64,000 bases of DNA. It comes from Corallococcus soli. Its GTDB lineage: Bacteria; Myxococcota; Myxococcia; Myxococcales; Myxococcaceae. The notes beneath the pieces are model-generated. The model saw nothing but the letters and a program-made list of their open reading frames with translations. It had not been told where the DNA came from and searched no databases. This document shows, piece after piece, positions 1 to 64,000 of this stretch. The position numbers and the translations under genes are program-made. Each line of letters opens with the position of its first letter. Position 1 is the first letter of the stretch. The DNA is taken from NCBI RefSeq assembly GCF_014930455.1, contig NZ_JAAIYO010000002.1:434001-498000 (forward strand). Reading direction: 5' to 3'.

Positions 1-1113
1 GTGCAGAACTTCGCCTACTTGGCGCTGCTCGCGGGCCTGCTGATGCTGGAGCAGCGCTACACGGCGGACGCGGAGCCGCCGAAGCTGCTCGCGAAGGTCT
101 GGCGCTTCCGCGAGGACGCGGTGCACTTCCTCCTGGGCAGCCTGCTCAGCGCCTTCACGCTCTTCCTGTTCAAGAGCTCGTCGGGCATCACGCCCCTGTT
201 GTTCCTCGCGGTCATGTTCTCGCTGCTGGTGGCCAACGAGCTGCCGCGCTTCCGGCAGTTGGGGCCCGTCATCCGCGTGGCCCTCTTCAGCCTGTGCGTG
301 ACGCTCTACTTCGCGTCGCTGCTGCCGGTGCTGCTGAGCCGGGTGGGGTGGTGGATCTTCACGCTGTCCGTGGCGCTGGGCTCCGGCAGCATCTACGGCA
401 TGCTGCGGCTGCTCAAGCGCTGGCGTCCGGATGAGAAGGCGCTCCTGCGCACGGTGGCGGTGCCGGGCTTCGGCGCGCAGGCGGTGCTGCTCGGGTGCTA
501 CTTCCTGGGCGTGATTCCGCCGGTGCCCCTGGCGGTGCAGTACAGCGGCATCTACCACCAGGTGAAGCGCGTCTCTCCGGGCGTGTACCACCTGACGTCG
601 GAGCAGCGGCCGTGGTGGAAGGTCTGGACGCTGTGGCACCACGGCGACCAGGACTTCACCGTGCGGCCCGGCGAGCAGCCCGTGTACTTCTTTCGCATCT
701 TCGCGCCCAAGGGCTTCGAGCGCTACCGCGTGCGCGTGCGCTGGTACCACGACCACCCGCAGAAGGGCTGGACGCAGCAGGGCAACGGCTTCCTCGCCAC
801 GGTGAGCAGCAACGGCACGGAGGGCGGCTACCGCTACTACGCGCAGCCGGGCACCACGCCGAAGCCGGGGGACTGGCGCGTGGTGCTGGAGACGGAGGAC
901 GGGCATGAGATCAACCGCCTGGGCTTCACCGTCACGCCCGACACGCGCACGGAGCCGCGCCCCACCACCGTGGACGTGTCCGCGCTGAAGGTCATCAAGC
1001 CCATTGCGCTGGCGGAGTGGGAGAAGAGCCACCCGCGCGCGGCGCCGGCCACCCCGGAGGCGCCGTCCGCCGAGCCCCAGGGCGTGGTGGAGCCGGGGCC
1101 TACGGCGCCTTGA
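1..1113 (+). CDS. DUF2914 domain membrane protein (5' end at window edge)
   Basis: The reading frame is open from base 1, where a GTG codon sits, so the true start may lie outside the window. The 370-residue product begins with about six hydrophobic helices up to about residue 180. A soluble domain follows (about 205-315) with paired tryptophans and a VRVRWYHDH stretch typical of DUF2914, a family of unknown function often found behind membrane helices. A Pro/Ala-rich tail closes the protein. The stop codon overlaps the 3' end of the convergent rsmE gene by 14 bases. I infer an envelope protein with an extracytoplasmic beta-rich domain; no enzymatic motif is visible. Confidence 0.75.
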   Translation: MQNFAYLALLAGLLMLEQRYTADAEPPKLLAKVWRFREDAVHFLLGSLLSAFTLFLFKSSSGITPLLFLAVMFSLLVANELPRFRQLGPVIRVALFSLCVTLYFASLLPVLLSRVGWWIFTLSVALGSGSIYGMLRLLKRWRPDEKALLRTVAVPGFGAQAVLLGCYFLGVIPPVPLAVQYSGIYHQVKRVSPGVYHLTSEQRPWWKVWTLWHHGDQDFTVRPGEQPVYFFRIFAPKGFERYRVRVRWYHDHPQKGWTQQGNGFLATVSSNGTEGGYRYYAQPGTTPKPGDWRVVLETEDGHEINRLGFTVTPDTRTEPRPTTVDVSALKVIKPIALAEWEKSHPRAAPATPEAPSAEPQGVVEPGPTAP

Positions 1114-1846
1114 GCAGCGTCACCTGACCCAGCAGCACTGGGACGGCGGTCTCCACGCGCAGGATGCGGGGGCCCAGGGAGAAGGGCTGGAAGCCGTGGG
1201 CCTCCAGCAGCTCCGCCTCGAAGGGCACCCAGCCCCCGTCCGGCCCGATGGCGAGCACCACCCGCCGCGCCTCGGCCACCCCCACCGCCTGCAACGGCTG
1301 CCTCGCCGGAGGGTGGGGGAGCAGGCGCAGCGCTCCGGTGCCGAAGACGGCGTCCAGCTCGTCCTCGACGAAGGGGCGGAAGCGCTCGCGGACCAGGACC
1401 TCCGGGGCGCGCGTGTCCCGGGCCTGCTCCAGGCCCTGGAGGAGCAATTCGCGCACGAAGGCCGCGTCCAGCACCTTGGAGTCGAAGTAGCTCTTCTCCA
1501 CGCGGGCCGCGTTCACCAGCACCACCCGGTCCACGCCCAGGGAGGCCACGGCGGGCAGCACCTTCTTGAGGGCCTTGGGGCGGGGGATGGCCAGCAGCAG
1601 GTCCACGCCCGCGCGGGGCGGTGGGGCGTCGGTGAGGGTGACGCGCAGGTGGAGCAGGCCGGGGGCGTTCTCCAGCACCTCGCCTGTGCCGGTGAGGCCG
1701 TCCAGGCGGCCCACGCGCAGGGATTCGCCGGCTTCGGCCTTGAGGACGTCGCGGGCGTGCTGGGCGCGGCGCCCGGTGAGCCGGGCGGTGCCATCCGGCT
1801 GGAAGTCCTCGTCCAGGAGCAGGAGCAGGTTCACGGTAGGCCCCAT
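1100..1846 (-). CDS. rsmE: 16S rRNA (uracil-1498-N3)-methyltransferase RsmE
   Basis: RsmE methylates N3 of U1498 in 16S rRNA using S-adenosylmethionine. The 248-residue product matches the family length. It carries the SPOUT-fold C-terminal signatures: IGPDGGW (family form IGPEGGF) and LGPRILRVETA just before the end, the knot that binds SAM. The N-terminal part holds the PUA-like RNA-binding domain. I chose the ATG at 1846; a GTG at 1834 is an alternative four codons downstream. The gene is divergent from the DTW-domain gene at 1946, with a 99-base shared upstream region. Its 3' end overlaps the convergent DUF2914 gene. Confidence 0.9.
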   Translation of the reverse strand: MGPTVNLLLLLDEDFQPDGTARLTGRRAQHARDVLKAEAGESLRVGRLDGLTGTGEVLENAPGLLHLRVTLTDAPPPRAGVDLLLAIPRPKALKKVLPAVASLGVDRVVLVNAARVEKSYFDSKVLDAAFVRELLLQGLEQARDTRAPEVLVRERFRPFVEDELDAVFGTGALRLLPHPPARQPLQAVGVAEARRVVLAIGPDGGWVPFEAELLEAHGFQPFSLGPRILRVETAVPVLLGQVTLLKAP

Positions 1847-1945
1847 GTAGCCGTTCCCGGGCGGGCAGGGGAGGGGGCGTCCTGCCTGCCTGTGCCCGGG
1901 CCCTGGCCCCGGGCCGTCCGCGCGGGAGCGTGATAAAGGGCCGGC

Positions 1946-3130
1946 GTGCGTTCCTTCTGCGTCCGTTGCCTGCGTCCCGAGAGCGCGTGTTACTGCGCCC
2001 ACGTTCCCCAACTGGAGACGCGCACGCGCGTGGTGTTCCTCCAGCACCCCCGGGAGCGGCGCGTGGCCATTGGCACGGCGCGCATGGCCCACCTGTCGCT
2101 GCCGAACTCCGAACTGCACCGGGGCGTGGACTTCACCGGCCACGCGCGGCTGGAGGAGCTGGCCCGCAACCCGGAGCGCGTCGCCGTGCTCTTCCCCGGC
2201 GAGGACGCCATCTCCGTGGAGGACGCCCGGGCGAACCCGCCGCAGACGCTCATCGTCGTGGATGGCACCTGGCCGCAGGCGAAGAAGGTGGTGATGCGCA
2301 ACCCGCTGCTCGCGGGCCTGCCGCGCATCGGCTTCGTGCCGCGCCGCCCGAGCAACTACCGCATCCGCGCCGAGCCCGCCGACCACTGCGTCTCCACCAT
2401 CGAGGCGGTGGCGGAGATACTGGGCCAGCTGGAAGGCCGCCCGGAGCACTTCGACCGCATGCTGGGCGCGTTCGAGTTCATGGTGGACACGCAGCTGGAG
2501 CGGCAGGAGACGCGCTCGGGGCCGGGCCGCCGCCGCATCTACAAGGGCGAGTGGCGTCCGCCCCTGGAGCTGCGCTCGCTGGCGGAGGCCTCCGAGCAGT
2601 TGGTGCTCTTCTACGCGGAGGCCAACGCGCACCCGCTGGAGGCGGACATCCCGCCGGAGCTGGTGCACCTGGTCGCGCGCCGGCTCTCCACCGGGGAGCG
2701 CTTCGAGGCGGTCATCGCGCCGGAGCAGCCGCTGGCCTACAGCACGCCGCTGCACGTGGAGCTGTCGGAGGAGGCGCTGCGCGCGGGGGAGCCCCGTGCG
2801 CAGGCGCTCGCGCGCTTCGAGGCGTTCCTGCGGCCGGAGGACGAGCTGACGGTGTGGACCACCTTCGCGTTGGATCTGCTGTGGAGCGGCGGCCTGTCGC
2901 GCAAGGCGGCGCGCAACGTGCGGCTCGCCACGGCGCGGGCGCTCAAGGGCAAGGCTGGCGGGGTGGAGCAGGCGGTGGAGATGCTCGGGGCTCCAGCGGT
3001 GGCGCCGTGGGCCCAGGGGCGCGCGGGCCGGCGCATCGCCGCGCTGGAGTCCGTGGTGCGGGAGCTGGTGGCCCGGGGGCTGGCGACGCAGCCTCCGGCG
3101 CGGCTGCCTCGCACCGGCACGGAGGGCTGA
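1946..3130 (+). CDS. DTW-domain tRNA-uridine aminocarboxypropyltransferase with C-terminal extension
   Basis: DTW proteins (TapT/YfiP) transfer the 3-amino-3-carboxypropyl group of SAM to uridine to make acp3U in tRNA. The N-terminus has the zinc-type Cys pattern (C5, C8, C15, C17). The signature DGTWPQAKK lies near residue 110, followed by the RPSNYRIR segment. The TapT-like domain ends near residue 220. Another 165 or so residues follow that I do not recognise and that the short family members lack. Translation starts with GTG; no ATG lies nearby. The second half could be an added RNA-binding or modification domain, which is inference. Confidence 0.82.
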   Translation: MRSFCVRCLRPESACYCAHVPQLETRTRVVFLQHPRERRVAIGTARMAHLSLPNSELHRGVDFTGHARLEELARNPERVAVLFPGEDAISVEDARANPPQTLIVVDGTWPQAKKVVMRNPLLAGLPRIGFVPRRPSNYRIRAEPADHCVSTIEAVAEILGQLEGRPEHFDRMLGAFEFMVDTQLERQETRSGPGRRRIYKGEWRPPLELRSLAEASEQLVLFYAEANAHPLEADIPPELVHLVARRLSTGERFEAVIAPEQPLAYSTPLHVELSEEALRAGEPRAQALARFEAFLRPEDELTVWTTFALDLLWSGGLSRKAARNVRLATARALKGKAGGVEQAVEMLGAPAVAPWAQGRAGRRIAALESVVRELVARGLATQPPARLPRTGTEG

Positions 3131-3207
3131 GCCGGCGCATCAGGACGCGGGACGCCGTGGGGCCCGTGGGGTGACGCCGGGGCGTCGCGGCGGGGCCGGG
3201 CCGTGCG

Positions 3208-4314
3208 CTACTGGCCCAGGCGGGCGGTGCCCACGCTGGCGCCCAGCGTCGTGGAGCCGGAGCGCCAGGGCTGGGCCTGCTCGCGCACCCAGCGACCCAG
3301 GCGGGCCACGAGGTAGCAGCCGACCAGCAGCGCCACGGATACGCCCAGCGCCGCCGCGATGCCCAGCCGGGGCCCGATGCGCTGCGCGAGGCCGGCGATG
3401 TCCGCCCAGCCGTACACCACCGGCAGGTGCAGCACGTAGAGCCACAGCGACAGCCGTCCCAGCGGCGCCAGCAGCCCGCTCAGCCGCCGCGGCAGCAGGT
3501 TCACCGCGCCCAGCACCAGCAGGCCCTGCGCCACGCGGAACATCACCATGGTGGGGCTGGTGGGCGTCCACTCGACGGGCACCCAGCGGGTGAGCGCCAG
3601 GAGCCCCCCACCCAGCGCGATGAGCGCGAGCCCCTGGGGCCAGCCCGGCTTCAGCAGGTGCAGCGCGTGCGCGGCGAAGGCGCCCGCGAAGAAGAAGCCC
3701 GCCCACGGGAAGAACGGGAAGCGGCTGCCCTCGCCGTTGCCGATGAACTGCTGCACCGGCACCGGCAGGAGCGCGCCTGCCTTCCAGAGCACGGCGCTCG
3801 CCAGGGGGATGCCTACCGCCAGCCCGCCCAGCGCGAGCGCCCGCGCGCCCAGGTTCGGCGTCAGCACCAGCGCGAACGCGCCCACCAGCAGCGCCGCCCC
3901 GATGCACTGGAGCGCGTCGAACTGGAACACCTTGGCCAGCATGGCGTTGGAGTAGCCCAGGTCGCGCACCGCGCCCCAGCCCGGCCAGTGCAGCAGGTAC
4001 CCCAGGAACAACAGCAGCAGCGCCCGGCGGATGCGACGCCCGAAGGAGTCCTTCGCCGCGCCGGGACGCGTGCCCAGCGCCATCACCACCGCCCAGCCGC
4101 TCACCAGCAGGAACAGCGGCGCGGTGATGCCCCGCAGCTCCCAGTAGCGCTGGACCCACGGGTGGTCGCGGAGCGCGGGAGCGAGCAGCGCATCCAGCGT
4201 GTGCCCCATCACCATGGCGACAACAGCCAGGCCCCGCGCACCATCGAGCGCGGGGTGACGGGTCTGCCGGAAGCTGAGCGAGGCGCCGAGTCCGTTCAAA
4301 GCGCTCGCGAGCAT
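3208..4314 (-). CDS. HGSNAT-like / DUF1624 membrane acetyltransferase-family protein
   Basis: The 368-residue protein has about ten hydrophobic helices. Near the N-terminus it has the motif DGARGLAVVAMVMGH followed by an ELRGITAPLFLLVSGW segment. This is the pattern of the heparan-alpha-glucosaminide N-acetyltransferase catalytic family and related acyltransferases, where the membrane-embedded His carries the acyl group. I infer transfer of an acyl group to a sugar or envelope component. The ATG at 4314 places the motif about 25 residues in; the frame is open to 4410 but that would run into the promoter region shared with the divergent gene at 4441. The acceptor is unknown. Confidence 0.72.
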   Translation of the reverse strand: MLASALNGLGASLSFRQTRHPALDGARGLAVVAMVMGHTLDALLAPALRDHPWVQRYWELRGITAPLFLLVSGWAVVMALGTRPGAAKDSFGRRIRRALLLLFLGYLLHWPGWGAVRDLGYSNAMLAKVFQFDALQCIGAALLVGAFALVLTPNLGARALALGGLAVGIPLASAVLWKAGALLPVPVQQFIGNGEGSRFPFFPWAGFFFAGAFAAHALHLLKPGWPQGLALIALGGGLLALTRWVPVEWTPTSPTMVMFRVAQGLLVLGAVNLLPRRLSGLLAPLGRLSLWLYVLHLPVVYGWADIAGLAQRIGPRLGIAAALGVSVALLVGCYLVARLGRWVREQAQPWRSGSTTLGASVGTARLGQ

Positions 4315-4440
4315 AAACCCAGCCGTGGGCCTCGTCTCCAAAACGCACCAACCGTGAGGGTTGGCAGGCTTCAGGTCGGCCCCATATTTCACTCGGGGAG
4401 AGGGTCGCACCTCCGCTCCCGGATGTTACAGGATGGATGC

Positions 4441-5247
4441 ATGTCCCCGCGCACCGCCTTCGTCTCCGCCCTCGCGCTCCTCGTCGCCCCGACCTCCGCT
4501 GTCGCCCAGGCAGGGGATGACTGGTTTGGCCCCGACAAACCCAAGCACTTCGCCGCGTGCCTGGCCGCGTCCGGGGTGGGCTACGGGGCGGGCGCGCTCG
4601 TCTTCGACACACCGGGAGCACGGGCCCTCACCGGCGCGGGGGTGGGGCTGGGCGTGGGGGTCGCCAAGGAGGTGTACGACCGCGCACGCGGCGGCGCCTT
4701 CTCCATGAAGGACCTGGCGTGGGACGCCGCGGGCACGGCCACCGGGCTAGTGGCCGCGTTCCTCGTGGATCGCTTCATCACCCAGGTGCTGCTGCCCCCG
4801 CCCCGGAGCGTCGCCGTCGCTCGCGGTGGTGGTGAGGGGCTCCGGCGCGTCAGGGCGGGCGCGGCGCTCCACGAATTTCAGCAGCAGGTCGCGTTGCATC
4901 CGCGGCTCGACGAGCAGCAGGCGTCCCTCGGGGTCTTCAGTGTCGGAGACGAGCACGGTGACCTGGCGGCGCGGGCACTGGTTCATGCAACCGGTGGGCA
5001 TGACGCGGACCTGCCCGGCGAGGCCGCGGTCGGCCAGCTCCCCCTGGAGCCAGCGCGGCAGGTCCTGCCCCCCGCTCCGGGCGCACTTCGTCAGGCACTT
5101 GCGACAGACGAGCACCTCCACCTCACGCCCCTTGTCGCCCGCATCGTCCTGCATCCGTCGTCCTCCGTGGCCTTCGCTTCCCGTCCGGGCCTCCGCTTCC
5201 AGGCGGATGCCCCGGTCCGGGCTCCCGGCACCTCGCCGGCACCGTAG
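4441..5247 (+). CDS. YfiM-like (DUF2279) protein with runaway 3' end
   Basis: A signal peptide (cut after about residue 23, AVAQA) precedes a segment of about 90 residues with DKPKHFAACLAASG and a Gly-rich KEVYDRARGG..DLAWDAAGT..G pattern. This is the YfiM/DUF2279 family of small exported or lipoprotein-like proteins, usually 105-130 residues. The family part ends near 4785, but no stop occurs in frame until 5245-5247. The frame therefore runs antisense through the entire ferredoxin-like gene. One extra base near the C-rich run around 4795-4806 would bring the TGA at 4833-4835 into frame and give about 131 residues. The true 3' end is therefore doubtful. AGGA upstream of 4441 supports the start. 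Confidence 0.6.
   Translation: MSPRTAFVSALALLVAPTSAVAQAGDDWFGPDKPKHFAACLAASGVGYGAGALVFDTPGARALTGAGVGLGVGVAKEVYDRARGGAFSMKDLAWDAAGTATGLVAAFLVDRFITQVLLPPPRSVAVARGGGEGLRRVRAGAALHEFQQQVALHPRLDEQQASLGVFSVGDEHGDLAARALVHATGGHDADLPGEAAVGQLPLEPARQVLPPAPGALRQALATDEHLHLTPLVARIVLHPSSSVAFASRPGLRFQADAPVRAPGTSPAP
4747..5154 (-). CDS. Thioredoxin-like [2Fe-2S] ferredoxin-type protein
   Basis: The 135-residue product has an N-terminal cysteine cluster (C17, C20, C24) and a second pair in GCMNQC around residue 56. It then has a beta-strand segment ending in a conserved-looking LLLKFVERR helix. This spacing fits the thioredoxin-fold [2Fe-2S] ferredoxin family, small electron carriers with four Cys ligands. The last 35 or so residues are low in structure and lie antisense to the YfiM-like gene, so the two convergent genes overlap. 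I see no partner oxidoreductase next to it. Its function as a stand-alone electron carrier is inferred. Confidence 0.72.
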   Translation of the reverse strand: MQDDAGDKGREVEVLVCRKCLTKCARSGGQDLPRWLQGELADRGLAGQVRVMPTGCMNQCPRRQVTVLVSDTEDPEGRLLLVEPRMQRDLLLKFVERRARPDAPEPLTTTASDGDAPGRGQQHLGDEAIHEERGH

Positions 5248-5442
5248 AGGAAGGGGTAGCGGCGAGGGTCTTGTTCCGCAGGGACCGCAGGCCCCGTCCG
5301 GCGGGTCGCCGCCCGGGCAGGCGCCGGACTGATGGACACCGGTAGGCAGGGTGGGGGATGCGACGTTCCGTCAGGGCGCGATAGAGGCAGGGCGCTGGTA
5401 CGCTGCGCCCGCGCTGTGTCGCTCGCGGAAGGCTCCCCCCAC

Positions 5443-6564
5443 ATGCTGCGAACTCGACTGCTTCCCTGGTTCACCCTGTCCGCCCTGGGCCTTGGCACGC
5501 TCGCCGGTTGTGAGCGCTCTCCGGAAGCGCCCGCCACGCCCGCGCCGGTGCCCGCCGCCGCCGCCGTGAAGCCGCCCGCGCCGCCCGCGGTGCCGGATGC
5601 CGCCGCGGTGGCGAAGCTGGCCTCGCACTTCTTCCAGGCGCCGCGCAACGAGGCGCCGCTTCCCGTGGACACCGAGGCGCAGGTGGCCCTGGGGCGCATG
5701 CTCTTCCACGAGCCCCGGCTGTCGAAGAACCATGACGTGTCGTGCAACACCTGCCACGGCCTGGACACCTTCGGCGTGGACAACAAGGCGCTGTCGGACG
5801 GGCACCGGGGCCAGAAGGGCAGCCGCAACTCGCCCACCGTCTACAACGCCGCGCGCCACATCGCGCAGTTCTGGGACGGCCGCGCCGCCACGCTGGAGGC
5901 CCAGGCGGAGGGCCCCATGATGAACCCGGTGGAGATGGCCATGCCCGGCGCGAAGCACGTCGAGGCCACGCTGTCCTCCATGCCCGAGTACACCGCGCGC
6001 TTCCGCGCCGCCTTCCCCAAGCAATCCAGGCCCGTGACGCTGTCGCACGCGGCCAGGGCCCTGGCCGCCTTCGAGCGCACGCTCACCACGACGTCGCGCT
6101 TCGACCGCTTCCTCGCGGGCGAGCACGCGGCCCTCAGCGTCGCGGAGCAGCGCGGCCTGGAGGCCTTCGTCACCACCGGCTGCACCACGTGCCACAACGG
6201 CCCCGCGGTGGGCGGCACGTCGTTCCAGAAGCTGGGGCTGGTGGAGGAATACCCGAAGCTCACCGACGCGGGCCGCTTCGACGCGACGAAGAACGAGGAC
6301 GACCGGGGCTTCTTCCGCGTGCCCACCCTGCGCAACGTGGAGAAGACGGGGCCCTACCTGCACGACGGCAGCGTGGAGGACCTGCCCACCATGGTGCGCC
6401 TGATGGGGCGCTACCAGTTGGGGCGCACGCTGAAGGACGGCGAGGTGGACGACATGGTGGCGTTCCTCAAGAGCCTCACGGGCGAGCTGCCCCCGGCCGA
6501 GCACATCTCCGCGCCGCCCCTGCCCCCGAGCACGAAGCGCACCCCCAAGCCGGATCCGTCTTGA
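5443..6564 (+). CDS. Di-haem cytochrome c peroxidase (CcpA/MauG family) lipoprotein
   Basis: The 373-residue protein starts with a lipoprotein signal (lipobox LAGC, Cys about 22) and a Pro/Ala-rich linker. Two c-type haem sites follow: CNTCH at 101-105 and CTTCH at 247-251. The MauG/CcpA signatures RNSPTVYNAA, FWDGRAATLEAQAEGP and RVPTLRNVEKTGPYLHDG are present. The family reduces hydrogen peroxide in the periplasm with electrons from small cytochromes, one haem being a peroxidatic centre. I chose the ATG at 5443 because the signal peptide begins there. The gene at 6605 may be co-transcribed (40-base gap). Confidence 0.9.
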   Translation: MLRTRLLPWFTLSALGLGTLAGCERSPEAPATPAPVPAAAAVKPPAPPAVPDAAAVAKLASHFFQAPRNEAPLPVDTEAQVALGRMLFHEPRLSKNHDVSCNTCHGLDTFGVDNKALSDGHRGQKGSRNSPTVYNAARHIAQFWDGRAATLEAQAEGPMMNPVEMAMPGAKHVEATLSSMPEYTARFRAAFPKQSRPVTLSHAARALAAFERTLTTTSRFDRFLAGEHAALSVAEQRGLEAFVTTGCTTCHNGPAVGGTSFQKLGLVEEYPKLTDAGRFDATKNEDDRGFFRVPTLRNVEKTGPYLHDGSVEDLPTMVRLMGRYQLGRTLKDGEVDDMVAFLKSLTGELPPAEHISAPPLPPSTKRTPKPDPS

Positions 6565-6604
6565 ACGTCGCGTCCTGGCCGGCGGGTGGTAAACCTCCCG
6601 CCCC

Positions 6605-7000
6605 ATGACCTTCTTCTTCCATCTCCACTCGGGGCTCCGTTACCTGGCGCTGCTGTCCGGCGTCATCGCGCTCGCGTACTTCGCGTTCGGCGTCGCCACG
6701 AAGAAGCCGTTCGACAAGGTGGGGCGCATCATCGGCGCGTCCTACTCCGGCTTCGTCCAGCTGCAGGTGCTCGTGGGCATCGGGGTGCTCGTCACGCGCG
6801 GCTACTACCCGGCGCTCATCGGCCACATCGTGATGATGGTGCTCGCGGTCAGTGTCATCCAGGGCTGCCTGTCGGCGAACCGTCGGCGCACGCCGCCGGG
6901 CTACGTGCTGCCCCTGGTGGGCACCGTGCTGTCGCTGGTGTTCATCGCGGGTGGCGTCATGGCCATCGGTCGCGGCCTGTTCACGTCCACCGCGTTCTGA
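6605..7000 (+). CDS. Small four-helix membrane protein
   Basis: The 131-residue product is almost entirely hydrophobic, with four predicted membrane helices, a conserved-looking HLHSGLRYL opening and a central GHIVMMVLAVSVIQG helix. Histidines in the first and third helices could hold haem, as in small membrane cytochromes b, but I cannot show this. It starts 40 bases after the di-haem peroxidase, so a redox link is possible but inferred. I do not recognise a named family. Confidence 0.6.
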   Translation: MTFFFHLHSGLRYLALLSGVIALAYFAFGVATKKPFDKVGRIIGASYSGFVQLQVLVGIGVLVTRGYYPALIGHIVMMVLAVSVIQGCLSANRRRTPPGYVLPLVGTVLSLVFIAGGVMAIGRGLFTSTAF

Positions 7001-7083
7001 AGCGTCCGGACACCGGGCCCGCCGTGGGACGTGGACCTTCGCGGCCCACGTCCCTGCTGAGCAGGGCCCCTTGTGTCTTCGCC

Positions 7084-7120
7084 AACGCCGGGCGCGGCGC
7101 CGCTAACGCCGGGCGCGGCG
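7084..7120. repeat. 16-bp direct repeat, two copies
   Basis: AACGCCGGGCGCGGCG occurs at 7084-7099 and again at 7105-7120. The second copy encodes the Arg-rich tail and stop of the minus-strand MYXO-CTERM protein; the first lies just past its stop. It looks like a short slippage duplication of the gene's 3' end. Confidence 0.75.
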
Positions 7121-8599
7121 ACGCAGGGCCAGCGGCACGAGCAGCGTGAGGAGCATGGGCAGCAGGCCCGGGCTCGCGCTGCACCCTCCCTCATCCTCAT
7201 CCGGCGCTTGCTGGTCCGGGTTGGAGCCCGTGCCCGCGTCCGCGACGCCCGTGCCCGCGTCCGTCCCACCCCCCGTGCCCGCGTCCGTCCCACCCCCCGT
7301 GCCCGCGTCCGCGGCGCCCGAGCCTGCGTCGGCCGTGCCGCCCGTTCCAGCATCCGTGCCGCCCGCTCCGGCGTCAGGCGAGCCCGCGTCCGCCGCGCAG
7401 TCGCCCAGCGAATGTTCGAGCGCGCCCAGCGTGTACGCCGCCGTCGCCGGTCGGGGCCGCGCGCAGAAGTCGTCCGGCACCGACGCGTTCCGCGCGGCGG
7501 CGCCGATGAGGGTCGACACGTCGCCCTTGAGCGTCAGGTCCCCCTTGAGCGGCGCCACGTACCAGGACGCCCAGGTGGCGGTGGTCACGTTCGTCCGGTT
7601 CGTGCCCGCGGTGAAGGTGCCGCCTTCGCGCACGCGGATGACGGACGACAGCACGTTGCCGTGGGCCTCTCCGGTGGAGGAGGCGAAGCGGAAGTCCACG
7701 CCCGTGGTGCCCACGAACGTGTTGAACAGCACCCGCGTGTTCGTGGCCTTGTTCAGGTAGACGGCGACGTCGGAGCAGTTGGCGACGATGTTGTTGCGCA
7801 TCACCCCGTCCGAGTGCTCCGGCGTGCACGGCACCGACGCATCGAAGGCCGGCGCGCAGAACGCGGCACCCGTCCCGCCTCCGCCGAAGGACAGGCCGAT
7901 GCTCGTGCCCGCCAGGGCGCGGTCCTTCGCGCAGACGACGCGGTTGCGCTCGAAGAGGCCCCGCTTGCCGCCGCTCTTCATGAAGGCGCCGTGGGCGACG
8001 CCACTCTGCGTGGAGAAGTCATGCACGTAGTTGTCGCGGACCACCCAGTCCTCGCCGGTGTCGATGTTCAGCTTGTTCACCGGCTTCCCCGTCGCGCGGG
8101 TGCGCGTGTCGTAGATTTCGTTGTGTTCGATGAGGCCCCGGTGGGGGATCTCCCAGACGCCCGCGTCGTTCTTCTGCGCGTTCGACTTGAGCTGTGAGTT
8201 GAAGTCGCGCACGCGGCTGTTTCGCAGCACGAAGCCCTCCGCATGGCCGGTGACGTGGAAGGCGTGCTCGCAGTCGTTGTCGTTCGCGCAGATGCCCTCC
8301 ACGGTGAGCCCGTCGAAGGTCCAGTACCGGCCGGACACCTTGAAGCCCTCCACCGCGTTGAAGCGCACGAGCGCTCCGTGACGGTTCGCCGCGCGCACGG
8401 TGATGGGCAGGCTCTGGGTGCCCTCCGCCTGGCAGTTCAGGTTCGCGTTGACGGTGTACGTGCCGTTCGCCAGGACGATGTCGTCACCGGCCTTCGCGGA
8501 GGCGAGCGCGGCCTGGAGTTCGGTCACGTTGGAGACGTTCTTCACCGCCGCGCCGCCAGTCAGGGGCAGCAGGAGCAGGACGAGGGAGGTGGTCCGCAT
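7103..8599 (-). CDS. Secreted right-handed beta-helix protein (PL6/chondroitinase B-like) with MYXO-CTERM tail
   Basis: The 498-residue protein has a signal peptide (1-18) and then the opening VTELQAALASAKAGDDIVLANGTY, typical of polysaccharide lyase family 6 and related beta-helix proteins. A run of short beta-helix coils follows (N..S.V.DF, RGLIEHNEIYDT, GLFERNRVVC) to about residue 380. About 75 residues of Thr-Asp-Ala-Gly repeats then act as a linker. The C-terminus has EGGCS, a hydrophobic helix and RRRARR, the MYXO-CTERM sorting signal, so surface attachment after processing at the Cys is expected. Binding or cleavage of a uronic-acid polysaccharide is plausible but catalytic residues cannot be assigned by eye. 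GGAG lies upstream of the ATG at 8599. Confidence 0.8.
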   Translation of the reverse strand: MRTTSLVLLLLPLTGGAAVKNVSNVTELQAALASAKAGDDIVLANGTYTVNANLNCQAEGTQSLPITVRAANRHGALVRFNAVEGFKVSGRYWTFDGLTVEGICANDNDCEHAFHVTGHAEGFVLRNSRVRDFNSQLKSNAQKNDAGVWEIPHRGLIEHNEIYDTRTRATGKPVNKLNIDTGEDWVVRDNYVHDFSTQSGVAHGAFMKSGGKRGLFERNRVVCAKDRALAGTSIGLSFGGGGTGAAFCAPAFDASVPCTPEHSDGVMRNNIVANCSDVAVYLNKATNTRVLFNTFVGTTGVDFRFASSTGEAHGNVLSSVIRVREGGTFTAGTNRTNVTTATWASWYVAPLKGDLTLKGDVSTLIGAAARNASVPDDFCARPRPATAAYTLGALEHSLGDCAADAGSPDAGAGGTDAGTGGTADAGSGAADAGTGGGTDAGTGGGTDAGTGVADAGTGSNPDQQAPDEDEGGCSASPGLLPMLLTLLVPLALRRRARR

Positions 8600-8706
8600 C
8601 AGGGGACTCCGGGGGAGGAGGGGGTGGAAGAGACCCTATCGGATTCCCATACGGCAGGCAGCCAGCCGGTCGCAGGGCTCCCGGTCGCTAGGGAGGCGAC
8701 GCGCGC

Positions 8707-9270
8707 GTGAGCACCTCCTGTTTCATGGCATGCCATCCCAGGTTCTCGCGGCGGGGCCGTTCGACACTCATGGGCGCGGGGCTCGCGGGGGCGCTGCTGC
8801 TGTCCCCGGGCGCGTTCGCGCTCCCTCCGGCGGGACAGCCGCTGCCGGCCTTCTCCGCCCGGGACCTGACCGAAGGGGCCCACGCGAGCGAGGAGCTGAA
8901 GGGGCGTCCCGCGCTGGTGGTCATCATCACCGACAAGGACGCGGGCGAGGCCATGCGCGGGTGGTTCGCGGAGGCGGACACGCGGATGCCGGACACGGTG
9001 CGCCGCCAGTCGCTCATCACCCTCAAGCTGCCGTTCATCGTCAGCGAGGGCGCGGCGCGGGGGAAGGCGAAGAAGCACGTGCCCGAGGGCTTCTGGAAGG
9101 ACACCTGGCTGGACAAGAACGGCGGCATGGCGAAGGCGCTGGGCCTTGCCTCCAGCCGCACGCCCTATGTCCTGGCGCTGGATGAGGACGGTCGCGTGGT
9201 GGCCAGCGTCCACGCGACCGTGGACTCACCGGAGGCGCGGGCCATCTGGTCCGCGCTCTCCCGGCGATGA
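8707..9270 (+). CDS. Exported thioredoxin-fold-like protein
   Basis: The 187-residue protein has an N-terminal signal with a twin-arginine-like start (SRRGRSTLMG) and hydrophobic core ending near ALPPAG. The mature part has the layout of a redoxin-type fold: LPAFSARDLTEG, then GRPALVVIITDKD, and a C-terminal RTPYVLALDEDGRVVASVH with the cis-Pro-like TPY. There is no CxxC pair, so it is not a classical thiol-disulfide oxidoreductase. GGAGG at 8692-8696, ten bases before GTG 8707, decides the start. It is divergent from the beta-helix gene and convergent with the DUF4476 gene. Role unknown. Confidence 0.65.
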   Translation: MSTSCFMACHPRFSRRGRSTLMGAGLAGALLLSPGAFALPPAGQPLPAFSARDLTEGAHASEELKGRPALVVIITDKDAGEAMRGWFAEADTRMPDTVRRQSLITLKLPFIVSEGAARGKAKKHVPEGFWKDTWLDKNGGMAKALGLASSRTPYVLALDEDGRVVASVHATVDSPEARAIWSALSRR

Positions 9271-9283
9271 GCCTGGGGGCCTG

Positions 9284-9997
9284 CTAGCGCCCGTCCAGGA
9301 TCTCCTGCAGCTTCTGCTTGTCCGAGGAGAAGGGGAACGCCTGGAACAGCTCATAGCTGTTGTTCGTGTCCAGCAGCGTGGGCCGCATCACCCGCACCAC
9401 CTCCAGCTTGTCGTTGGAGAACGAGAACTGGTTGATCACCGTCAGCACGTGCGTCACCAGGAAGTGCTCGCGCTGGGCGACCTGTCCCAGCACCCGCATC
9501 TTGTCGCGCGCGAAGGTCTCACGGGCCATCGCCTGGGTGAGGCTGCGGAACTGCGAGTCCGCGATGGGCCGCACCACCGGCAGCGGCATCGGGTGCTGCG
9601 GGCCCGGGTAGTTGCCCGGCGGGGGCGGCAGGCCCGTGCCGTACGGCGCGGCGTCGTCCACGTACTCGCTGAGCTTGTCCAGCTCCTCCATCGCGGCGCG
9701 GATGCTGGCGCGGCCCTGGTTGTCCCGCGTGCGGGTCATCGCGTCGCGCAGCGCCTTCTCCAGCTTGTCGATGCGGCGCTCCATCACCTCGCGGTCGACC
9801 ACGGCCTGGTTGCGCATGGGCGGCTGCGGCGGCATCGGCTGCGGCGGACGGGGCGTGGAGTGGCCCGGCGGCGGCGGGCGCCGCAGCTCGGCGGCGGCGG
9901 CCGCGGCGGCGTTGACGGGCCCCTCCGTGCGCGGCGCGGTCTGGGCCAGCGAGGCGGCGGAGGAGAGCAGCACGACAGCGAGGGTCAGGGCCTTCAT
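9284..9997 (-). CDS. DUF4476 domain exported protein
   Basis: The 237-residue protein has a signal peptide (cut near SLAQ), a Pro-rich stretch, a charged helix (REVMERRIDKLEKALRDAM), a second Pro-rich spacer and a C-terminal helical domain of about 90 residues. The domain ends in RPTLLDTNNSYELFQAFPFSSDKQKLQEIL, the DUF4476 pattern seen in myxobacteria and Bacteroidetes. Function is unknown. AAGGA lies eight bases before the ATG at 9997; an ATG at 10006 overlaps that site and is rejected. Confidence 0.78.
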   Translation of the reverse strand: MKALTLAVVLLSSAASLAQTAPRTEGPVNAAAAAAAELRRPPPPGHSTPRPPQPMPPQPPMRNQAVVDREVMERRIDKLEKALRDAMTRTRDNQGRASIRAAMEELDKLSEYVDDAAPYGTGLPPPPGNYPGPQHPMPLPVVRPIADSQFRSLTQAMARETFARDKMRVLGQVAQREHFLVTHVLTVINQFSFSNDKLEVVRVMRPTLLDTNNSYELFQAFPFSSDKQKLQEILDGR

Positions 9998-10134
9998 GAT
10001 GTACATCCTTGGGGGTGTTCGTACCTCGCGGTATCAGACGGGACGGGGGGCCGTACATTCAACCCCCCTTCCGTCGGACGCGCGGAAGGCACGTCACCGC
10101 GCCCCTGGAGCGCGCGGGACCCTGCCTTGAGGCG

Positions 10135-10743
10135 TCAGGGCGTGGCGCCGCGCTTGGAGACGACCTGCCCCTCGGGGGTGACGTCGTAGACGACGGGCAC
10201 GCCGGTGGCCAGCTCCAGCGCCACCACGGCCTCGCCGGACAGCTTGTCCAGGCGCATCACCAGCGAGCGGTTGGAGTTGCCGTGGGCCACGACGAGCACG
10301 TTCTTGCCCTGGCGCAGGTCCCCGGCGATGGCGCGGTCGTAGAAGGGCAGCACGCGCTTCGCGGTCATCTCCAGCGACTCGCCATTGGGGGGCGGCACGT
10401 CATAGGAGCGGCGCCAGATGTGGACCTGCTTCTCTCCGAACTCCTTGGCAGCGTCCGCCTTGTTGAGGCCCTGGAGGTCGCCGTAGTGCCGCTCGTTGAG
10501 GGCGGCGTCGCGGATGACGGGCGGGCGCTGGCCCAGCGCGTCCAGGAGGATGCTGAGCGTCTCCTGCGCGCGGCTCAGGGCGGAGGTGTAGGCGACGTCG
10601 AACTTCAGGCCCTTCAGGGCGTCAGCGGCCTTGCGGGCTTCGTTGCGGCCCTGCTCGGTGAGGGGCACGTCCACGAAGCCCGTGAAGCGGTTCTCGTGGT
10701 TCCAGAGGGACTGACCATGACGGACGAGGGCGAGGATGGGCAT
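10135..10743 (-). CDS. gpmA: 2,3-bisphosphoglycerate-dependent phosphoglycerate mutase
   Basis: GpmA interconverts 3- and 2-phosphoglycerate in glycolysis and gluconeogenesis through a phosphohistidine. The phosphorylated His9 sits in VRHGQS near the N-terminus. [13 protein letters not shown] is the family core, and [12 protein letters not shown] carries the second catalytic His. The length of 202 residues fits the shorter bacterial form. The ATG at 10743 has AGAGGGGG just upstream. It is a single gene, transcribed in the same direction as the MFS gene upstream. Confidence 0.93.
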
Positions 10744-10836
10744 GCCCCCTCTGCTAGCGCATCCGGGGGGAGCGGGAAAAGGGGCAAGGTCCCTCCCCCT
10801 GTCCGGCCCGTTGGTTCCCGGGCACGCGCGGGGCCC

Positions 10837-12072
10837 TCAGGTGCCCAGCGCCGCCAGGCCCCGGGGCCGCAGGGCGCGCGTCAGCGCCACGATGCCGAAG
10901 AAGAGCAGGGCGGCCCCCGCGGTGATGGGCCGCACGCCCAGCCGGTCCGACAGCATGCCCAGGCCCCAGACGCCCATCATGTAGCCCAGGTTCACCAGCA
11001 GCAGGAACAGGCTGCTCACCCGCGCCTGGAGCTCCGGCGGCGTCCTCGCCTGGCACACCGTCTTCAGGCCCGTGAAGGCGACGAGGTACACCGCCCCCAG
11101 GAAGAACATGGCGACCATCGCCACGGGCAGGGTGGGGGACAGCCAGAAGAGCGCGGAGCACAGCCCCACGAGCAGCACGGACGCCTCCAGCATCCCCCGC
11201 CGTCCCATCCTCGCCACGAGGGCCCCCGTCCCGAAGGCCGCGAGGACCGCGCCCGTGCCCTGCGCCGTCAGCAGCAGCGACGTGGTGGCCGCGTCTCCCC
11301 CCAGCACCTTGAGGGCGAACACCGGCACCAGCCCCACGAACGGGGAGATGAGCAGCCCCACGAAGAACGACGTCCCCAGCGCCAGCGCGATGCCCGAGTC
11401 CTCCCACGCCAGCTTCATGCCCCGGACGATGCCGGCCCACAGCGCCTCCCGCTTCGGCATCACCGCCTGCACCGCGCCGCTCATCTGGGCCAGCACCAGC
11501 AGCACCGCGAGGAACGACAGCGTGTTGAGGAACAGCGCCCCGGCGATGCCCGCCTGCGTCAGCACGAGCGCCGCGACCACCGGCCCGATGATGCGGCCCA
11601 GGTTGAACTGCGCCGAGTCCAGGCTGAGCGCGTTGTGCAGGTCCTCCGGCGGGACGACCGCCACCGTGAGCGCGGTGGCGCACGGAATCACCAGCGTGTT
11701 GAGGGCGCCGTTGAGCAGCGAGATGGCCGCCACCCACGGCACCGTGAGGTTTCCCGTCGCGGCCAGCACCGTGAGCAGCGCGGCGAGCAGCCCCTGCAGG
11801 CACACGCACACCGCCATGAAGGTTCGCCGGTCGAAGCGATCCGCCAGCGCTCCACCCAGGGGCGCGAGCAGGAGCGACGGCAGGTGGGCGAGCGCGGCGA
11901 CCCCGCCCGTCCACCCCGCCTTGCCCGTCACCTCCGTCACGTACACGCCCAGCGCGACGGTCTCCATCCACGTGCCGATGTTGGACACGAGCATGCCCGT
12001 CCACAGCCAGGCGAAGTCACGGTGCGACAGGGCCCGCAAGGAGGACGCGCGCGAAAGCAGGGAGGAGGCCAC
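10837..12072 (-). CDS. MFS transporter, EntS/MFS_3-type exporter family
   Basis: The product has twelve membrane helices and MFS_3 hallmarks: an LRALSHRDFAWLWTGMLVSNIGTW start, GGALADRFDRR in loop 2-3, and ALSLDSAQFNLGRIIGP around helix 5. Family members include the enterobactin exporter EntS and macrolide exporters, so export of a small molecule is likely; the substrate is unknown. The start is not clear: GTG 12072 begins 8-10 residues before the conserved part, while ATG 12150 would add 26 residues with no ribosome site. The gene is divergent from the pseudouridine synthase. Confidence 0.82.
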   Translation of the reverse strand: MASSLLSRASSLRALSHRDFAWLWTGMLVSNIGTWMETVALGVYVTEVTGKAGWTGGVAALAHLPSLLLAPLGGALADRFDRRTFMAVCVCLQGLLAALLTVLAATGNLTVPWVAAISLLNGALNTLVIPCATALTVAVVPPEDLHNALSLDSAQFNLGRIIGPVVAALVLTQAGIAGALFLNTLSFLAVLLVLAQMSGAVQAVMPKREALWAGIVRGMKLAWEDSGIALALGTSFFVGLLISPFVGLVPVFALKVLGGDAATTSLLLTAQGTGAVLAAFGTGALVARMGRRGMLEASVLLVGLCSALFWLSPTLPVAMVAMFFLGAVYLVAFTGLKTVCQARTPPELQARVSSLFLLLVNLGYMMGVWGLGMLSDRLGVRPITAGAALLFFGIVALTRALRPRGLAALGT

Positions 12073-12167
12073 GGAGAGCCCGGTTCTACAGCGCTCCTTC
12101 CCCGCGTGCTCGGTGGGCGCACGCCTACACGTTGACTCCCTGCCTGCCATGGGGGACGGGGGGAGGC

Positions 12168-13088
12168 ATGACGCGGCACAAGGTCCTGGTCGTCCCCCGT
12201 GAAATCGCAGGCGAGCGGTTGGATCGCTTCCTCACGAAGCATGTCCCCGGTCTCACGCCCGAGCGGGCCCGCGCGCTGCTGGAGTCGGGGCGGGTGCGCA
12301 TCCGGGGCAAGAAGGCGCAAGCCACGCGCAAGTTGTGGGGTGGGGAAGAACTGGAACTGGAGACGCCCGCGCCCCGCGCCTCCCCGGCCGCCTCGCTGGA
12401 GGGGCCCGACCTGCCGGTGCTGCACGACGACGCGGCGTTGATCATCGTGGCCAAGCCGCCGGGGCTGGTGGTGGAGCCGGAGGGCCGCGCACCCTCCGTG
12501 GTGGGGCTGCTCGCGGCGCGCTGCCCACCGTTCGACGTGGAGGGCGTGGCCCAGCCGGGCGTGGTGCACCGGCTGGACCGGGAGACGAGCGGCTGTCTGG
12601 CGCTGGCCCGGACGGATGACGCCGTGGCCGCGCTCCTGAAGGCGTTCCAGGAGAAGCGCGTGGACAAGCGCTACCAGACGCTGGTGCTGGGACAGCCACC
12701 GGACACCGGCCGGCTGGAGGGCCCGTACGCGCGCGACCCGAAGGACCCGCGCCGCTTCACCACCCGCGTGCCCTCCGCGCGCCGGGCCGCCCTCACGTTC
12801 ACCGTGCGCGAGCGGTTCCGGGACGGGGCCCTGCTGGACATCGACCTGGACACGGGCCGCACCCATCAGATCCGCGTGCAGCTGTCCGAAGCGGGCTTCC
12901 CCGTGCTGGGGGATGCCGTCTACGGCACGCCAGCGGCGCGCACGCACCCGGCCGCGCTCGCGGTGGGACGGCAGGCCCTGCACGCGTGGCGCCTGGAGGT
13001 GCCCACCTCCGCGACGGGGCAGCTCATCCAGGTGGAGTCCCCGCTGCCCGACGACGTCCTGCGTGGGCTGGCCGTGCTGCGCGGTTGA
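12168..13088 (+). CDS. RluA/RluD-family pseudouridine synthase
   Basis: The enzyme isomerises uridine to pseudouridine in rRNA or tRNA. The 306-residue product has an S4 RNA-binding domain (about residues 10-65, RLDRFLTKHVPGLTPERARALLESGRVRI in pattern). The catalytic domain has HRLDRETSGCLALAR, where the Asp is the catalytic nucleophile, and GRTHQIRVQL. S4 plus this core is the RluD/RluC arrangement, but the substrate cannot be set by sequence alone. The ATG at 12168 has a GGAGG only one base away; a TTG at 12132 in the same frame is less likely. Confidence 0.9.
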   Translation: MTRHKVLVVPREIAGERLDRFLTKHVPGLTPERARALLESGRVRIRGKKAQATRKLWGGEELELETPAPRASPAASLEGPDLPVLHDDAALIIVAKPPGLVVEPEGRAPSVVGLLAARCPPFDVEGVAQPGVVHRLDRETSGCLALARTDDAVAALLKAFQEKRVDKRYQTLVLGQPPDTGRLEGPYARDPKDPRRFTTRVPSARRAALTFTVRERFRDGALLDIDLDTGRTHQIRVQLSEAGFPVLGDAVYGTPAARTHPAALAVGRQALHAWRLEVPTSATGQLIQVESPLPDDVLRGLAVLRG

Positions 13089-13168
13089 GGGCGAAGCCTC
13101 TCCACCAGGTCGGGCCCGCTCAACGCCAGGACAGCCACCCGCCACGGGGAGCGGCCGTCTCATTCAAA

Positions 13169-13184
13169 ATAAGAAGTTTCTTAT
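13169..13184. promoter_or_regulatory. AT-rich palindrome upstream of the Fur-type promoter
   Basis: ATAAGAA-GT-TTCTTAT has 7-bp perfect arms around a 2-bp centre. It lies 25 bp upstream of a TTGACA box and 58 bp before the main Fur-like box. It matches the 19-bp Fur consensus only partly (about 10 of 19), so it may be a second weak Fur site or another regulator's site. Confidence 0.45.
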
Positions 13185-13208
13185 CATCCGGGCTGGTCGG
13201 TCTATCTC

Positions 13209-13237
13209 TTGACATCAGGCATTGATGGATTTACTAC
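13209..13237 (+). promoter_or_regulatory. Sigma-70-type promoter for the Fur-controlled lipoprotein
   Basis: A perfect TTGACA (13209-13214) is followed after exactly 17 bases by TACTAC (13232-13237), a weak -10 box. The expected transcription start falls near 13244, inside the Fur-like palindrome, the usual layout for repression by blocking RNA polymerase. Confidence 0.6.
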
Positions 13238-13241
13238 GTCC

Positions 13242-13268
13242 TGAAAATGAGAATGCTTATCATTTTCA
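13242..13268. promoter_or_regulatory. Fur box
   Basis: TGAAAATGA and TCATTTTCA form perfect 9-bp inverted arms around GAATGCTTA. The core AATGAGAATGCTTATCATT follows the Fur consensus GATAATGATAATCATTATC. The sharp local drop in GC content and the position over the predicted start site make this a convincing iron-responsive operator. Confidence 0.82.
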
Positions 13269-13344
13269 TTGTCGGACGGCTGTCTACAAGCGTCCGTGTT
13301 GGATGACACGTCCCCCTTCTTCCACCGCAGAGAGGCCTTCTCCG

Positions 13345-14559
13345 ATGAAGCATCCTGTTGCCTTCCCTTCCTTGCGACGCTCCGCCGCCGTGTTGGCCCT
13401 GACCCTGTTCACGGGCTGTGGTGACTCGGAGGAGCCGGGCACCGACGACAACGGGTCGCTGTATGCCATCACCACGCAGCTGCTCGTTGAGGACCCGGTG
13501 CAGAGCTACGTCGTCGTGACGAACCAGGCGGAGCAGACGGCGTCGCTGTCGTTGGACAACGCCATCAAGGTGTCGGGCCGGGCGCTGGGCGTGGGCATCC
13601 CCAAGTCCGGTTCGCTCTACGTGGTGAGCGACGAGAGCCCGGTGGTGACGCGCTACAAGCTCAACGGCGCGGGGGGCCTGGACGCGGCCGGCACGGTGAG
13701 CTTCGCGCCCCAGGGTGTGACGTCGCTGGGCGAGTACCAGGCCAACTTCCAGTTCGTCTCCGAGACGAAGGCGTACTTCTTCGACGGGGCGACCGCGCAG
13801 GTCGTCATCTGGAACCCCACGGCGATGACCGTGACGGGCACCCTTCCGCTGAAGGCGCTGGAGATCCCCGACACCGTGCTGGCCTTCTCGGGCGCGGTCG
13901 TGCACGTGGGCTCGCAGATCATCATGCCCGTGGGCTGGCGTCCGGTGTCGGGCGTGGGCATCACGAAGAAGGCGGGCGTGGTCTCCCTCGACACGGCGAC
14001 GGACACGGCCACCATCGCGACGGATGAGCGGTGCGGCTACACGCACGACGCCGCCCTCGGCCTGGACGGCAAGGTCTACATCGCGACGGAGGCGTATGGC
14101 GCGGCGGTGTTCCGCGTGGTCCCGGACTCGCCGGAGCCGTGCCTGCTCAAGTTCGATCCGCAGACGCGTGCCTTTGACGCGACCTTCTACCGCTCGCTCC
14201 CGGCCCTGGTGGGCGGCGGCACCGCGGGCGCGCTCATCCCCGGGGCGCCGGGGACGGCCTACGTGCGCGTGCTGGATGAGAGCATCGCCCCGGTGACCGA
14301 GGGCACGCATCCGCGCACGATGGCGAGCGGGACCGGCTGGCAGTGGTGGGAGCTGAAGCTGGACACGCTGACCGCGACGCGCAAGGCGGACTTCCCCTCC
14401 ACCTCCGGCAGCGTCTTCCTCTTCGAGTCGGAGAACCAGACGCTCTACACCGAGTTCGGCGCGGGCGCCGCGTCCACGACGTTCCGCGTGCTGGGTGAGA
14501 GCGGCAAGCCCACGGTGAGCACGCAGGGGCTGTCCTTCTCCTTCGTCCAGTTGCGCTAG
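13345..14559 (+). CDS. Fur-controlled lipoprotein, beta-propeller-like
   Basis: The 404-residue protein has a signal peptide ending in a lipobox (LFTGCGD, Cys about 25). The mature part is rich in short beta-strands with repeated G-x-Y/T-x-V-D motifs (GSLYVVSDESPVVTRYKL, KVYIATEAYGAAVFRV) and fits a beta-propeller-like fold similar to DUF4374 proteins. It lies 77 bases downstream of a Fur box, so expression is expected in iron starvation. I infer a role in siderophore or haem iron handling at the cell envelope. It recalls a lipoprotein associated with myxochelin uptake in other myxobacteria, but I cannot confirm that by search. AGAGG lies ten bases before the ATG. Confidence 0.72.
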   Translation: MKHPVAFPSLRRSAAVLALTLFTGCGDSEEPGTDDNGSLYAITTQLLVEDPVQSYVVVTNQAEQTASLSLDNAIKVSGRALGVGIPKSGSLYVVSDESPVVTRYKLNGAGGLDAAGTVSFAPQGVTSLGEYQANFQFVSETKAYFFDGATAQVVIWNPTAMTVTGTLPLKALEIPDTVLAFSGAVVHVGSQIIMPVGWRPVSGVGITKKAGVVSLDTATDTATIATDERCGYTHDAALGLDGKVYIATEAYGAAVFRVVPDSPEPCLLKFDPQTRAFDATFYRSLPALVGGGTAGALIPGAPGTAYVRVLDESIAPVTEGTHPRTMASGTGWQWWELKLDTLTATRKADFPSTSGSVFLFESENQTLYTEFGAGAASTTFRVLGESGKPTVSTQGLSFSFVQLR

Positions 14560-14581
14560 CACCGTCATTCATCGAAGCAAC

Positions 14582-14629
14582 CCGGGCCCCCGTGCCCGAC
14601 GGGCGAGAGCCTGTCGGGTGGGGGCCCGG
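14582..14629. terminator. Strong hairpin between the Fur-controlled lipoprotein and the CxxCH protein
   Basis: CCGGGCCCCC (14582-14591) pairs with GGGGGCCCGG (14620-14629), and CCCGAC pairs with GTCGGG inside, giving about 16 base pairs with one bulge. No T-run follows, so it may be a partial terminator or an RNA-stability element that lowers expression of the second gene. Confidence 0.5.
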
Positions 14630-14669
14630 CTCGTAGGCACCACCTGGTTTCACCCTCCATGGAGATTCG

Positions 14670-15287
14670 ATGCGTCATCTGTTCCGTATCGCGGGCGTGT
14701 TCGCTGTTTCGTCGCTGTGGGCCACCCCGGCCTTCGCCACCAGCACGGGCATCACCGGCCAGTCCGGCAAGGACGGCGTGATGTGCAGCACGTGTCACAA
14801 GGGTGGGGATGTCCCCACCGTCGTGTTGGAAGGCCCCACGACGCTGGAGCCGGGCGCCACCGGCCAGTACACCTTCATCATCCGGGGGGGAGCGGCGAAG
14901 ACGGGTGGGGCGGACATCGCGGTGGACAGCGCGGACGCGAAGCTCCAGGCCGGCACCGGGACGAAGCTGCTGGGCGCGGAGCTGGTCCATTCCGCGCCGC
15001 TGGCCTTCACGGGAAACGAGCTGCGCTTCAACTTCTCCCTCGTCGCGCCTGCGACGGATGTCACGCTCAAGCTCTTCGGGGCCGGCAACTCCTCCAACGC
15101 GGACCAGAAGAGTGACGGGGACCGCGCGGCGGCCACGACGCTGAGCGTGACGGTGGGCAAGGGCACGCCCGTCGTGGACCCGCTCCCGCCGGAGGGCGAC
15201 GAGGGGGGCTGCTCCGCCGCGGGCAGCGCGCCCGTGTGGGGCCTGGCGCTGGCCGGGCTGGCCCTGCTGCGCCGCCGCCGGAGCTGA
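14670..15287 (+). CDS. MYXO-CTERM protein with a CxxCH haem-type motif
   Basis: The 205-residue protein has a signal peptide (cut near AFA-TSTG). MCSTCHKGG around residues 35-43 is a potential c-type haem attachment site. A beta-sandwich-like domain follows (GATGQYTFIIRGG), and the end is EGGCSAAG, a hydrophobic helix and RRRRS, the MYXO-CTERM surface anchor. It resembles the MXAN_6652-type proteins that I recall in Myxococcus. It lies 110 bases after the Fur-controlled lipoprotein in the same direction and is probably co-transcribed through the hairpin. I infer surface electron transfer or haem-iron binding. GGAGA lies five bases before the ATG at 14670. Confidence 0.75.
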   Translation: MRHLFRIAGVFAVSSLWATPAFATSTGITGQSGKDGVMCSTCHKGGDVPTVVLEGPTTLEPGATGQYTFIIRGGAAKTGGADIAVDSADAKLQAGTGTKLLGAELVHSAPLAFTGNELRFNFSLVAPATDVTLKLFGAGNSSNADQKSDGDRAAATTLSVTVGKGTPVVDPLPPEGDEGGCSAAGSAPVWGLALAGLALLRRRRS

Positions 15288-15354
15288 AGAACTCCCAGTC
15301 CGTGAGCGGTGCCGGCGTCGCCACCCTGACGCCCGGCACCGTGGTGGCGGACGC

Positions 15355-15812
15355 TCAACCCGAGACGGGGTCCACCGCCGTGTCGAAGAACGACACGTTG
15401 CCTTCCACGGTGCCAATCCCGCGCGCCGTCAGTCCCAGGATCAGCGTCTGGAGATACATCCCCACGCCCACCGCGTCCACGAGCCCCAGGTCCCGGTGCA
15501 TGCACAGGATGCCGGCCGTCGGCGCGCCGAAGAATTCGTAGTTGCGCTGAGCCGCCCGCGCCCTCCCGGCCTCATCGTCCCGGGCCACCCCCATCGCTCC
15601 GTAGACGAGCGCCCCCAGCTCCCGGCGGTGCGCCCGGAAGGAGGCGGGCAGCGGCGCCAGCTCCCTCGGATTCGAATGCACCTCTTGTCGCAGCGCCTCC
15701 CGCAGGCGCTTCATGCGTTCGCCTTCCACGATGAACAGACGCCAGGGTTGGATGTTTGAGTTGGAGGGCGCGAGCTGCGCGAGTGACAGCGCCTCCGCGA
15801 GCAGCCCGCGAG
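15355..15812 (-). pseudogene. Nitroreductase remnant lacking both ends
   Basis: The minus strand encodes a stretch that is clearly nitroreductase: LLAEALSLAQLAPSNSNIQPW, then FFGAPTAGILCMHRDLGL and VGVGMYLQTLILGLTARGIGT. These proteins are usually about 220 residues and begin with an Arg-rich FMN-binding segment. Here only about 150 residues remain. The N-terminal 30 or so residues and the start codon are missing upstream of about 15812, where the frame runs into antisense sequence of another gene fragment. The C-terminal third, including the last FMN-contact region, is replaced by a short tail and TGA at 15355. FMN-dependent activity is unlikely. Confidence 0.7.
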
Positions 15813-16131
15813 CAACATCAACAATGGCAACACCGGCGGCCACCCGCCCGGGCCCCAGGGGGCCTGCACCCTCAGCAGCTGTGACTACTTCTACTTCCAT
15901 GGCATCAGCAAGTATGCCTTTGGCGCCATGTGGGAGAACAACGGGACGGCCAGCCGCTTCCACTCTCCCCATCAGGTGCAGGTGGAGTTCCTCTGCGACG
16001 TGGCGGACCAGTCGCAGTGGTGGATTCCGTTGAGCGTGCGGCAGACCGCCGCGGCGGACGCCAACGGCCGCGCCGTGTCGCGCTTCATCAACGGCCCGGG
16101 GTATAGCTGCGGCAGCCCCCGTCCCTGGTAG
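15787..16131 (+). pseudogene. 3' fragment of a secreted-protein gene
   Basis: A frame open from 15787 encodes about 107 residues from roughly 15811: SNINNGNTGG, a Cys-containing segment (CTLSSCDYFYFHG), FGAMWENNGTASRF, VEFLCDVADQSQWWIPL and an end YSCGSPRPW. It reads like a genuine extracellular protein with paired cysteines. It has no start codon or signal peptide; the first ATG (15928) falls inside the conserved-looking part. Its 5' end coincides with the point where the divergent nitroreductase loses its own 5' end. I do not recognise the family. Confidence 0.55.
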
Positions 16132-16297
16132 ACGCGAGCAACCCCGATGGCGCATTCGGAGCGTGAAGCCATGACGCCGTTTCGGATGCGCCTGTCTCCC
16201 TGCCTGAGCCCGCTCGCGCGGGTCTGCTGTTCCAGTTCCCAGCCACGTCCTCTTCGACCACGACCTCCTGGCCCGGGCGCCGTGACTTTCGTGTTGA

Positions 16298-16996
16298 ATG
16301 GGCTTCGTGCCCCCGAACCGACTCGACGCCCTGGGTGAAGCGACGACCCTCCTAGAACTCCGCGCACGTCTGCGCTCGCATCGCTGGGCGCCGGAACTCG
16401 ACGCCTTCGAGCGCGCTCCCGGTGCTGTGCGGCTCCTCGCCGCGGGCCTTGATGCTCCAGAAGAAATCGACACGGGGAACGGCCCCTACGTCGTCCTGGT
16501 GGAGGGCCCGCTCAGGACGACAGGCCATCTGCACCTGTGGACGGACGACTATCAGCCCGGCCTCGTGATCGTCCGGGGCGACCTGGAAGCGCGGACCCTG
16601 TCGTTCGGCAACGGGGCGCGGGTCTTCGTGGAAGGCTCGGTGCGCGTGGAGGGAGAACTCTTCGGCCAGTATGGGGACCACAATGCCGTCCTCATGGCCG
16701 CAGGAGAAATCCGGGCGAGGGCCATCTTCCTGGAGACGACCGCCGGGGTGTACGCCGAGGGCGGTGTCCAGTCCCTGATCCATGCGCCGCTGCGCATGTA
16801 TGAATCACTCGCGCCAGACATCGAGAACGAAGGGGTCGGGGATGGGGTCCACAGCTTCGATCCGGCGGTGCTGGATGCCTATGGCGACCTCGACTTCCGC
16901 AAGGCGATCCAGGCCGCGCGTGAAGGCCGGCCCCTGCTCCTGCCCGGCATTGAAGAGCGCTTCCCCCTCCGACTGACGCTCCGCGCAACGCGGTAG
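16298..16996 (+). CDS. Beta-helix-like (polymer-forming/bactofilin-like) hypothetical protein
   Basis: The 232-residue product has no signal peptide. After a helical N-terminus (about 1-65) comes a run of short beta-strands with regular Gly and Val spacing: VIVRGDLEARTLSFGNGARVFVEGSVRVEGEL and AAGEIRARAIFLETTAGVYAEGG. This looks like a short right-handed beta-helix as in polymer-forming cytoskeletal (bactofilin) proteins. The C-terminus is helical. I cannot place it in a named family; bactofilin relationship is a structural guess. The preceding 166 bases (16132-16297) show nothing clear. Confidence 0.55.
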   Translation: MGFVPPNRLDALGEATTLLELRARLRSHRWAPELDAFERAPGAVRLLAAGLDAPEEIDTGNGPYVVLVEGPLRTTGHLHLWTDDYQPGLVIVRGDLEARTLSFGNGARVFVEGSVRVEGELFGQYGDHNAVLMAAGEIRARAIFLETTAGVYAEGGVQSLIHAPLRMYESLAPDIENEGVGDGVHSFDPAVLDAYGDLDFRKAIQAAREGRPLLLPGIEERFPLRLTLRATR

Positions 16997-17101
16997 TCCT
17001 GGCGCATCCAGCCCCGACGCGTCGGGTTGGGCGAGGGGCTCGGTCGTGGCGGGACGCCTGGAAGGCTGGTGCGGACGCGGGGCCGGGAACAAGATGGCCG
17101 C

Positions 17102-17929
17102 ATGGCGATCTTCAATGGCAACTACCCTGCGGACATCTATGAGGCAGCGGGTGAGTCCTCCTCCATCACGGACCTGGCGGACTCCGTGGGGTTGCTCTGC
17201 ATCCAGGGGCAGAAGTTCATTGGCGCGTCAGGCCTCACGCTGAGCACGTCCCAGAAGTACTTCAGCCAGCCCCACTACCCGGATGGCATCAAGGGCGGCC
17301 GGTTGTGTGATGCGCTCGCCAACGAACCCGCGGTGTGGATGGTGGGGACGGCGTGGGTCTACAACCGCAGCCAGATCGCGACCGCCGGTCACAACGTCAT
17401 CAGCCTTCTTGAGGAGGTGGATGGCGCGAAGGTGACCGACCTCCGCTTCGTCACGGGGTACTACCGGAAGTCGAGCAGCCGCTCCTCCTTCACCTACAAG
17501 GTCTACAAGATCAAGGCGCGCGAGATGACCGCCCACGACACGGCGGTGCTCACCATCGAAGGGTACTTCGAGACGAAGCTCATCCTGGATCAGGCGAGCA
17601 AGGCGGAGGCAAGGACGGTGGCGAACGGCGATCTGATCCAGATGCTGGGCCACCCCCTGGGGCAGCCGTTGAAGTACACCGAAGGGACGGTCGCTGCCGC
17701 CGATCCCCACCGCGATCGCAGCACCTTCGACACCTGGCTCAGCGGGGTCTCCGGCAACTCCGGCTCGCCCGTGTTCTGGAAGGGCAAGGTGCTGGGGATC
17801 TTCACGGGCGGCGGCTGGCCCAACGAGTTCGCCGACGGCAAGGACGGCGGCGGCTACAGTCACGCGACCTACGACAACAGCAACATCGATCACTCGGGCA
17901 CCGCAGCCTACGTCTCCGACATGGATTGA
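17102..17929 (+). CDS. Trypsin-like serine protease (V8/glutamyl endopeptidase-type)
   Basis: The 275-residue protein has the chymotrypsin-fold triad by motif: His in TAGHN (about residue 98), Asp in AHDTAVL (about 148) and Ser in GVSGNSGSPVF (about 222). The oxyanion-site GNSGSP matches V8-type proteases. The N-terminus (MAIFNGNYPADI) has no secretory signal, so it is either cytoplasmic or exported by another route. The ATG at 17102 is preferred over an upstream GTG at 17027 that adds an Arg/Gly-rich leader. Substrate is unknown. The amidase gene follows 34 bases downstream and may be co-transcribed. Confidence 0.8.
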   Translation: MAIFNGNYPADIYEAAGESSSITDLADSVGLLCIQGQKFIGASGLTLSTSQKYFSQPHYPDGIKGGRLCDALANEPAVWMVGTAWVYNRSQIATAGHNVISLLEEVDGAKVTDLRFVTGYYRKSSSRSSFTYKVYKIKAREMTAHDTAVLTIEGYFETKLILDQASKAEARTVANGDLIQMLGHPLGQPLKYTEGTVAAADPHRDRSTFDTWLSGVSGNSGSPVFWKGKVLGIFTGGGWPNEFADGKDGGGYSHATYDNSNIDHSGTAAYVSDMD

Positions 17930-17963
17930 CCCGGGGTGGGGCGCGTCGCGGTAGGCTGTGCCC

Positions 17964-19652
17964 ATGTCCTATCAACGCCCCCCGGTGAAGGCGCCGCGTC
18001 TCTCAGGCATGGCCCTCAAGGCCTTCGTCAACACGCTGGAGCGGGGCGGCGTCGGGCCCGCGCTGGTGGAGAAGTTGCTGCGGGACAGCGGCATTGACGT
18101 CTGGCGGGAGCTGTCCGCCGGAGATGCGCCGCCCATCCAGTATCCGCTGCCGCCCGGTGCGCCGCCGACGGAATCCCAGACGCCACAGGAGCAGGCCGCG
18201 CGCGCGGTCGCCGCGTCTACTTCGGAGCCGAAGCGGGAGCCGAAGCGGGAGACGGTCGCGGCCTTCGCGCGGGCCTACCGTGACGGCGGGACGGAGCCCG
18301 TCACCGTGGTGCGAAAGCTCCACGAGGCCATCGAGCGGCTGGACGGTGGCGCGGACCGCCTGGGCCTCTTCATCGCGCGCAAGCCGGAGGAGGTGCTGCG
18401 GGCAGCGGAGGCGGCGGGGGAGCGGCTGCGCGCGGGCAGGCCCTTGAGCGTGCTCGATGGCGTGCCCGTCGTCCTGAAGGACGAGGTGGACCTGGCGGGC
18501 TTTCCCACGTCGCTGGGCACGACGTTCCGCACGCAGGCGGCCACGGCCGATTCGACGGTGGCCGCGCGCCTGAAGGCCGCGGGCGCCATCATCCTGGGCA
18601 AGGCCAACATGAATGAGATTGGCATCAACCCCATCGGGTTGAACCCTCATCACGGCGCCGCGCGCAACCCGTGGAACCGGGGCCACATCACCGGCGGAAG
18701 CTCCAGCGCCTCGGGGGCCGTCGTGGCGGCGGGCCTGTGTCCGCTGAGCATCGGCGCGGACGGCGGAGGCTCCATCCGGATCCCCGCCGCGCTCTGCGGC
18801 ATCGTCGGACTCAAGGCCACGTGGGGGCGCATCCCGGAGACCGGCGTGCCACCGCTGTGCTGGAACGTGGCGCACGTCGGTCCCATGGGCCTCTCCGTGG
18901 ACGACGTCGCGGCGATGTATGCGATTCTCTCCGGCCCGGACGGACAGGACGTCGTCGCGCGGCAGCAACCCGCGCACCACCTGTCGGGCTACGAGGACGG
19001 CGCGCTGAAGGGCATCCGCCTGGGGCTCTGCACGCCCCACTTCGAGGACGCGGACCCGGATGTGGTGGCCCGGTGCCGGGAGGCGGTGCGGGCCCTCACC
19101 GACGCGGGCGCCACGGTGGTGGAGATTCCACCGCCCGACCTCAACACCATCCTCTGGACGCACAGCTGCATCATCCTGAGTGAGATGACGGAGGCGATGC
19201 TTCCCCAACTGAAGGCGAAGGCGTCCGTGTTCGGCCTCGACTCGCGCACCAACCTGGCGCTGGGGCGGCGCTTCCGGGCCACGGACTTCGTCCACGCCCT
19301 GCGGCATAGGCACCGGCTGACCCGGGAGCTCTTGTCCGTCATGGCGGACGTGGACGTCATCATCACCCCGACGACGGCCACCACCGCCCCGGCCATCCCC
19401 GAAGCCACGCTCCCCGACGGCGAGTCGAACCTGCCGGTGGTGGACGCGCTGATGCGCTTCATCCGCCTGGCGAACCTCACGGGCTGCCCGGCCCTGTCGG
19501 TGCCAACGGGTTTTGATCGCGCGGGCCTTCCCGTGGGCGTGCACCTCATGGGGCGGCCGTTCGAAGAGCACCTGCTGCTGCGCCTGGGGCGCGTGGTGGA
19601 GCGCGCGGTGGAGCGCCGCACGCCGGCCATCCACGTGAGCGTCCTTCCCTGA
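17964..19652 (+). CDS. Amidase-signature family hydrolase
   Basis: The enzyme hydrolyses amide bonds with a Ser-cisSer-Lys triad. VLKDEVDLAGFPTSLGT carries the Lys. GGSSSASGAVVAAGLCP holds the cis-Ser pair, and IGADGGGSIRIPAALCGIVGLK holds the nucleophile Ser. The 562-residue length is longer than GatA (about 485). The extra N-terminal segment of about 100 residues has helices and a KREPKRE linker, as in fatty-acid-amide-hydrolase-like proteins. It lacks gatB/gatC neighbours, so it is not the glutamyl-tRNA amidotransferase. The substrate is unknown. ATG 17964 is preferred over GTG 17958. Confidence 0.88.
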   Translation: MSYQRPPVKAPRLSGMALKAFVNTLERGGVGPALVEKLLRDSGIDVWRELSAGDAPPIQYPLPPGAPPTESQTPQEQAARAVAASTSEPKREPKRETVAAFARAYRDGGTEPVTVVRKLHEAIERLDGGADRLGLFIARKPEEVLRAAEAAGERLRAGRPLSVLDGVPVVLKDEVDLAGFPTSLGTTFRTQAATADSTVAARLKAAGAIILGKANMNEIGINPIGLNPHHGAARNPWNRGHITGGSSSASGAVVAAGLCPLSIGADGGGSIRIPAALCGIVGLKATWGRIPETGVPPLCWNVAHVGPMGLSVDDVAAMYAILSGPDGQDVVARQQPAHHLSGYEDGALKGIRLGLCTPHFEDADPDVVARCREAVRALTDAGATVVEIPPPDLNTILWTHSCIILSEMTEAMLPQLKAKASVFGLDSRTNLALGRRFRATDFVHALRHRHRLTRELLSVMADVDVIITPTTATTAPAIPEATLPDGESNLPVVDALMRFIRLANLTGCPALSVPTGFDRAGLPVGVHLMGRPFEEHLLLRLGRVVERAVERRTPAIHVSVLP

Positions 19653-19799
19653 GAGCGCGGGCCTGACGCGAACGTCGGGCCCTCCACACCCGGTCGCGGG
19701 CGCGGCATCCCGGCCCGACCGAGGGGCCCGCGCGCATCCGGCATTTGTTAGCCTTGGCTTCGTCCCGCCAGGGTGGCGCGGACAGGAGGCGACACCGGG

Positions 19800-20423
19800 A
19801 TGGACTCACACGACGCGCGCCTGGAGCAGTTGGAAGCCCGCCTCCGGCGGTTGCAGGGACTCACCGGCGCCGCGCTTGTCCTGGCCGTCCTGGGCCTGGG
19901 GGCCGCGGCCCTCCGGAGCCCGGTGCCGCCCGCAGGAGAGGTTGTCGCCTCCCGCCTGGTGCTCACGGATGCGAAGGGCCGCACCCGGGCCACGCTGGAC
20001 ACGAACAAGGGGGGCGGCGCGTCCCTGGTCCTGCACGACAGTGCGGGCCGACCCCGGGCGCTGCTGGGCGTGGGCACGGACGACTCGCCCCATCTCCGCT
20101 TCTCCACCGCGGAGGGCGAGTCGCTGGCCGAACTCACCGTGTTCTCCGACGAGGCCCCCCGCCTGACGTTGTCCAAGTCCGGCGGCGTGGACCTGTTCTC
20201 CGTGGGGCTCCAGGTGGACGGCTCGTCGCGGCTGGAGCTGGCGGACGCGCAAGGCCGCCCCCGCGCCATCCTGGGCGCGGACGAGCATGGCCAGCCCGGC
20301 CTGCGGCTGGTGGATCGCCGCGGCCAGACGCGGGCGGCCTTGCGCGTGGGCAGCTCGGACGAAGGGAGCCTGGTGCTGGAGGGCCGCGAAGGTGAGCTGT
20401 TCCGCGCGCCCGTCGTCCAGTGA
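19800..20423 (+). CDS. Membrane-anchored protein with repeated G-R-x-R-A-x-L beta motifs
   Basis: The 207-residue product begins with a short coiled-coil-like helix (RLEQLEARLRRLQ), then one membrane helix (about residues 20-40), and a beta-rich outside region. Four copies of a motif of the type GR-x-RA-x-L occur about every 25-50 residues (KGRTRATLD, AGRPRALLG, QGRPRAILG, RGQTRAALR), each followed by a strand pair. This suggests tandem beta-hairpins. I do not recognise a family or function. AGGAGG ten bases before the ATG at 19800 decides the start. It is convergent with the giant membrane-protein gene, 53 bases apart. Confidence 0.65.
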   Translation: MDSHDARLEQLEARLRRLQGLTGAALVLAVLGLGAAALRSPVPPAGEVVASRLVLTDAKGRTRATLDTNKGGGASLVLHDSAGRPRALLGVGTDDSPHLRFSTAEGESLAELTVFSDEAPRLTLSKSGGVDLFSVGLQVDGSSRLELADAQGRPRAILGADEHGQPGLRLVDRRGQTRAALRVGSSDEGSLVLEGREGELFRAPVVQ

Positions 20424-20476
20424 GTCGGACCTGAGCGGCGGGTGCCCGCCTCGCGCCGCACCCGCCCAGGGCCTCC

Positions 20477-23400
20477 TCAATCCCAGCCGCGCAACTGCAC
20501 GCGCACGCGCCGCACCAGGAACTCCCATTCCTGCCGCTTGACGGTCGCCAGCACCCGGCCGCCCACGATGGTGAGCCCGGTGAGCGTCATCACCAGGAAG
20601 CCGATGCGGTGATCCCTCAGGCCCGCGTCGAGCAGGTTGGCCACCACGTCCAGGGTGAGGAACAGCGTCCCCAGCGCCAGGTAGGCGCGGATCTGCAAGG
20701 CCATCCCCAGCGCGACGCCGAGCAGACACACCGCCCCGAAGACGAGCGCATACGTCCCGTCCTCCGACTCGCCCATCCGCATGGCCAGCTTGGCCGCCGC
20801 GGGCACGTACAGCAGCAGGCCCCCCAGGATGCGCACCGCGTTGCGGGCCGCCTGGGGAAGGCTGGACGTGAAGAGCTGCCCCATCATGAGCAGCAGCAAG
20901 CCCAGCGGCGCCAGGTACACCTCCAGGCCCTCCAGCCCGAACGCGAGCGCGGCGATGAGCAGCGCCAGGTTGCAGGCGGCCGCCGCGAACGCGCCGAACA
21001 TCCGGCTGCGCTCCACCGCGCCCAGCGCCGCGTACAGCAGGCCGGAGCCACCCGCGAGCAGGGCCGCCTCGCCCGTCGCGTCACCGGGGAGCACCAGCGC
21101 CATGCCAATGGGCAGCAGCGCCGCGAAGCGCCGCGTCGCCCGCTCCACGGGGCGCACGCCCGCCCTGCGCGCGAGCACCGTCACGCCCACCAGCACGAAG
21201 CCCAGCGACAGCGCGAAGAGCGCGTCGTGTTCGCGGCGGAGCCCTTGCGCGTACAGGCCTCGCACCAGCGCGTAGACGCCCACCACCGACACCTGCACGA
21301 AGTACACGTGCCGTCCGGTGTGCTCGCGCCAGGCGCAGTGCAGGGACACGCCGACCGCCAGTCCAATGGCCGCGAGCGCCAGGGGCAGGGCCTCCTGCGT
21401 GGCCTGCCCCTCCACCGCGACGATGGCGAGCAGCACCCCGGTCGCCACCAGCCACAGGTCGCGCCCCCAGCGCATTCCGCCCGCCACATCACCCCTGTAC
21501 CGCGCGGTGATGCGCTGGGCGACGTGCAGCGCCAGGGCGCTCCCCGCGGCGGCCAGGGCCAGCGCCGCTCCGGAGACCGTGAAGAGGCTCTGGTAGCCCG
21601 GCACCCCTCCTGACCCGCTCGAACTGATCACGATGAAGGCCATCAGCGCGCAGACGGCGGCGCCTCCCAGCAGCATCGTCGCGGTGCTGGCGATGAAGCC
21701 CGCGAGCGCCCCGCGCCATTGGAACGCGGCGATGAGCAGCGTTATGGCGATGAGCGCGAGCGTCAGGGGATGGGCGGCGGAGACCATCCACGTCCCCCCC
21801 ATGCCCAGCAGCATCCGCCACAGCAGGGTGGGCACGGCCAGCGTCGGCCCCGTCTCACCCGTCACGGCCAGCGCGTACGCCGCCCCGGAGAGGAGGAAGG
21901 GCAGCACGGCCAGCTGGGTGCGAAGGCGCGTCTTGCCCTCGTCCAAGCCCCGCCGCCGCGCGACCCACGGACCGAGCGCCATCACGCCCAGCCCCAGCAG
22001 CGCGAGCGTGGGCCCGGGCCACGCCTCGAAGAAGGCCGCGCGGTGGGCCTGGGCATGGACGAGCAGCAGCAGCCCGCCGCCCAGGACGACACGCCCGGCC
22101 TTGCGCGCCCCCCCGCTGAACAGCACGGCCCCCGTCGCGAAGGCGAGCCCCGCCGAGGCAATCCCGGGCTGGAAGAACGCCGCCGCCGCCACGAGCCCCA
22201 CGGCCGTGATGGCGCACTGGCGCAGGACCTGGAGGAAGGGCTCGGGGAGGTCCTGGTCGTCAGGCCAGAGCATCAGGCGGCGCACGAAGGCGCGCCCCGC
22301 GCCCAGGCCCGCCACCGCGATGGCCGCCCCCGCATAGACGAGTCCGGCGGCGGCGATGCCCGCGAACGCCCGCTGCCAGGAGAGGAAGAGCGTGTCCCCC
22401 GGGGCCAGCCAGGTCGACGGCTGGAGCCACACCAGCTCATACGGCCCGGTGAGCACCACCGGCGTGGCGAGCACCCATTGCCCGTCCGGAGGGCTCAGCG
22501 CCATCAACGGAGCCCCGAGCAGGGCCTTCTGCGCGGCCCAGAGCGCGGCACCGGGGAGCCCCAGCAGCAGGCCCAGGTACGCCAGGGGCCGCGCGCGGAA
22601 CGAGGCCGCCAGCAACAGCGTCAGCAGCGCCGGGCCCAGCACCAGGAGCGGGGGCACCACGCCCAACGCGAAGGATGGACCCGGCCACCCCACCCGCACG
22701 GCGGAGCGCAAGAGGACGATGACCAGCGCGGCCACGCCCAGGCGCGGCACCGCGTGGTAGAGCGGCCCGTGCAGCGGGTTCTCCAGGCGCCGGCCGAGCC
22801 ACGGACCGAAGCGCCGCGTCGCCAGCGCCAGCGCCCACAGCGCGATGCCGATGAGCGGCAGGCGCCAGGCGCTCACGTCGGGCGGAAGCGGCCGGCCCGC
22901 GCGGTTGATGACCGCGGTCAGCGCGATGAACCCTCCGCCCGCGGCGAGCGTCACCACCGAGCCACGCAAGGCGAACGCCACGAAGCCGCGCGACACGAAG
23001 GCCAGGAGCGCGGTGGCCACGAGCAGCCCTCCCGCGAGCAGGAACCCGGGCCGCTCTGCGTCGGTGGGCACGGGGACCCAGTTCACGAGCGTGAGCGCCG
23101 CGACGCCGACCTGCACGAGCGCCGCCGCCGCGAACCCATCCGTGAAGAGCGGGCGCCCTTGCGCCCCGAACGGCAGGGGGAGGAGGTCCACCAGCCGTCG
23201 CCCCTTCGCCTTCAGCGTCTCCCCGGCGACGGGGCCGCGACCGCGCAGGGCCGCGATGACCGCGAAGCCGAACCCCAGGGACGCGGCCACGAGGGCGGCG
23301 CGCACCGAGGTGAAGTCGGAGACGGTGCCCATCGCCTGCGACACCGCGAGCGCGAGCCCGGAGGCCGCGACGAAGCCCACGACCCGGCTCGCGTCCCTGC

Positions 23401-25549
23401 GCAGGCGCAGCAGCAACACCGCCGTGGCCAGGGCCGTGGGCGCGCAGCCGAGCAGCGCGCGGAGGCTGGCTCCCTCCACCGAAGCAAGGACGTCCGGCAG
23501 GGCAGGGGACACGCCCACGGCGAGCGCCACCCCGAGCGCGGCCATCCCCAGCGACAGGTCCTCCAGGGGCCTGAGCGCGTCGCCCCAGCCGGTGCGCCGG
23601 GTCCACCCCTCCTGCGCGAGCCCCGCGAGGCCGTAGCCCCCGGCCGCGAGCGCGAAGACGGCGAGGCTCGCCACGTCCGAGGCGAGCCACGGTGTCCCAG
23701 CGACGAACGCCAGCGCCCCGAAGAGCGCGGCGACTCCGCCCAGGTAGTGGAGGCCCCGCCAGCGCCGCCCCCCCGCGACGTGGGCCGCGACCGCGACGCT
23801 CAGCCCCGTCAGGGCCTGGGGCCAGAAGCCGCTGACGCCCGGGTCCCACGACAGCACCGCGACGGCGGGCATCGCCGCGAGGGATGCCACGATGCCCCAG
23901 GCGAGCAGCCGGATGCGCAGGCCGCTGGCCACGGTCGTGCGCGCCACGAGCAGCAACGCGGAGGCCACGGCCGCGGCCCCGAAGCCCCACCATGAGGGTT
24001 CCAGGGGCGCCAGCGTGCGCGCCAGCAGCGCCCCCGCGAGCAGCGCGGCCAGGACCCCCGGATGCACCAGCGCCCGGCGCCGGTACTCCAGCAGGAAGAA
24101 GAGCAGCGCGGCCAGCACGGGCGCGCCCGCGGACGCCACGTCCACCCAGGCGTCGTCCCCCGGCATGACGGAGAACCCGCTCAGGGCTCCGGCGAGCGCG
24201 CCGCTGGCCACCACCGCGTGCGCCAGCGTTTCGAACACCGGGCCCGCGCGCGGATGCGCCTCCCGGACGGGCTCCGTGGACGCGGCCATCGCCACCACGG
24301 ACGCCAGCGCCATCGCCCAGAGCGTGAGGCCCGCGAACAGGGGGCTGCCTGGCTCCAGCTCCTCGAACCCGAAGGGCGCGCTCGCCACGCAGAAGACCGC
24401 CAGGCAGAGCGCGCCATAGAGCGCCGCGCCCGCGCTGACGAACCCCGCCTTGGCCGGGGACGCCCCGCGCGCGCGCCACACCGTGGCCCCGAGCGCCACC
24501 ACCCCGGCGGACGCGCACAGCGTTCGCAACCAGGGCGCGTCGTCCAGGCCCATCAACGGAAGCCCCGCCAGCAGCGACGGGAACAGCGCCACCGCGAGCG
24601 ACGTGGCGGACGTCCCATGCAGCAGCCGCCCCGCGCTCCTCAACGGCAGGAGCCCGACGGCCGCGACCCCCAGCGCGACGGGGACGCCCAGGACTGGCGA
24701 CAGCGCCACCAGCGCCGACAGCGCGACGAACACCACCGGCAGCAGGGCCAGGCCGATGCCCGCCAGGACGCGCCCGGCCGACAGCGAGCGCCGCGACAGG
24801 AACACCCCCAACCCGATGAAGGCCGCGTGGTAGCCGAACAGCGCGCCCGTGACGATGAGCTGCCGGGGCACGCCGCCCAGGGCCCGCCACGCCTCGCGCA
24901 CCCCCATGAGCGAGCCGCCCAGCACCAGCACCGCGCCCAGGAACCACCAGATGTATTCGTGGAGGCGGGGCGCGCCTTCGCCCTCGTCGAGCGCGACCAT
25001 GGCCTCCAGCCCGCCCCCCAGCGAGCCCATGTGCCCCTGGGAGAACAGCGCCTGCCCCGAACCCAGCGCCGAGCCCAGCTCCTCCTCGCTGGAGTCCTCC
25101 CGGCGGCCCGAAGGGGCCTTCAGCGCGGCGGCATGTCTCAGCGCGGCCTGCTCCCGCTCCGCCTTCGCCGCCGCGTCCAGCGAGTGCGCGAGGGCGGCCA
25201 CCCAACCCGGCCGCCATCCCCCCGCGCGACGAAACGACGTGGCCACGTCCTCCGCCCAGGCCTCCACGCGCACCGACGCGTCCTCGGAGGGCACCACCGG
25301 GGGCGTCGCGACAGGCTCGGCCTCCGTGACGGCGGCCTCCGGGGGCGCGTCAAGCGACGCTTCAAGCCGGTCGGCGGTGTCCGCGTCCACCAGCCCGTCG
25401 AAGCGCCAGCGCTCGATGCGCCGTCGCAACAGGACCCGAACGAAGTCCTCGAGGTGCGGCCCCGTGGCGGGCACGAGCGTGGCGCCGCACTCAGGACATG
25501 AGGCCTCTGGGGCGGTGGCGCGGAGTTCCGCGCAGACTGGACAGATCAT
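20477..25549 (-). CDS. Giant polytopic membrane protein with N-terminal zinc ribbon (1,690 residues)
   Basis: The N-terminus has a zinc-ribbon pattern (C3, C6, C18, C21). About 170 mostly soluble, charged residues follow, then from HEYIWWFLGAVLVLGG (about residue 200) an almost unbroken series of hydrophobic helices, about 45-50 by eye, to the C-terminus. The layout of paired short helices recalls DUF2157/DUF2339-type membrane proteins, but is far larger than usual. No catalytic motif is visible. The gene stands alone; a perfect palindrome and a long stem-loop lie upstream. A frame of 5 kb without a stop and with strong third-position GC bias argues that it is real and functional. Confidence 0.8.
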   Translation of the reverse strand: MICPVCAELRATAPEASCPECGATLVPATGPHLEDFVRVLLRRRIERWRFDGLVDADTADRLEASLDAPPEAAVTEAEPVATPPVVPSEDASVRVEAWAEDVATSFRRAGGWRPGWVAALAHSLDAAAKAEREQAALRHAAALKAPSGRREDSSEEELGSALGSGQALFSQGHMGSLGGGLEAMVALDEGEGAPRLHEYIWWFLGAVLVLGGSLMGVREAWRALGGVPRQLIVTGALFGYHAAFIGLGVFLSRRSLSAGRVLAGIGLALLPVVFVALSALVALSPVLGVPVALGVAAVGLLPLRSAGRLLHGTSATSLAVALFPSLLAGLPLMGLDDAPWLRTLCASAGVVALGATVWRARGASPAKAGFVSAGAALYGALCLAVFCVASAPFGFEELEPGSPLFAGLTLWAMALASVVAMAASTEPVREAHPRAGPVFETLAHAVVASGALAGALSGFSVMPGDDAWVDVASAGAPVLAALLFFLLEYRRRALVHPGVLAALLAGALLARTLAPLEPSWWGFGAAAVASALLLVARTTVASGLRIRLLAWGIVASLAAMPAVAVLSWDPGVSGFWPQALTGLSVAVAAHVAGGRRWRGLHYLGGVAALFGALAFVAGTPWLASDVASLAVFALAAGGYGLAGLAQEGWTRRTGWGDALRPLEDLSLGMAALGVALAVGVSPALPDVLASVEGASLRALLGCAPTALATAVLLLRLRRDASRVVGFVAASGLALAVSQAMGTVSDFTSVRAALVAASLGFGFAVIAALRGRGPVAGETLKAKGRRLVDLLPLPFGAQGRPLFTDGFAAAALVQVGVAALTLVNWVPVPTDAERPGFLLAGGLLVATALLAFVSRGFVAFALRGSVVTLAAGGGFIALTAVINRAGRPLPPDVSAWRLPLIGIALWALALATRRFGPWLGRRLENPLHGPLYHAVPRLGVAALVIVLLRSAVRVGWPGPSFALGVVPPLLVLGPALLTLLLAASFRARPLAYLGLLLGLPGAALWAAQKALLGAPLMALSPPDGQWVLATPVVLTGPYELVWLQPSTWLAPGDTLFLSWQRAFAGIAAAGLVYAGAAIAVAGLGAGRAFVRRLMLWPDDQDLPEPFLQVLRQCAITAVGLVAAAAFFQPGIASAGLAFATGAVLFSGGARKAGRVVLGGGLLLLVHAQAHRAAFFEAWPGPTLALLGLGVMALGPWVARRRGLDEGKTRLRTQLAVLPFLLSGAAYALAVTGETGPTLAVPTLLWRMLLGMGGTWMVSAAHPLTLALIAITLLIAAFQWRGALAGFIASTATMLLGGAAVCALMAFIVISSSGSGGVPGYQSLFTVSGAALALAAAGSALALHVAQRITARYRGDVAGGMRWGRDLWLVATGVLLAIVAVEGQATQEALPLALAAIGLAVGVSLHCAWREHTGRHVYFVQVSVVGVYALVRGLYAQGLRREHDALFALSLGFVLVGVTVLARRAGVRPVERATRRFAALLPIGMALVLPGDATGEAALLAGGSGLLYAALGAVERSRMFGAFAAAACNLALLIAALAFGLEGLEVYLAPLGLLLLMMGQLFTSSLPQAARNAVRILGGLLLYVPAAAKLAMRMGESEDGTYALVFGAVCLLGVALGMALQIRAYLALGTLFLTLDVVANLLDAGLRDHRIGFLVMTLTGLTIVGGRVLATVKRQEWEFLVRRVRVQLRGWD

Positions 25550-25595
25550 GGGCCGTCAGCATAGCGGGGAGCCCTCACGCGTGGGTCGCCCCCCT

Positions 25596-25610
25596 GGTGA
25601 CACTGTCACC
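25596..25610. promoter_or_regulatory. Perfect 15-bp palindrome, candidate operator
   Basis: GGTGACA-C-TGTCACC has 7-bp arms and lies 47-61 bases upstream of the start of the giant membrane-protein gene. The half-site TGACA is typical of dimeric regulators, but no regulator gene is adjacent. Confidence 0.4.
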
Positions 25611-25640
25611 CGCGTCAGCCCTCTCGAATCCGGAGAATCT

Positions 25641-25700
25641 GGGGCCGCCGTCCTCGAAAGGGGGCGGCCGTCGGGACCGCCACGGCGAGGCGGCGGCCCC
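25641..25700. terminator. Long stem-loop between the di-iron protein gene and the giant gene
   Basis: GGGGCCGCCG (25641-25650) pairs perfectly with CGGCGGCCCC (25691-25700), with further GC-rich pairing possible in the 40-base interior. It begins 10 bases past the stop of the minus-strand di-iron gene. No T-run is present, so termination is inferred. Confidence 0.4.
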
Positions 25701-25710
25701 GAAGCCCCCC

Positions 25711-26634
25711 TCAATCGCAGTAGTAGGTCGGCGCCAGCTCCAGGACGCGCTGCTCGGCGATGGGGGAGAGCGCGCGCAGGCGCGAGAGGAAGAGGGGCGC
25801 CTTCATCCCCATTCCGATGAAACCCCAGACATACGAGCGCTCCTGGGACTCGGACAGGTGCTTGTGCTCCTCCGGCGTGAACGTGCGCCCCACCGCCTTC
25901 TCCAGCGTCTGGAGATCCAGCGCGAGCTGGGCGCTCAACGTCCCCCGCAGCGCCTGGAGCAGCTCCGCGTACTCCGTGAGGGCCGCGTCCAGGGTGTCGG
26001 GCTCCCGGGCGAGGATCTTCTGCGCCTCCAGGAAGTCCAGCCGGGTGTGCTGCGCCTCTTCGAGCCAGTGGTGCTTGAGCAGGTTGCAGAACAGCGGATT
26101 TAGCGTCTCGGTCTTGTTGCCGCGGACCGTCTCCAGATAGTGCTGCTGGGTCATCAGCTCCAGGTGCAGGTTGAAGATGAGCACCCCCAGGTTCGACTTC
26201 GTCATGATGGCCCGCGCCACCTCGACGTGGTTGTCGAGCAGGGCGGGGACGACCTTGAACCCCCGGGCGAACGCGCCGGTGAAGCGCGCGAAGAGCTGCT
26301 GGTGCTTCAGCTCCTCCTCCGTGAAGCGCAGGAGCGCGCGCATGTGCGTCGCGTTGCCGTGCAGCTCCAGGCCGGCGCGCTGGGCGGCCAGGGCCACGGC
26401 GTACTCCTCCAGGAACAGGAACAGGTGCGCATAGCTGTTGGAGCGGATGTGATTCAGCAGCAGCCGCTCCTCGGCGTTCAGGAAGGGAATGGCCTCCGTC
26501 CCCGTCAACGCATCCGAAAGGAACCGGTGGTTGAAATCCAGGACGGTGTCCTTGGGCAACAGCTCATCAAGACGCCAGGAAACCTTCTCCGAACTCTGGA
26601 TGCAGGATTGGTACTCCGAGGTTTGATTTAGCAT
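25711..26634 (-). CDS. Ferritin-like di-iron protein (AurF-like oxygenase candidate)
   Basis: The 307-residue helical protein has a full set of candidate di-iron ligands: E76/E77, an ExxH in E108-L-K-H111, E159, and a second ExxH in E193-A-Q-H196. Helix-bundle di-iron enzymes such as AurF-type N-oxygenases, desaturase-like proteins and related carboxylate-bridged oxidases use this set. No thioredoxin or P450 partner lies next to it, so substrate and electron donor are unknown. I chose the ATG at 26634; an upstream TTG at 26670 is in frame but weaker. The gene is divergent from the chemosensory operon. Confidence 0.7.
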   Translation of the reverse strand: MLNQTSEYQSCIQSSEKVSWRLDELLPKDTVLDFNHRFLSDALTGTEAIPFLNAEERLLLNHIRSNSYAHLFLFLEEYAVALAAQRAGLELHGNATHMRALLRFTEEELKHQQLFARFTGAFARGFKVVPALLDNHVEVARAIMTKSNLGVLIFNLHLELMTQQHYLETVRGNKTETLNPLFCNLLKHHWLEEAQHTRLDFLEAQKILAREPDTLDAALTEYAELLQALRGTLSAQLALDLQTLEKAVGRTFTPEEHKHLSESQERSYVWGFIGMGMKAPLFLSRLRALSPIAEQRVLELAPTYYCD

Positions 26635-27152
26635 TCGCGAATCAAAAGGCTCTTTCCCGTGGCGAGTCAATCACTGCCGGTGTGAGAGGATTTGTCGCAA
26701 GGCGTCAGCCTTCCTGGGGGCGAGGCGCCCCTCCACCTGCCAGGTGGGGAGGACGGATTGTTCAAATATTCCCGCGAAACATGATTATTCATGAAGAGGC
26801 CGAGTGGGCGCGGAGGGGGTGTCTCCACGGCCCTGACCTGTACAGTCTTGCCTTCAGAAAACCGGCCCTACCTGTTGATTCCAGTTGTGCATGAAATCTT
26901 GGGTCGCGTTGTTTTCAGGACACATTGTTGGTACTGTTGATTTCTGGATTCAGTCCTCTTCGTGGCGGTCGGCCCACCCCACGGCAATGGCTCACATTGG
27001 TGAGGACAGGGGGTTCGTGTGTCTGTACTCCCGAAGGGGCCTGGTACCCACCCATCGTCTCGTTGAGTCTCCATGGCCTCCGCCCGAAAGCGGCTGACCC
27101 GGAAGCATCCCCACGACATCCCCTCGCCTGATCCAGCTCCGCCCCGTGCGGG
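26635..27152. other. Noncoding divergent region between the di-iron gene and cheA
   Basis: The 518 bases are clearly more AT-rich than their surroundings. No convincing gene or RNA was seen. The 9-mer CTGTTGATT occurs at 26872-26880 and 26934-26942, 62 bp apart, and could mark paired regulator sites. Promoters for both flanking genes must lie here; I could not identify a strong -35/-10 pair. Confidence 0.5.
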
Positions 27153-28910
27153 ATGGATGCGCTGACGATGGGACCGGGGGACATGACATCGGAAGCAACC
27201 GCGGAGTGGGAGAAGGTGCTGGGCATCTTCTCGGACGAGGCCGAGGGCCTGGTCGCCTCCATGGAGGAGAACCTCATCGCGCTCGAGGTGGCTCCCGCGG
27301 ACTCGCTGCTCCAGGCCATCCTGCGCGGGGCGCACACGCTGAAGGGCGCCGCGGGCTCGCTCGGCTTCCAGGCGGTGACGGACTACACGCACGGCGTGGA
27401 GGACCTCCTCCAGGCGCTCATCGACCGGCGCGTGGCGGTGGACGAGGAGCGGGTGTCGCTCCTGCTGGGCGCCGTGGACCACCTGCGGGACCTGAGCCGG
27501 GCGTCGCTCGCCGGCGTGGACTCGCTGGGCGCGGTCCACCGGGCGCACCTGGCGCGGCTCAAGCAGGGCGCCAGCCTCCATCCCGCTCCGGAGGCGGCCT
27601 GCGCTCCGGCGCCAGCCAGCCTCCCGCGCATCCAGGACAACCCCGGGGTGAAGCGGGGCCGCTCGCGGATGGACCTGGAGCGCCTGGACCGCATCGTCAC
27701 CCTCACCGCGGAGCTGTCCGTGGCCCGGGGGCGCATGACGCAGTTCCTGTCCCGCGCGGAGGAGTCCGGCGCGAGCTGGGAGGATGCGCTCGCGCAGCAG
27801 CGGGAGATGGATCCGCTCTTCGAGGAGCTCCAGGAAGAGGTGATGAAGGTCCGGATGGTCCCGGTGGGGCCGCTGTTCCGCCAGCACCTGCGCACCGTGC
27901 GCGACCTGGCGCGCTCCCAGCACAAGCAGGCCCTGCTGGAGCTGGAGGGCGAGGACGCCACCCTGGACACCGCGGTGCTGGATGCGCTGCGCGACCCGCT
28001 GCTCCACCTGCTGCGCAACGCGCTGGACCACGGCATCGAGTCCCCCGACGAGCGGCGGGCCGCGGGCAAGGACCCGCGCGGGCACCTGCGGCTGCGGGCC
28101 TTCCATGACGCGGGCAGCGTCGTCGTGGAGCTGACCGACGACGGCCGGGGCATCCAGCGGGACAAGGTGCGCGAGCGCGCCCGGGAGCGGGGCCTGGTCA
28201 CGGCCCCCGAGCGGCTGCGCGACGACGAGCTCCTGCGCCTCATCTTCGAGCCCGGCTTCTCCACCGCCGCCTCCGTGACGGAGCTGTCCGGCCGCGGCGT
28301 GGGCATGGACGTGGTGCGCCGGGACATCGAGGCGCTGCGTGGCTCCGTGTCCATCCAGAGCCAGGAGGGTCGGGGCACCACCCTGACCCTGCGCCTGCCC
28401 CTCACGCTCGCCGTCATCCAGGGCTTCGCCATGGGTGTGGGCGACCAGGTCTACGTCGTCCCCATCGAAGGCGTGCAGGAGTGCATGGAGGTCCCCGCCG
28501 ACGAGCGCACCTCCCAGGCGTCCGGCGTCCTGTCGCTGCGCGGCCAGCCGCTGCCGTACCTGCGGCTGCGTCAGGTCTTCGACCTGGGCGGTGGCCTGCC
28601 GGCCCGGGAGAACGTCGTCGTACTCAAGCACCCGGATGGCATGGTGGGCCTGGCGGTGGACGAGCTCCAGGGGGAGGGCCAGCGGGTCATCCGGCCGCTG
28701 GGCAAGCTCTTCCAGGGCATCCCCGGCATCTCCGGCTCCACCATCCTGGGCGACGGGCGCGTGGGCCTGCTGCTGGACACGCCCTCCCTGGTGCGCCGGG
28801 CCATCCACCGCGCCTCCGAACACCCCGAAGCCCCGCCCTCCCCGCAGGATTTCCCTCCTCCCACCGACGCGCCCCGCGCGCCCTCACGGCAGTCCCCCCT
28901 TCCGGAGTAG
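27153..28910 (+). CDS. cheA: Chemotaxis-type histidine kinase CheA
   Basis: The 585-residue kinase autophosphorylates and passes phosphate to response regulators. Domains in order are: Hpt (about 20-125, phosphosite His61 in [13 protein letters not shown]); a short linker with no P2 CheY-docking domain; dimerisation (about 170-250, [12 protein letters not shown]); HATPase with N box [15 protein letters not shown]1 LTDDGRGI and G2 [10 protein letters not shown]; and a CheW-like domain (about 430-560). The P2 loss means direct Hpt-regulator contact. It heads an operon with the receptor, cheW and cheR; start ATG 27153 is kept, ATG 27183 is possible. No response regulator is present in the cluster. 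Confidence 0.92.
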
Positions 28911-28912
28911 CC

Positions 28913-30604
28913 ATGTTCAACAACCTGAGCATCACGGCGAAGCTGGTGTTCGCCTTCAGCGCGATGGTCGCCATCATCATCGGCATCGTAACGGTGGTCT
29001 ACATGACGCTCGACAAGGTCGCGGTCTCCGCGCTGGGGGACACGGAGAGCCAGCAGATGATGATCGCCGTGCGCACCCTGGAGGGTGACATGGCCGACCT
29101 GGAGACGGGGCAGCGCGGCTTCCTCATCACCGGCGACGACAAGTTCCTGGAGCCCTACAACCAGGCCCGGCTGAGCGTGTCGCAGAACCTGGACCGCATC
29201 CGCGAGCTCACCCAACGCGACCGCCGCCAGCAGGAGCGCCAGCAGGAGATCCGCGACCTGATGCAGCAGTGGGTGGCCCAGCACCTGGAGCCGCTCATCG
29301 CCCAGCGCCGGGACGTCACCGCGGGCCGCGGTGACATGGCCCAGCTCATCGCGGTGGAGCAGGCCGCGCGCGGCAAGCAGACCGCCGACCGCATCCGGAT
29401 GATGCTCACCAAGCTGGCGGACGACGAGGCGTCCCTGCTGCACGAGCGCACCACCCGGACCTCCGCGATGGCGCAGGACCTGTACAACGTCATCATCATG
29501 GGCGGCGTCGTGGGCGTGCTGCTCGCGGCGCTGCTGTCCTTCCTGCTCACCCGCAGCATCGTGCAGCCGCTCACCGAGGCCGTGAGGGTGACGACGCAGG
29601 TGACCGCCGGCGACCTCACGGCGAACATCACCGCCCGGGGCACCGACGAGACGGGCCGGATGATGGGCGGCATGCGGGACATGATCCAACGGCTGTCGGG
29701 CGTCATCAGCGAGGTGCGGGGCGCGGCGGGCTCGCTGTCGTCCGCTTCCCTCCAGGTGGCCTCCGCTGCGCAGGGCCTGTCGCAGGGCACCAGCTCCCAG
29801 GCGGCCTCCGTGGAGGAGACCACCGCCAGCCTGGAGCAGCTCAACGTGAGCATCCGCCAGAACTCGGAGAACAGCCGGGAGATGGAGCAGACGGCCCTGA
29901 AGGGCGCCCGGGACGCGGAGGAGAGCGGCCGCGCGGTGAAGGAGACCGTGGAGGCGATGAACGCCATCGCGGAGCGCATCTCCATCGTGGAGGAGATCGC
30001 CTACCAGACGAACCTGCTCGCGCTGAACGCCGCCGTGGAGGCCGCGCGCGCCGGAGAGCACGGCCGGGGCTTCTCCGTCGTCGCCACGGAGGTGCGCAAG
30101 CTGGCCGAGCGCAGCCAGAAGGCCGCGAAGGAGATTGGCGGTCTGGCCTCCTCCAGCGTGAAGGTCGCCGAGCGCAGCGGTCAGCTGCTGGCCGAGCTGG
30201 TGCCCGCCATCCGCCGCACGTCGGAGCTGGTGCAGCAGGTGACCAACGCCTCGCGTGAGCAGTCCATTGGCGTGTCGCAGATGAACCGCGCGATGACGCA
30301 GGTGGATCAGGTGACCCAGCGCAACGCCTCCGCCGCGGAGGAGCTGTCCTCCACCGCGGAGGAGATGGCCACCCAGGCGGAGTCCCTCCTGCAGATGATG
30401 ACGTTCTTCCGGTTGGTGGAGGGCTTCGGCTTCAACGCGCCCTCCAGCCCGTCGCGGCCCCAGGGCCACCGGCTGCCGGCCTCGCCCGTCCGGGGCCTCC
30501 AGGCCGCGGCGCAGGGGTCGCTCGGCGCGTCCCCGGTCTCCGCCCTGTCCCGGCTCCAGAACGGCGCGGACGGCCCGGCCCACCAGGACTTCCAGCGGTT
30601 CTAG
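28913..30604 (+). CDS. Methyl-accepting chemotaxis protein with CHASE3 sensor
   Basis: The 563-residue receptor has a membrane helix (about 10-30), a CHASE3-type helical sensor (about 36-185, with [21 protein letters not shown]), a second membrane helix (about 190-210), HAMP (about 210-262) and a signalling domain (about 290-510). The hairpin tip has [24 protein letters not shown], which binds CheA and CheW. The C-terminal tail is Pro/Ser-rich with no NWETF pentapeptide, so it has no CheR tether. It starts two bases after cheA ends. The ligand is unknown; CHASE3 domains are usually extracytoplasmic. Confidence 0.9.
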
Positions 30605-30619
30605 GGGAGACAGCCCACC

Positions 30620-31153
30620 ATGAACCAACCCATCGAACCGGGCGGCGGCGACCGCTCCAGCTACCTGAGCTTCATGCTCGCGGGCGAGGAGTACGCCGTG
30701 GGCCTCCTGCGGGTGCGGGAGATCATCGAATACCGCCCCATCACCCGCGTGCCGGGGATGCCCGTCGCCGTGCAGGGCGTCATCAACCTGCGCGGCAGCG
30801 TGGTGCCGGTGGTGGACCTGGCCGTGAAGTTCGGCCTGCCGCCCCGGCCCATCACCCGCTGGTCCTGTTTCGTCATCGTGGAGGTGTCGCTCGACGGCCA
30901 GCAGACGGTGCTGGGGCTGCTTTCGGACACCGTGCGCGAGGTGCTGGAGCTGGGCCCCGACGACATCGAACCCCCGCCGGCCTTCGGCACCCGCGTGCGG
31001 CTGGAGTTCCTGCGGGGCATGGGCCGCCATGGCGACGCGTTCATCCTGTTGCTGGACCTGGACCGGCTGCTCTCGTTGGAAGAGCTGCTGCGGCTGACGA
31101 CCGCCGCCGACGAGGCCACGGCCCCGGCGCCGGAAGTCCCGGGCAGCGGGTGA
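30620..31153 (+). CDS. cheW: CheW adaptor protein
   Basis: CheW couples receptors to CheA. The 177-residue product has the CheW fold from about residue 12: SYLSFMLAGEEYAVGLLRVREIIEY, then RVPGMPVAVQGVINLRGSVVPVVDL, the strand pair that binds CheA. The C-terminal tail is rich in Ala and Pro. It lies 15 bases after the receptor gene with a GGGAGA ribosome site, and five bases before cheR, so it is co-transcribed. Confidence 0.92.
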   Translation: MNQPIEPGGGDRSSYLSFMLAGEEYAVGLLRVREIIEYRPITRVPGMPVAVQGVINLRGSVVPVVDLAVKFGLPPRPITRWSCFVIVEVSLDGQQTVLGLLSDTVREVLELGPDDIEPPPAFGTRVRLEFLRGMGRHGDAFILLLDLDRLLSLEELLRLTTAADEATAPAPEVPGSG

Positions 31154-31157
31154 GGCC

Positions 31158-32051
31158 ATGAACGCCCATGGACCGGAGTCGCACGCGCTGCCTCCCGCGC
31201 TGTCGCACACGGAGCTGATGCTGTTCCAGCACCTGGTGGAGGCGGAGACGGGCATCCACCTGTCCATGGCCAAGAACGCGCTGGTGGCGAACCGGCTGTC
31301 CCGGCGGCTGCGCGAGCTGGGGCTGGGCTCGTTCGCCGCGTACCACGCGTACGTCACCACGCGCGGGAACGAAGCGGAGAAGGTGCGGATGCTCGACAGC
31401 CTCTGCACCCACGAGACGTCCTTCTTCCGCGAGTCCCGGCACTTCGACCTGCTGCGAGAGCATGTCCTGCCGGAGTGGGCCGCGCAGGGGGCCCAGGGGC
31501 GGCGACCCCGGAGTCTCCGCGTCTGGAGCGCCGGGTGCTCCACGGGCGAGGAGCCCTATTCGCTGGCGATGACGCTCCTGGAGGCGTTCCCCCGGGAGTC
31601 CGGATGGAACCTGGAGATCGTGGCCACGGACCTGTCCACCTGGGCCGTCCAGCGCGCCGAGGAGGGGCTCTGGAGCATGGAGCGGGCGCGCACCATCCCG
31701 CCGCACCTGCTGCGCAAGTACATGCTGCGCGGCGTGCGCAGTCAGGACGGGCTGATGATGGCGGGGCCGGAGGTGCGTCAGCCCCTGCGCTTCGCCCGCG
31801 CGAACCTGCATGTCCCGGCCACGTGGCCGCAAGGCAGGTTCGACATCATCTTCTGCCGCAACGTGCTCATCTACTTCGGCGCGGAGGCCCGCGCGCGAGT
31901 CATCCAGGGGCTGCTCGAACGCCTGCCGGAGACGGGGTACTTCTTCCTCGGGCACGCGGAGAGCCTCATCGGCATCACTGCGGCGGCCCGCTCGGTGAGC
32001 GCCAACGTGTACACGCCGCGTCCGGGGCCCGCGGCCCTGTCCCGCGAGTGA
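31158..32051 (+). CDS. cheR: Chemotaxis protein methyltransferase CheR
   Basis: CheR methylates receptor glutamates with SAM to adapt the signal. The 297-residue product has the N-terminal helical domain (about 10-90), the FFRES/CTHETSFFRE motif, the SAM-binding loop VWSAGCSTGEEPYSLAM, and FDIIFCRNVLIYF. It is the usual length with no TPR or regulator fusion. The operon has no cheB demethylase, so removal of methyl groups must depend on a protein encoded elsewhere. It is the last gene of the cluster. Confidence 0.92.
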   Translation: MNAHGPESHALPPALSHTELMLFQHLVEAETGIHLSMAKNALVANRLSRRLRELGLGSFAAYHAYVTTRGNEAEKVRMLDSLCTHETSFFRESRHFDLLREHVLPEWAAQGAQGRRPRSLRVWSAGCSTGEEPYSLAMTLLEAFPRESGWNLEIVATDLSTWAVQRAEEGLWSMERARTIPPHLLRKYMLRGVRSQDGLMMAGPEVRQPLRFARANLHVPATWPQGRFDIIFCRNVLIYFGAEARARVIQGLLERLPETGYFFLGHAESLIGITAAARSVSANVYTPRPGPAALSRE

Positions 32052-32336
32052 GCTGGGACCGCGCCTCCCGCGTCCGCGCGGGGTAATGCCAGGGCACCCC
32101 TGACGCCAGCGCCCGGTGCGCGGCCAGGGGTCCGCGCGGGCTGAGGCCAACGGAGGGGGCTGCCCTTCCGCCCGCTCCAGGGGGGCAACTCCACACACGG
32201 TGCAGCGCCAGACCGATGGCATGAGCAGCCCTCTGGCCCAGGCTGATGCCTGTGAGGGGTGACGGATTGACTGTGATGGCCTCCAGGCAGCTCACCGGCT
32301 GCCTTCGCGGAGGGATGTCTCATCCTGTTTTGATTT
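32052..32336. other. Noncoding convergent region between cheR and the effector island
   Basis: The 285 bases hold several GC-rich inverted repeats near cheR and a weak 6-bp hairpin (32286-32303) past the Imm49-like stop. No gene or RNA was identified. The last 60 bases become AT-rich where the island begins. Confidence 0.4.
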
Positions 32337-33158
32337 TTATTCTGACATCCACGGACTGGGCGACATCCATGCTGTTGGTGGCGGAGCAGGCCGGCCGGTA
32401 GGAACGCGGGCCAGCGAGGGGAGGGTGGGGTACTCACGCTGCGTGTCCATCCCCTGCAACTCCGCCAGCCGGAGCATTGCCAGTCCATTCATGAACAGCG
32501 CCCCTTCGGTCTTCTTCAGCTCATCGTTGGGGCCGGAGTCCCGTGACAGCTTCTGGAAGTGCAACATGCGCGCATAGGCGGTGGACTGAAGTGCTTCGTC
32601 GAAAAAACGAGCATCTCGGTGAAGCAGGGCCCGGCAGGCATCCAGATAGGTGTCGGAGCCTCCTTCAAGCACCACCTCCCAGCGCGTCAGCAATGCAGGC
32701 AGGTCGGCGGTTCCCGCTCCTCTCACCGTGAGCAGGAGCTGATGAAGGAAGTGGTGGAGGAGGAAGTCGTCTTCATATTCAAAGGCTGGGTCATGACCGC
32801 GCGCAGCCAACTGGGCGATGGCCGTGGCCAGGTCAGGCTGTCCGGCCGCCAGGGCATCAATGAAGGAAAACTCCTGGGTCGCGCCAAGGAAGCGGGACTC
32901 CGCGCCATGGTCTCCTGAGACGAGCCGGCGAAAATGCAGGCGGGCGTGCGCGGAGTGGCAGAGGTGGGCCGCGAAGCGGTCTGGCTTCGCGTCCGCCAGC
33001 AGTGCGCAGAATGCGAGCCGGCGGTGGCATGTCGCGGCCACCACATAGGCCTGTCCGGACTGCTCCAGGGCTTCGCGGCTCTGGATTGCTCGCACGGCTT
33101 CCTGGAGCCCGAAGAGGGAGTTGTCGCGGATGGTCTCCAGGACACTTGAGGAGGGCAT
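32337..33158 (-). CDS. Imm49-family immunity protein
   Basis: The 273-residue helical protein shows the Imm49 layout: an N-terminal region with paired helices (LFGLQEAVRAIQSREALEQ), a central SFIDALAAGQPDLATAIAQL, then a DLPALLTRWE and DACRALLHRDARFFDEALQS end with Arg/Asp spacing. Imm49 members protect against toxins from neighbouring polymorphic-toxin genes. The protein is the last of the five-gene operon, 12 bases after the Imm11-type gene. No other toxin gene is adjacent besides the AHH nuclease, so either it guards the same toxin or a lost one. The Pro-rich C-terminus is probably disordered. Confidence 0.7.
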   Translation of the reverse strand: MPSSSVLETIRDNSLFGLQEAVRAIQSREALEQSGQAYVVAATCHRRLAFCALLADAKPDRFAAHLCHSAHARLHFRRLVSGDHGAESRFLGATQEFSFIDALAAGQPDLATAIAQLAARGHDPAFEYEDDFLLHHFLHQLLLTVRGAGTADLPALLTRWEVVLEGGSDTYLDACRALLHRDARFFDEALQSTAYARMLHFQKLSRDSGPNDELKKTEGALFMNGLAMLRLAELQGMDTQREYPTLPSLARVPTGRPAPPPTAWMSPSPWMSE

Positions 33159-33170
33159 GGGCTCGGACGC

Positions 33171-33758
33171 TCAGTAGATGGCGCATTCCTCGCCCATGGC
33201 GATGTACCTGATGCCCGTGAGGCTCTCGGCATCGAGCAGGGCGCGCAGGTCGTCACGGATGAGAATGGCCGGGGGCATGGTCTTCAGGCGGAACAGCTTC
33301 GCCTCAGGAGGAATCGGCTCCTGGAGGACCTGGAGCCGGAAGAGGCCTGAGAGCAGGGTGGGGTCCGGATGCAGCTCCTCCACCTCGCTGCGTTCTTTGT
33401 CGACGCAGTCCACGTGGTCGAGCACGTTGGCGATGAAGTAGTCCTTCGCGGCGATGCGCCCCTTGTGATTGGCGATGGATGCCGGGAGGAACTCGATACG
33501 GGCGCCGGAGTGCTGCTCCAGCAGTCCTTTGAGCTTGTTGGACACAATGGCAATGCGTTCAGTGGTGCTCACCAGATCCGGAACCATCAGCCCCTTGTGG
33601 GCGCCATCCATTTTCAGAACCACGTCGGGCGGATAGCGGTGCTCCATCGGCAATCCCTTGCTGATGCGCCATGATTTGGGACGCATGGACTGGGGCGCCT
33701 CGTCAATCAGGCAGTGTTTCGGGTCGTCGCTCGTGGAGAGGATGAAGAAGGAGGGCAT
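33171..33758 (-). CDS. Imm11/DUF1629-family immunity protein
   Basis: The 195-residue product has the DUF1629 hallmarks: a KGLPMEHRYPPDVVLKMDG segment, IAIVSNKLKGLLEQH, ARIEFLPASIANHKGRI, and a later Y.IANVLDHVDCVDK strand. The family is known as immunity protein 11 and sits next to toxins in type VI and polymorphic-toxin loci. It begins 11 bases after the AHH nuclease gene, so it is the most likely cognate immunity protein. The base composition is lower in GC than the flanks, consistent with transfer. Confidence 0.75.
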   Translation of the reverse strand: MPSFFILSTSDDPKHCLIDEAPQSMRPKSWRISKGLPMEHRYPPDVVLKMDGAHKGLMVPDLVSTTERIAIVSNKLKGLLEQHSGARIEFLPASIANHKGRIAAKDYFIANVLDHVDCVDKERSEVEELHPDPTLLSGLFRLQVLQEPIPPEAKLFRLKTMPPAILIRDDLRALLDAESLTGIRYIAMGEECAIY

Positions 33759-33769
33759 GGGGAGCTTAC

Positions 33770-34552
33770 CTATCGGATGGTCACGAGACTGGCCAATTCG
33801 TTGAGATGGGCTCCCGGACGCTTTATTCCCGCCGCGCGGATCTGCTTGCGGAGCCGGCCCGAGAAGGCATGGAGTTGATCCCCTAACTTGCCTATTGTTT
33901 TCTCCTCGAACTGCGGATGCCCTTCCTGCTCCTCGTCCGCAGCCTCCTCAAGTTGCTCCCTGATGGCCGTCACCCTGTTCCGAACGTCCTTGCTGTAGGT
34001 GCTGTGATACCGGGGATGTCTGAGGAGCTGGAAGAGGGTGGCGTGTTGGACCCTGTTGGGCAGATAGAGGATGTTGATGCCCTTGTTGACGTTGTATTTT
34101 GCCTGCTGGAGCAGCTTGCGCTGGTCAAAATCCAGCACCTTGCTCAACACGTCATCGACTGGGATGAGATGGTGCGCGTTATTGGGCCAGGGCCAATGTC
34201 CACTGGCGATGAAGTTGATGTGTCCGTAGGGGCCGGCTCCCATGTGCCAGGCTTCTGCCCTCTTGCTGGGGTCCCGCCACTCCTGCTTGAAGGCGGTGGT
34301 GAAGGCAGCGTCAAAGCGCCGGCGGGCGTCGCTGTCCTTCTCGTGGATGGGAAGGTTGTACCAGGCTGCTTCTCCACAGCCCTGCTGGTAGTTGAAGCCG
34401 TTGGACTTGTAGTCATGCCCATCGAATCTGCACTTTCGTTTCCCGCCTGCCTCCTCGTAGACGCAGCGGGTGACGCACCCGCTGTCCTCGCCAGCGACAT
34501 GGGACGTGTCCGTCGCGAGCGCTTCGAAGTGCTCATCTTTTTTCGCACTCAT
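33770..34552 (-). CDS. AHH-family nuclease toxin
   Basis: The 260-residue protein has the AHH motif at residues 126-128 (NNAHHLIP), followed by NVNKGINILYLP (about 155-165) and a distal HPRYHSTYSKDV (about 179-190). These match the AHH nuclease group of the HNH/EndoVII superfamily, which cuts nucleic acids in target cells. An N-terminal cluster of cysteines (C26, C30, C41, C59) may bind zinc. There is no signal peptide or export motif, so delivery must rely on a carrier such as the DUF4150 protein upstream. The start ATG overlaps the stop of the thiolase-like gene as ATGA. GGGAGA lies six bases before the start. Confidence 0.78.
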   Translation of the reverse strand: MSAKKDEHFEALATDTSHVAGEDSGCVTRCVYEEAGGKRKCRFDGHDYKSNGFNYQQGCGEAAWYNLPIHEKDSDARRRFDAAFTTAFKQEWRDPSKRAEAWHMGAGPYGHINFIASGHWPWPNNAHHLIPVDDVLSKVLDFDQRKLLQQAKYNVNKGINILYLPNRVQHATLFQLLRHPRYHSTYSKDVRNRVTAIREQLEEAADEEQEGHPQFEEKTIGKLGDQLHAFSGRLRKQIRAAGIKRPGAHLNELASLVTIR

Positions 34553-35802
34553 GAATGTCTCCCGGGAAGGGATGTGACACCCGACGTGTCCTGGCGCCAG
34601 GGGCTGTCCCGGAGCAGGAACGCGCCCCGAGGCCGATCGTCATCAAGCAACGACACGAGGATGGTTGGGCTGCGGGCGTACCCTCGCATGAAGCCCCTCA
34701 CGCCCATGCACATGGAGACCGCGCCCGTGGCCGCCCCGAGCTCCCCGAAGTGTTCCGGCGCGTACCAGCGCCGCGAGGACGCGAGGAGGCCAGCCTCCTG
34801 GAGCCGGACCAGGGTATAGCCATACTCGCGAGCCCGAGGCTCATCACCATTGAGGTTGAGGATGGTCAGACCCACCTCCTGCCGTTGCCGTACCTCCGCG
34901 GGGATGCATGCGTTGATGGCCTGGAAGAGTGCCGCGCCCGTGAGGGGGCGACCCGAGAAACGGTGGCCCGTTTCCAGCGTGGACGCGACGGGACCCAGCA
35001 TGGCTTCGATCCGGGCGCCCCGCGCGCGCGCGGCGTCCAGGCGCTCCAGGAGCACGAAGGCCGCGGCCTCTCCCGGGAAGCGGCCCACGGGCCGGTCGGG
35101 CGTGCGGAGCAGACCCAGCTCGAAGGACTGGGTGAGCGTTTCCTCGTCCACCCATGAGTCGATGCCGCCCACGATGCATCTGTCGAGGGCACGGCTCCGC
35201 AGCGCCTCCACCGCCTGGGCAAGCACCTGGGAGAAGGTCGCGGCTCCGCCGAAGGAATAGACCCGGGCTCGTGGCGCGAGGGGCAGATGGTTCATCGCGA
35301 GCAACTCGGGAAGGAACCGGCGCGTGAGCTCCTCCCGCTTCTCGGTGCGTTCGGTTTCTCTGTCTCGGCGGATTCGCTCGCGCTCTGCTTCTGGGAGCCG
35401 GTCCAGCAGGCTTCCCTGGAAATGGATCTCCTCCAACCAGGTGCCGGGGAGCTGGAGATGAATGCCTATTCGGGCGAAGGCTGGCGGGTGCAGGCCGGAG
35501 TGTGCCAGCAGGTCCCGCAGTGCGGCATCGCCCAGTCGCAGCCAGCGGGCGAAGCCTTCGAATCCGAAGGTCGTTGAGGACGCCTCATGCCCCTTCAAGG
35601 GGACCGCCTCCAGCGTGTCTGCATCCGTCACCTGGATGTCGAGTTCCCGCCAACGCGTGATGCCAGCGCGTGCGGAAGCACAGCTCGTGACCACGTCGGA
35701 GCCGATCGCGGACACCATGCCCAGGCCGGTGATCGCGATGGTGTCTCCAGGCAGGGTTGGACCGGGGGCGCGCGTCGGAGAAGAGAGAGAGCCGGTGTTC
35801 AT
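34549..35802 (-). CDS. Thiolase-fold (beta-ketoacyl-synthase-like) protein without catalytic Cys
   Basis: The 417-residue product has the ketoacyl-synthase outline: an AITGLGMVSAIG start, a central DRCIVGGIDSWVDE, the FPGEAAAFVLLE strand and a late EHFGELGAATGA with H351. Where active enzymes have TACAS, this protein reads GGAAT (185-189), so the nucleophile Cys is replaced by Ala. A charged helical insert (about 135-165, RERIRRDRETERTEKREE) is unusual. It lies between the DUF4150 and nuclease genes in an operon; thiolase-like proteins are known to accompany DUF4150 in type VI loci. I infer a binding or loading role, not fatty-acid synthesis. ATG 35802 is preferred over GTG 35835. Confidence 0.72.
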   Translation of the reverse strand: MNTGSLSSPTRAPGPTLPGDTIAITGLGMVSAIGSDVVTSCASARAGITRWRELDIQVTDADTLEAVPLKGHEASSTTFGFEGFARWLRLGDAALRDLLAHSGLHPPAFARIGIHLQLPGTWLEEIHFQGSLLDRLPEAERERIRRDRETERTEKREELTRRFLPELLAMNHLPLAPRARVYSFGGAATFSQVLAQAVEALRSRALDRCIVGGIDSWVDEETLTQSFELGLLRTPDRPVGRFPGEAAAFVLLERLDAARARGARIEAMLGPVASTLETGHRFSGRPLTGAALFQAINACIPAEVRQRQEVGLTILNLNGDEPRAREYGYTLVRLQEAGLLASSRRWYAPEHFGELGAATGAVSMCMGVRGFMRGYARSPTILVSLLDDDRPRGAFLLRDSPWRQDTSGVTSLPGRHS

Positions 35803-35816
35803 CCTCGTGGGCCGGG

Positions 35817-36281
35817 CTAGAGGTGCTTCTTGCACGCGCCGCAGGTCGGGGGCTCATCGCTGCCGCCGATGGCGACCACGGGCCCCTGCATGACGGGAAA
35901 GGGGGGCGTGTTCTTGTCGTTGTGAAGCATCAGGTCCATGGCGCGCGCGACGTTCTTCCCCTCGATTTTCACGTCGAAGGAGAAGTTGACGAACTCGGCC
36001 TTGCCCCGGGTCTTGCTGGAGACGACCCCGCCACCGGCAGTGCCCGCCTCGTCTCCCGTGCTCGTCTTGAAGTTGGAGTCCTTCACGCACACCGGGTTGC
36101 CGGCGACGGACACCTTCTTGGTGCCCTGGGCCGTGTCCGAGGACTGCGCGATGTTGGGGTAGGGGATGGGCACGGGCCCGGCGGGGCTCGGGGTCTTGCA
36201 TACGTCTGGGAAGGCCGAGGTGACGCCGCCGCTGTCCTTCGTCACCACGGACATCTTGTTCACTCCGGTATTGACGGGCAT
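35817..36281 (-). CDS. PAAR-like DUF4150 protein (type VI spike tip)
   Basis: The 154-residue protein has the DUF4150 core: SVVTKDSGGVTSAFPDVCKTP, PVPIPYPNIAQSSDT, KKVSVAGNPVCVKDSNF, SGDEAGTAGGG-type and SKTRGKAEFVNFSFDVKIEGK segments. The family is a PAAR-like cone that tips the VgrG spike of type VI secretion systems and carries effectors. The end (TCGACKKHL) has a Cys pair. It is the first gene of the effector operon. ATG 36281 has GGGGG eight bases upstream; in-frame upstream starts are less likely. No VgrG, adaptor (DUF2169) or structural type VI gene lies in the window. Confidence 0.83.
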   Translation of the reverse strand: MPVNTGVNKMSVVTKDSGGVTSAFPDVCKTPSPAGPVPIPYPNIAQSSDTAQGTKKVSVAGNPVCVKDSNFKTSTGDEAGTAGGGVVSSKTRGKAEFVNFSFDVKIEGKNVARAMDLMLHNDKNTPPFPVMQGPVVAIGGSDEPPTCGACKKHL

Positions 36282-36407
36282 CGGGTACACCCCCAGTGTG
36301 GGCAGTCTATCCTTCTGGACTTGGGCGCGCGAGACTCTGTAGAGGCCCATGGGGCGCCCCGGCCCTGTCACCGGGATTTGCGGGAGGGGGCGCTCTCCGC
36401 AGGATGC

Positions 36408-37412
36408 CTATTGACCTGGCGGTGTCTTGCGCTCGCGCAGCGCCTTGCACGGGTCGTCTTCCGGCATCGCCGGGGTGAACCAGACGTAGTCGTAGGGCAG
36501 GGACGGGGCGTCCACGGCCGCCGCGTAGTCCTGGGGCTTCAGCGCCTCTGGAGACACCTCCAGGAGCGCAACGCTCAGCACCTTCGTGTTCGGGTCCCGG
36601 CGCGTCAGGTGGGCGGGGACGGCCCGGTCCTTGCGCACGTGCCCGTTGCCGGTGATGAGCAGCGCCCCGTTGCCCACCCTCAATCCCAGCAACTGGTCCG
36701 CCATCATCGCGTCACGGGCCCGCTGGGCCAGCGCCATGGGCTCCAGCATCTCCTGGGGGAGGTGTCCGCAGTGGGAGCGGTCCAGCTCCTCGCGCACCGC
36801 CTTCGCTTCGGCTTCGGGGACGGGCACGTCCAACTGCAGCCGGGTGCGCAGCTCCGCGGGCAGGGCCTCCGGTCCCTTCATCACCAGCTCGCGCACCTGG
36901 GCGCGGGGCAGGTTGGCGGCGACGATGGGCAACTGTGCTTCGAGGCCCGCGTTGAATACAGGCGCGTACAGGCTGAAGTCGGGCCAGCCGCTGTTCGCCC
37001 AGTCCAGTGCCTGGGCCAGCGCTTCGGCGTCACCCGGGTTCTTCTTCAGGGACGCGGCCACCGTGGACCACTGGGTGACGTCCAGCATCTCGAACGCGAG
37101 CGCGGGGCGTCGGCCCGCGTGCGTCGTCGCACGCACCAGCTCCGCCTGGAGGCGGTGGTGGTCCGGATGATCGTGCCGCTCTCCCAGCAGGACGTACTGC
37201 GTGGAGACCACTGCCTGACGCAGGGCCTCCTCCTCCACGAACCTTCCGTCCGCCACATCCCAGATGCGGCCTGCCAGCGGGTGGTCCTGGTGCAGCGTGG
37301 CGGTCCACTGGGTGGAGGAGGCAGGAGGTGGCTCGTCCTTCACGGGGACCTGTCTGCTGGCACAGCCTGCGAACATCAGGAGGGCGGCGAGAATGGAAGG
37401 AGCACGTGTCAT
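36408..37412 (-). CDS. ChaN-family lipoprotein
   Basis: The 334-residue protein has a lipoprotein signal (lipobox FAGC) and the ChaN/Tiki-type core: VLLGERHDHPDHHRLQAELV, LAFEMLDV, and ALLITGNGHVRKDRAVP near the end. E. coli-type and Campylobacter ChaN are haem-binding outer-membrane lipoproteins linked to iron supply; the GE-x-H and GNGH motifs are shared with metal-dependent Tiki proteases. The 50 residues before ATG 37412 in the same frame look noncoding. No Fur box was seen upstream. Confidence 0.78.
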   Translation of the reverse strand: MTRAPSILAALLMFAGCASRQVPVKDEPPPASSTQWTATLHQDHPLAGRIWDVADGRFVEEEALRQAVVSTQYVLLGERHDHPDHHRLQAELVRATTHAGRRPALAFEMLDVTQWSTVAASLKKNPGDAEALAQALDWANSGWPDFSLYAPVFNAGLEAQLPIVAANLPRAQVRELVMKGPEALPAELRTRLQLDVPVPEAEAKAVREELDRSHCGHLPQEMLEPMALAQRARDAMMADQLLGLRVGNGALLITGNGHVRKDRAVPAHLTRRDPNTKVLSVALLEVSPEALKPQDYAAAVDAPSLPYDYVWFTPAMPEDDPCKALRERKTPPGQ

Positions 37413-37525
37413 CCCTCCATCCAACCTGGGATGCGCCAGGATTGCCTGTCCGAAAATGACAGGGCCCGCGCTCCTGGAGGGGAGGCGGGCCCGTGTCTGA
37501 CAATGGCTTGTCCGACCGCGGGGGA

Positions 37526-38017
37526 CTACTTGGAGTCCACCACCAGCACCATCCACCGGTCGGTGCCGTGGTCGATGCGCACGTTGGAGGCGCCGGCCTC
37601 CTGGAGCTGCTGCACCACGCGCTCCAGGAACTGGAGGTGCTCCTGCGGCGCGTCCACGAACACGTTGCGCACGCCCGGGCCCTTCGCCTTCGGCTTCTTC
37701 GCCGGGGCCGAACCGTTCAGCAGCTCCGGCATGGCCGCGGACTTCAGGAGCGCACCCGCGTCCTCCGTGGTGACCTCGGGACGGTCGTCATGGGCTTCCA
37801 CTTCGGGCTCCTTGTGCACGGGCGCGCTGGGGCTGGAGGACAGGTCCTTCTTCGCCTGCTCGCGCAGCTCGTTGAAGGTGCGCAGGTTGATGGTCGCGCC
37901 GAACCGGTCCTTGAAGCTCTCCAGGGCGTCCTGGCGGCTCAGGTCGGGCTGGGTGCGGAAGAGGTCGAGCAGGAACGCGTGGCGCTCCTGCGACTGCTCC
38001 TGGGAGGTCCTGGGCAT
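37526..38017 (-). CDS. Hypothetical protein with possible HTH-like N-terminus
   Basis: The 163-residue soluble protein has an N-terminal helical segment (about 5-55, QERHAFLLDLFRTQPDLSRQDALESFKDRFG) that could be a helix-turn-helix. A variable Pro/Ser/Lys-rich linker follows (about 60-110), then a C-terminal region with alternating strands and a helix (VRNVFVDAPQEHLQFLERVVQQL, DRWMVLVVDSK). I do not recognise it. The start MPRTSQEQ at 38017 is the best ATG. It sits between ChaN-like and YgiQ genes in the same direction with gaps of about 100 and 83 bases. Confidence 0.55.
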   Translation of the reverse strand: MPRTSQEQSQERHAFLLDLFRTQPDLSRQDALESFKDRFGATINLRTFNELREQAKKDLSSSPSAPVHKEPEVEAHDDRPEVTTEDAGALLKSAAMPELLNGSAPAKKPKAKGPGVRNVFVDAPQEHLQFLERVVQQLQEAGASNVRIDHGTDRWMVLVVDSK

Positions 38018-38100
38018 GGGTGTGTGGCTCCGGCGGTGTTGGGTGCTTGAAAAGCGGCGCACCCTATACCCGAGCCACCCCCCTGAACGAAAGCCGAGGC

Positions 38101-40128
38101 CTACTGCCGTCCGCGCGGGCCCGGACGCGCCGTGCGTCCTCCCGTGCGCCCCGACGGGCGCGGCTGCACCGGGCGGGGCCAGGCATTGGTCGCGAGTCCC
38201 TGCTCCTCTCCACCGCTGTCCCCCGCGCGGCGCAGGCGGGCGGCCTCCGCGGCGGACTCCGGCGGCACCAGCGCGTTGGGGCCCCGGCCGATGAGGTCCT
38301 CCCGCCCGGCGAGCCGCAGCGCTTCACGCGCCAGCGGCCAGTGCTCCGGGTTCCAGTAGAGCAGCAGCGCCTTCTGCATGCGCTTCTCGCGCAGGCCCTT
38401 CGCCGTGTACACGGGCTCCATCTTCAGCGGGTCCAGGCCCGTGTGGTACATGGCCGTGGCCACCGACATGGGCGTGGGGATGAAGTCCTGCACCTGCCGG
38501 GGCCGCTTGCCCTTCTCCTTCAGCCACTGCGCCAGCATCACCATGTCCTCCAGCGTGGAGCCGGGGTGGCCGCTGATGAAGTAGGCGATGTCGTACTGCT
38601 CCTTGCCCGCGTCCTCGCTCGCGCACGCGAACATGTTCTGGAAGCGCTCGAAGCTCTCGATGCCGGGCTTCTTCATCTTCTCCAGCACGCGCGGGGACAC
38701 GTGCTCGGGCGCCACGGACAGCTGGCCTCCCACGTGGTGCGCCGCCAGCTCCTTCACGTACTCCGGCGAGCGCTCCGCCAGGTCGTACCGCACGCCGCTC
38801 GCGATGAAGACGTGCTTGATGCCCGGCTCCTCGCGCACCTGCTTCATCAGCGAGATGAGCGGCTCGTGGTCCGTCTGGAGGTTCTCGCACACGCCCGGGT
38901 GCACGCACGACAGCTTGCGGCAGCGGCTCTCGATGTCCTCGCTCTTGCACTTGAGCTTGTACATGTTCGCCGTGGGGCCCCCCAGGTCCGTGATGGTCCC
39001 CCGGAAGTCCCCCATGCGCCGCACCTCGCGCACCTCGCGCAGCACGCTCTGCGCGGAGCGGCTCTGGATGACGCGCCCCTCGTGCTCCGTGATGGAGCAG
39101 AAGGTGCAACCGCCAAAGCAGCCACGCATCAGCACCACCGAGTGCTTCACCGTCTCGTAGGCGGGGATGGGCTCCTTGTACATGGGGTGCGGCACGCGGT
39201 TGAGCTTCAAGTCGTACAGCTCATCCATCGCCACCGTGGCGGTGTCGCCGGGCTTCGCGCCGGCGCCGTCCTCCAGCGGGCGGGCGGGCGGGTTCATGTA
39301 GATGGCCCGGTTCCCATGGCGCTGCACGATGGCGCGCGCGTTGCCGGGGTTGGTCTCCATCTGGAAGTCGCGGCTCATCACCGCGAAGGCGCGCGTGTCC
39401 GCCACCACCTCCTCGTAGGAGGGCAGCACCACCACCTTGTCGCGGTCCGCGGCGCGCTTCGCCGGGTCCGCTTCAATGGCCTTCATCGCCGCGTCGTTGA
39501 TGAGGTGGGCGGTGCCCCGGATGTCCTTCAGGTCCTCGACGCGCTCGCCACGGTTGAGCCGGTCCGCGATCTCCCAGATGGGCCGCTCGCCCATGCCGAA
39601 CACCAGCAGGTCCGCCTTGGCGTCGAAGAGGATGGACCGGCGGACCTTCTCGCTCCAGTAGTCGAAGTGCGCGATGCGGCGCAGGCTGGCCTCGATGCCA
39701 CCCAGGACGACGGGCACGTCGGGGAAGGCCTCGCGGCAGCGCTGCGCGTAGACGATGGACGCGCGGTCCGGCCGGCAGTTGGTGCGCCCGCCCGGGCTGT
39801 ACTGGTCCTCCGAGCGGTTCTTCTTCTGGGCCGTCAGCCGGTTGAGCATCGAGTCCAGGTTGCCCGCGGCCACCCCGAAGAAGAGCCGGGGCTTGCCCAG
39901 CGCCTTGAAGGGCTCCGCCGAGTGCCAGTCCGGCTGCGGGATGATGCCCACCTTGAAGCCCCGCCCCTCCAGGAAGCGCGCGATGAGCACCGGGCCGAAC
40001 GCCGGGTGGTCCACGTAGGCGTCGCCGCTCACGATGATGATGTCGCACTGCTCCCACCCCCGGGCCTGCAGGTCGGCGCGGGTGACGGGAAGGAACGGGT
40101 GGGCGTAGCGGGGGGTGACAGAGGCCAT
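38101..40128 (-). CDS. ygiQ: YgiQ-family radical SAM protein
   Basis: The 675-residue protein matches YgiQ throughout: [58 protein letters not shown], then the radical-SAM cluster motif CFGGCTFC (CxxxCxxC) binding a [4Fe-4S] cluster and [14 protein letters not shown] and the [13 protein letters not shown] segment follow. A basic, Pro/Arg-rich tail ends the chain. The reaction of YgiQ is still unknown. GGGGAGGA six bases before the ATG at 40128 decides the start; the frame is open farther upstream. Confidence 0.92.
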
Positions 40129-40483
40129 GAGGGTCCTCCCCAACGAAGCGGGGCGGGGCCACCCAACCCCATCGGGCAGGGCTCTGTCCACTGTCGCGCC
40201 CGGTTGCCTCCCTGCCCCCCAGCCCCCCTCCCGGGAGGCCGACACACCCGGAGTGTCACCCAACACCAGACAGTCCGTGCTGGAATTCTCAATTCCTCGC
40301 AAAGGCTGCTCATGGGTCATTTGTGCTCCAAGTGGGTGTATGGCCACTTCATCCCCTGGTACAGCCTTTCGGGTATTGCTAGAAAATTATGTCTGTGGCA
40401 AAGAATGTTCACGGGCCCTGACTGTCAATGTCTGGCGGCAGACCCGTACCCACCCGCAGGCTTCGCGCCCTCTGGAGACAGAC
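40129..40483. other. Noncoding divergent region between ygiQ and the HYR-like lipoprotein
   Basis: The 355 bases include an AT-rich centre (about 40270-40420). No gene or RNA was identified. Promoters for both divergent genes should lie here. A 10-mer GTACCCACCC (40446-40455) also occurs upstream of cheA, but two copies are not enough to call it a site. Confidence 0.45.
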
Positions 40484-41620
40484 ATGACACTCCTTCGTCC
40501 GCTTTCCCTCTTCGCCGCCCTCGTGACGCTGGGGGGCTGTGGCACCGAAGCCCATGACGAGAGCCCGGCGCTGCGTCAGTCCGAGGCTGCCGCGATGACG
40601 GGCATCGACCTGAGCGTCTCCGAGCTGGGCGTGACGTGCGAGGGCCAGTTCCTGACGGTGACGGGGGCCATCCGCAACGAGGCGCCCACGGGCATCGACC
40701 CGTCGATCGCGGGCATCTACGCCGGGGACCCGGCCCAGGGGGGCACGCTGCTGACGACGGTGAGCGTGCCCTGGCTGGTGGGCAAGGAGCGCTACCCCTT
40801 CCAGGCGGTGGTGGAGGTGCCGGAGGGGACGCAGAAGCTGTTCGTGGTCGCGGACACCTTCGGCTTCTTCCCGGAGGACGACGAGCTGAACAACACCGCG
40901 TCCGTGACGCTGGCGGCCGGTGGCGGCTGCGTGGTGAACCAGCCGCCGGTGGCGCTGTGCAAGGACGTGACGGTGTCGGCCTGCGCGGCTCAGGCGTCCG
41001 TCAACAATGGCTCGTACGACGTGGACCTCTTCCCGCAGCCGCTGAGCCTCTCCCAGAGCCCGGCCGGGCCCTACCCGGTGGGCACCACGCCGGTGATGCT
41101 GACGGTGTCGGACGGGATGGAGTCGAGCACGTGCTCGGCCACGGTGAAGGTGGTGAACCCGTCCGCGCCGGTGGCCGGGGCGAGCAAGGACCTGGTGCTG
41201 CCGTTCATGGTCAACGCGGAGTACAAGCAGGTGACGCTGGCGGACTGCGCCCAGCCGGCGACGGACAGCTGCGGCGGGACGTTGGATCTGCAGCAGTCGG
41301 GCTCCATCATCCGGGTGGTGTCGGATGAGACGGAGGACGCGCTGTCCGGGCTGCGGCTGCTGGCGTGCAAGGACATCAAGCTGAGCGCGGACCGCAAGTC
41401 GGCGCAGCTGCGCGCGGAGTCCGGCCTGCTGGGCAACGGCCGCGTGTACACGATGGTCTATGAAGTGAAGGATGCGTTTGGCAACGCGACCACCAGCAGC
41501 TGCAAGGTGAAGGTGCCCAGCCTCCAGGGCATCCTCTCCGTGGGCCTGGGGCCGGTGTACTGCCAGGGCACGGCCTGCCCCGCGGGCACGGGCGGCGGGC
41601 TGCTCTGCTCGCTGCTGTAG
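40484..41620 (+). CDS. Lipoprotein with CARDB- and HYR-like domains
   Basis: The 378-residue protein has a lipoprotein signal (lipobox LGGCG, Cys about 19). It has a CARDB-like beta-sandwich (about 40-140, TVTGAIRNEAP, FPEDDELNNTASVTL). A HYR-type domain follows (about 150-230, PPVALCKDVTVSA, YPVGTTPVMLTVSDGMESSTCSATVKV), then a third beta-rich part with paired cysteines. These are adhesion-type modules on surface proteins. TGGAGA lies before the ATG at 40484. It is monocistronic, ending just before a GC-rich hairpin. Confidence 0.75.
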   Translation: MTLLRPLSLFAALVTLGGCGTEAHDESPALRQSEAAAMTGIDLSVSELGVTCEGQFLTVTGAIRNEAPTGIDPSIAGIYAGDPAQGGTLLTTVSVPWLVGKERYPFQAVVEVPEGTQKLFVVADTFGFFPEDDELNNTASVTLAAGGGCVVNQPPVALCKDVTVSACAAQASVNNGSYDVDLFPQPLSLSQSPAGPYPVGTTPVMLTVSDGMESSTCSATVKVVNPSAPVAGASKDLVLPFMVNAEYKQVTLADCAQPATDSCGGTLDLQQSGSIIRVVSDETEDALSGLRLLACKDIKLSADRKSAQLRAESGLLGNGRVYTMVYEVKDAFGNATTSSCKVKVPSLQGILSVGLGPVYCQGTACPAGTGGGLLCSLL

Positions 41621-41648
41621 TCCCAGCACGCACTGTCCTTCGAAGGTG

Positions 41649-41689
41649 GACGGCCCGGGGTGCGCGAGGTGTGCGCGGCCCGGGCCGTC
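41649..41689. terminator. Perfect 11-bp inverted repeat after the HYR-like lipoprotein
   Basis: GACGGCCCGGG (41649-41659) pairs with CCCGGGCCGTC (41679-41689) around a loop with a possible inner GCGC stem. It begins 29 bases past the stop. There is no T-run, as is common in high-GC genomes, so the terminator role is likely but not certain. Confidence 0.55.
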
Positions 41690-41824
41690 GTGCGTGAAGG
41701 GGTGGAGCGCTTCACCGCCGGTGCAGGCGTGCGAGGGAGCTACGGCGTGCGTTGACGCAGATCGGAGCCTCCCCTAGCTTGGCCGGCTTCCCGGCGCCGC
41801 CGCTTCCGAAGGTGAGGAAGGGCC

Positions 41825-44800
41825 GTGTCGCGAACACCCCTCATGATGCGCAGGACGGACGAGGATTCGGGTCAAGGGGAGGTGCCGCGGGACGAGCGCG
41901 CGCCGGATGGCCTCATGCCCGTGCTCCGCGTGGAGTACGACACGGACGTCGAGGCCGGTGGACAGGTGGCCCCGGTGCTCCGGGTCCGGTCGGTCTGGCC
42001 GCCACCGGAGGCCGGGGAGGAAGCGCTGCCGCCGGAGCCCGTCGCCGGGACGGCCGCGGCCTCGAACGTCGTGCGCGAGGACTCCGTTCGCGGGGATGCC
42101 GTGCGCGAGGACTCCGTGCGCGGCGGCGCGGGCTCGAACCTCCTGCGCGACAGCTCCGCTCGACCCGCCACGCTGGATCTGCTCCGCACCGCGGCCCTGC
42201 GGCTCTCCGCGCCGAAGCCCGCGCGCGAGGCTGCTCGGGAGGTCACGGTTCGGGAGGTCCCCGCTCCGGAGCTGGTGTGCGTGGACGATACCGCCGGCAG
42301 CCCCCCTCCCGAGGAGGCCCCGGCCCGGGACGTGTCCGCCTCCGGGGACATCACCCCCGCCGAACGCCAGGCCATGCAGGCCGCCGTGTCCTCCGGACGC
42401 CGCAGGGAACAGTGGGTCGCGCCGACCTACCTCCCGGAGGAGCTGCGCGACGCGCTGGTGGCGGAGCGCGGCCAGTACCGCGCGCAGCGGCTCCAGGAGG
42501 CGCGCGAGGTGGGGCTGGCCGGGCCCGGCGTGCTGGGGCTCGTGCCGGTGCCCGCCGCCGACCCTGACTGGTCCGGGGGCTCGCTGCTCGGCTTCATGGG
42601 CGAGGAGCTGGTGTTCGCCGGGAACATCGTCCACCTGGACTTCGAATCCGGCCGCGTCTTCGCCGCTTCGGACTCCGGGGAGGACCTGGACCGCCGCGCC
42701 CTGTCCTGCGAGCGCTGGTGCTACCGGCCCTATGACTTCGCGGAGGCCCTGTGCGCGGCGGCCTCCGCCTACGAGGAGCGCGTCCCCGCCCTCACCACCG
42801 CCCTGGCGCGTGCCCGGGGGGAGAGCGCCGCCTCCACGCCCTCCGCCCGCGACGCGGAGCTCATCCCCGTGGACCGGCTCTGGCGCCAGCCGTGGGGCTG
42901 CGTCTGGGGGCCCCCCGGCACCGGCAAGACGACCGCCGTCGCGGACCTCATCGCCCGGGCCCTGCGCGCGTACCCGAACGAGCGCATCCTCGCGGTGGCG
43001 CCCACCAACCGCGCCGCGGACGAGCTGGTGCTGCGCGTCAGCGCCCTGCTGGAGCGCGACCCCATCCCGCTGCGCCCGCTGGCCCGCAGCATCTTCCGGG
43101 GCGGCACCGGCGCGAGCGAGGCCCTGGCGAAGCTGCCCACCGTGGCGCTGGAGGAGAACAAGACGAGCAAGCTGCGCAGCACCATCCAGGAGCGCGAGCG
43201 CGAGCTCACCCTGGAGCGCTCCCGGGGCGGCGCCGCGCCGGAGCTGGCCAAGATGCAGGCGGAGCTGCGCACGCTGCGCGGCCGCGTGAAGGACCCCACG
43301 CTGAAGGAGGCGGAGAAGGGCGACAGCCCCCTCATGGTCCTCACCGTGCACCGCGCGCTCCGGCTGGTGTCGGAGCTGGAAGGGGAGGAGACCTTCCAGC
43401 GGCTCGTCGTGGACGAGGCGGGCATGGTGACGCGCGCGGCGACGGCGCTGCTCGCCCCGCTGGCCAAGCAGGTGACGCTCGCGGGCGACCCCAAGCAGAT
43501 TGGCCCCGTGAGCCGCGCGGCGGAAGGGGCGGGCGGCGGCGCCCAGACGTGGCTTCGCGCCAGCGCCCTGTCCCACCTGGAGGACGCGGTGAAGGACGCG
43601 GCGCGGCCGGACGTGCTGCTGCTGCGCACCCAGCACCGCATGCACCCGGACATCGCCCGCGTGGTGAGCCACTTCTGCTACGGCGGCGCGCTGGAGGACG
43701 GCGACCTGGTGAAGGACCGGGCCCAGCGCCCGGCGCCGGTGCCCGCGTTCCCCGCGCGCGCGATGTGGCTGGTGCTGGACGGCCTGAGCCGCGACCACCG
43801 CCGCCTCACGCACGGCCGCGGCGAGACGGGCTCCGGCTACCAGCGCGAGCTGTCCGCGGAGCTCGCCGTCACCCTGGCCCGGCAGGCCGTGCGCCTGGGC
43901 CTCACCGTGCTGTGCGTGACGCCCTACCGCGCGCAGGCGGCCCTCTTGCGCAAGCTGGGCAACGCGGCGGGGTTGCGCCACGACATGTTCAGCGCCTCCA
44001 CCATCCACCGTCAGCAGGGCACCCAGTACGACGTGGTGATGGTGGACACCGTGGCCGGCGGTCGGCCCTTTCCGCCGCACACGCTCGTTCCCATCCTCAA
44101 CGTGGCGGCGAGCCGCGCGAAGGACTACCTGCTGGTGCTCGCCTCGCGCGCGGAGGCCGGCGCGTCACCCGTGCCCCGGCGCTTCCTCTCGCTGCTGCCC
44201 CCCGTGCGCGTGCACCCGGGCACGCCGCCCCGGCTGGAGCTGATCGCCTCACAGCCGCGCCCGCCTCCGCCCCCGGCTCCGCCGCTGGTGCCCGTGGGCC
44301 TGGGCGGCGAAATCGACGGGGGCCGCGACGTGGGGCCCCTCTTCACCCAGGAGCAGGTGTCGCTCTTCGAGCGCCGCTTCGACGACGGCCACCACCTGGT
44401 GCGCGGCGTGGCCGGCAGCGGCAAGACGTACGTGCTGGCGCACTGGGCCGCGCGCTACCTGCTGGAGAACCCGCGCGCCCGGGTGCTGGTGTCCTTCTAC
44501 AACCGCTCGCTCGCGCCGCTCGTGGACAAGCTCCTCGTCGAAGCGCTCACCGTGCGCGCGGGCGCGTCCGCCGTGCCCGCGCTCAAGGCCCAGGTGACGG
44601 TGAAGCACGTGGGCGCGCTCCGGCGCTTCGCCCCCCAGGCCTTCGACGCCGTCTTCGTGGACGAGGCGCAGGACATGGACGCGAAGGCGCTGGCAGCCCT
44701 GCACGCGCTGGTGCGCCCCCGCGTGGGCGAGGACGGCCGCGAGTCCCGCTGCTTCCAGCTGTTCATGGACGACTCGCAGAACGTCTACGGCCAGGTGCCC

Positions 44801-45574
44801 ATCGACACGCTGAAGGAGCAGCTGCCCGAAGGGCTGTCCTTCCGGGGCCGCACCCGCGTGCTCAAGGAGACCTTCCGCGCCACGCGCGACATCCTCGACG
44901 TGGCCTTCAACGTGGTGCTGGATCCGTTGCGCCAGCACCGCGTCACCGACCCCGGCATGCGCGAATACATGAAGGCCGGGGAGCTGGCCCGCGAACGGCT
45001 CCTGTGGCTGCCGGAGGAGACGCTGGAGGGGCTCTACCGCGTGCAGTCCACCGAGCGCGGCGGCGTGCTGCCCCAGGTGAAGGCCTTCGCCTCCAGCACC
45101 GGCGAGGCGCGCTGGGTCGCCAAGGAGGTCGCGCGGCTGGTGCGCGAGGAGCACGTCCACCCGGGGGACATCCTGGTGGTGGCGCCCGTCATGCCCGCGT
45201 CGTTCACGGACGCGCTGCGCAAGGCGGGCGTGCCCGCGGAGGCCTACGGGGGCAAGGGCGGACGGGACGTGGCGGACTTCCGGGTGAGCGGCGTGGACCA
45301 CGTGCGCGCCACCACGGTGTTCTCCTGCAAGGGCCACGAGTGCCCCGTCGTCTTCTTCGCGGGCCTGGAGGCGCTGGACTCCATCGAGGCGTGGATGGCG
45401 GGGGCCCGCCAGCGCACCGAGCGCGAACACGAACGCATCCGCCGCGCGATGTTCTACGTGGGGGCCACCCGCGCCATGAAGCGCCAGTACCTCACCGGCG
45501 TGCGCGGAGGCCGCTTCCTCCAGGTGGCCGCGTCCTACGTGGAGACGCTGTCCGGCCACCGCACCGCACCTTGA
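41825..45574 (+). CDS. Tandem helicase: Upf1-type (SF1B) fused to UvrD-type (SF1A) module
   Basis: The 1,249-residue protein has a low-complexity N-terminus with a 10-residue repeat (about 80-103), then a region of about 200 residues of unknown type. Module 1 (about 345-790) is Upf1/DNA2-like: Walker A GPPGTGKT at 362-369, a coiled-coil insert rich in Glu/Arg, DEAG at 530-533, GDPKQIGPV, and IHRQQGTQYDVVMVD. Module 2 (about 830-1245) is UvrD-like: Walker A GVAGSGKT at 861-868, DEAQD at 946-950, FSCKGHECPVVFF, FYVGATRAMK. Both sets of ATPase motifs look intact. Start is GTG 41825. It may act on nucleic acid in repair or RNA processing; no helper gene is adjacent. Confidence 0.85.
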   Translation: MSRTPLMMRRTDEDSGQGEVPRDERAPDGLMPVLRVEYDTDVEAGGQVAPVLRVRSVWPPPEAGEEALPPEPVAGTAAASNVVREDSVRGDAVREDSVRGGAGSNLLRDSSARPATLDLLRTAALRLSAPKPAREAAREVTVREVPAPELVCVDDTAGSPPPEEAPARDVSASGDITPAERQAMQAAVSSGRRREQWVAPTYLPEELRDALVAERGQYRAQRLQEAREVGLAGPGVLGLVPVPAADPDWSGGSLLGFMGEELVFAGNIVHLDFESGRVFAASDSGEDLDRRALSCERWCYRPYDFAEALCAAASAYEERVPALTTALARARGESAASTPSARDAELIPVDRLWRQPWGCVWGPPGTGKTTAVADLIARALRAYPNERILAVAPTNRAADELVLRVSALLERDPIPLRPLARSIFRGGTGASEALAKLPTVALEENKTSKLRSTIQERERELTLERSRGGAAPELAKMQAELRTLRGRVKDPTLKEAEKGDSPLMVLTVHRALRLVSELEGEETFQRLVVDEAGMVTRAATALLAPLAKQVTLAGDPKQIGPVSRAAEGAGGGAQTWLRASALSHLEDAVKDAARPDVLLLRTQHRMHPDIARVVSHFCYGGALEDGDLVKDRAQRPAPVPAFPARAMWLVLDGLSRDHRRLTHGRGETGSGYQRELSAELAVTLARQAVRLGLTVLCVTPYRAQAALLRKLGNAAGLRHDMFSASTIHRQQGTQYDVVMVDTVAGGRPFPPHTLVPILNVAASRAKDYLLVLASRAEAGASPVPRRFLSLLPPVRVHPGTPPRLELIASQPRPPPPPAPPLVPVGLGGEIDGGRDVGPLFTQEQVSLFERRFDDGHHLVRGVAGSGKTYVLAHWAARYLLENPRARVLVSFYNRSLAPLVDKLLVEALTVRAGASAVPALKAQVTVKHVGALRRFAPQAFDAVFVDEAQDMDAKALAALHALVRPRVGEDGRESRCFQLFMDDSQNVYGQVPIDTLKEQLPEGLSFRGRTRVLKETFRATRDILDVAFNVVLDPLRQHRVTDPGMREYMKAGELARERLLWLPEETLEGLYRVQSTERGGVLPQVKAFASSTGEARWVAKEVARLVREEHVHPGDILVVAPVMPASFTDALRKAGVPAEAYGGKGGRDVADFRVSGVDHVRATTVFSCKGHECPVVFFAGLEALDSIEAWMAGARQRTEREHERIRRAMFYVGATRAMKRQYLTGVRGGRFLQVAASYVETLSGHRTAP
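42071..42123. repeat. 30-bp tandem repeat in the N-terminus of the helicase gene
   Basis: A 23-base unit beginning GTGCGCGAGGACTCCGT recurs at 42071 and 42101 with a 30-base period and one mismatch, encoding VREDSVRG twice. It lies in a disordered, charge-rich part. Confidence 0.8.
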
Positions 45575-45606
45575 AGCGGAAGGCGGCAGGGCACTTCACC
45601 CGCCGA

Positions 45607-45972
45607 CTACATCCGCCAGGCCGTCGCTCCCGCGCGCTTGCCGAACACCGGCTGGCCGTACACCTCGCGGAAGCGGGCGCGCAGCATGTCGAAGGTCTGC
45701 TGGAGGTCCGGCGTCGCCGGCTTCGCCTCCGGCAACTGCCCGCCCATCCGCGAGAAGCAGCGGCTCATGGCGCCGTCCAGCCACTGCGTCGCGGCGGTGG
45801 TGTCCTGGTCCTGCAACCGCTCGAACACGGACAGGGCGCGCTCCAACGTCTCGCCCACCAGCTCCGTGGCATCGATGGTGCTGCCCGCGCACAGCTTCGC
45901 GGCCCGAACCTCCAGGGCCGGACGATGCGTGCGAACGAACTCCCCGAAGGCATGCAGATTCACGATCACCAT
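45607..45972 (-). CDS. Small sigma-70 region-2-like protein
   Basis: The 121-residue product has an N-terminal helical region ALEVRAAKLCAGSTIDATELVGETLERALSVFERL. This aligns in pattern with ECF sigma region 2 (alternating hydrophobic, D/E-L-VxETLxRAL). The C-terminal half lacks a recognisable region 4 DNA-binding helix-turn-helix and ends GKRAGATAW. It could be a degenerate sigma factor, an anti-sigma-like partner or a sigma-binding regulator. It is convergent with the helicase gene, 32 bases apart, and has a 244-base upstream gap in which I saw nothing clear. Confidence 0.5.
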   Translation of the reverse strand: MVIVNLHAFGEFVRTHRPALEVRAAKLCAGSTIDATELVGETLERALSVFERLQDQDTTAATQWLDGAMSRCFSRMGGQLPEAKPATPDLQQTFDMLRARFREVYGQPVFGKRAGATAWRM

Positions 45973-46216
45973 TCTTAATCCCTCGCCCCGTCGCTGTCAG
46001 AACGTCCGACAACAAAAACCTTGGATCCCGGCTTTTATGCGCGCCCGGGTGGAAAATGGTGGTGGGGTTGACTGATAGGTTCCCTGGAGTCTCAGGAAGC
46101 AAGACAGCGGGGGGACTTCCCGCTGTGCGGCGGGCCTGCGAGCCTTCGCTAGGGGTGGGCGGGCAGAGCCCGGGCGCCAGCGCTGTTCTGGGGCCCGCCT
46201 GAACAGGGAGACGCGA

Positions 46217-47002
46217 ATGCGCCGCGCGGTGGAGCTGACGGACATCGGTGGGGGCTGTGAAGAGGGGCCGCGGGTGCTGCTCCTGCCGGGGCTGGGTGCC
46301 CGGGGCACGGGCTTCCGGGCGCTGGCCGAGCGGCTGGCGGACGTGGCCCGTCCCGTCCTGGTCGAGTACCCGGAGGGCGAGCATGCGGCGTGTGGCGCGC
46401 GGGCGCTGGCCGAACAGGTGCTCCGGGCGGCGGGGACGGTGGACGCGGTGGTGGCCAGCTCCTTTGGCGGCATGGTGGCGGCGCACCTGGCCGCGGGCGG
46501 GGCGACGCGGGGCGTGGCGTTCCTGGGCTCGTTCACGCGCACCACGCACGTCGGCCCCCGGGGCCGGCTCATCGCGATGATGGGACCCATCGCGGTGCTG
46601 GGACGTCCGGGGCGCGTGGCGGCGTCGCTGGCGGCGTGGCGGCCGGTGCCCTCCGCGCAGGTGGCGGACGTGGTGCCCACCACGACGCTGGAGCGCCTGA
46701 CGACGCTGCGTCGCGCCTTCGCCATCCACACCGAACCGCCACCGCCGGACCTGCGTGCGTCGAAGGTGGCGTGCCTGTGCATCCAGGGGGACCGCGACGT
46801 GCTGGTGCCTCCGGCGACGCTGGAGCGGCTGGTGGCGTCGCTGCCCGCCGGCACGCCCCGGCACCTGCTGCGCGGCGCGGGCCACGTGCCCTACTTCTCG
46901 CACCCGGAGGAGTGCGCGAGGCTGCTCGGGCCGTGGCTGCGGGAGCTGGGGCCGCTGGGGTTCGCGGCGGCGGCGGGCGCGGGCCTGGGCTCCGCGGCCT
47001 GA
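46217..47002 (+). CDS. Alpha/beta-hydrolase fold protein
   Basis: The 261-residue protein has the fold's core: VLLLPGLGARGTGFRALAERL (oxyanion region), the nucleophile elbow VVASSFGGMVAAHL, the acid in QGDRDVLVPP and the His in GAGHVPYFSHPEE. The triad Ser/Asp/His is therefore complete by motif. There is no signal peptide. The substrate is unknown; an esterase or lipase-like role on a small ester is typical. GGGAGA five bases before the ATG supports the start. Confidence 0.82.
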   Translation: MRRAVELTDIGGGCEEGPRVLLLPGLGARGTGFRALAERLADVARPVLVEYPEGEHAACGARALAEQVLRAAGTVDAVVASSFGGMVAAHLAAGGATRGVAFLGSFTRTTHVGPRGRLIAMMGPIAVLGRPGRVAASLAAWRPVPSAQVADVVPTTTLERLTTLRRAFAIHTEPPPPDLRASKVACLCIQGDRDVLVPPATLERLVASLPAGTPRHLLRGAGHVPYFSHPEECARLLGPWLRELGPLGFAAAAGAGLGSAA

Positions 47003-47113
47003 GGGGGCGCACGGGGCCGTCGGAGCCTTGACGCACGGGGCCGGGGCGACGGATCCATCCGTCCCGCGGGGGGGTGTACGGATGCGCGCCCGGGCGGTAG
47101 TTTGCGACCGCCG

Positions 47114-47983
47114 ATGTCGACCCGTGCTCTTCGTGCGTTCCTCCTCCTGGCGTCCCTGTCCACGGCGGCCCACGCCGCCTCGGAACCTGCTTCCGGGGTG
47201 ACGGCCTCGCCGGTGCTGCCCACCCTTCCCACCCACGAGGTGGCCCCCGCGCCAGCGCCCGAGCCCCGGCGCACGGTGCTGCTCCTGGGCGACAGCCTCA
47301 TCGCCACGGGCTTCGGGGAGTACCTCCAGACGCAGCTCTCCGCGCACCCGCGGATCCGCTGCGAGCGCCGGGCGAAGTCGTCCACGGGGCTGGCGCGCCC
47401 GGACTTCTTCGACTGGCTGGAGGTGGGCCAGCAGGAGGTCCAGCAGCACCAGCCGGACGTCGTGGTGGTCATCCTGGGAGGCAACGACGGACAGGCCCTG
47501 CACACCAAGGTGGGCCAGGCCACCGTCGCCTGGGGCAACCCGGACTGGGGTGACGGCTACCGGCAGCGCGTGCAGGAGTTCACCACGGCCATCTCCGCGC
47601 CGGGCCGGAAGATCATCTGGTTGGAGCTGCCCGCGACGGGCCGTCACCGCTTCGAACAGAAGCTCGCGTTGATCCGCGGCCTCCAGCGCGAGGTCATCAC
47701 CGCCCGCGAGGACGCCGTGCACCTGGACACCCGGCCCTTCTTCACCGACGCGCGCGGCCGGGCGCTGAACAAGGCCCCCGTGGAGGGCTTCCGCAAGCCC
47801 ATGCGCCTGCGCATGACGGACGGCGTGCACTTCACCGTGGCGGGTGGGCGCTACTTCGCGAGCAAGGTGTACCCGGAGGTGCTGGGCGTGCTGGGGCTGG
47901 AGCCCGGGCAGAAGCACACCGCGCGCCCGGCCGGGGGGCCTACGCCGGCGCGGCAGGCCCGCGCAGCTCCGTCGTCACCGTGA
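47114..47983 (+). CDS. Exported SGNH-hydrolase-like protein (DUF459 family)
   Basis: The 289-residue protein has a signal peptide (cut near AHA-ASEP) and a Pro-rich spacer, then an SGNH fold: VLLLGDSLIATGFGEYL (Ser block I), VVVILGGNDGQ (Asn block III) and MTDGVHFTVAGGRYFA (Asp/His block V). These give the catalytic triad of SGNH esterases or acyl-transferases. DUF459 members may act on peptidoglycan or polysaccharide esters. ATG 47114 is preferred over TTG 47102. Confidence 0.8.
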   Translation: MSTRALRAFLLLASLSTAAHAASEPASGVTASPVLPTLPTHEVAPAPAPEPRRTVLLLGDSLIATGFGEYLQTQLSAHPRIRCERRAKSSTGLARPDFFDWLEVGQQEVQQHQPDVVVVILGGNDGQALHTKVGQATVAWGNPDWGDGYRQRVQEFTTAISAPGRKIIWLELPATGRHRFEQKLALIRGLQREVITAREDAVHLDTRPFFTDARGRALNKAPVEGFRKPMRLRMTDGVHFTVAGGRYFASKVYPEVLGVLGLEPGQKHTARPAGGPTPARQARAAPSSP

Positions 47984-47999
47984 CGGGACGTCCCGGGCT

Positions 48000-48857
48000 T
48001 CAGGAGTGACCGGACCAGGAGGGCTCGCTGCCCGCGTCCGGGCGGAGCCTGCGGACGGCGCGCAGCAGCAGCTCCTCGTCGCGCGGGTTGGCGAGGAAGC
48101 CCCGCGCGCCCAGCTTCCGGGCTCGCTCGAAGCCCTCGTCGTCGGACGTGCCATGCACGATGAGCGAGCCCTCGATGTGGACCTCGCCCGCGAGCAGCCC
48201 CTCCATGGCCTGCAGGGGCGCGAGCACCACGTCGTTGTCGCGCGTGTGCAGCACCTCCAGCGGGGTGGCGACGCGGGACGTGATGCCGTTGCGCGCCAGC
48301 GTCCGCGAGATCAGCACCGCGGTGACGGGCGGCCAGCCGTAGAGCATCAGCGGTGGACTGGGCACCGCCGGGCGCTGGGGCTCCGGCGCGGACCCGGCCG
48401 CGTCGCGGATGCCATAGAGGGCGCTGAGCGCGCGGGACAGCGCGCCGTCGGAGGCCAGGTGCGGCTCCACGCGGGCCTTGCCGGACACGGCGCGCACGTC
48501 GTCCACCGCGTCCAGGGACAGCGGCGCGGGCACGGCCAGGTGGAGCACCTCGCGGTCCTCGCGCTGCTCCAGCCCGAGCGGCACGACACCGTACTGCCGG
48601 GCGATGCGCGCGGGCACCAGCGCGGTGAGGGAGCGGTCGAGCGGGTGCCGGTCCAGGTCCACCGCGTCCACGTCGAACTGGACGGCGAGCCCGCGCAGGA
48701 CGTCCGCCTCCGTGCACACGCCTTCGCTCACCAGCGCGCGTCCCAGGGGGACCCGCACCTCGTGATGGTGCACGAGTCCCAGGCGGAGCTGGCCCCTGTC
48801 GACCACTCCAAGTTCCAGGAGGATTTCCCCCAACGGGCGTCTGGTGCCGATTTCCAT
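48000..48857 (-). CDS. MshEN-type domain protein with pseudo-receiver-like C-terminus
   Basis: The 285-residue protein begins with two repeats of the GspE/MshE N-terminal type: PLGEILLELGVVDRGQLRLGL and PLGRALVSEGVCTEADVLRGLA, each with the L-G-x-x-L spacing that in MshE binds cyclic di-GMP. The C-terminal part (about 170-275) has TAVLISRTLARNGI, DNDVVLAPLQAM, IVHGTSDDEGFERARKLGARGFLANP, a receiver-like fold without the usual phospho-Asp environment. I infer a c-di-GMP-responsive regulator. It lacks the ATPase of GspE. It is convergent with the SGNH gene. Confidence 0.6.
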   Translation of the reverse strand: MEIGTRRPLGEILLELGVVDRGQLRLGLVHHHEVRVPLGRALVSEGVCTEADVLRGLAVQFDVDAVDLDRHPLDRSLTALVPARIARQYGVVPLGLEQREDREVLHLAVPAPLSLDAVDDVRAVSGKARVEPHLASDGALSRALSALYGIRDAAGSAPEPQRPAVPSPPLMLYGWPPVTAVLISRTLARNGITSRVATPLEVLHTRDNDVVLAPLQAMEGLLAGEVHIEGSLIVHGTSDDEGFERARKLGARGFLANPRDEELLLRAVRRLRPDAGSEPSWSGHS

Positions 48858-48974
48858 GCCTTCTCAACGTGGCAACCCGACCCGCGCGCGACGACGCTCG
48901 GCCGTGCGCCCGCCTGCCCGCTCGCCCTCATCGCGCGTGAAGGGGGAGGGGGCGGCGGGGAACCAGGGGCCCTG

Positions 48975-49343
48975 CTACCCGTGCGCGGGGAAGAGGGCTT
49001 CGTAGGCCTCCGGCCGGAAGCCGACGGTCACCGACGTGGGGGTGACGAGCACGGGCCGCTTCACGAGCTTCCCGTCCGCGGCGAGCCACTCCACCAGCTC
49101 CGAGTCCGAGGCCGCGTCGACCTTCTCCTTTCCCAGGGCGCGGTAGCTCTGGCCGCTGGTGTTGAGCCACTTGCGGACGGACAGCCCGCTCAGGGCAATC
49201 CACAGGAGGAGCTCCGAAACGGTGGGGGGCTGGTCGACGATGGGGCGCGTCCGGTAGGAGACGCCGCGCGCCTCCAGCCATTTTTGCGCCTTCTTGCAGG
49301 TGTCACACCCGGAGTACGCGAGCACGAGGATGTCTTCGGACAT
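48975..49343 (-). CDS. ArsC/Spx-family protein
   Basis: The 122-residue thioredoxin-fold protein has YSGCDTCKKAQKWLEARG near the start (CxxC), DQPPTVSELLLWI, and RPVLVTPTSVTVGF, the cis-Pro region. The length and CxxC fit Spx/ArsC-like proteins of the ArsC family. Whether it reduces arsenate or regulates transcription is not clear; no arsenic genes are near. Confidence 0.82.
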   Translation of the reverse strand: MSEDILVLAYSGCDTCKKAQKWLEARGVSYRTRPIVDQPPTVSELLLWIALSGLSVRKWLNTSGQSYRALGKEKVDAASDSELVEWLAADGKLVKRPVLVTPTSVTVGFRPEAYEALFPAHG

Positions 49344-49419
49344 GCGCGGCTTCTAGCAGACCCGACGCTGGCGGGACGCGCGTGCTGGCATCCATGGATC
49401 CTCACTGGGAAGAGTGCAC

Positions 49420-50844
49420 ATGAACCGCTCACGAAACCGCTCCGTCGCCCTGTCCGTCCTGTGTGCCTGCCTGGGCGCGGTGGGGTGCGCGGGCGACGCC
49501 AGGCCGAACGCGGAGGTGCCCTTCGTGCCCGACACTGACTCATTGGGAGGCGGCGACGCGGGAACTGCGGAGCAAGACGCGGGACCCTCCGGGGACCGGG
49601 ACGCGGGTGGCCCCGGAGACGCCGACGCGGGGCAGGCCGACGCGGGCCCCGTGGACGCGGGCGCCGCCGATGCTGGCCGGGCCGACGCGGGAGCCCCGGA
49701 CGCGGGCTCCTCCGGAGGCACGGACGCCGGCACGTCCGATGGTGGCCCGACGCTCCCCTCCAACGGCGGCACGCAGGTCACGGGCACGATGCCCGTGCGC
49801 CTGACGCTGGCGGGCTCTCCCTACCGCGTCGTGGGCAATGCGCAGTACGTCGTCACCATCCCCAAGGGCCAGACGACGACGGTGGAGCCGGGCGTCGTCA
49901 TCGACTTCCAGGGCAACCCCGACGTGACACAGGCGGACGTGCGGGACGGGGCGCAGGACGTGATGAACCACCAGGACGGCCGCGTGGAGCTGCGCGTGTA
50001 TGGCCGCATCCTGGTGCAGGGCACCGCGCAGGCGCCGGTGACGCTCACCTCCACGAACCCCTACGGCTGGTGGGGCATGAACTTCTTCGGGGACGCGTCG
50101 AAGGGGACCGGCCATCCGTCCTTCGTGCACATGGTCTTCGAGAAGGTCCGCAAGAACGAATACAACGGCGACCGGGACCGCACGCGCGGCGCGCTCTGGG
50201 CGTACTACCCCGGGCCGGTGACCATCCAGCACTCGCTCTTCCGCGACAACGAGTCCTCCGGCAAGTGCGGCGCGCTGGACCTGATGTTCACCGACGGCTC
50301 GGTGGTGACGGACACTGTCTTCGAGAACAACCGCACGCTCGACGTCGACCGCTTCGCCTCCGGAAACGGGGCCACCTCCGGCGGCGGCGCGATGTGCGTC
50401 ACCCACGGGCGCAACTCCACCGTGCGCGGCAACACCTTCAGGAACAACACGCTGTCGGCCTTCCGGGGCAGCCACTCCAACGCCCTCGTGTCGCGCACCT
50501 ACGAGGTGTGGCCCAACGGCTCCAACCACTACGACCTGGGGGGCGGGGGGGCGCTGCACTACTTCCAGCCCGACAACGACCTCATCGAGGACAACCGCTT
50601 CGAAAACAACACCGCCGTGGGGGGCCCCGGCGCGGCCCTCTACCTGGAGGACGTGCCCAACGCGGGCGTCACCTTGAAGGGCAACCAGTTCATCGGCAAC
50701 CGCGCGGGCGCCGGAGGCGTCATCGTCTGCAATCGCGGTAGTGGCACCGGCGTCGAGCTGGTGCTGGGCGCGGGCAACACCTTCAGCGGCAACACCACCA
50801 ACGGCGCCGTGGCCCCGCAGGTGACGGGCGACTGCGCGCGCTAG
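49420..50844 (+). CDS. Beta-helix lipoprotein with Asp-Ala-Gly repeat linker
   Basis: The 474-residue protein has a lipoprotein signal (lipobox GAVGCAG). Residues about 40-115 are a low-complexity linker with about a dozen Asp-Ala-Gly units. A parallel beta-helix follows: VTIPKGQTTTVEPGVVIDF, RVYGRILVQGTAQAPVTLTS, and later Asn-rich coils (NTFRNNTL, ENNTAVGG, GNQFIGNRAGAG). The fold suits binding or degrading extracellular polysaccharide, but no lyase residues are visible. Start ATG 49420 is preferred over GTG 49414. It shares the linker style with the protein at 7103-8599. Confidence 0.78.
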   Translation: MNRSRNRSVALSVLCACLGAVGCAGDARPNAEVPFVPDTDSLGGGDAGTAEQDAGPSGDRDAGGPGDADAGQADAGPVDAGAADAGRADAGAPDAGSSGGTDAGTSDGGPTLPSNGGTQVTGTMPVRLTLAGSPYRVVGNAQYVVTIPKGQTTTVEPGVVIDFQGNPDVTQADVRDGAQDVMNHQDGRVELRVYGRILVQGTAQAPVTLTSTNPYGWWGMNFFGDASKGTGHPSFVHMVFEKVRKNEYNGDRDRTRGALWAYYPGPVTIQHSLFRDNESSGKCGALDLMFTDGSVVTDTVFENNRTLDVDRFASGNGATSGGGAMCVTHGRNSTVRGNTFRNNTLSAFRGSHSNALVSRTYEVWPNGSNHYDLGGGGALHYFQPDNDLIEDNRFENNTAVGGPGAALYLEDVPNAGVTLKGNQFIGNRAGAGGVIVCNRGSGTGVELVLGAGNTFSGNTTNGAVAPQVTGDCAR

Positions 50845-50985
50845 CCGCACCGCTGAAGGGGCCAACACGCCGGTCGCCGACCCTTCCGCCTGGAGGGCGG
50901 GCGGGCTGCCGTGCCCCCCGACCTGCCCCGGTGTACGTCGAAGCGCATCCTTCCGGAGACCGTCACACCCGGAGGTCTTGGACGC

Positions 50986-52026
50986 ATGGAGGGCACCCGC
51001 GCGCAACCCATTCCCCCACTCGAAGGGGCGCTGGACGACGTGCCCACGAAGCGCCGCCGGGGCTGGTGGATTCCGGGCGCGCTGTTGCTGGTCGCGGTGC
51101 TCGCCTTCCTCTTCTCCCGGCACGCGGAGGAGAAGGACTTCCTGGACCTGCTGCGCCAGGCCCGGCCCGGGTGGTTGCTGGTGGCCGCCGCGTTCCAGGT
51201 GGGCACGTACCTGTGCGTGGCGGGCATCTGGTGGACGGTGCTGCGCCGCTCCCGGGTGCGCACCTCGCTCTGGTCGCTGACGCGGCTGTCGCTGATGAAG
51301 CTGGCGTTCGACCAGGTCATCCCCACCGGCGGCGTGGGCGGCTCGCTCCTTGTCGGGCGGGGCCTGCGCCGCGAAGGCGCGAGCCCCGGCACCGCCGCGG
51401 GCGCGGTGTTGCTGACGGTGCTGTGCTTCTACGTCGCGCAGGCGCTGGGCGTGGGCGTCAGCCTCTTCTTCCTCTGGCGCAGGGCGGAGCTGAACGAGTG
51501 GATCCAGTGGCTCGTCACCGCCTTCGGCGTGCTGGCGGTGGCCATCCCCGTCGGCATCCTCTGGGCGACGCGGCACCGCGAGTGGAAGCCGGGCCGCTGG
51601 GCGAAGCGCATCCCCTCGCTGGGCACGATGCTCAAGGCCATCGCGGAGGTGCCCCCCGGCCTGCTGCTCGACCCCGGCCTGCTCGCGCGCGGCGTCGCCC
51701 TCCAACTGGGCGTCTACGTGCTGGACGCGGCCACCCTGGGCGCGATGCTGCTCGCGCTGGGCCAGGAGGCTTCGCCCAGCACCGTGTTCGTCAGCTTCAT
51801 GGTGGCCTCCATGGCGGAGACCGTGTCCATCATCCCCGGGGGCGTGGGCACCTACGAGGCCGCGTCCGTGGGCATGCTCAACCTCTTCGGCGTCCCCGTG
51901 GAGGCCGCGCTCGCGAGCACGCTGCTGCTGCGCGGCTTCACCCTGTGGCTGCCGCTCGGGCCCGGCCTGTACCTCCTGCGCCACACCCTCCGCGGGGGCC
52001 CCTCGCCCGGCAGGCAACCAGGCTGA
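50986..52026 (+). CDS. Flippase-like membrane protein (LPG synthase TM / UPF0104 family)
   Basis: The 346-residue protein has about eight membrane helices and the UPF0104 signatures: SLMKLAFDQVIPTGGVGGSLLVGR, SFMVASMAETVSIIPGGVGTYEA, and GFTLWLPLGPGLYLL. The family is the membrane part of lysyl-phosphatidylglycerol synthase and related putative lipid flippases; here there is no synthase domain. It may move a lipid or glycolipid across the inner membrane. GGAGGT nine bases before ATG 50986 decides the start. Confidence 0.8.
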   Translation: MEGTRAQPIPPLEGALDDVPTKRRRGWWIPGALLLVAVLAFLFSRHAEEKDFLDLLRQARPGWLLVAAAFQVGTYLCVAGIWWTVLRRSRVRTSLWSLTRLSLMKLAFDQVIPTGGVGGSLLVGRGLRREGASPGTAAGAVLLTVLCFYVAQALGVGVSLFFLWRRAELNEWIQWLVTAFGVLAVAIPVGILWATRHREWKPGRWAKRIPSLGTMLKAIAEVPPGLLLDPGLLARGVALQLGVYVLDAATLGAMLLALGQEASPSTVFVSFMVASMAETVSIIPGGVGTYEAASVGMLNLFGVPVEAALASTLLLRGFTLWLPLGPGLYLLRHTLRGGPSPGRQPG

Positions 52027-52154
52027 GCCGGCTGGCGGACGTCACTGACCCCCAGGCTTCCCCGTGGGCCGTCGCGTCCGCCGCCGCTTCCCGTCGCCGC
52101 CCGGGTGCGCGATGGTTCGCGTCCGTGGACACCCGAAGCGGGGATGAAGCGCGG

Positions 52155-52565
52155 ATGAACCAGGGCCCGGCGTTGTTCCTCCATCCCGGTGTGAAGGTCC
52201 GGCCCTGCGAGTGGGGGATGGGCGTCTTCACCGATGCCTTCATCCCTGCGGGAGCGCTCATCGAGGAGTGCCACTACCTCAAGGTCCCCCAGCGCCAGTG
52301 CCAGGGCGAGCCGCTGGACGACTACGTCTTCGAGATCCGCTGGCACCGCCACGAGAATCCCCGCGAGGGGAACTGGGTCGCGCTCGTGATGGGCTACGGG
52401 ATGATCTACAACCACGCCAGCGACCCCAACGCGTCCTACAGCCGCGCCGTGGACCTTGATGTGTTCCGTTATCACGCACTGCGGGACATCCACCCCGGTG
52501 AGCAGATCTTCATCAGCTACGGCGAAAACTGGTGGACCGCGAGAGGCGAGGAAGTCCCTCCCTGA
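52155..52565 (+). CDS. SET-domain protein
   Basis: The 136-residue product is a single SET domain with GMGVFTDAFIPAGALIEECHYL near the start, YGMIYNHASDPNASY (the NH motif in the pseudoknot) and ALRDIHPGEQIFISYGENWW. SET domains methylate lysines with SAM, mostly in eukaryotes, and are scattered in bacteria. No target is evident. It follows the flippase-like gene by 128 bases in the same direction. Confidence 0.8.
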   Translation: MNQGPALFLHPGVKVRPCEWGMGVFTDAFIPAGALIEECHYLKVPQRQCQGEPLDDYVFEIRWHRHENPREGNWVALVMGYGMIYNHASDPNASYSRAVDLDVFRYHALRDIHPGEQIFISYGENWWTARGEEVPP

Positions 52566-52760
52566 GTCGCATCTGCACCGTGTGCGCACCTGACAGGTGC
52601 GTTCCCACCTCATGCTCCGTGAGGTGGTGAGGTTCCTCTTAAGGAATGGCGAAACGGGCGGAAATCAAATCCCCGCTGAAAGCGTCGGCCGCAAACAGTA
52701 GGATACGCTCGCCTGTGCGCCGGTCATCAGGCCGCTCGGGTGCGAGGAATGCCAGACACC

Positions 52761-54377
52761 ATGTCACTGCGTCGTTTCTACCTGTCCTCCGCTCTCGTGA
52801 TGTCCGCTTCCGCCTGCACCGGCAACATCGGTGGCGCGGATGAGACGCCGGAGAGCGCGGCGGCTCCCGCGCGCGTGCGTCGGCTGACGCGCGAGGAGTT
52901 CAACAAGTCCGCGTCCTCCGTGCTGGGCACCCCCGTCGACATCGCCCAGGGCTTCGCGGCCGAGGACACCATCCTCGGCTTCTCCACCCACGAGCGGCTC
53001 CAGGTGACGTCGCTGCTGGCGGATCAGATCGACACCGCCGCGCTCACGCTGGCGGAGCAGGGCAAGTCACAACTCAGTGACTTCTATACCTGCCCCAAGA
53101 GCGTCACCGCGGACGACTGCGCCAGGTCCTTCATCCAGAGGGTGGGTCAGCGCGCCTTCCGCCGGCCGGTGACGGCGGAGGAGGAGGCGGACCTGCTCGC
53201 GCTCTTCAACGCGGGCAAGCAGGGCGGCAGCATGAGCACGGGCGCGGAGCTGGTGCTCCAGGCGCTCTTCTCCTCCGCGTCGTTCCTGTACCGCACGGAG
53301 CTGGGCCCCGACTCCGCCCGCAAGGGCCAGGTCGTGGAGCTGACCCCCTATGAGGTCGCCTCCGAGCTGTCCTTCATGGTGACCGGCGGTCCCCCGGACG
53401 CCACGCTGCTCGCCGCCGCCCAGGCCAACACCCTGTCGTCGCCCGACGAGCGCGAGAAGCACGCGCGCCGCCTGCTCCAGACGCCGGAAGCCCGCCTGAA
53501 GCTGCGCCAGTTCTTCATTGAGTGGCTGGGCATTGGTGGCCTGAACAAGGTCAACAAGAACAACCAGGTGTACCCGGACTACAGCGTGGAGTTCCGCGAC
53601 TCCATGGTGCGGGAGCGCGACGCCTTCATCGACTTCATCGTGAAGGACCACGCGGGCTCCGTGGAGGAGCTGCTCAGCGCGAACTACTCGTTCGTGGATG
53701 AGACGCTCGCGAACTTCTACGGCGGCCTGGAGCGCACCAACGTGGACGACGAGGGCATGGGCCGCGTCACGCTGCCCCCGGAGCGGCTGGGCATCATCAC
53801 CCAGGCGGGCGTGATGTCCACCTACGCCCACTTCGACTCGTCCTCGCCCATCAAGCGCGGCAAGTTCGTGCTCACGCGCCTGCTGTGCCGCACGGTGCCG
53901 GCGCCGCCCGCGAACGTGTCCACCATTCCCCCGGCGGTGTCGGAGAACGCCACCACCCGCGAACTCTTCGCGGCGCACACCGACAACCCGGCCTGCGCCA
54001 GCTGCCACAAGACCATCGACCCCATGGGCTTCGGCATGGAGAACTTCGACGGGCTGGGCCAGCACCGCACGGAGGAGAACGGCCGTCGCGTGGACGCCTC
54101 CGGTGGCGTGGTCGCCCCGGACGGCACGATGACGCAGCCCTTCACGGGCGGCGCGGAGCTGGCGCGCCACCTGGCGACGAACGACGAGCTGGTCAACTGC
54201 GTGCCCTTGCAGCTGGTGCGCTACGCGATGGGGCGCGACGAACACGCCTCCGACGCGCAGATGCTCGACGCCATGCGCACGGGCACCTATCGCCAGGACC
54301 ATCTGAAAGTCACCGAAGCGCTCGTCGGTCTGGTGCGCTCGGCTTCCTTCACGCAGCGGCGTCTGCCCACCCGTTGA
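52761..54377 (+). CDS. DUF1592-family exported protein with CxxCH
   Basis: The 538-residue lipoprotein-like protein (signal ending ASACTGN) has the domain string of planctomycete/myxobacterial DUF1592 proteins: RVRRLTREEFNKSASSVLG (DUF1587-like), FIQRVGQRAFRRPVTAEEEADL (DUF1595), ELTPYEVASELSFMVTGGPPD (DUF1592), RLLCRTVPAPPANV (DUF1588) and a CASCHKTIDPMGFGMENFDGLG haem-type motif. The C-terminus fits DUF1585. These proteins are paired with DUF1552 proteins, as here. Haem binding is likely; the process is unknown. ATG 52761 has GAGGA 12 bases away; ATG 52749 is possible. Confidence 0.87.
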   Translation: MSLRRFYLSSALVMSASACTGNIGGADETPESAAAPARVRRLTREEFNKSASSVLGTPVDIAQGFAAEDTILGFSTHERLQVTSLLADQIDTAALTLAEQGKSQLSDFYTCPKSVTADDCARSFIQRVGQRAFRRPVTAEEEADLLALFNAGKQGGSMSTGAELVLQALFSSASFLYRTELGPDSARKGQVVELTPYEVASELSFMVTGGPPDATLLAAAQANTLSSPDEREKHARRLLQTPEARLKLRQFFIEWLGIGGLNKVNKNNQVYPDYSVEFRDSMVRERDAFIDFIVKDHAGSVEELLSANYSFVDETLANFYGGLERTNVDDEGMGRVTLPPERLGIITQAGVMSTYAHFDSSSPIKRGKFVLTRLLCRTVPAPPANVSTIPPAVSENATTRELFAAHTDNPACASCHKTIDPMGFGMENFDGLGQHRTEENGRRVDASGGVVAPDGTMTQPFTGGAELARHLATNDELVNCVPLQLVRYAMGRDEHASDAQMLDAMRTGTYRQDHLKVTEALVGLVRSASFTQRRLPTR

Positions 54378-54388
54378 GCCAGAACCCC

Positions 54389-55774
54389 ATGCCCCGCGAC
54401 ATCTCCCGACGCAGCCTCCTGAAGCTCCTGTCCGGCACGGCCATGGCGGCGCCCTTCGCGCACCTGCTCACCAGCTCCGTGGCCGAAGCGGCGGACGCCG
54501 CCCCGTTGCGCTTCATCGCGCTGTTCACCCCCCACGGCGTCCTGCCCGAGTACTGGACGCCCAAGGGCGGTGAGACGGACTTCAACATCGACTTCGAGAA
54601 CTCCGTCCTCCAGCCCCTCCAGCGCCACCGCTCCAAGCTGCTGGTGCTGGACGGCCTGGACTACCGCGTCCTCTACGAGCACGGCCGCACCGGCCACGAG
54701 GGCGGCCCCGTCACCTTCCTCACCGGCAGCGAGGTGGTGGTGGACAGCGGCGACGAGCTGCCCGGCGGCCCGTCGTTGGACCAGGTGATTGGCAACACGG
54801 TGGGCGGCTCCACCCAGTTCCGCTCCCTGCAACTGCACGCCTTCGAGCAGTTCGGCGCCCAGCACGTCTACAACAGCATCAGCTTCACGGAGAACGGCTC
54901 GCGCGTGCCGTTCGAGCTGAACCCCGCCAACGTCTACAAGCGGCTCTTCGGCAGCATGGGCGGCTCCAGCGCGGAGGCGCAGGCCATCCTGTCCAAGCGC
55001 AAGAGCCTGATGGACTTCCTCATCAAGGACGCCACCCGGCTGAAGAAGCGGCTGGCGACCGCGGAGGGCCGGAAGCTGGACACGCACCTGGAGGCGCTGC
55101 GCGACATTGAGCGGCGGCTCACCAACGTGGGCGCGCTGGGGTGCGTGAAGCCGGAGGCGCCGTCGGAGGCGCTGAGCGACCTGGGCAACCTGGACAACAT
55201 GCCCGGCCTCACCCAGCTGCACATGGACCTCATCGCCCGCGCCTTCGCGTGTGACCTGACGCGCGTGGTGACGATGACCATCCCCGGGCCGTCCATGCCG
55301 TGGATCGACATCCCGGAGGACATCCACAACGACATCGCGCACCGCACCGACACCCAGTCGCAGCCGGAGCGCACGGAGATCCGCCTGCGCATGGTGCGCG
55401 TGCAGCAGTGGTACTCCGAACAGCTGGCGCTGCTGATGGACAACCTGGCGGCCATCCCGGAGGGCAGCGGCAGCGTGCTCGACAACACCGTCATCCTCTG
55501 GGGCAACGAGCTGGGGGACGCGGCCGGCCACATGAACGTGTCCATCCCCACGGTGCTGGCGGGCGGCGCGGGCGGCAAGTTCCGCATGGGCCGCTACCTG
55601 ACCCTGCGCCCCAACGACCGCGACCCGCTGGGCAACTGGAAGGGCCCGGGCAACCCGCTGCCCGGCGCGGTGGAGCACAACAAGCTGCTCACCTCCATCG
55701 CCCAGGCCTTTGGCATCAACGTGGACCGCTTCGGCCACCAGGACTACACCGGCACGCTGTCCGGCCTCACCTGA
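54389..55774 (+). CDS. DUF1552-family Tat-exported protein
   Basis: The 461-residue protein has a Tat signal SRRSLLKLLSG and the DUF1552 outline: RFIALFTPHGVLPEYWTPKG, a DGLDY.VLYEHGRTGHEGGPVTFLTG segment, SLDQVIGN, and DNTVILWGNELGDAAGHMNVSIPTVLAGG. It resembles DUF1501/sulfatase-like proteins in having a conserved His-rich metal-like region, which is inferred. It lies 11 bases after the DUF1592 gene and shares its operon. Two hairpins follow. Confidence 0.87.
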   Translation: MPRDISRRSLLKLLSGTAMAAPFAHLLTSSVAEAADAAPLRFIALFTPHGVLPEYWTPKGGETDFNIDFENSVLQPLQRHRSKLLVLDGLDYRVLYEHGRTGHEGGPVTFLTGSEVVVDSGDELPGGPSLDQVIGNTVGGSTQFRSLQLHAFEQFGAQHVYNSISFTENGSRVPFELNPANVYKRLFGSMGGSSAEAQAILSKRKSLMDFLIKDATRLKKRLATAEGRKLDTHLEALRDIERRLTNVGALGCVKPEAPSEALSDLGNLDNMPGLTQLHMDLIARAFACDLTRVVTMTIPGPSMPWIDIPEDIHNDIAHRTDTQSQPERTEIRLRMVRVQQWYSEQLALLMDNLAAIPEGSGSVLDNTVILWGNELGDAAGHMNVSIPTVLAGGAGGKFRMGRYLTLRPNDRDPLGNWKGPGNPLPGAVEHNKLLTSIAQAFGINVDRFGHQDYTGTLSGLT

Positions 55775-55800
55775 CGCTCACGGGCCGCCTGCGGCCCTCC

Positions 55801-55822
55801 AGCCCCCTGCCTTCGGGGGGCT
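55801..55822. terminator. Small hairpin after the DUF1552 gene
   Basis: AGCCCCC (55801-55807) pairs with GGGGGCT (55816-55822) with an 8-base loop. No T-run follows. It lies just before the stronger terminator. Confidence 0.45.
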
Positions 55823-55833
55823 GAAACGACAAC

Positions 55834-55863
55834 GGGAGCGGGCCTGGTTTCTGGCCCGCTCCC
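55834..55863 (+). terminator. Intrinsic terminator of the DUF1592/DUF1552 operon
   Basis: GGGAGCGGGCC (55834-55844) pairs perfectly with GGCCCGCTCCC (55853-55863) around TGGTTTCT, followed by GCTTTCATTT, a recognisable T-rich tail on the + strand. Confidence 0.78.
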
Positions 55864-55898
55864 GCTTTCATTTCCGGACTTCGCGTGAAGCGGTGGGG

Positions 55899-57203
55899 CT
55901 ACCCGCCGAGCGCGCCGTTGATGAGGGGCGCGAGGATGCTCATGCCCGCGTCCTCGTTGTTGTAGTTGTTCGCGGGCTCGTAGATGCGCACGCGCTGGTT
56001 GCCGTTGATGAAGCGGTTCAGGAACACGTCCATCGACACGAACTCGCTGTGGCAGGCGTAGGACTGCCAGGGGCTGGAGGCGTACTCGTACCAGTACTTC
56101 TTCTCCATCTTCTGGCAGGCGTGCGCGCCCACGAACGTGATGATGGTGCTGCAGTGGCTGGCGTTGATGGGGCGGTGGTGCGGGATGAAATAGCTGAAGT
56201 TGTTGTACTTGTTCAGCTCGTTCACGAACGCGTCCTGGTCCTGCTTCCAGTAGGCGTGCACGGAGGCCTGGTCGTTGGGCGTCTTGAAGCGCTCATAGGA
56301 GTAGCGCGAGTAGTTGTAGTCCCGCGTGTAGCCCGTGTACGCCAGCTGGTCGTTCGGGAACTCGGTGGCGACCATCTTGTTGATGGTGCCCATGTCGTTG
56401 ATGTTGAAGCTGGCCGGCAGCAGGCTGAACACCGAGTCCAGGTTCCACGACGAGCGGATCTTGTCGTGCAGGGGGCGCGACAGGGAGTTGCTGTTCGGCG
56501 CCATGAAGATGGGGCCGGAGTCGTTGAGCAGGTAGCCGCGCGCCGGGTTGATGGCCTTGCGGATGAAGTAGTAGCCCGCCGACGTGGACGTGCCGCCCGC
56601 GCTGTAGCCCGTCACCAGCAGCTTCTGCACGTTGGTGAAGTTCTGCTTGGCGTAGTTCGCCGCGGCGATGGTGTTGGTGTAGCCGGAGTGGTGCCACACG
56701 AGGGGCGCCTGGCCGCCGGTGGTGTCCGTGTACGTCTTCACGTTGTTGCCGACGTGCACGTCGCCCGTGCAGTACGGCAGGTAGACGATGTTCCAGTCCT
56801 TCGTGGCGATGTCCTTGCGGTCACGGAAGGGCAGGCCCGGGTCCGCCCCGTTGACGATGGGGGACACGTACTTGGCCGTGAACTGCGTCATGTAGTCGTC
56901 GGGGATGCCGTTGGGGTTCGCCGCCCCCAGGATGCCCGTGCGGCCGCTACAGGAATCGTAGTCCCAGCACGCACCGCCACCTTCCATCATGAACAGCAGG
57001 TTGGGCGACGACGTGCGGTGCACGAAGAACTTGTACTGCGAACCGTTGCCGCACTTGGTGCCGGGCAGCGTCACCTTCTGCCAGTTGTAGGTGTTTCCGC
57101 CGTCCACCAGGACGTCGACGATGCCTTCCACCAGCACCTCGGCGCGAGCGGAGCTCACGGGGGCGGCGAGGGCCAGAAGGCTCATCCAGAGAAAACTTCT
57201 CAT
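55899..57203 (-). CDS. Pectinacetylesterase-family (PAE/Notum-type) secreted protein
   Basis: The 434-residue protein has a signal peptide (cut near ARA-EVLV). The family core is [17 protein letters not shown] (oxyanion hole) and [19 protein letters not shown] (nucleophile Ser). Asp and His candidates appear later ([22 protein letters not shown]). PAE enzymes remove acetyl groups from pectin or act as lipid deacylases (Notum). In a soil predator, polysaccharide de-esterification is likely. GGAGGAAAG lies six bases before ATG 57203. Confidence 0.82.
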
Positions 57204-57478
57204 GCGGCTTTCCTCCACGGGGGGGTTGGGTTTCGGCCGGGGATGATACGCTTTGTTTATCAGCCGGAAGCAGGGAAGCAGGGCATGAGCTGAAAATAGT
57301 GAATTTCACGGAGGGCGCAGCTTTCCAGCGGGGAGGACTGGAATTGCCGCCTCGCGTCAGGGATTGAACAGTCTTTGCCGCGTCGCGCCATCTGTCTCAT
57401 GTATCATTTGCGCGCCGCGTCGCGGTGGCCGCGTGAATGGGTTGCGGTGGGCGTCAGGCGCGCGGTATGGCCTTGGGC

Positions 57479-58171
57479 ATGAGCACGCATGCGCGGTGGA
57501 AGCTGCCCCTGGCCTCGGCGGGTGTCCTGGTCCTGGCAATGGGCGCCTGGCTGACCCTGGGAGGCCCTCCCGCGGACGACACCGGGGCGGCGCCCCCGGC
57601 CGCCCCCGTGGCCATGACGCCGGTGCAGGGCCCCGCGCCCGTCTTCAGCGGGGGGGCCGCGGTGCCCCGGATGCAGGATGGCGGGCTGGACCTGGTGGGC
57701 GCGGCGGCGGCCCAGGTGCAGGCGGAGGCGCCCCCGGAGGAGCCCTCCGGCCCCTACCCGGTGGACCTGGAGGCCCTGCGCGCGAAGCTGCCGGACAACC
57801 TGTACTGGGAGACGGGCGTGCCCACGACGGAGCCGGCGGAGCTGCGGCGGCGCGCGGAGGTGGAGGCGAAGTGGAACACCCTCTTCGGCCGGGTGCAGTC
57901 CAACGAGGCCACGGTGGAGGAGGTGCAGCAGCACTTCGAGCACCGCCGCAAGGTGTCCGAGGACGCCATCACCTTCGCCACCACGATGCTCGCGGACTAC
58001 GGCGACAAGCTGCCGACGCAGGACAAGGGCCTCCTGGAGCTGAGCGTGCGCCTGCACCGCGCGCGGCTGGCGGAGATCCCCCGGCAGCAGGAGGACGCGC
58101 TCGCGCGCCGCGAGGCCCATGCCCAGCGGCAGCGCGAGTGGCGTGAGCGCGGCGGCGGCCGTCAGCCCTGA
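57479..58171 (+). CDS. Hypothetical single-pass protein with helical domain
   Basis: The 230-residue protein has one membrane helix or signal anchor (about 8-30), a Pro/Ala-rich spacer (30-90) and a helical, charged domain (YPVDLEALRAKLPDNLYWETGVP..RRRAEVEAKWNTLFGRVQ..EVQQHFEHRRKVSEDAITFATTML). I do not recognise it. The start could be ATG 57467 or 57479. Its 3' end overlaps the convergent helicase gene by 10 bases. The 260 bases upstream showed nothing clear. Confidence 0.55.
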   Translation: MSTHARWKLPLASAGVLVLAMGAWLTLGGPPADDTGAAPPAAPVAMTPVQGPAPVFSGGAAVPRMQDGGLDLVGAAAAQVQAEAPPEEPSGPYPVDLEALRAKLPDNLYWETGVPTTEPAELRRRAEVEAKWNTLFGRVQSNEATVEEVQQHFEHRRKVSEDAITFATTMLADYGDKLPTQDKGLLELSVRLHRARLAEIPRQQEDALARREAHAQRQREWRERGGGRQP

Positions 58172-60300
58172 AGGGCGTCCACCGCCCCCGGGAAGGTCCG
58201 GATGAGCGGGGAGCGCACGGCGGCGGAGGCCACCCACAGCTGGTGGGAGGAGCGGGTGACGGCGACGTGCAGGCGGCGGCGGGCCTCGTCGTCCGCGGGG
58301 TAGGCGCGGGCCGTCACGTCCGGCAGGACGACGTAGTCGAACTCCAGCCCCTTCACGTTGTCCACGTCCGTCACGTCCACGCCGGGCTCGAAGGAGAAGT
58401 CCCCCTCCAGCACCAGCCGGGCCCAGGGCATCTCCGCGATGACGCGGTGGAACGACTGGGCGGCCTCCCGGCTGCTGGCGATGACGCCCACCGACGCGTG
58501 CGGCTCGCGCAGCACCAGGTCGCGCAGCGCATCGCCCAGGAACAGCCAGGCCTGGGCCTCGTCGGGGAAGTGGTGGAAGCCCACGGGTGCGCCCTCGCGG
58601 CCGGCCTTCGCGGGGGAGGCGGGGGCCTGGGTGCCCAACACGTGCTGCGCCAGCTCCACCACGGGGCGCGGGCAGCGGTAGGACACCTGGAGCCGGCAGG
58701 TGGCGGCGTCGCGGATGCCCAGCTCCTCCAGCGCGGCGTCCCAGCCAGCGAAGCCCGCGGTCGTCTGCTGCATCTCGTCGCCCGCGAGCGTGCAGCTGCG
58801 GCTGTCGCCCAGCAATTGCCCCACGACGAAGAGCTCGAAGAGGGAGAAGTCCTCCGCTTCGTCCAGGACGACGTGCGCCAGCCGCTCCGCGCCCAGCGCG
58901 CCCCTCTGCGCCTTGAGGAACATCAGGATGGGCAGGTCGTCGAAGTCCAGCGTGCCCGCGAGCGCGTCCGGCGTGTCGGCTTCAATCGCCTTGCCGTCCA
59001 CGGTGGCGAGCCGCTCCTCGTCGTAGTCCCGGTACTGGCGCTCCAGCGGCACGGCCGTCTGGAGCTTGGTGTGCTCCACCGTCTCCGCCACCACCGTGCG
59101 GGGCAGCTCGCCCTTCGCCTCCGTCACCACGGACTCCAGGAAGGCGCGGTCCATGAAGGCGTCCGCCAGCCGGATGCGCAGCCGCTCCAGGGTGAGGGGC
59201 TGCGCGCCCTTCGCCCTGGGCAGGCTCACGCGCTCCGCCAGCCTGTGGCGCAGCACGGGGTGGCGCTTGAGGCGTGAGACGAGCGCGGGCGTCTCCGGGG
59301 CCAGCTTGAGGCCCGGCACGCTGAAGGCCGAGCGCGCGGTGCTGAGCGACCAGGCCTCCAGCGTCTCCACGGACACCTTGCCCAGGCCCAGGGGCGCGAG
59401 CAGCCGGCGCGTCAGCCGGGCCAGGCCCTCCTCGGGGACGACGACCTTGGTGCGCGCCTGGGGGAACTTCTTCGCGTCGTCGAAGGCGACCTTCGCCAGC
59501 CGGTGCAGCGCCACCGTCGTCTTGCCGCTGCCCGCGCTGCCCAGCACCAGCAGCGGCTGCTCCGGCCCGGTGCTGACGGCCGCGTACTGCTCCGCGTCCA
59601 GGAGCGCCGTCACGCCGAAGGCGTCCTCGACGTGCGTGGCGCCCCGGCCCACGCCCAGGGCGCCGGGCCGCGCGGCGGTGCCGGTGCCACCGGAGAGCAC
59701 GGAGGACGCGTCGCGCCCTCGCGCGTGCCAGCGGCCCTGCGCGTCGCGCTGGAGCAGATGGGGGCCGGTGCTGATGCGGGTGAGGACGCCCTTCTCGATG
59801 ATGACCAGCCGGCGGGCCTCCACCTCGCCCTCGGAGAGCCGGTCTCCGAAGTACTCCTCATAGGAGTCGCCCTCCTCGTAGTTGTAGAAGACGCGGGCGA
59901 CGGGGGCGAACCTCCAGTCGATGACGCGCACCCCGGCTGCGAGGTTGGCGAAGCTGGTGCGGCCGAGCAGGTAGTCGCGCTGTCCGGTGGGGCCCGCGAG
60001 CCGCAGGTGGGCGAAGTAGGGCGCGTTGCTGTCCGGCAGGGGCACGACCTCCTGCCGCTCCAGCATGGAGCGCACCTCGTTCATCTGGGTGAAGACGTGC
60101 GGCAGGTCCGCCGCGTGCGCGGTGGTGGCGTCGTCGCGCAGCACCTGCAACTGCGCCATCAGCCCCCGCGTGTCCAGCGTCCGCTCCGCGGCCAGGCGGC
60201 GCGCCTCCGCGAGGGCGTGCTGGACCCGCGCCAGCAGGGCCTCTTCCTCGGCGATGAGCGCGAGCGCCTCCGTCGACAGCTCCTGCTCCGGGCCGGCCAT
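58162..60300 (-). CDS. HelD/UvrD-like helicase
   Basis: The 712-residue protein starts with a helical, coiled-coil-like N-terminus (LIAEEEALLARVQHALAEARRLAAERTL), as in HelD. It then has the ATPase: Walker A GSAGSGKTT around 254-262, a VVLDEAEDFS Walker B, GDEMQQ, YRCPRPV, and late NVKGLEFDYVVLPD and HVAVTRSSHQLW. HelD-type proteins remove stalled RNA polymerase and recycle it. The N-terminal arm suits this, but assignment within UvrD/HelD is inferred. ATG 60300 with AAGGAAGGGAC upstream is the start. Confidence 0.82.
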   Translation of the reverse strand: MAGPEQELSTEALALIAEEEALLARVQHALAEARRLAAERTLDTRGLMAQLQVLRDDATTAHAADLPHVFTQMNEVRSMLERQEVVPLPDSNAPYFAHLRLAGPTGQRDYLLGRTSFANLAAGVRVIDWRFAPVARVFYNYEEGDSYEEYFGDRLSEGEVEARRLVIIEKGVLTRISTGPHLLQRDAQGRWHARGRDASSVLSGGTGTAARPGALGVGRGATHVEDAFGVTALLDAEQYAAVSTGPEQPLLVLGSAGSGKTTVALHRLAKVAFDDAKKFPQARTKVVVPEEGLARLTRRLLAPLGLGKVSVETLEAWSLSTARSAFSVPGLKLAPETPALVSRLKRHPVLRHRLAERVSLPRAKGAQPLTLERLRIRLADAFMDRAFLESVVTEAKGELPRTVVAETVEHTKLQTAVPLERQYRDYDEERLATVDGKAIEADTPDALAGTLDFDDLPILMFLKAQRGALGAERLAHVVLDEAEDFSLFELFVVGQLLGDSRSCTLAGDEMQQTTAGFAGWDAALEELGIRDAATCRLQVSYRCPRPVVELAQHVLGTQAPASPAKAGREGAPVGFHHFPDEAQAWLFLGDALRDLVLREPHASVGVIASSREAAQSFHRVIAEMPWARLVLEGDFSFEPGVDVTDVDNVKGLEFDYVVLPDVTARAYPADDEARRRLHVAVTRSSHQLWVASAAVRSPLIRTFPGAVDALQG

Positions 60301-60666
60301 GTCCCTTCCTTTCGCGCCGCGCGAGGAGGCCGGCGCCACGCCGGTCTCCCATGCGCGCATCCAGCTTCGCGGCGCGTGCAAGTTGACGTCTGGTTCATCC
60401 CCGGTCAACCCGTTGGATTTTCGGGCCGTCTTGCTATGGTGAAGCGCGTGGTTGAGGCGCCGGTCCGGCCCTCCCACGTCGCTTCGCTCCTCCTTCGACT
60501 TCCGCCGTGGCGGGTTGCCTCCCCGGAGGACGAGGCGGGTGTCGCCGACTGGTCGCTCCGGGGGGCCGTCTGTCGGGTGGCGGCGCGCACCGGAGGCGGG
60601 TGGCTTCTAACGGCGCGTGGGGCTTGCTTGCGTCCGCGTCCAGCCCGAACACGGAGGATGCACCGG

Positions 60667-61491
60667 ATGATCTCGAAGAACTCGCCGTTCCGCTGGACGC
60701 TCTCGCTCGCCGTCGCGCTGGGGGTCGCCACGTCCGCGTGGGCCCAGGACTCCGAGCCCCTGACGGAGACGGAGACGGAGACGCGCACGACGACCGTGAT
60801 GACGGAGCCGGTGCGGCCGCAAGGGCGCATGGGGCCGGAGTTCGCGGTGAGCGGGAACGTGGGCCTGGGCGCAGGGTACGTCTACAAGGACGGACTGAGC
60901 TCCACGGGCACGGTGGAGAGCCTGAAGATCACCGAGTCCGCGAAGGTGTCCATCCCCATCATCGCGGAGCTGGGCTTCCGCGCGACGCCGAACTTCTACC
61001 TGGGCGTGTGGGGCAGCTGGGAGAAGGTCTTCACCAAGGAGAACCCGGTGTCGTGCCCGACGGGCTTCGACTGCTCGACCTACCAGTGGCGCGTGGGGCC
61101 GGAGGTGCGCTACCACCTCGCGCCCGACGCGGGGTTTGATCCGTGGATCGGCCTGGGCGTGGGCCTGGAGATCCTCAAGAGCCACGTGGAGGGCACGACG
61201 CAGGTCCCGGTGGCCCCGGGCGTCGTCGTCCCCGCGACCGTGGACACGCGCGTCACCGACAGGGGCCCGACGTTCGCGCGCCTCGCGCTGGGGGCTGACG
61301 TGCGCCTCACCCGGGCCCTTGCCGTGGGACCCATCATCACCGCGTCCATTGGCAGCTACACGGTGCGCACCGGCACCCAGACGCTGGACATCACCGGCGT
61401 GGGCGAGCGCCCCGGGGTGCTCGCCCAGGTGGATGACGGCTTCCACGCGCTGTTCACCGTGGGCCTGCGGCTGGCCGTGCTTCCGCTCTGA
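60667..61491 (+). CDS. Outer-membrane beta-barrel protein
   Basis: The 274-residue protein has a signal peptide (cut near AWA-QDSE), a Thr/Glu-rich spacer, and then alternating amphipathic strands of a small barrel (FAVSGNVGLGAGYVYK, IPIIAELGFRATPNFYLGVWGSW, WRVGPEVRYHLAPDAGFDPWIGLGVGLEI, ARLALGADVRLTRALAVGPIITASIGSY, LFTVGLRLAVLPL), ending in a hydrophobic residue as outer-membrane proteins do. GGAGG nine bases before ATG 60667 decides the start over ATG 60658. Confidence 0.8.
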   Translation: MISKNSPFRWTLSLAVALGVATSAWAQDSEPLTETETETRTTTVMTEPVRPQGRMGPEFAVSGNVGLGAGYVYKDGLSSTGTVESLKITESAKVSIPIIAELGFRATPNFYLGVWGSWEKVFTKENPVSCPTGFDCSTYQWRVGPEVRYHLAPDAGFDPWIGLGVGLEILKSHVEGTTQVPVAPGVVVPATVDTRVTDRGPTFARLALGADVRLTRALAVGPIITASIGSYTVRTGTQTLDITGVGERPGVLAQVDDGFHALFTVGLRLAVLPL

Positions 61492-61672
61492 GTCTTGGAA
61501 GAAAGCGGGACGGCTCCGGAACCTGGAGCCCGGGTGAGGTGTCTGGGGGCGCGACCCCCACCTCCCCGGAGGGAGCATGTCTCGCAAGGTGTTCGTCGTG
61601 GTGGCCAGGCTCGCGCTCCACCGGGGAGGCCAACCGCTGTCGCTCACGTTCACCCGCGCGCGCCTCCGAAGC

Positions 61673-63277
61673 TCAGGCCGCCTTCCGCGCGGAGTTCTCT
61701 TCCATCCACTGGGCCAGGTCCGCCGCGGTGCCCTTCTTCTCCATGGGCGGGACGAACGCCGTGCGCCGCGACACCTCCAGCTCCCAGCTGGCGTCGAAGT
61801 AGGGGCCCACCTTGATTTCAGGCGCGAGCGAGATGCCCTTCTGCGAGTAGGGCGTCGCCTTGAGGCTCACCTCCGCGTCCTTGCCCGCGGCCTTCAGCGA
61901 CCCCGGCACGTCGCCGGTGAGCAGGCGCTCCAGGGCGCCGCTCTCCTGGAGCCTGCGTGAGTTGCCCTCGATGCTGACCTCCACCGCCATGCCCACGCCG
62001 TTGCCCTGGTAGGTGCCGGCGCCGTCCAGCGACAGCGTCACCTTGCTCTTCTTGCCGGCGCCCATCTGCTCCTTCGCGGCGCCGAGCGTGCCCCTGGGGT
62101 CCTCCAGGAGCTTGTCCACCGTCACGCCGGAGGGGATGGGGAAGCGCGTCTCCATCTCCACCTTGCCGTTGACCTTGCCGGTGCCGCCCAGCGACACGCC
62201 GCCCTCGAAGGGCAGCTTCATGTTGTCCGGCCCCGTCACCGTGCCCTTCGTGCCCAGGCCCTTGCTCAGGCTGCCGCTGAGCTCCACCTGGAGGTTCTCC
62301 TTCAGCACGAGGTCGGAGGGCTTCCCGTCCTTGAACTCGATGCGCAGCGACTTCTCCCCCCGGCCCTTGACGTCCGCGCCCGCCGAGTCCACCAGCGTCC
62401 CCTTGAGGTCCAGCTCCGCGGTGAGCTGCGCGACGCTGGCGCCGCGCACCTCCATGGCCGACATCTTGCTCTGGAGCCAGTCCATGTCCTCCTGCGAGGG
62501 GGGCGGCCTGGGCGTGCCCGCGATGTTGCACTCCGCGCCGGACTGCACGCGCCCCAGGATGTCCTGGGCCCTGGCCACGTCCTCCGGCGTGTCGAGCTTG
62601 TATTCGACCTTGCCGCCGCCACCGCCCAGCGCCTTGAGCTCCAGGCCCTTGAGCTTGCTGGTGCCAATCCCTCCCAGCACCTCCGCGTCCATGCTCAGCG
62701 TGTAGACAGGCTTCTTCTGCGTCGCGCCCGTCTTCGGGTCTGTCTTCTCCTCCACGTCACAACTCACTTCGTACTGGGCCTTCGTGTTCAGCCGGCCCAG
62801 CTTGATGCCACCGTCGAACCCGCCGGACAGCGAGTACTTGTCGCCGGGCTTCATGGATTCGATCTGCTTCTTCGCGTCGAGCACTTCAGGCTTCGCGTTG
62901 CTCAGCGCCTTCAGCGTCCCGTCCACCTTCGACTCCAGCCAGGCATAGCCGGGCAGGTTCTGGCGCGCGGTCTCCTGCAACTGCTCCAGGACCCCTGGCG
63001 GCTCCGCGGACGCCCCGCCCGAGGCCCATACCTCGGGCGCGACGACCCCCTCCACGCCGCCGGAAACCCCCAGGCCCCCGTGCAAGCCCTTCACCCCGCC
63101 CGCGGCGCCACCGGCCGCCTGCGGCCCTGCGCGGCCCCTCACCTCGAACACATCCGCCGCGTGTCCGGGAGCAGGCCGCTGCGCGGGCCGGTTCGCGGGC
63201 TCCTGCGTGGGCGGTGCGGGCGGCCGACGGGGGACGACCGGAATGGAGGGAGTCTGCGTGCGCGAAAGGAAGGTCAT
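61673..63277 (-). CDS. Large hypothetical protein with Pro-rich N-terminus
   Basis: The 534-residue protein has a Pro/Arg-rich N-terminal 60 residues (MTFLSRTQTPSIPVVPRRPP), a Gly-rich segment, and then a long beta-rich part with many GxxGKV and K-E-D repeats (YSLSGGFDGGIKLGRLN, KVEYKLDTPEDVARA, GKVNGKVEMETRFPI). No signal peptide or membrane helix is clear. I do not recognise it; the repetitive beta pattern could be a stack of strands. AGGAG eight bases before ATG 63277 supports the start. It lies downstream of the DUF2780 gene with a 138-base gap. Confidence 0.6.
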   Translation of the reverse strand: MTFLSRTQTPSIPVVPRRPPAPPTQEPANRPAQRPAPGHAADVFEVRGRAGPQAAGGAAGGVKGLHGGLGVSGGVEGVVAPEVWASGGASAEPPGVLEQLQETARQNLPGYAWLESKVDGTLKALSNAKPEVLDAKKQIESMKPGDKYSLSGGFDGGIKLGRLNTKAQYEVSCDVEEKTDPKTGATQKKPVYTLSMDAEVLGGIGTSKLKGLELKALGGGGGKVEYKLDTPEDVARAQDILGRVQSGAECNIAGTPRPPPSQEDMDWLQSKMSAMEVRGASVAQLTAELDLKGTLVDSAGADVKGRGEKSLRIEFKDGKPSDLVLKENLQVELSGSLSKGLGTKGTVTGPDNMKLPFEGGVSLGGTGKVNGKVEMETRFPIPSGVTVDKLLEDPRGTLGAAKEQMGAGKKSKVTLSLDGAGTYQGNGVGMAVEVSIEGNSRRLQESGALERLLTGDVPGSLKAAGKDAEVSLKATPYSQKGISLAPEIKVGPYFDASWELEVSRRTAFVPPMEKKGTAADLAQWMEENSARKAA

Positions 63278-63415
63278 GGCCGGGCTCCTGGGCAGGGTGG
63301 AACCTGCCTCACGCATCCAGGACAGCCGGTCCGGAATTCTTTTGCATTGCCGGTCGCGCCTTTCCGAACCCCCTGATTCCAGGAGGTCCGGAGCCGGCGA
63401 CAGGCAACGCGGGGG

Positions 63416-63928
63416 CTACTTGCCCAGGATTCCGCCGAGCATGCCGCCCAGTCCGCCACCGCCCTGGGTGCCTCCGCCGCCCGCGAGCATGGGAGCCACC
63501 GCGAGGATCTTCCCCACGAGGCCGGGGTCCAGCCGGGACTTGAGGAAGTCGAGCAGCAGGGGCGCCACCAGGGTGGCCTTGCCCGCATCCAGGTTGAAGC
63601 GCTGGAGGATGGCCACCACGCCGGCCACCTCACCCGCATGGGCCGCCGCGCCGCCCAGGGCGCCCATCAGGCCGCCACCGCCGCCGCCACCCATGAGGCC
63701 TCCCAGGGCGCCCATCAGGCCGCCTCCGTCCGCCGCGGGGGCCTGGGCTTCGGCCTTCTGCTGCCAGCCCTGCATCTCCGGGATGGCCTGGTCCATCTGC
63801 TTCGCGGCGTCCGGCCCCACCTTCTCCTGCACCGTGCCCTGCACCATCTTCAGGAGCGAGCCCGCGAGCCCCTGCGCCTGCGTGCCGTCCACTCCAAGCT
63901 GCTGCGAGAGCTGTCCGATGAGGTCCAT
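63416..63928 (-). CDS. DUF2780-family protein with Gly-rich centre
   Basis: The 170-residue product has a DUF2780-like N-terminus (LIGQLSQQLGVDGTQAQGLAGSLLKMVQ) and C-terminal helices (VVAILQRFNLDAGKATLVAPLLLDFLKSRL). The middle (about 70-95) is a Gly-rich run GGLMGALGGLMGGGGGGG, repeated as GGLMGALGG, probably a flexible linker. DUF2780 proteins are small, of unknown function. AAAAGGAG six bases before ATG 63928 decides the start. It may share a promoter with the gene at 61673. Confidence 0.72.
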   Translation of the reverse strand: MDLIGQLSQQLGVDGTQAQGLAGSLLKMVQGTVQEKVGPDAAKQMDQAIPEMQGWQQKAEAQAPAADGGGLMGALGGLMGGGGGGGLMGALGGAAAHAGEVAGVVAILQRFNLDAGKATLVAPLLLDFLKSRLDPGLVGKILAVAPMLAGGGGTQGGGGLGGMLGGILGK

Positions 63929-64000
63929 GCCGCGCTCCTTTTGTATGTCCGCGTGAGAGGCGGACGGTTGTAGCGGGCTGGAGGGGAAAGCTCGCGGGAA

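Follow-up and report, generated by a model that had tools for sequence, protein, structure and literature searches.

The window analysed here is a stretch of 64,000 nucleotides from the soil bacterium Corallococcus soli (GCF_014930455.1, contig NZ_JAAIYO010000002.1, positions 434,001–498,000). Between two intact genes, it contains the remnants of a nitroreductase, of a secreted protein and of a Kelch-repeat protein, separated or interrupted by three junctions:

14670–15287, plus strand: MYXO-CTERM protein of the MXAN_6652 family, intact left neighbour
15355–15812, minus strand: nitroreductase-family remnant, lacking its N-terminus and 49 internal residues but retaining its own C-terminus and stop codon
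15409–15411: junction 1, a 147-base in-frame deletion relative to the G015 genome, with a two-base (GG) overlap between its sides
15812–15813: junction 2, a deletion of 1838 bases relative to G015, with zero shared bases at the joint
15813–16131, plus strand: C-terminal tail of a secreted protein, about 106 of 287 residues
16132–16245, plus strand: N-terminal stump of a Kelch-repeat protein with, as judged by eye, a lipoprotein-like signal region (residues 25–62 at 63% identity)
16245–16281: junction 3, where the Kelch body is gone and about 25–35 bases have no clear match in relatives
16298–16996, plus strand: 232-residue protein without a family match, intact right neighbour

The genome (G000) is 9.44 Mb in size, in 68 contigs, and is scored as 99.99% complete; the three junctions all lie inside a single contig of 1.08 Mb. 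A query of the region finds a match somewhere in each of the 16 genomes of the genus, the window's own included. The neighbourhood on both flanks of the scar is common to three relatives within the genus, G011, G015 and G008, which, going by the pairing of handles and names, appear to correspond to the Myxococcaceae MAG PMG_225, Corallococcus terminator CA054A and C. praedator CA031B, respectively. The neighbourhood is on one contig in G011 and on two contigs each in G015 and G008, with the break inside the Kelch gene.

At the main joint, the leftward nitroreductase homology starts at ..RGLLAEALSLAQ.. just inside position 15812 and runs to its stop codon at 15355. The rightward tail extends from ..NINNGNTGGH.. 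to ..GSPRPW* and aligns to residues 182–287 of a 287-residue protein, beginning at 15813. The two homologies thus abut exactly at 15812|15813, in agreement with an earlier note on this DNA, which had described a nitroreductase starting abruptly near 15812, a rightward tail without start or signal near 15811, and gaps meeting within about ten bases. DNA alignment shows that G015, in which both genes are intact, has 1838 extra bases at this very point and is collinear with the window on either side of them (window 15409–15816 matches locus L036 of G015 at 94.6%, and 15813–16243 at 91.0%). The extra DNA to be expected opposite a deletion scar is therefore present in a collinear relative. The intact genes in G015 are:

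L036 2776–3489, minus strand: nitroreductase with a full domain
L036 3772–4641, plus strand: 289-residue HEAT-like gene
L036 4674–5537, plus strand: 287-residue gene bearing a HEGWH motif

The DNA missing from the window comprises the N-terminus of the nitroreductase, the divergent intergenic region, the complete 289-residue gene and approximately the first 181 of the 287 residues of the secreted protein. The earlier note had proposed a single deletion that took the starts of two divergent genes, and had predicted an intact divergent pair in relatives with some 100–500 additional bases. A single deletion of both starts is what the alignment indicates, and the arrangement and the exact point are found in G015, where both genes share the neighbourhood; however, the deletion is of 1838 bases, and the divergent partner of the nitroreductase is the 289-residue gene, the secreted protein being encoded second in the same direction.

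Both the nitroreductase remnant and the intact G015 copy match Pfam family PF00881, but whereas the latter covers the whole profile (positions 1–167 of 167), the former covers positions 18–138, without the N-terminus and with 49 residues absent internally, and does not constitute a full domain. About 36 residues of the 237-residue frame compared have been lost from the front, although the exact start is uncertain and the loss may be smaller. At junction 1, the 147 missing bases correspond to 49 codons, removed in frame and without a frameshift, and the final 17 residues and the stop codon are the counterparts of those of G015. The C-terminal third that the earlier note believed lost is thus in place, and loss of the C-terminus by drift is ruled out; the second event it had suspected in this gene is a single in-frame step of 147 bases.

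Nitroreductase matches at E ≤ 1e-10 are present in three of the 16 genus genomes, one of them a distant match of 37%, and G015 is the sole member of the genus with the gene at the same place. At E ≤ 1e-20, matches are found in 11 of the 96 family genomes; six of these, from two other genera, are 82–86% identical. Five of the six were aligned and all carry the N-terminal and internal blocks absent here; the sixth, from G020, is matched over residues 31–232 of 237 and was left out of the alignment. Gene content at the nitroreductase slot differs across the genus. In G011 (L037 7632–8156) and in G008 (L038 2319–2837), the slot is taken by another reading frame, one that no Pfam family matches. 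G009 has the same left neighbour, and other genes separate it from a beta-helix gene; a search of that gap for remnants of the cluster found none, the lowest E-value with a cluster protein being 0.44.

The 287-residue protein is matched in 16 of the 96 family genomes searched. Fifteen of these, ten from the genus, have it at full length, and the window's genome alone has it short; relatives sharing the same short genes, which would have spoken against a deletion, are thus absent. These 15 genomes also have the 289-residue protein, its match lying 35–48 bases from that of the 287-residue protein in every one; the window's genome gives no match to it (25 of 31 candidates scored). Of the 287-residue protein, this genome has the tail alone, with no match to its front elsewhere. 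A HEGWH motif of the HExxH type occurs in all ten aligned 287-residue sequences, which are full-length or nearly so, and lies before the break. The tail itself (15813–16131) has no Pfam match.

Downstream, a Kelch-repeat gene follows the intact 287-residue gene in all ten genus loci, the G015 and G008 copies being split by contig ends; this third lesion, a truncated Kelch gene, had been missed by the earlier note. A Kelch query against the window's genome returns seven matches, five of which are paralogue stretches at 33–38% identity and two of which lie at the stump. A beta-helix gene is located between the Kelch gene and the 232-residue gene in G015 and G008, and between the Kelch gene and a trypsin-like gene in G011; it is absent at junction 3 in the window. 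An 86% identical copy is present on another contig of the same genome (G000 C14 198217–200256; L105 8209–10260). The gene on C14 gives matches of about 2.0 kb to G006, G009, G010 and G002 and of about 1.6 kb to G008, G011, G015 and G003, all at 87–89% identity. Given this copy, the idea that a deletion of some 3 kb at junction 3 had also taken the beta-helix gene was dropped: the gene may have moved or may have sat elsewhere, so loss of the Kelch body alone is claimed. That the missing DNA is absent from the rest of the genome holds for the 289-residue gene, with 25 of 31 candidates scored, the front of the 287-residue gene and the Kelch body, but not for the beta-helix gene.

Judged from these comparisons, the short state is the derived one, because all but one of the 16 genomes matching the 287-residue protein have it at full length and the five aligned nitroreductase orthologues hold the missing blocks. 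The joint is almost certainly a deletion scar within a decaying Corallococcus locus, and the locus is a case of ordinary gene loss and decay. The ancestor would have had a leftward nitroreductase gene and a divergent, rightward cluster of three genes, encoding the 289-residue HEAT-like protein, the 287-residue secreted HEGWH protein and the Kelch-repeat protein. As the comparison shows, one deletion of about 1.84 kb took the start of the nitroreductase, the divergent intergenic region, probably with a promoter in it, the leading gene of the cluster in its entirety and roughly the first 63% of the second. It shows two further lesions, with no order implied: 147 bases were removed in frame from the nitroreductase gene, and the Kelch body was lost. 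With three lesions inside 0.9 kb, both the conserved HEAT-like/HExxH/Kelch cluster and its divergent neighbour are destroyed, and none of the remnants is expected to yield a working protein.

The two exact joints have 0 and 2 shared bases, which would fit illegitimate end joining without homology, followed by neutral decay. Ku-dependent end joining as the cause is not supported, since a match to the Ku family PF02735 is lacking in the window's genome; in the control, the search found the gene in one of 14 known genomes, that of Bacillus subtilis.

A variant of this history, rather than an alternative to it, is that a single complex rearrangement made all three junctions together. Three joints within 0.9 kb would suit such an event, as would the unmatched bases at junction 3 and the coincidence of that junction with a beta-helix gene found here on C14. 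However, the pieces between the joints retain their ancestral order and orientation, and separate deletions, striking a locus that was already dead, account for the data just as simply; we consider the variant unlikely. That selection favoured loss of the cluster, for instance as a costly uncharacterised secreted system, with three lesions accumulating before the remnants drifted, is improbable.

Returning to deletion and decay, the age of the loss may be gauged from substitutions. Measured against G015, the nitroreductase remnant has a dN/dS of 0.33 and the tail one of 0.17, compared with 0.37, 0.31 and 0.29 for three intact neighbours. The tail gives 0.29 against G008 and 0.28 against G011, and pairs of intact relatives give 0.17, 0.18 and 0.29 over the same stretch. 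The ratio is thus not raised in the remnants, and neither a stop codon nor a frameshift has yet appeared. The frames are still open and the rates resemble those of intact genes, which, on small numbers, points to a loss that is probably recent compared with the divergence from G015. By branch, the synonymous and nonsynonymous changes in the tail are 3 and 3 for the window, 5 and 1 for G015, 3 and 2 for G008, and 6 and 6 for G011, with ten columns ambiguous. The window-lineage changes R193P and N235H affect residues identical in the ten other aligned sequences, and G204S affects a position that is glycine in eight of those ten; three changes are too few to test.

Open frames and ordinary rates fit a recent event but would also be compatible with retained function; by themselves, the rates are no proof that the remnants are dead. 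That the short frames encode shortened yet functional proteins under selection, to which the in-frame nature of the 147-base deletion might also point, is nevertheless very hard to reconcile with what has been removed. The tail has no start of its own, no signal peptide and no HEGWH motif, the nitroreductase is missing both its N-terminus and a conserved block of 49 residues, and two of the three replacements in the tail are at invariant residues.

An assembly error, in which two places were wrongly joined and the 1.8 kb in between dropped, is just as improbable: the genome is in 68 contigs, and the contig breaks inside the Kelch gene in G015 and G008 indicate that the region can be difficult to assemble, but there are three distinct junctions within one contig, a genome scored as nearly complete yields neither the 289-residue gene, with 25 of 31 candidates scored, nor the first part of the 287-residue one at any other place, and the tail shows changes peculiar to it at positions that are otherwise conserved.

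The deletion and decay proposed here resemble the loss of bacterial pseudogenes by deletion (for example, The Extinction Dynamics of Bacterial Pseudogenes, PMC2916853), in that one lineage is truncated while its relatives are intact. The present locus differs in that two divergent stumps share one joint and the remnants have rates like those of intact genes. It provides a clean and apparently recent case of deletion-driven gene loss in a myxobacterium with a large genome, and calls for caution in annotation, as gene callers may call two false short genes at the locus.

The locus also draws attention to two neighbouring genes that have no family name, one of which encodes the HEGWH motif. Neither the 289-residue nor the 287-residue protein comes near a Pfam cut-off or is matched in NCBIfam; for the latter, the Pfam search gave one hit below the cut-off (E 0.53) and the PDB sequence search none. 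The labels "HEAT-like" and "HExxH-type" were assigned by inspection, and on the strength of the motif the intact 287-residue relatives are at most candidate HExxH-type zinc metalloproteases. An AlphaFold2 model of the 287-residue protein has a mean pLDDT of 38.8, which is unusably poor. In the named collection, a Kelch gene lies downstream of the pair in eight of 11 loci, in two of which a contig end interrupts it; among the three loci lacking it, L079 ends too early to judge. The two genes are adjacent in all 11 loci (L079, L080 and L083 among them), with the HEAT-like member just upstream each time, and the pair occurs not only in myxobacteria but also in two MAGs of other groups, one from Acidobacteria and one from Methylococcaceae.
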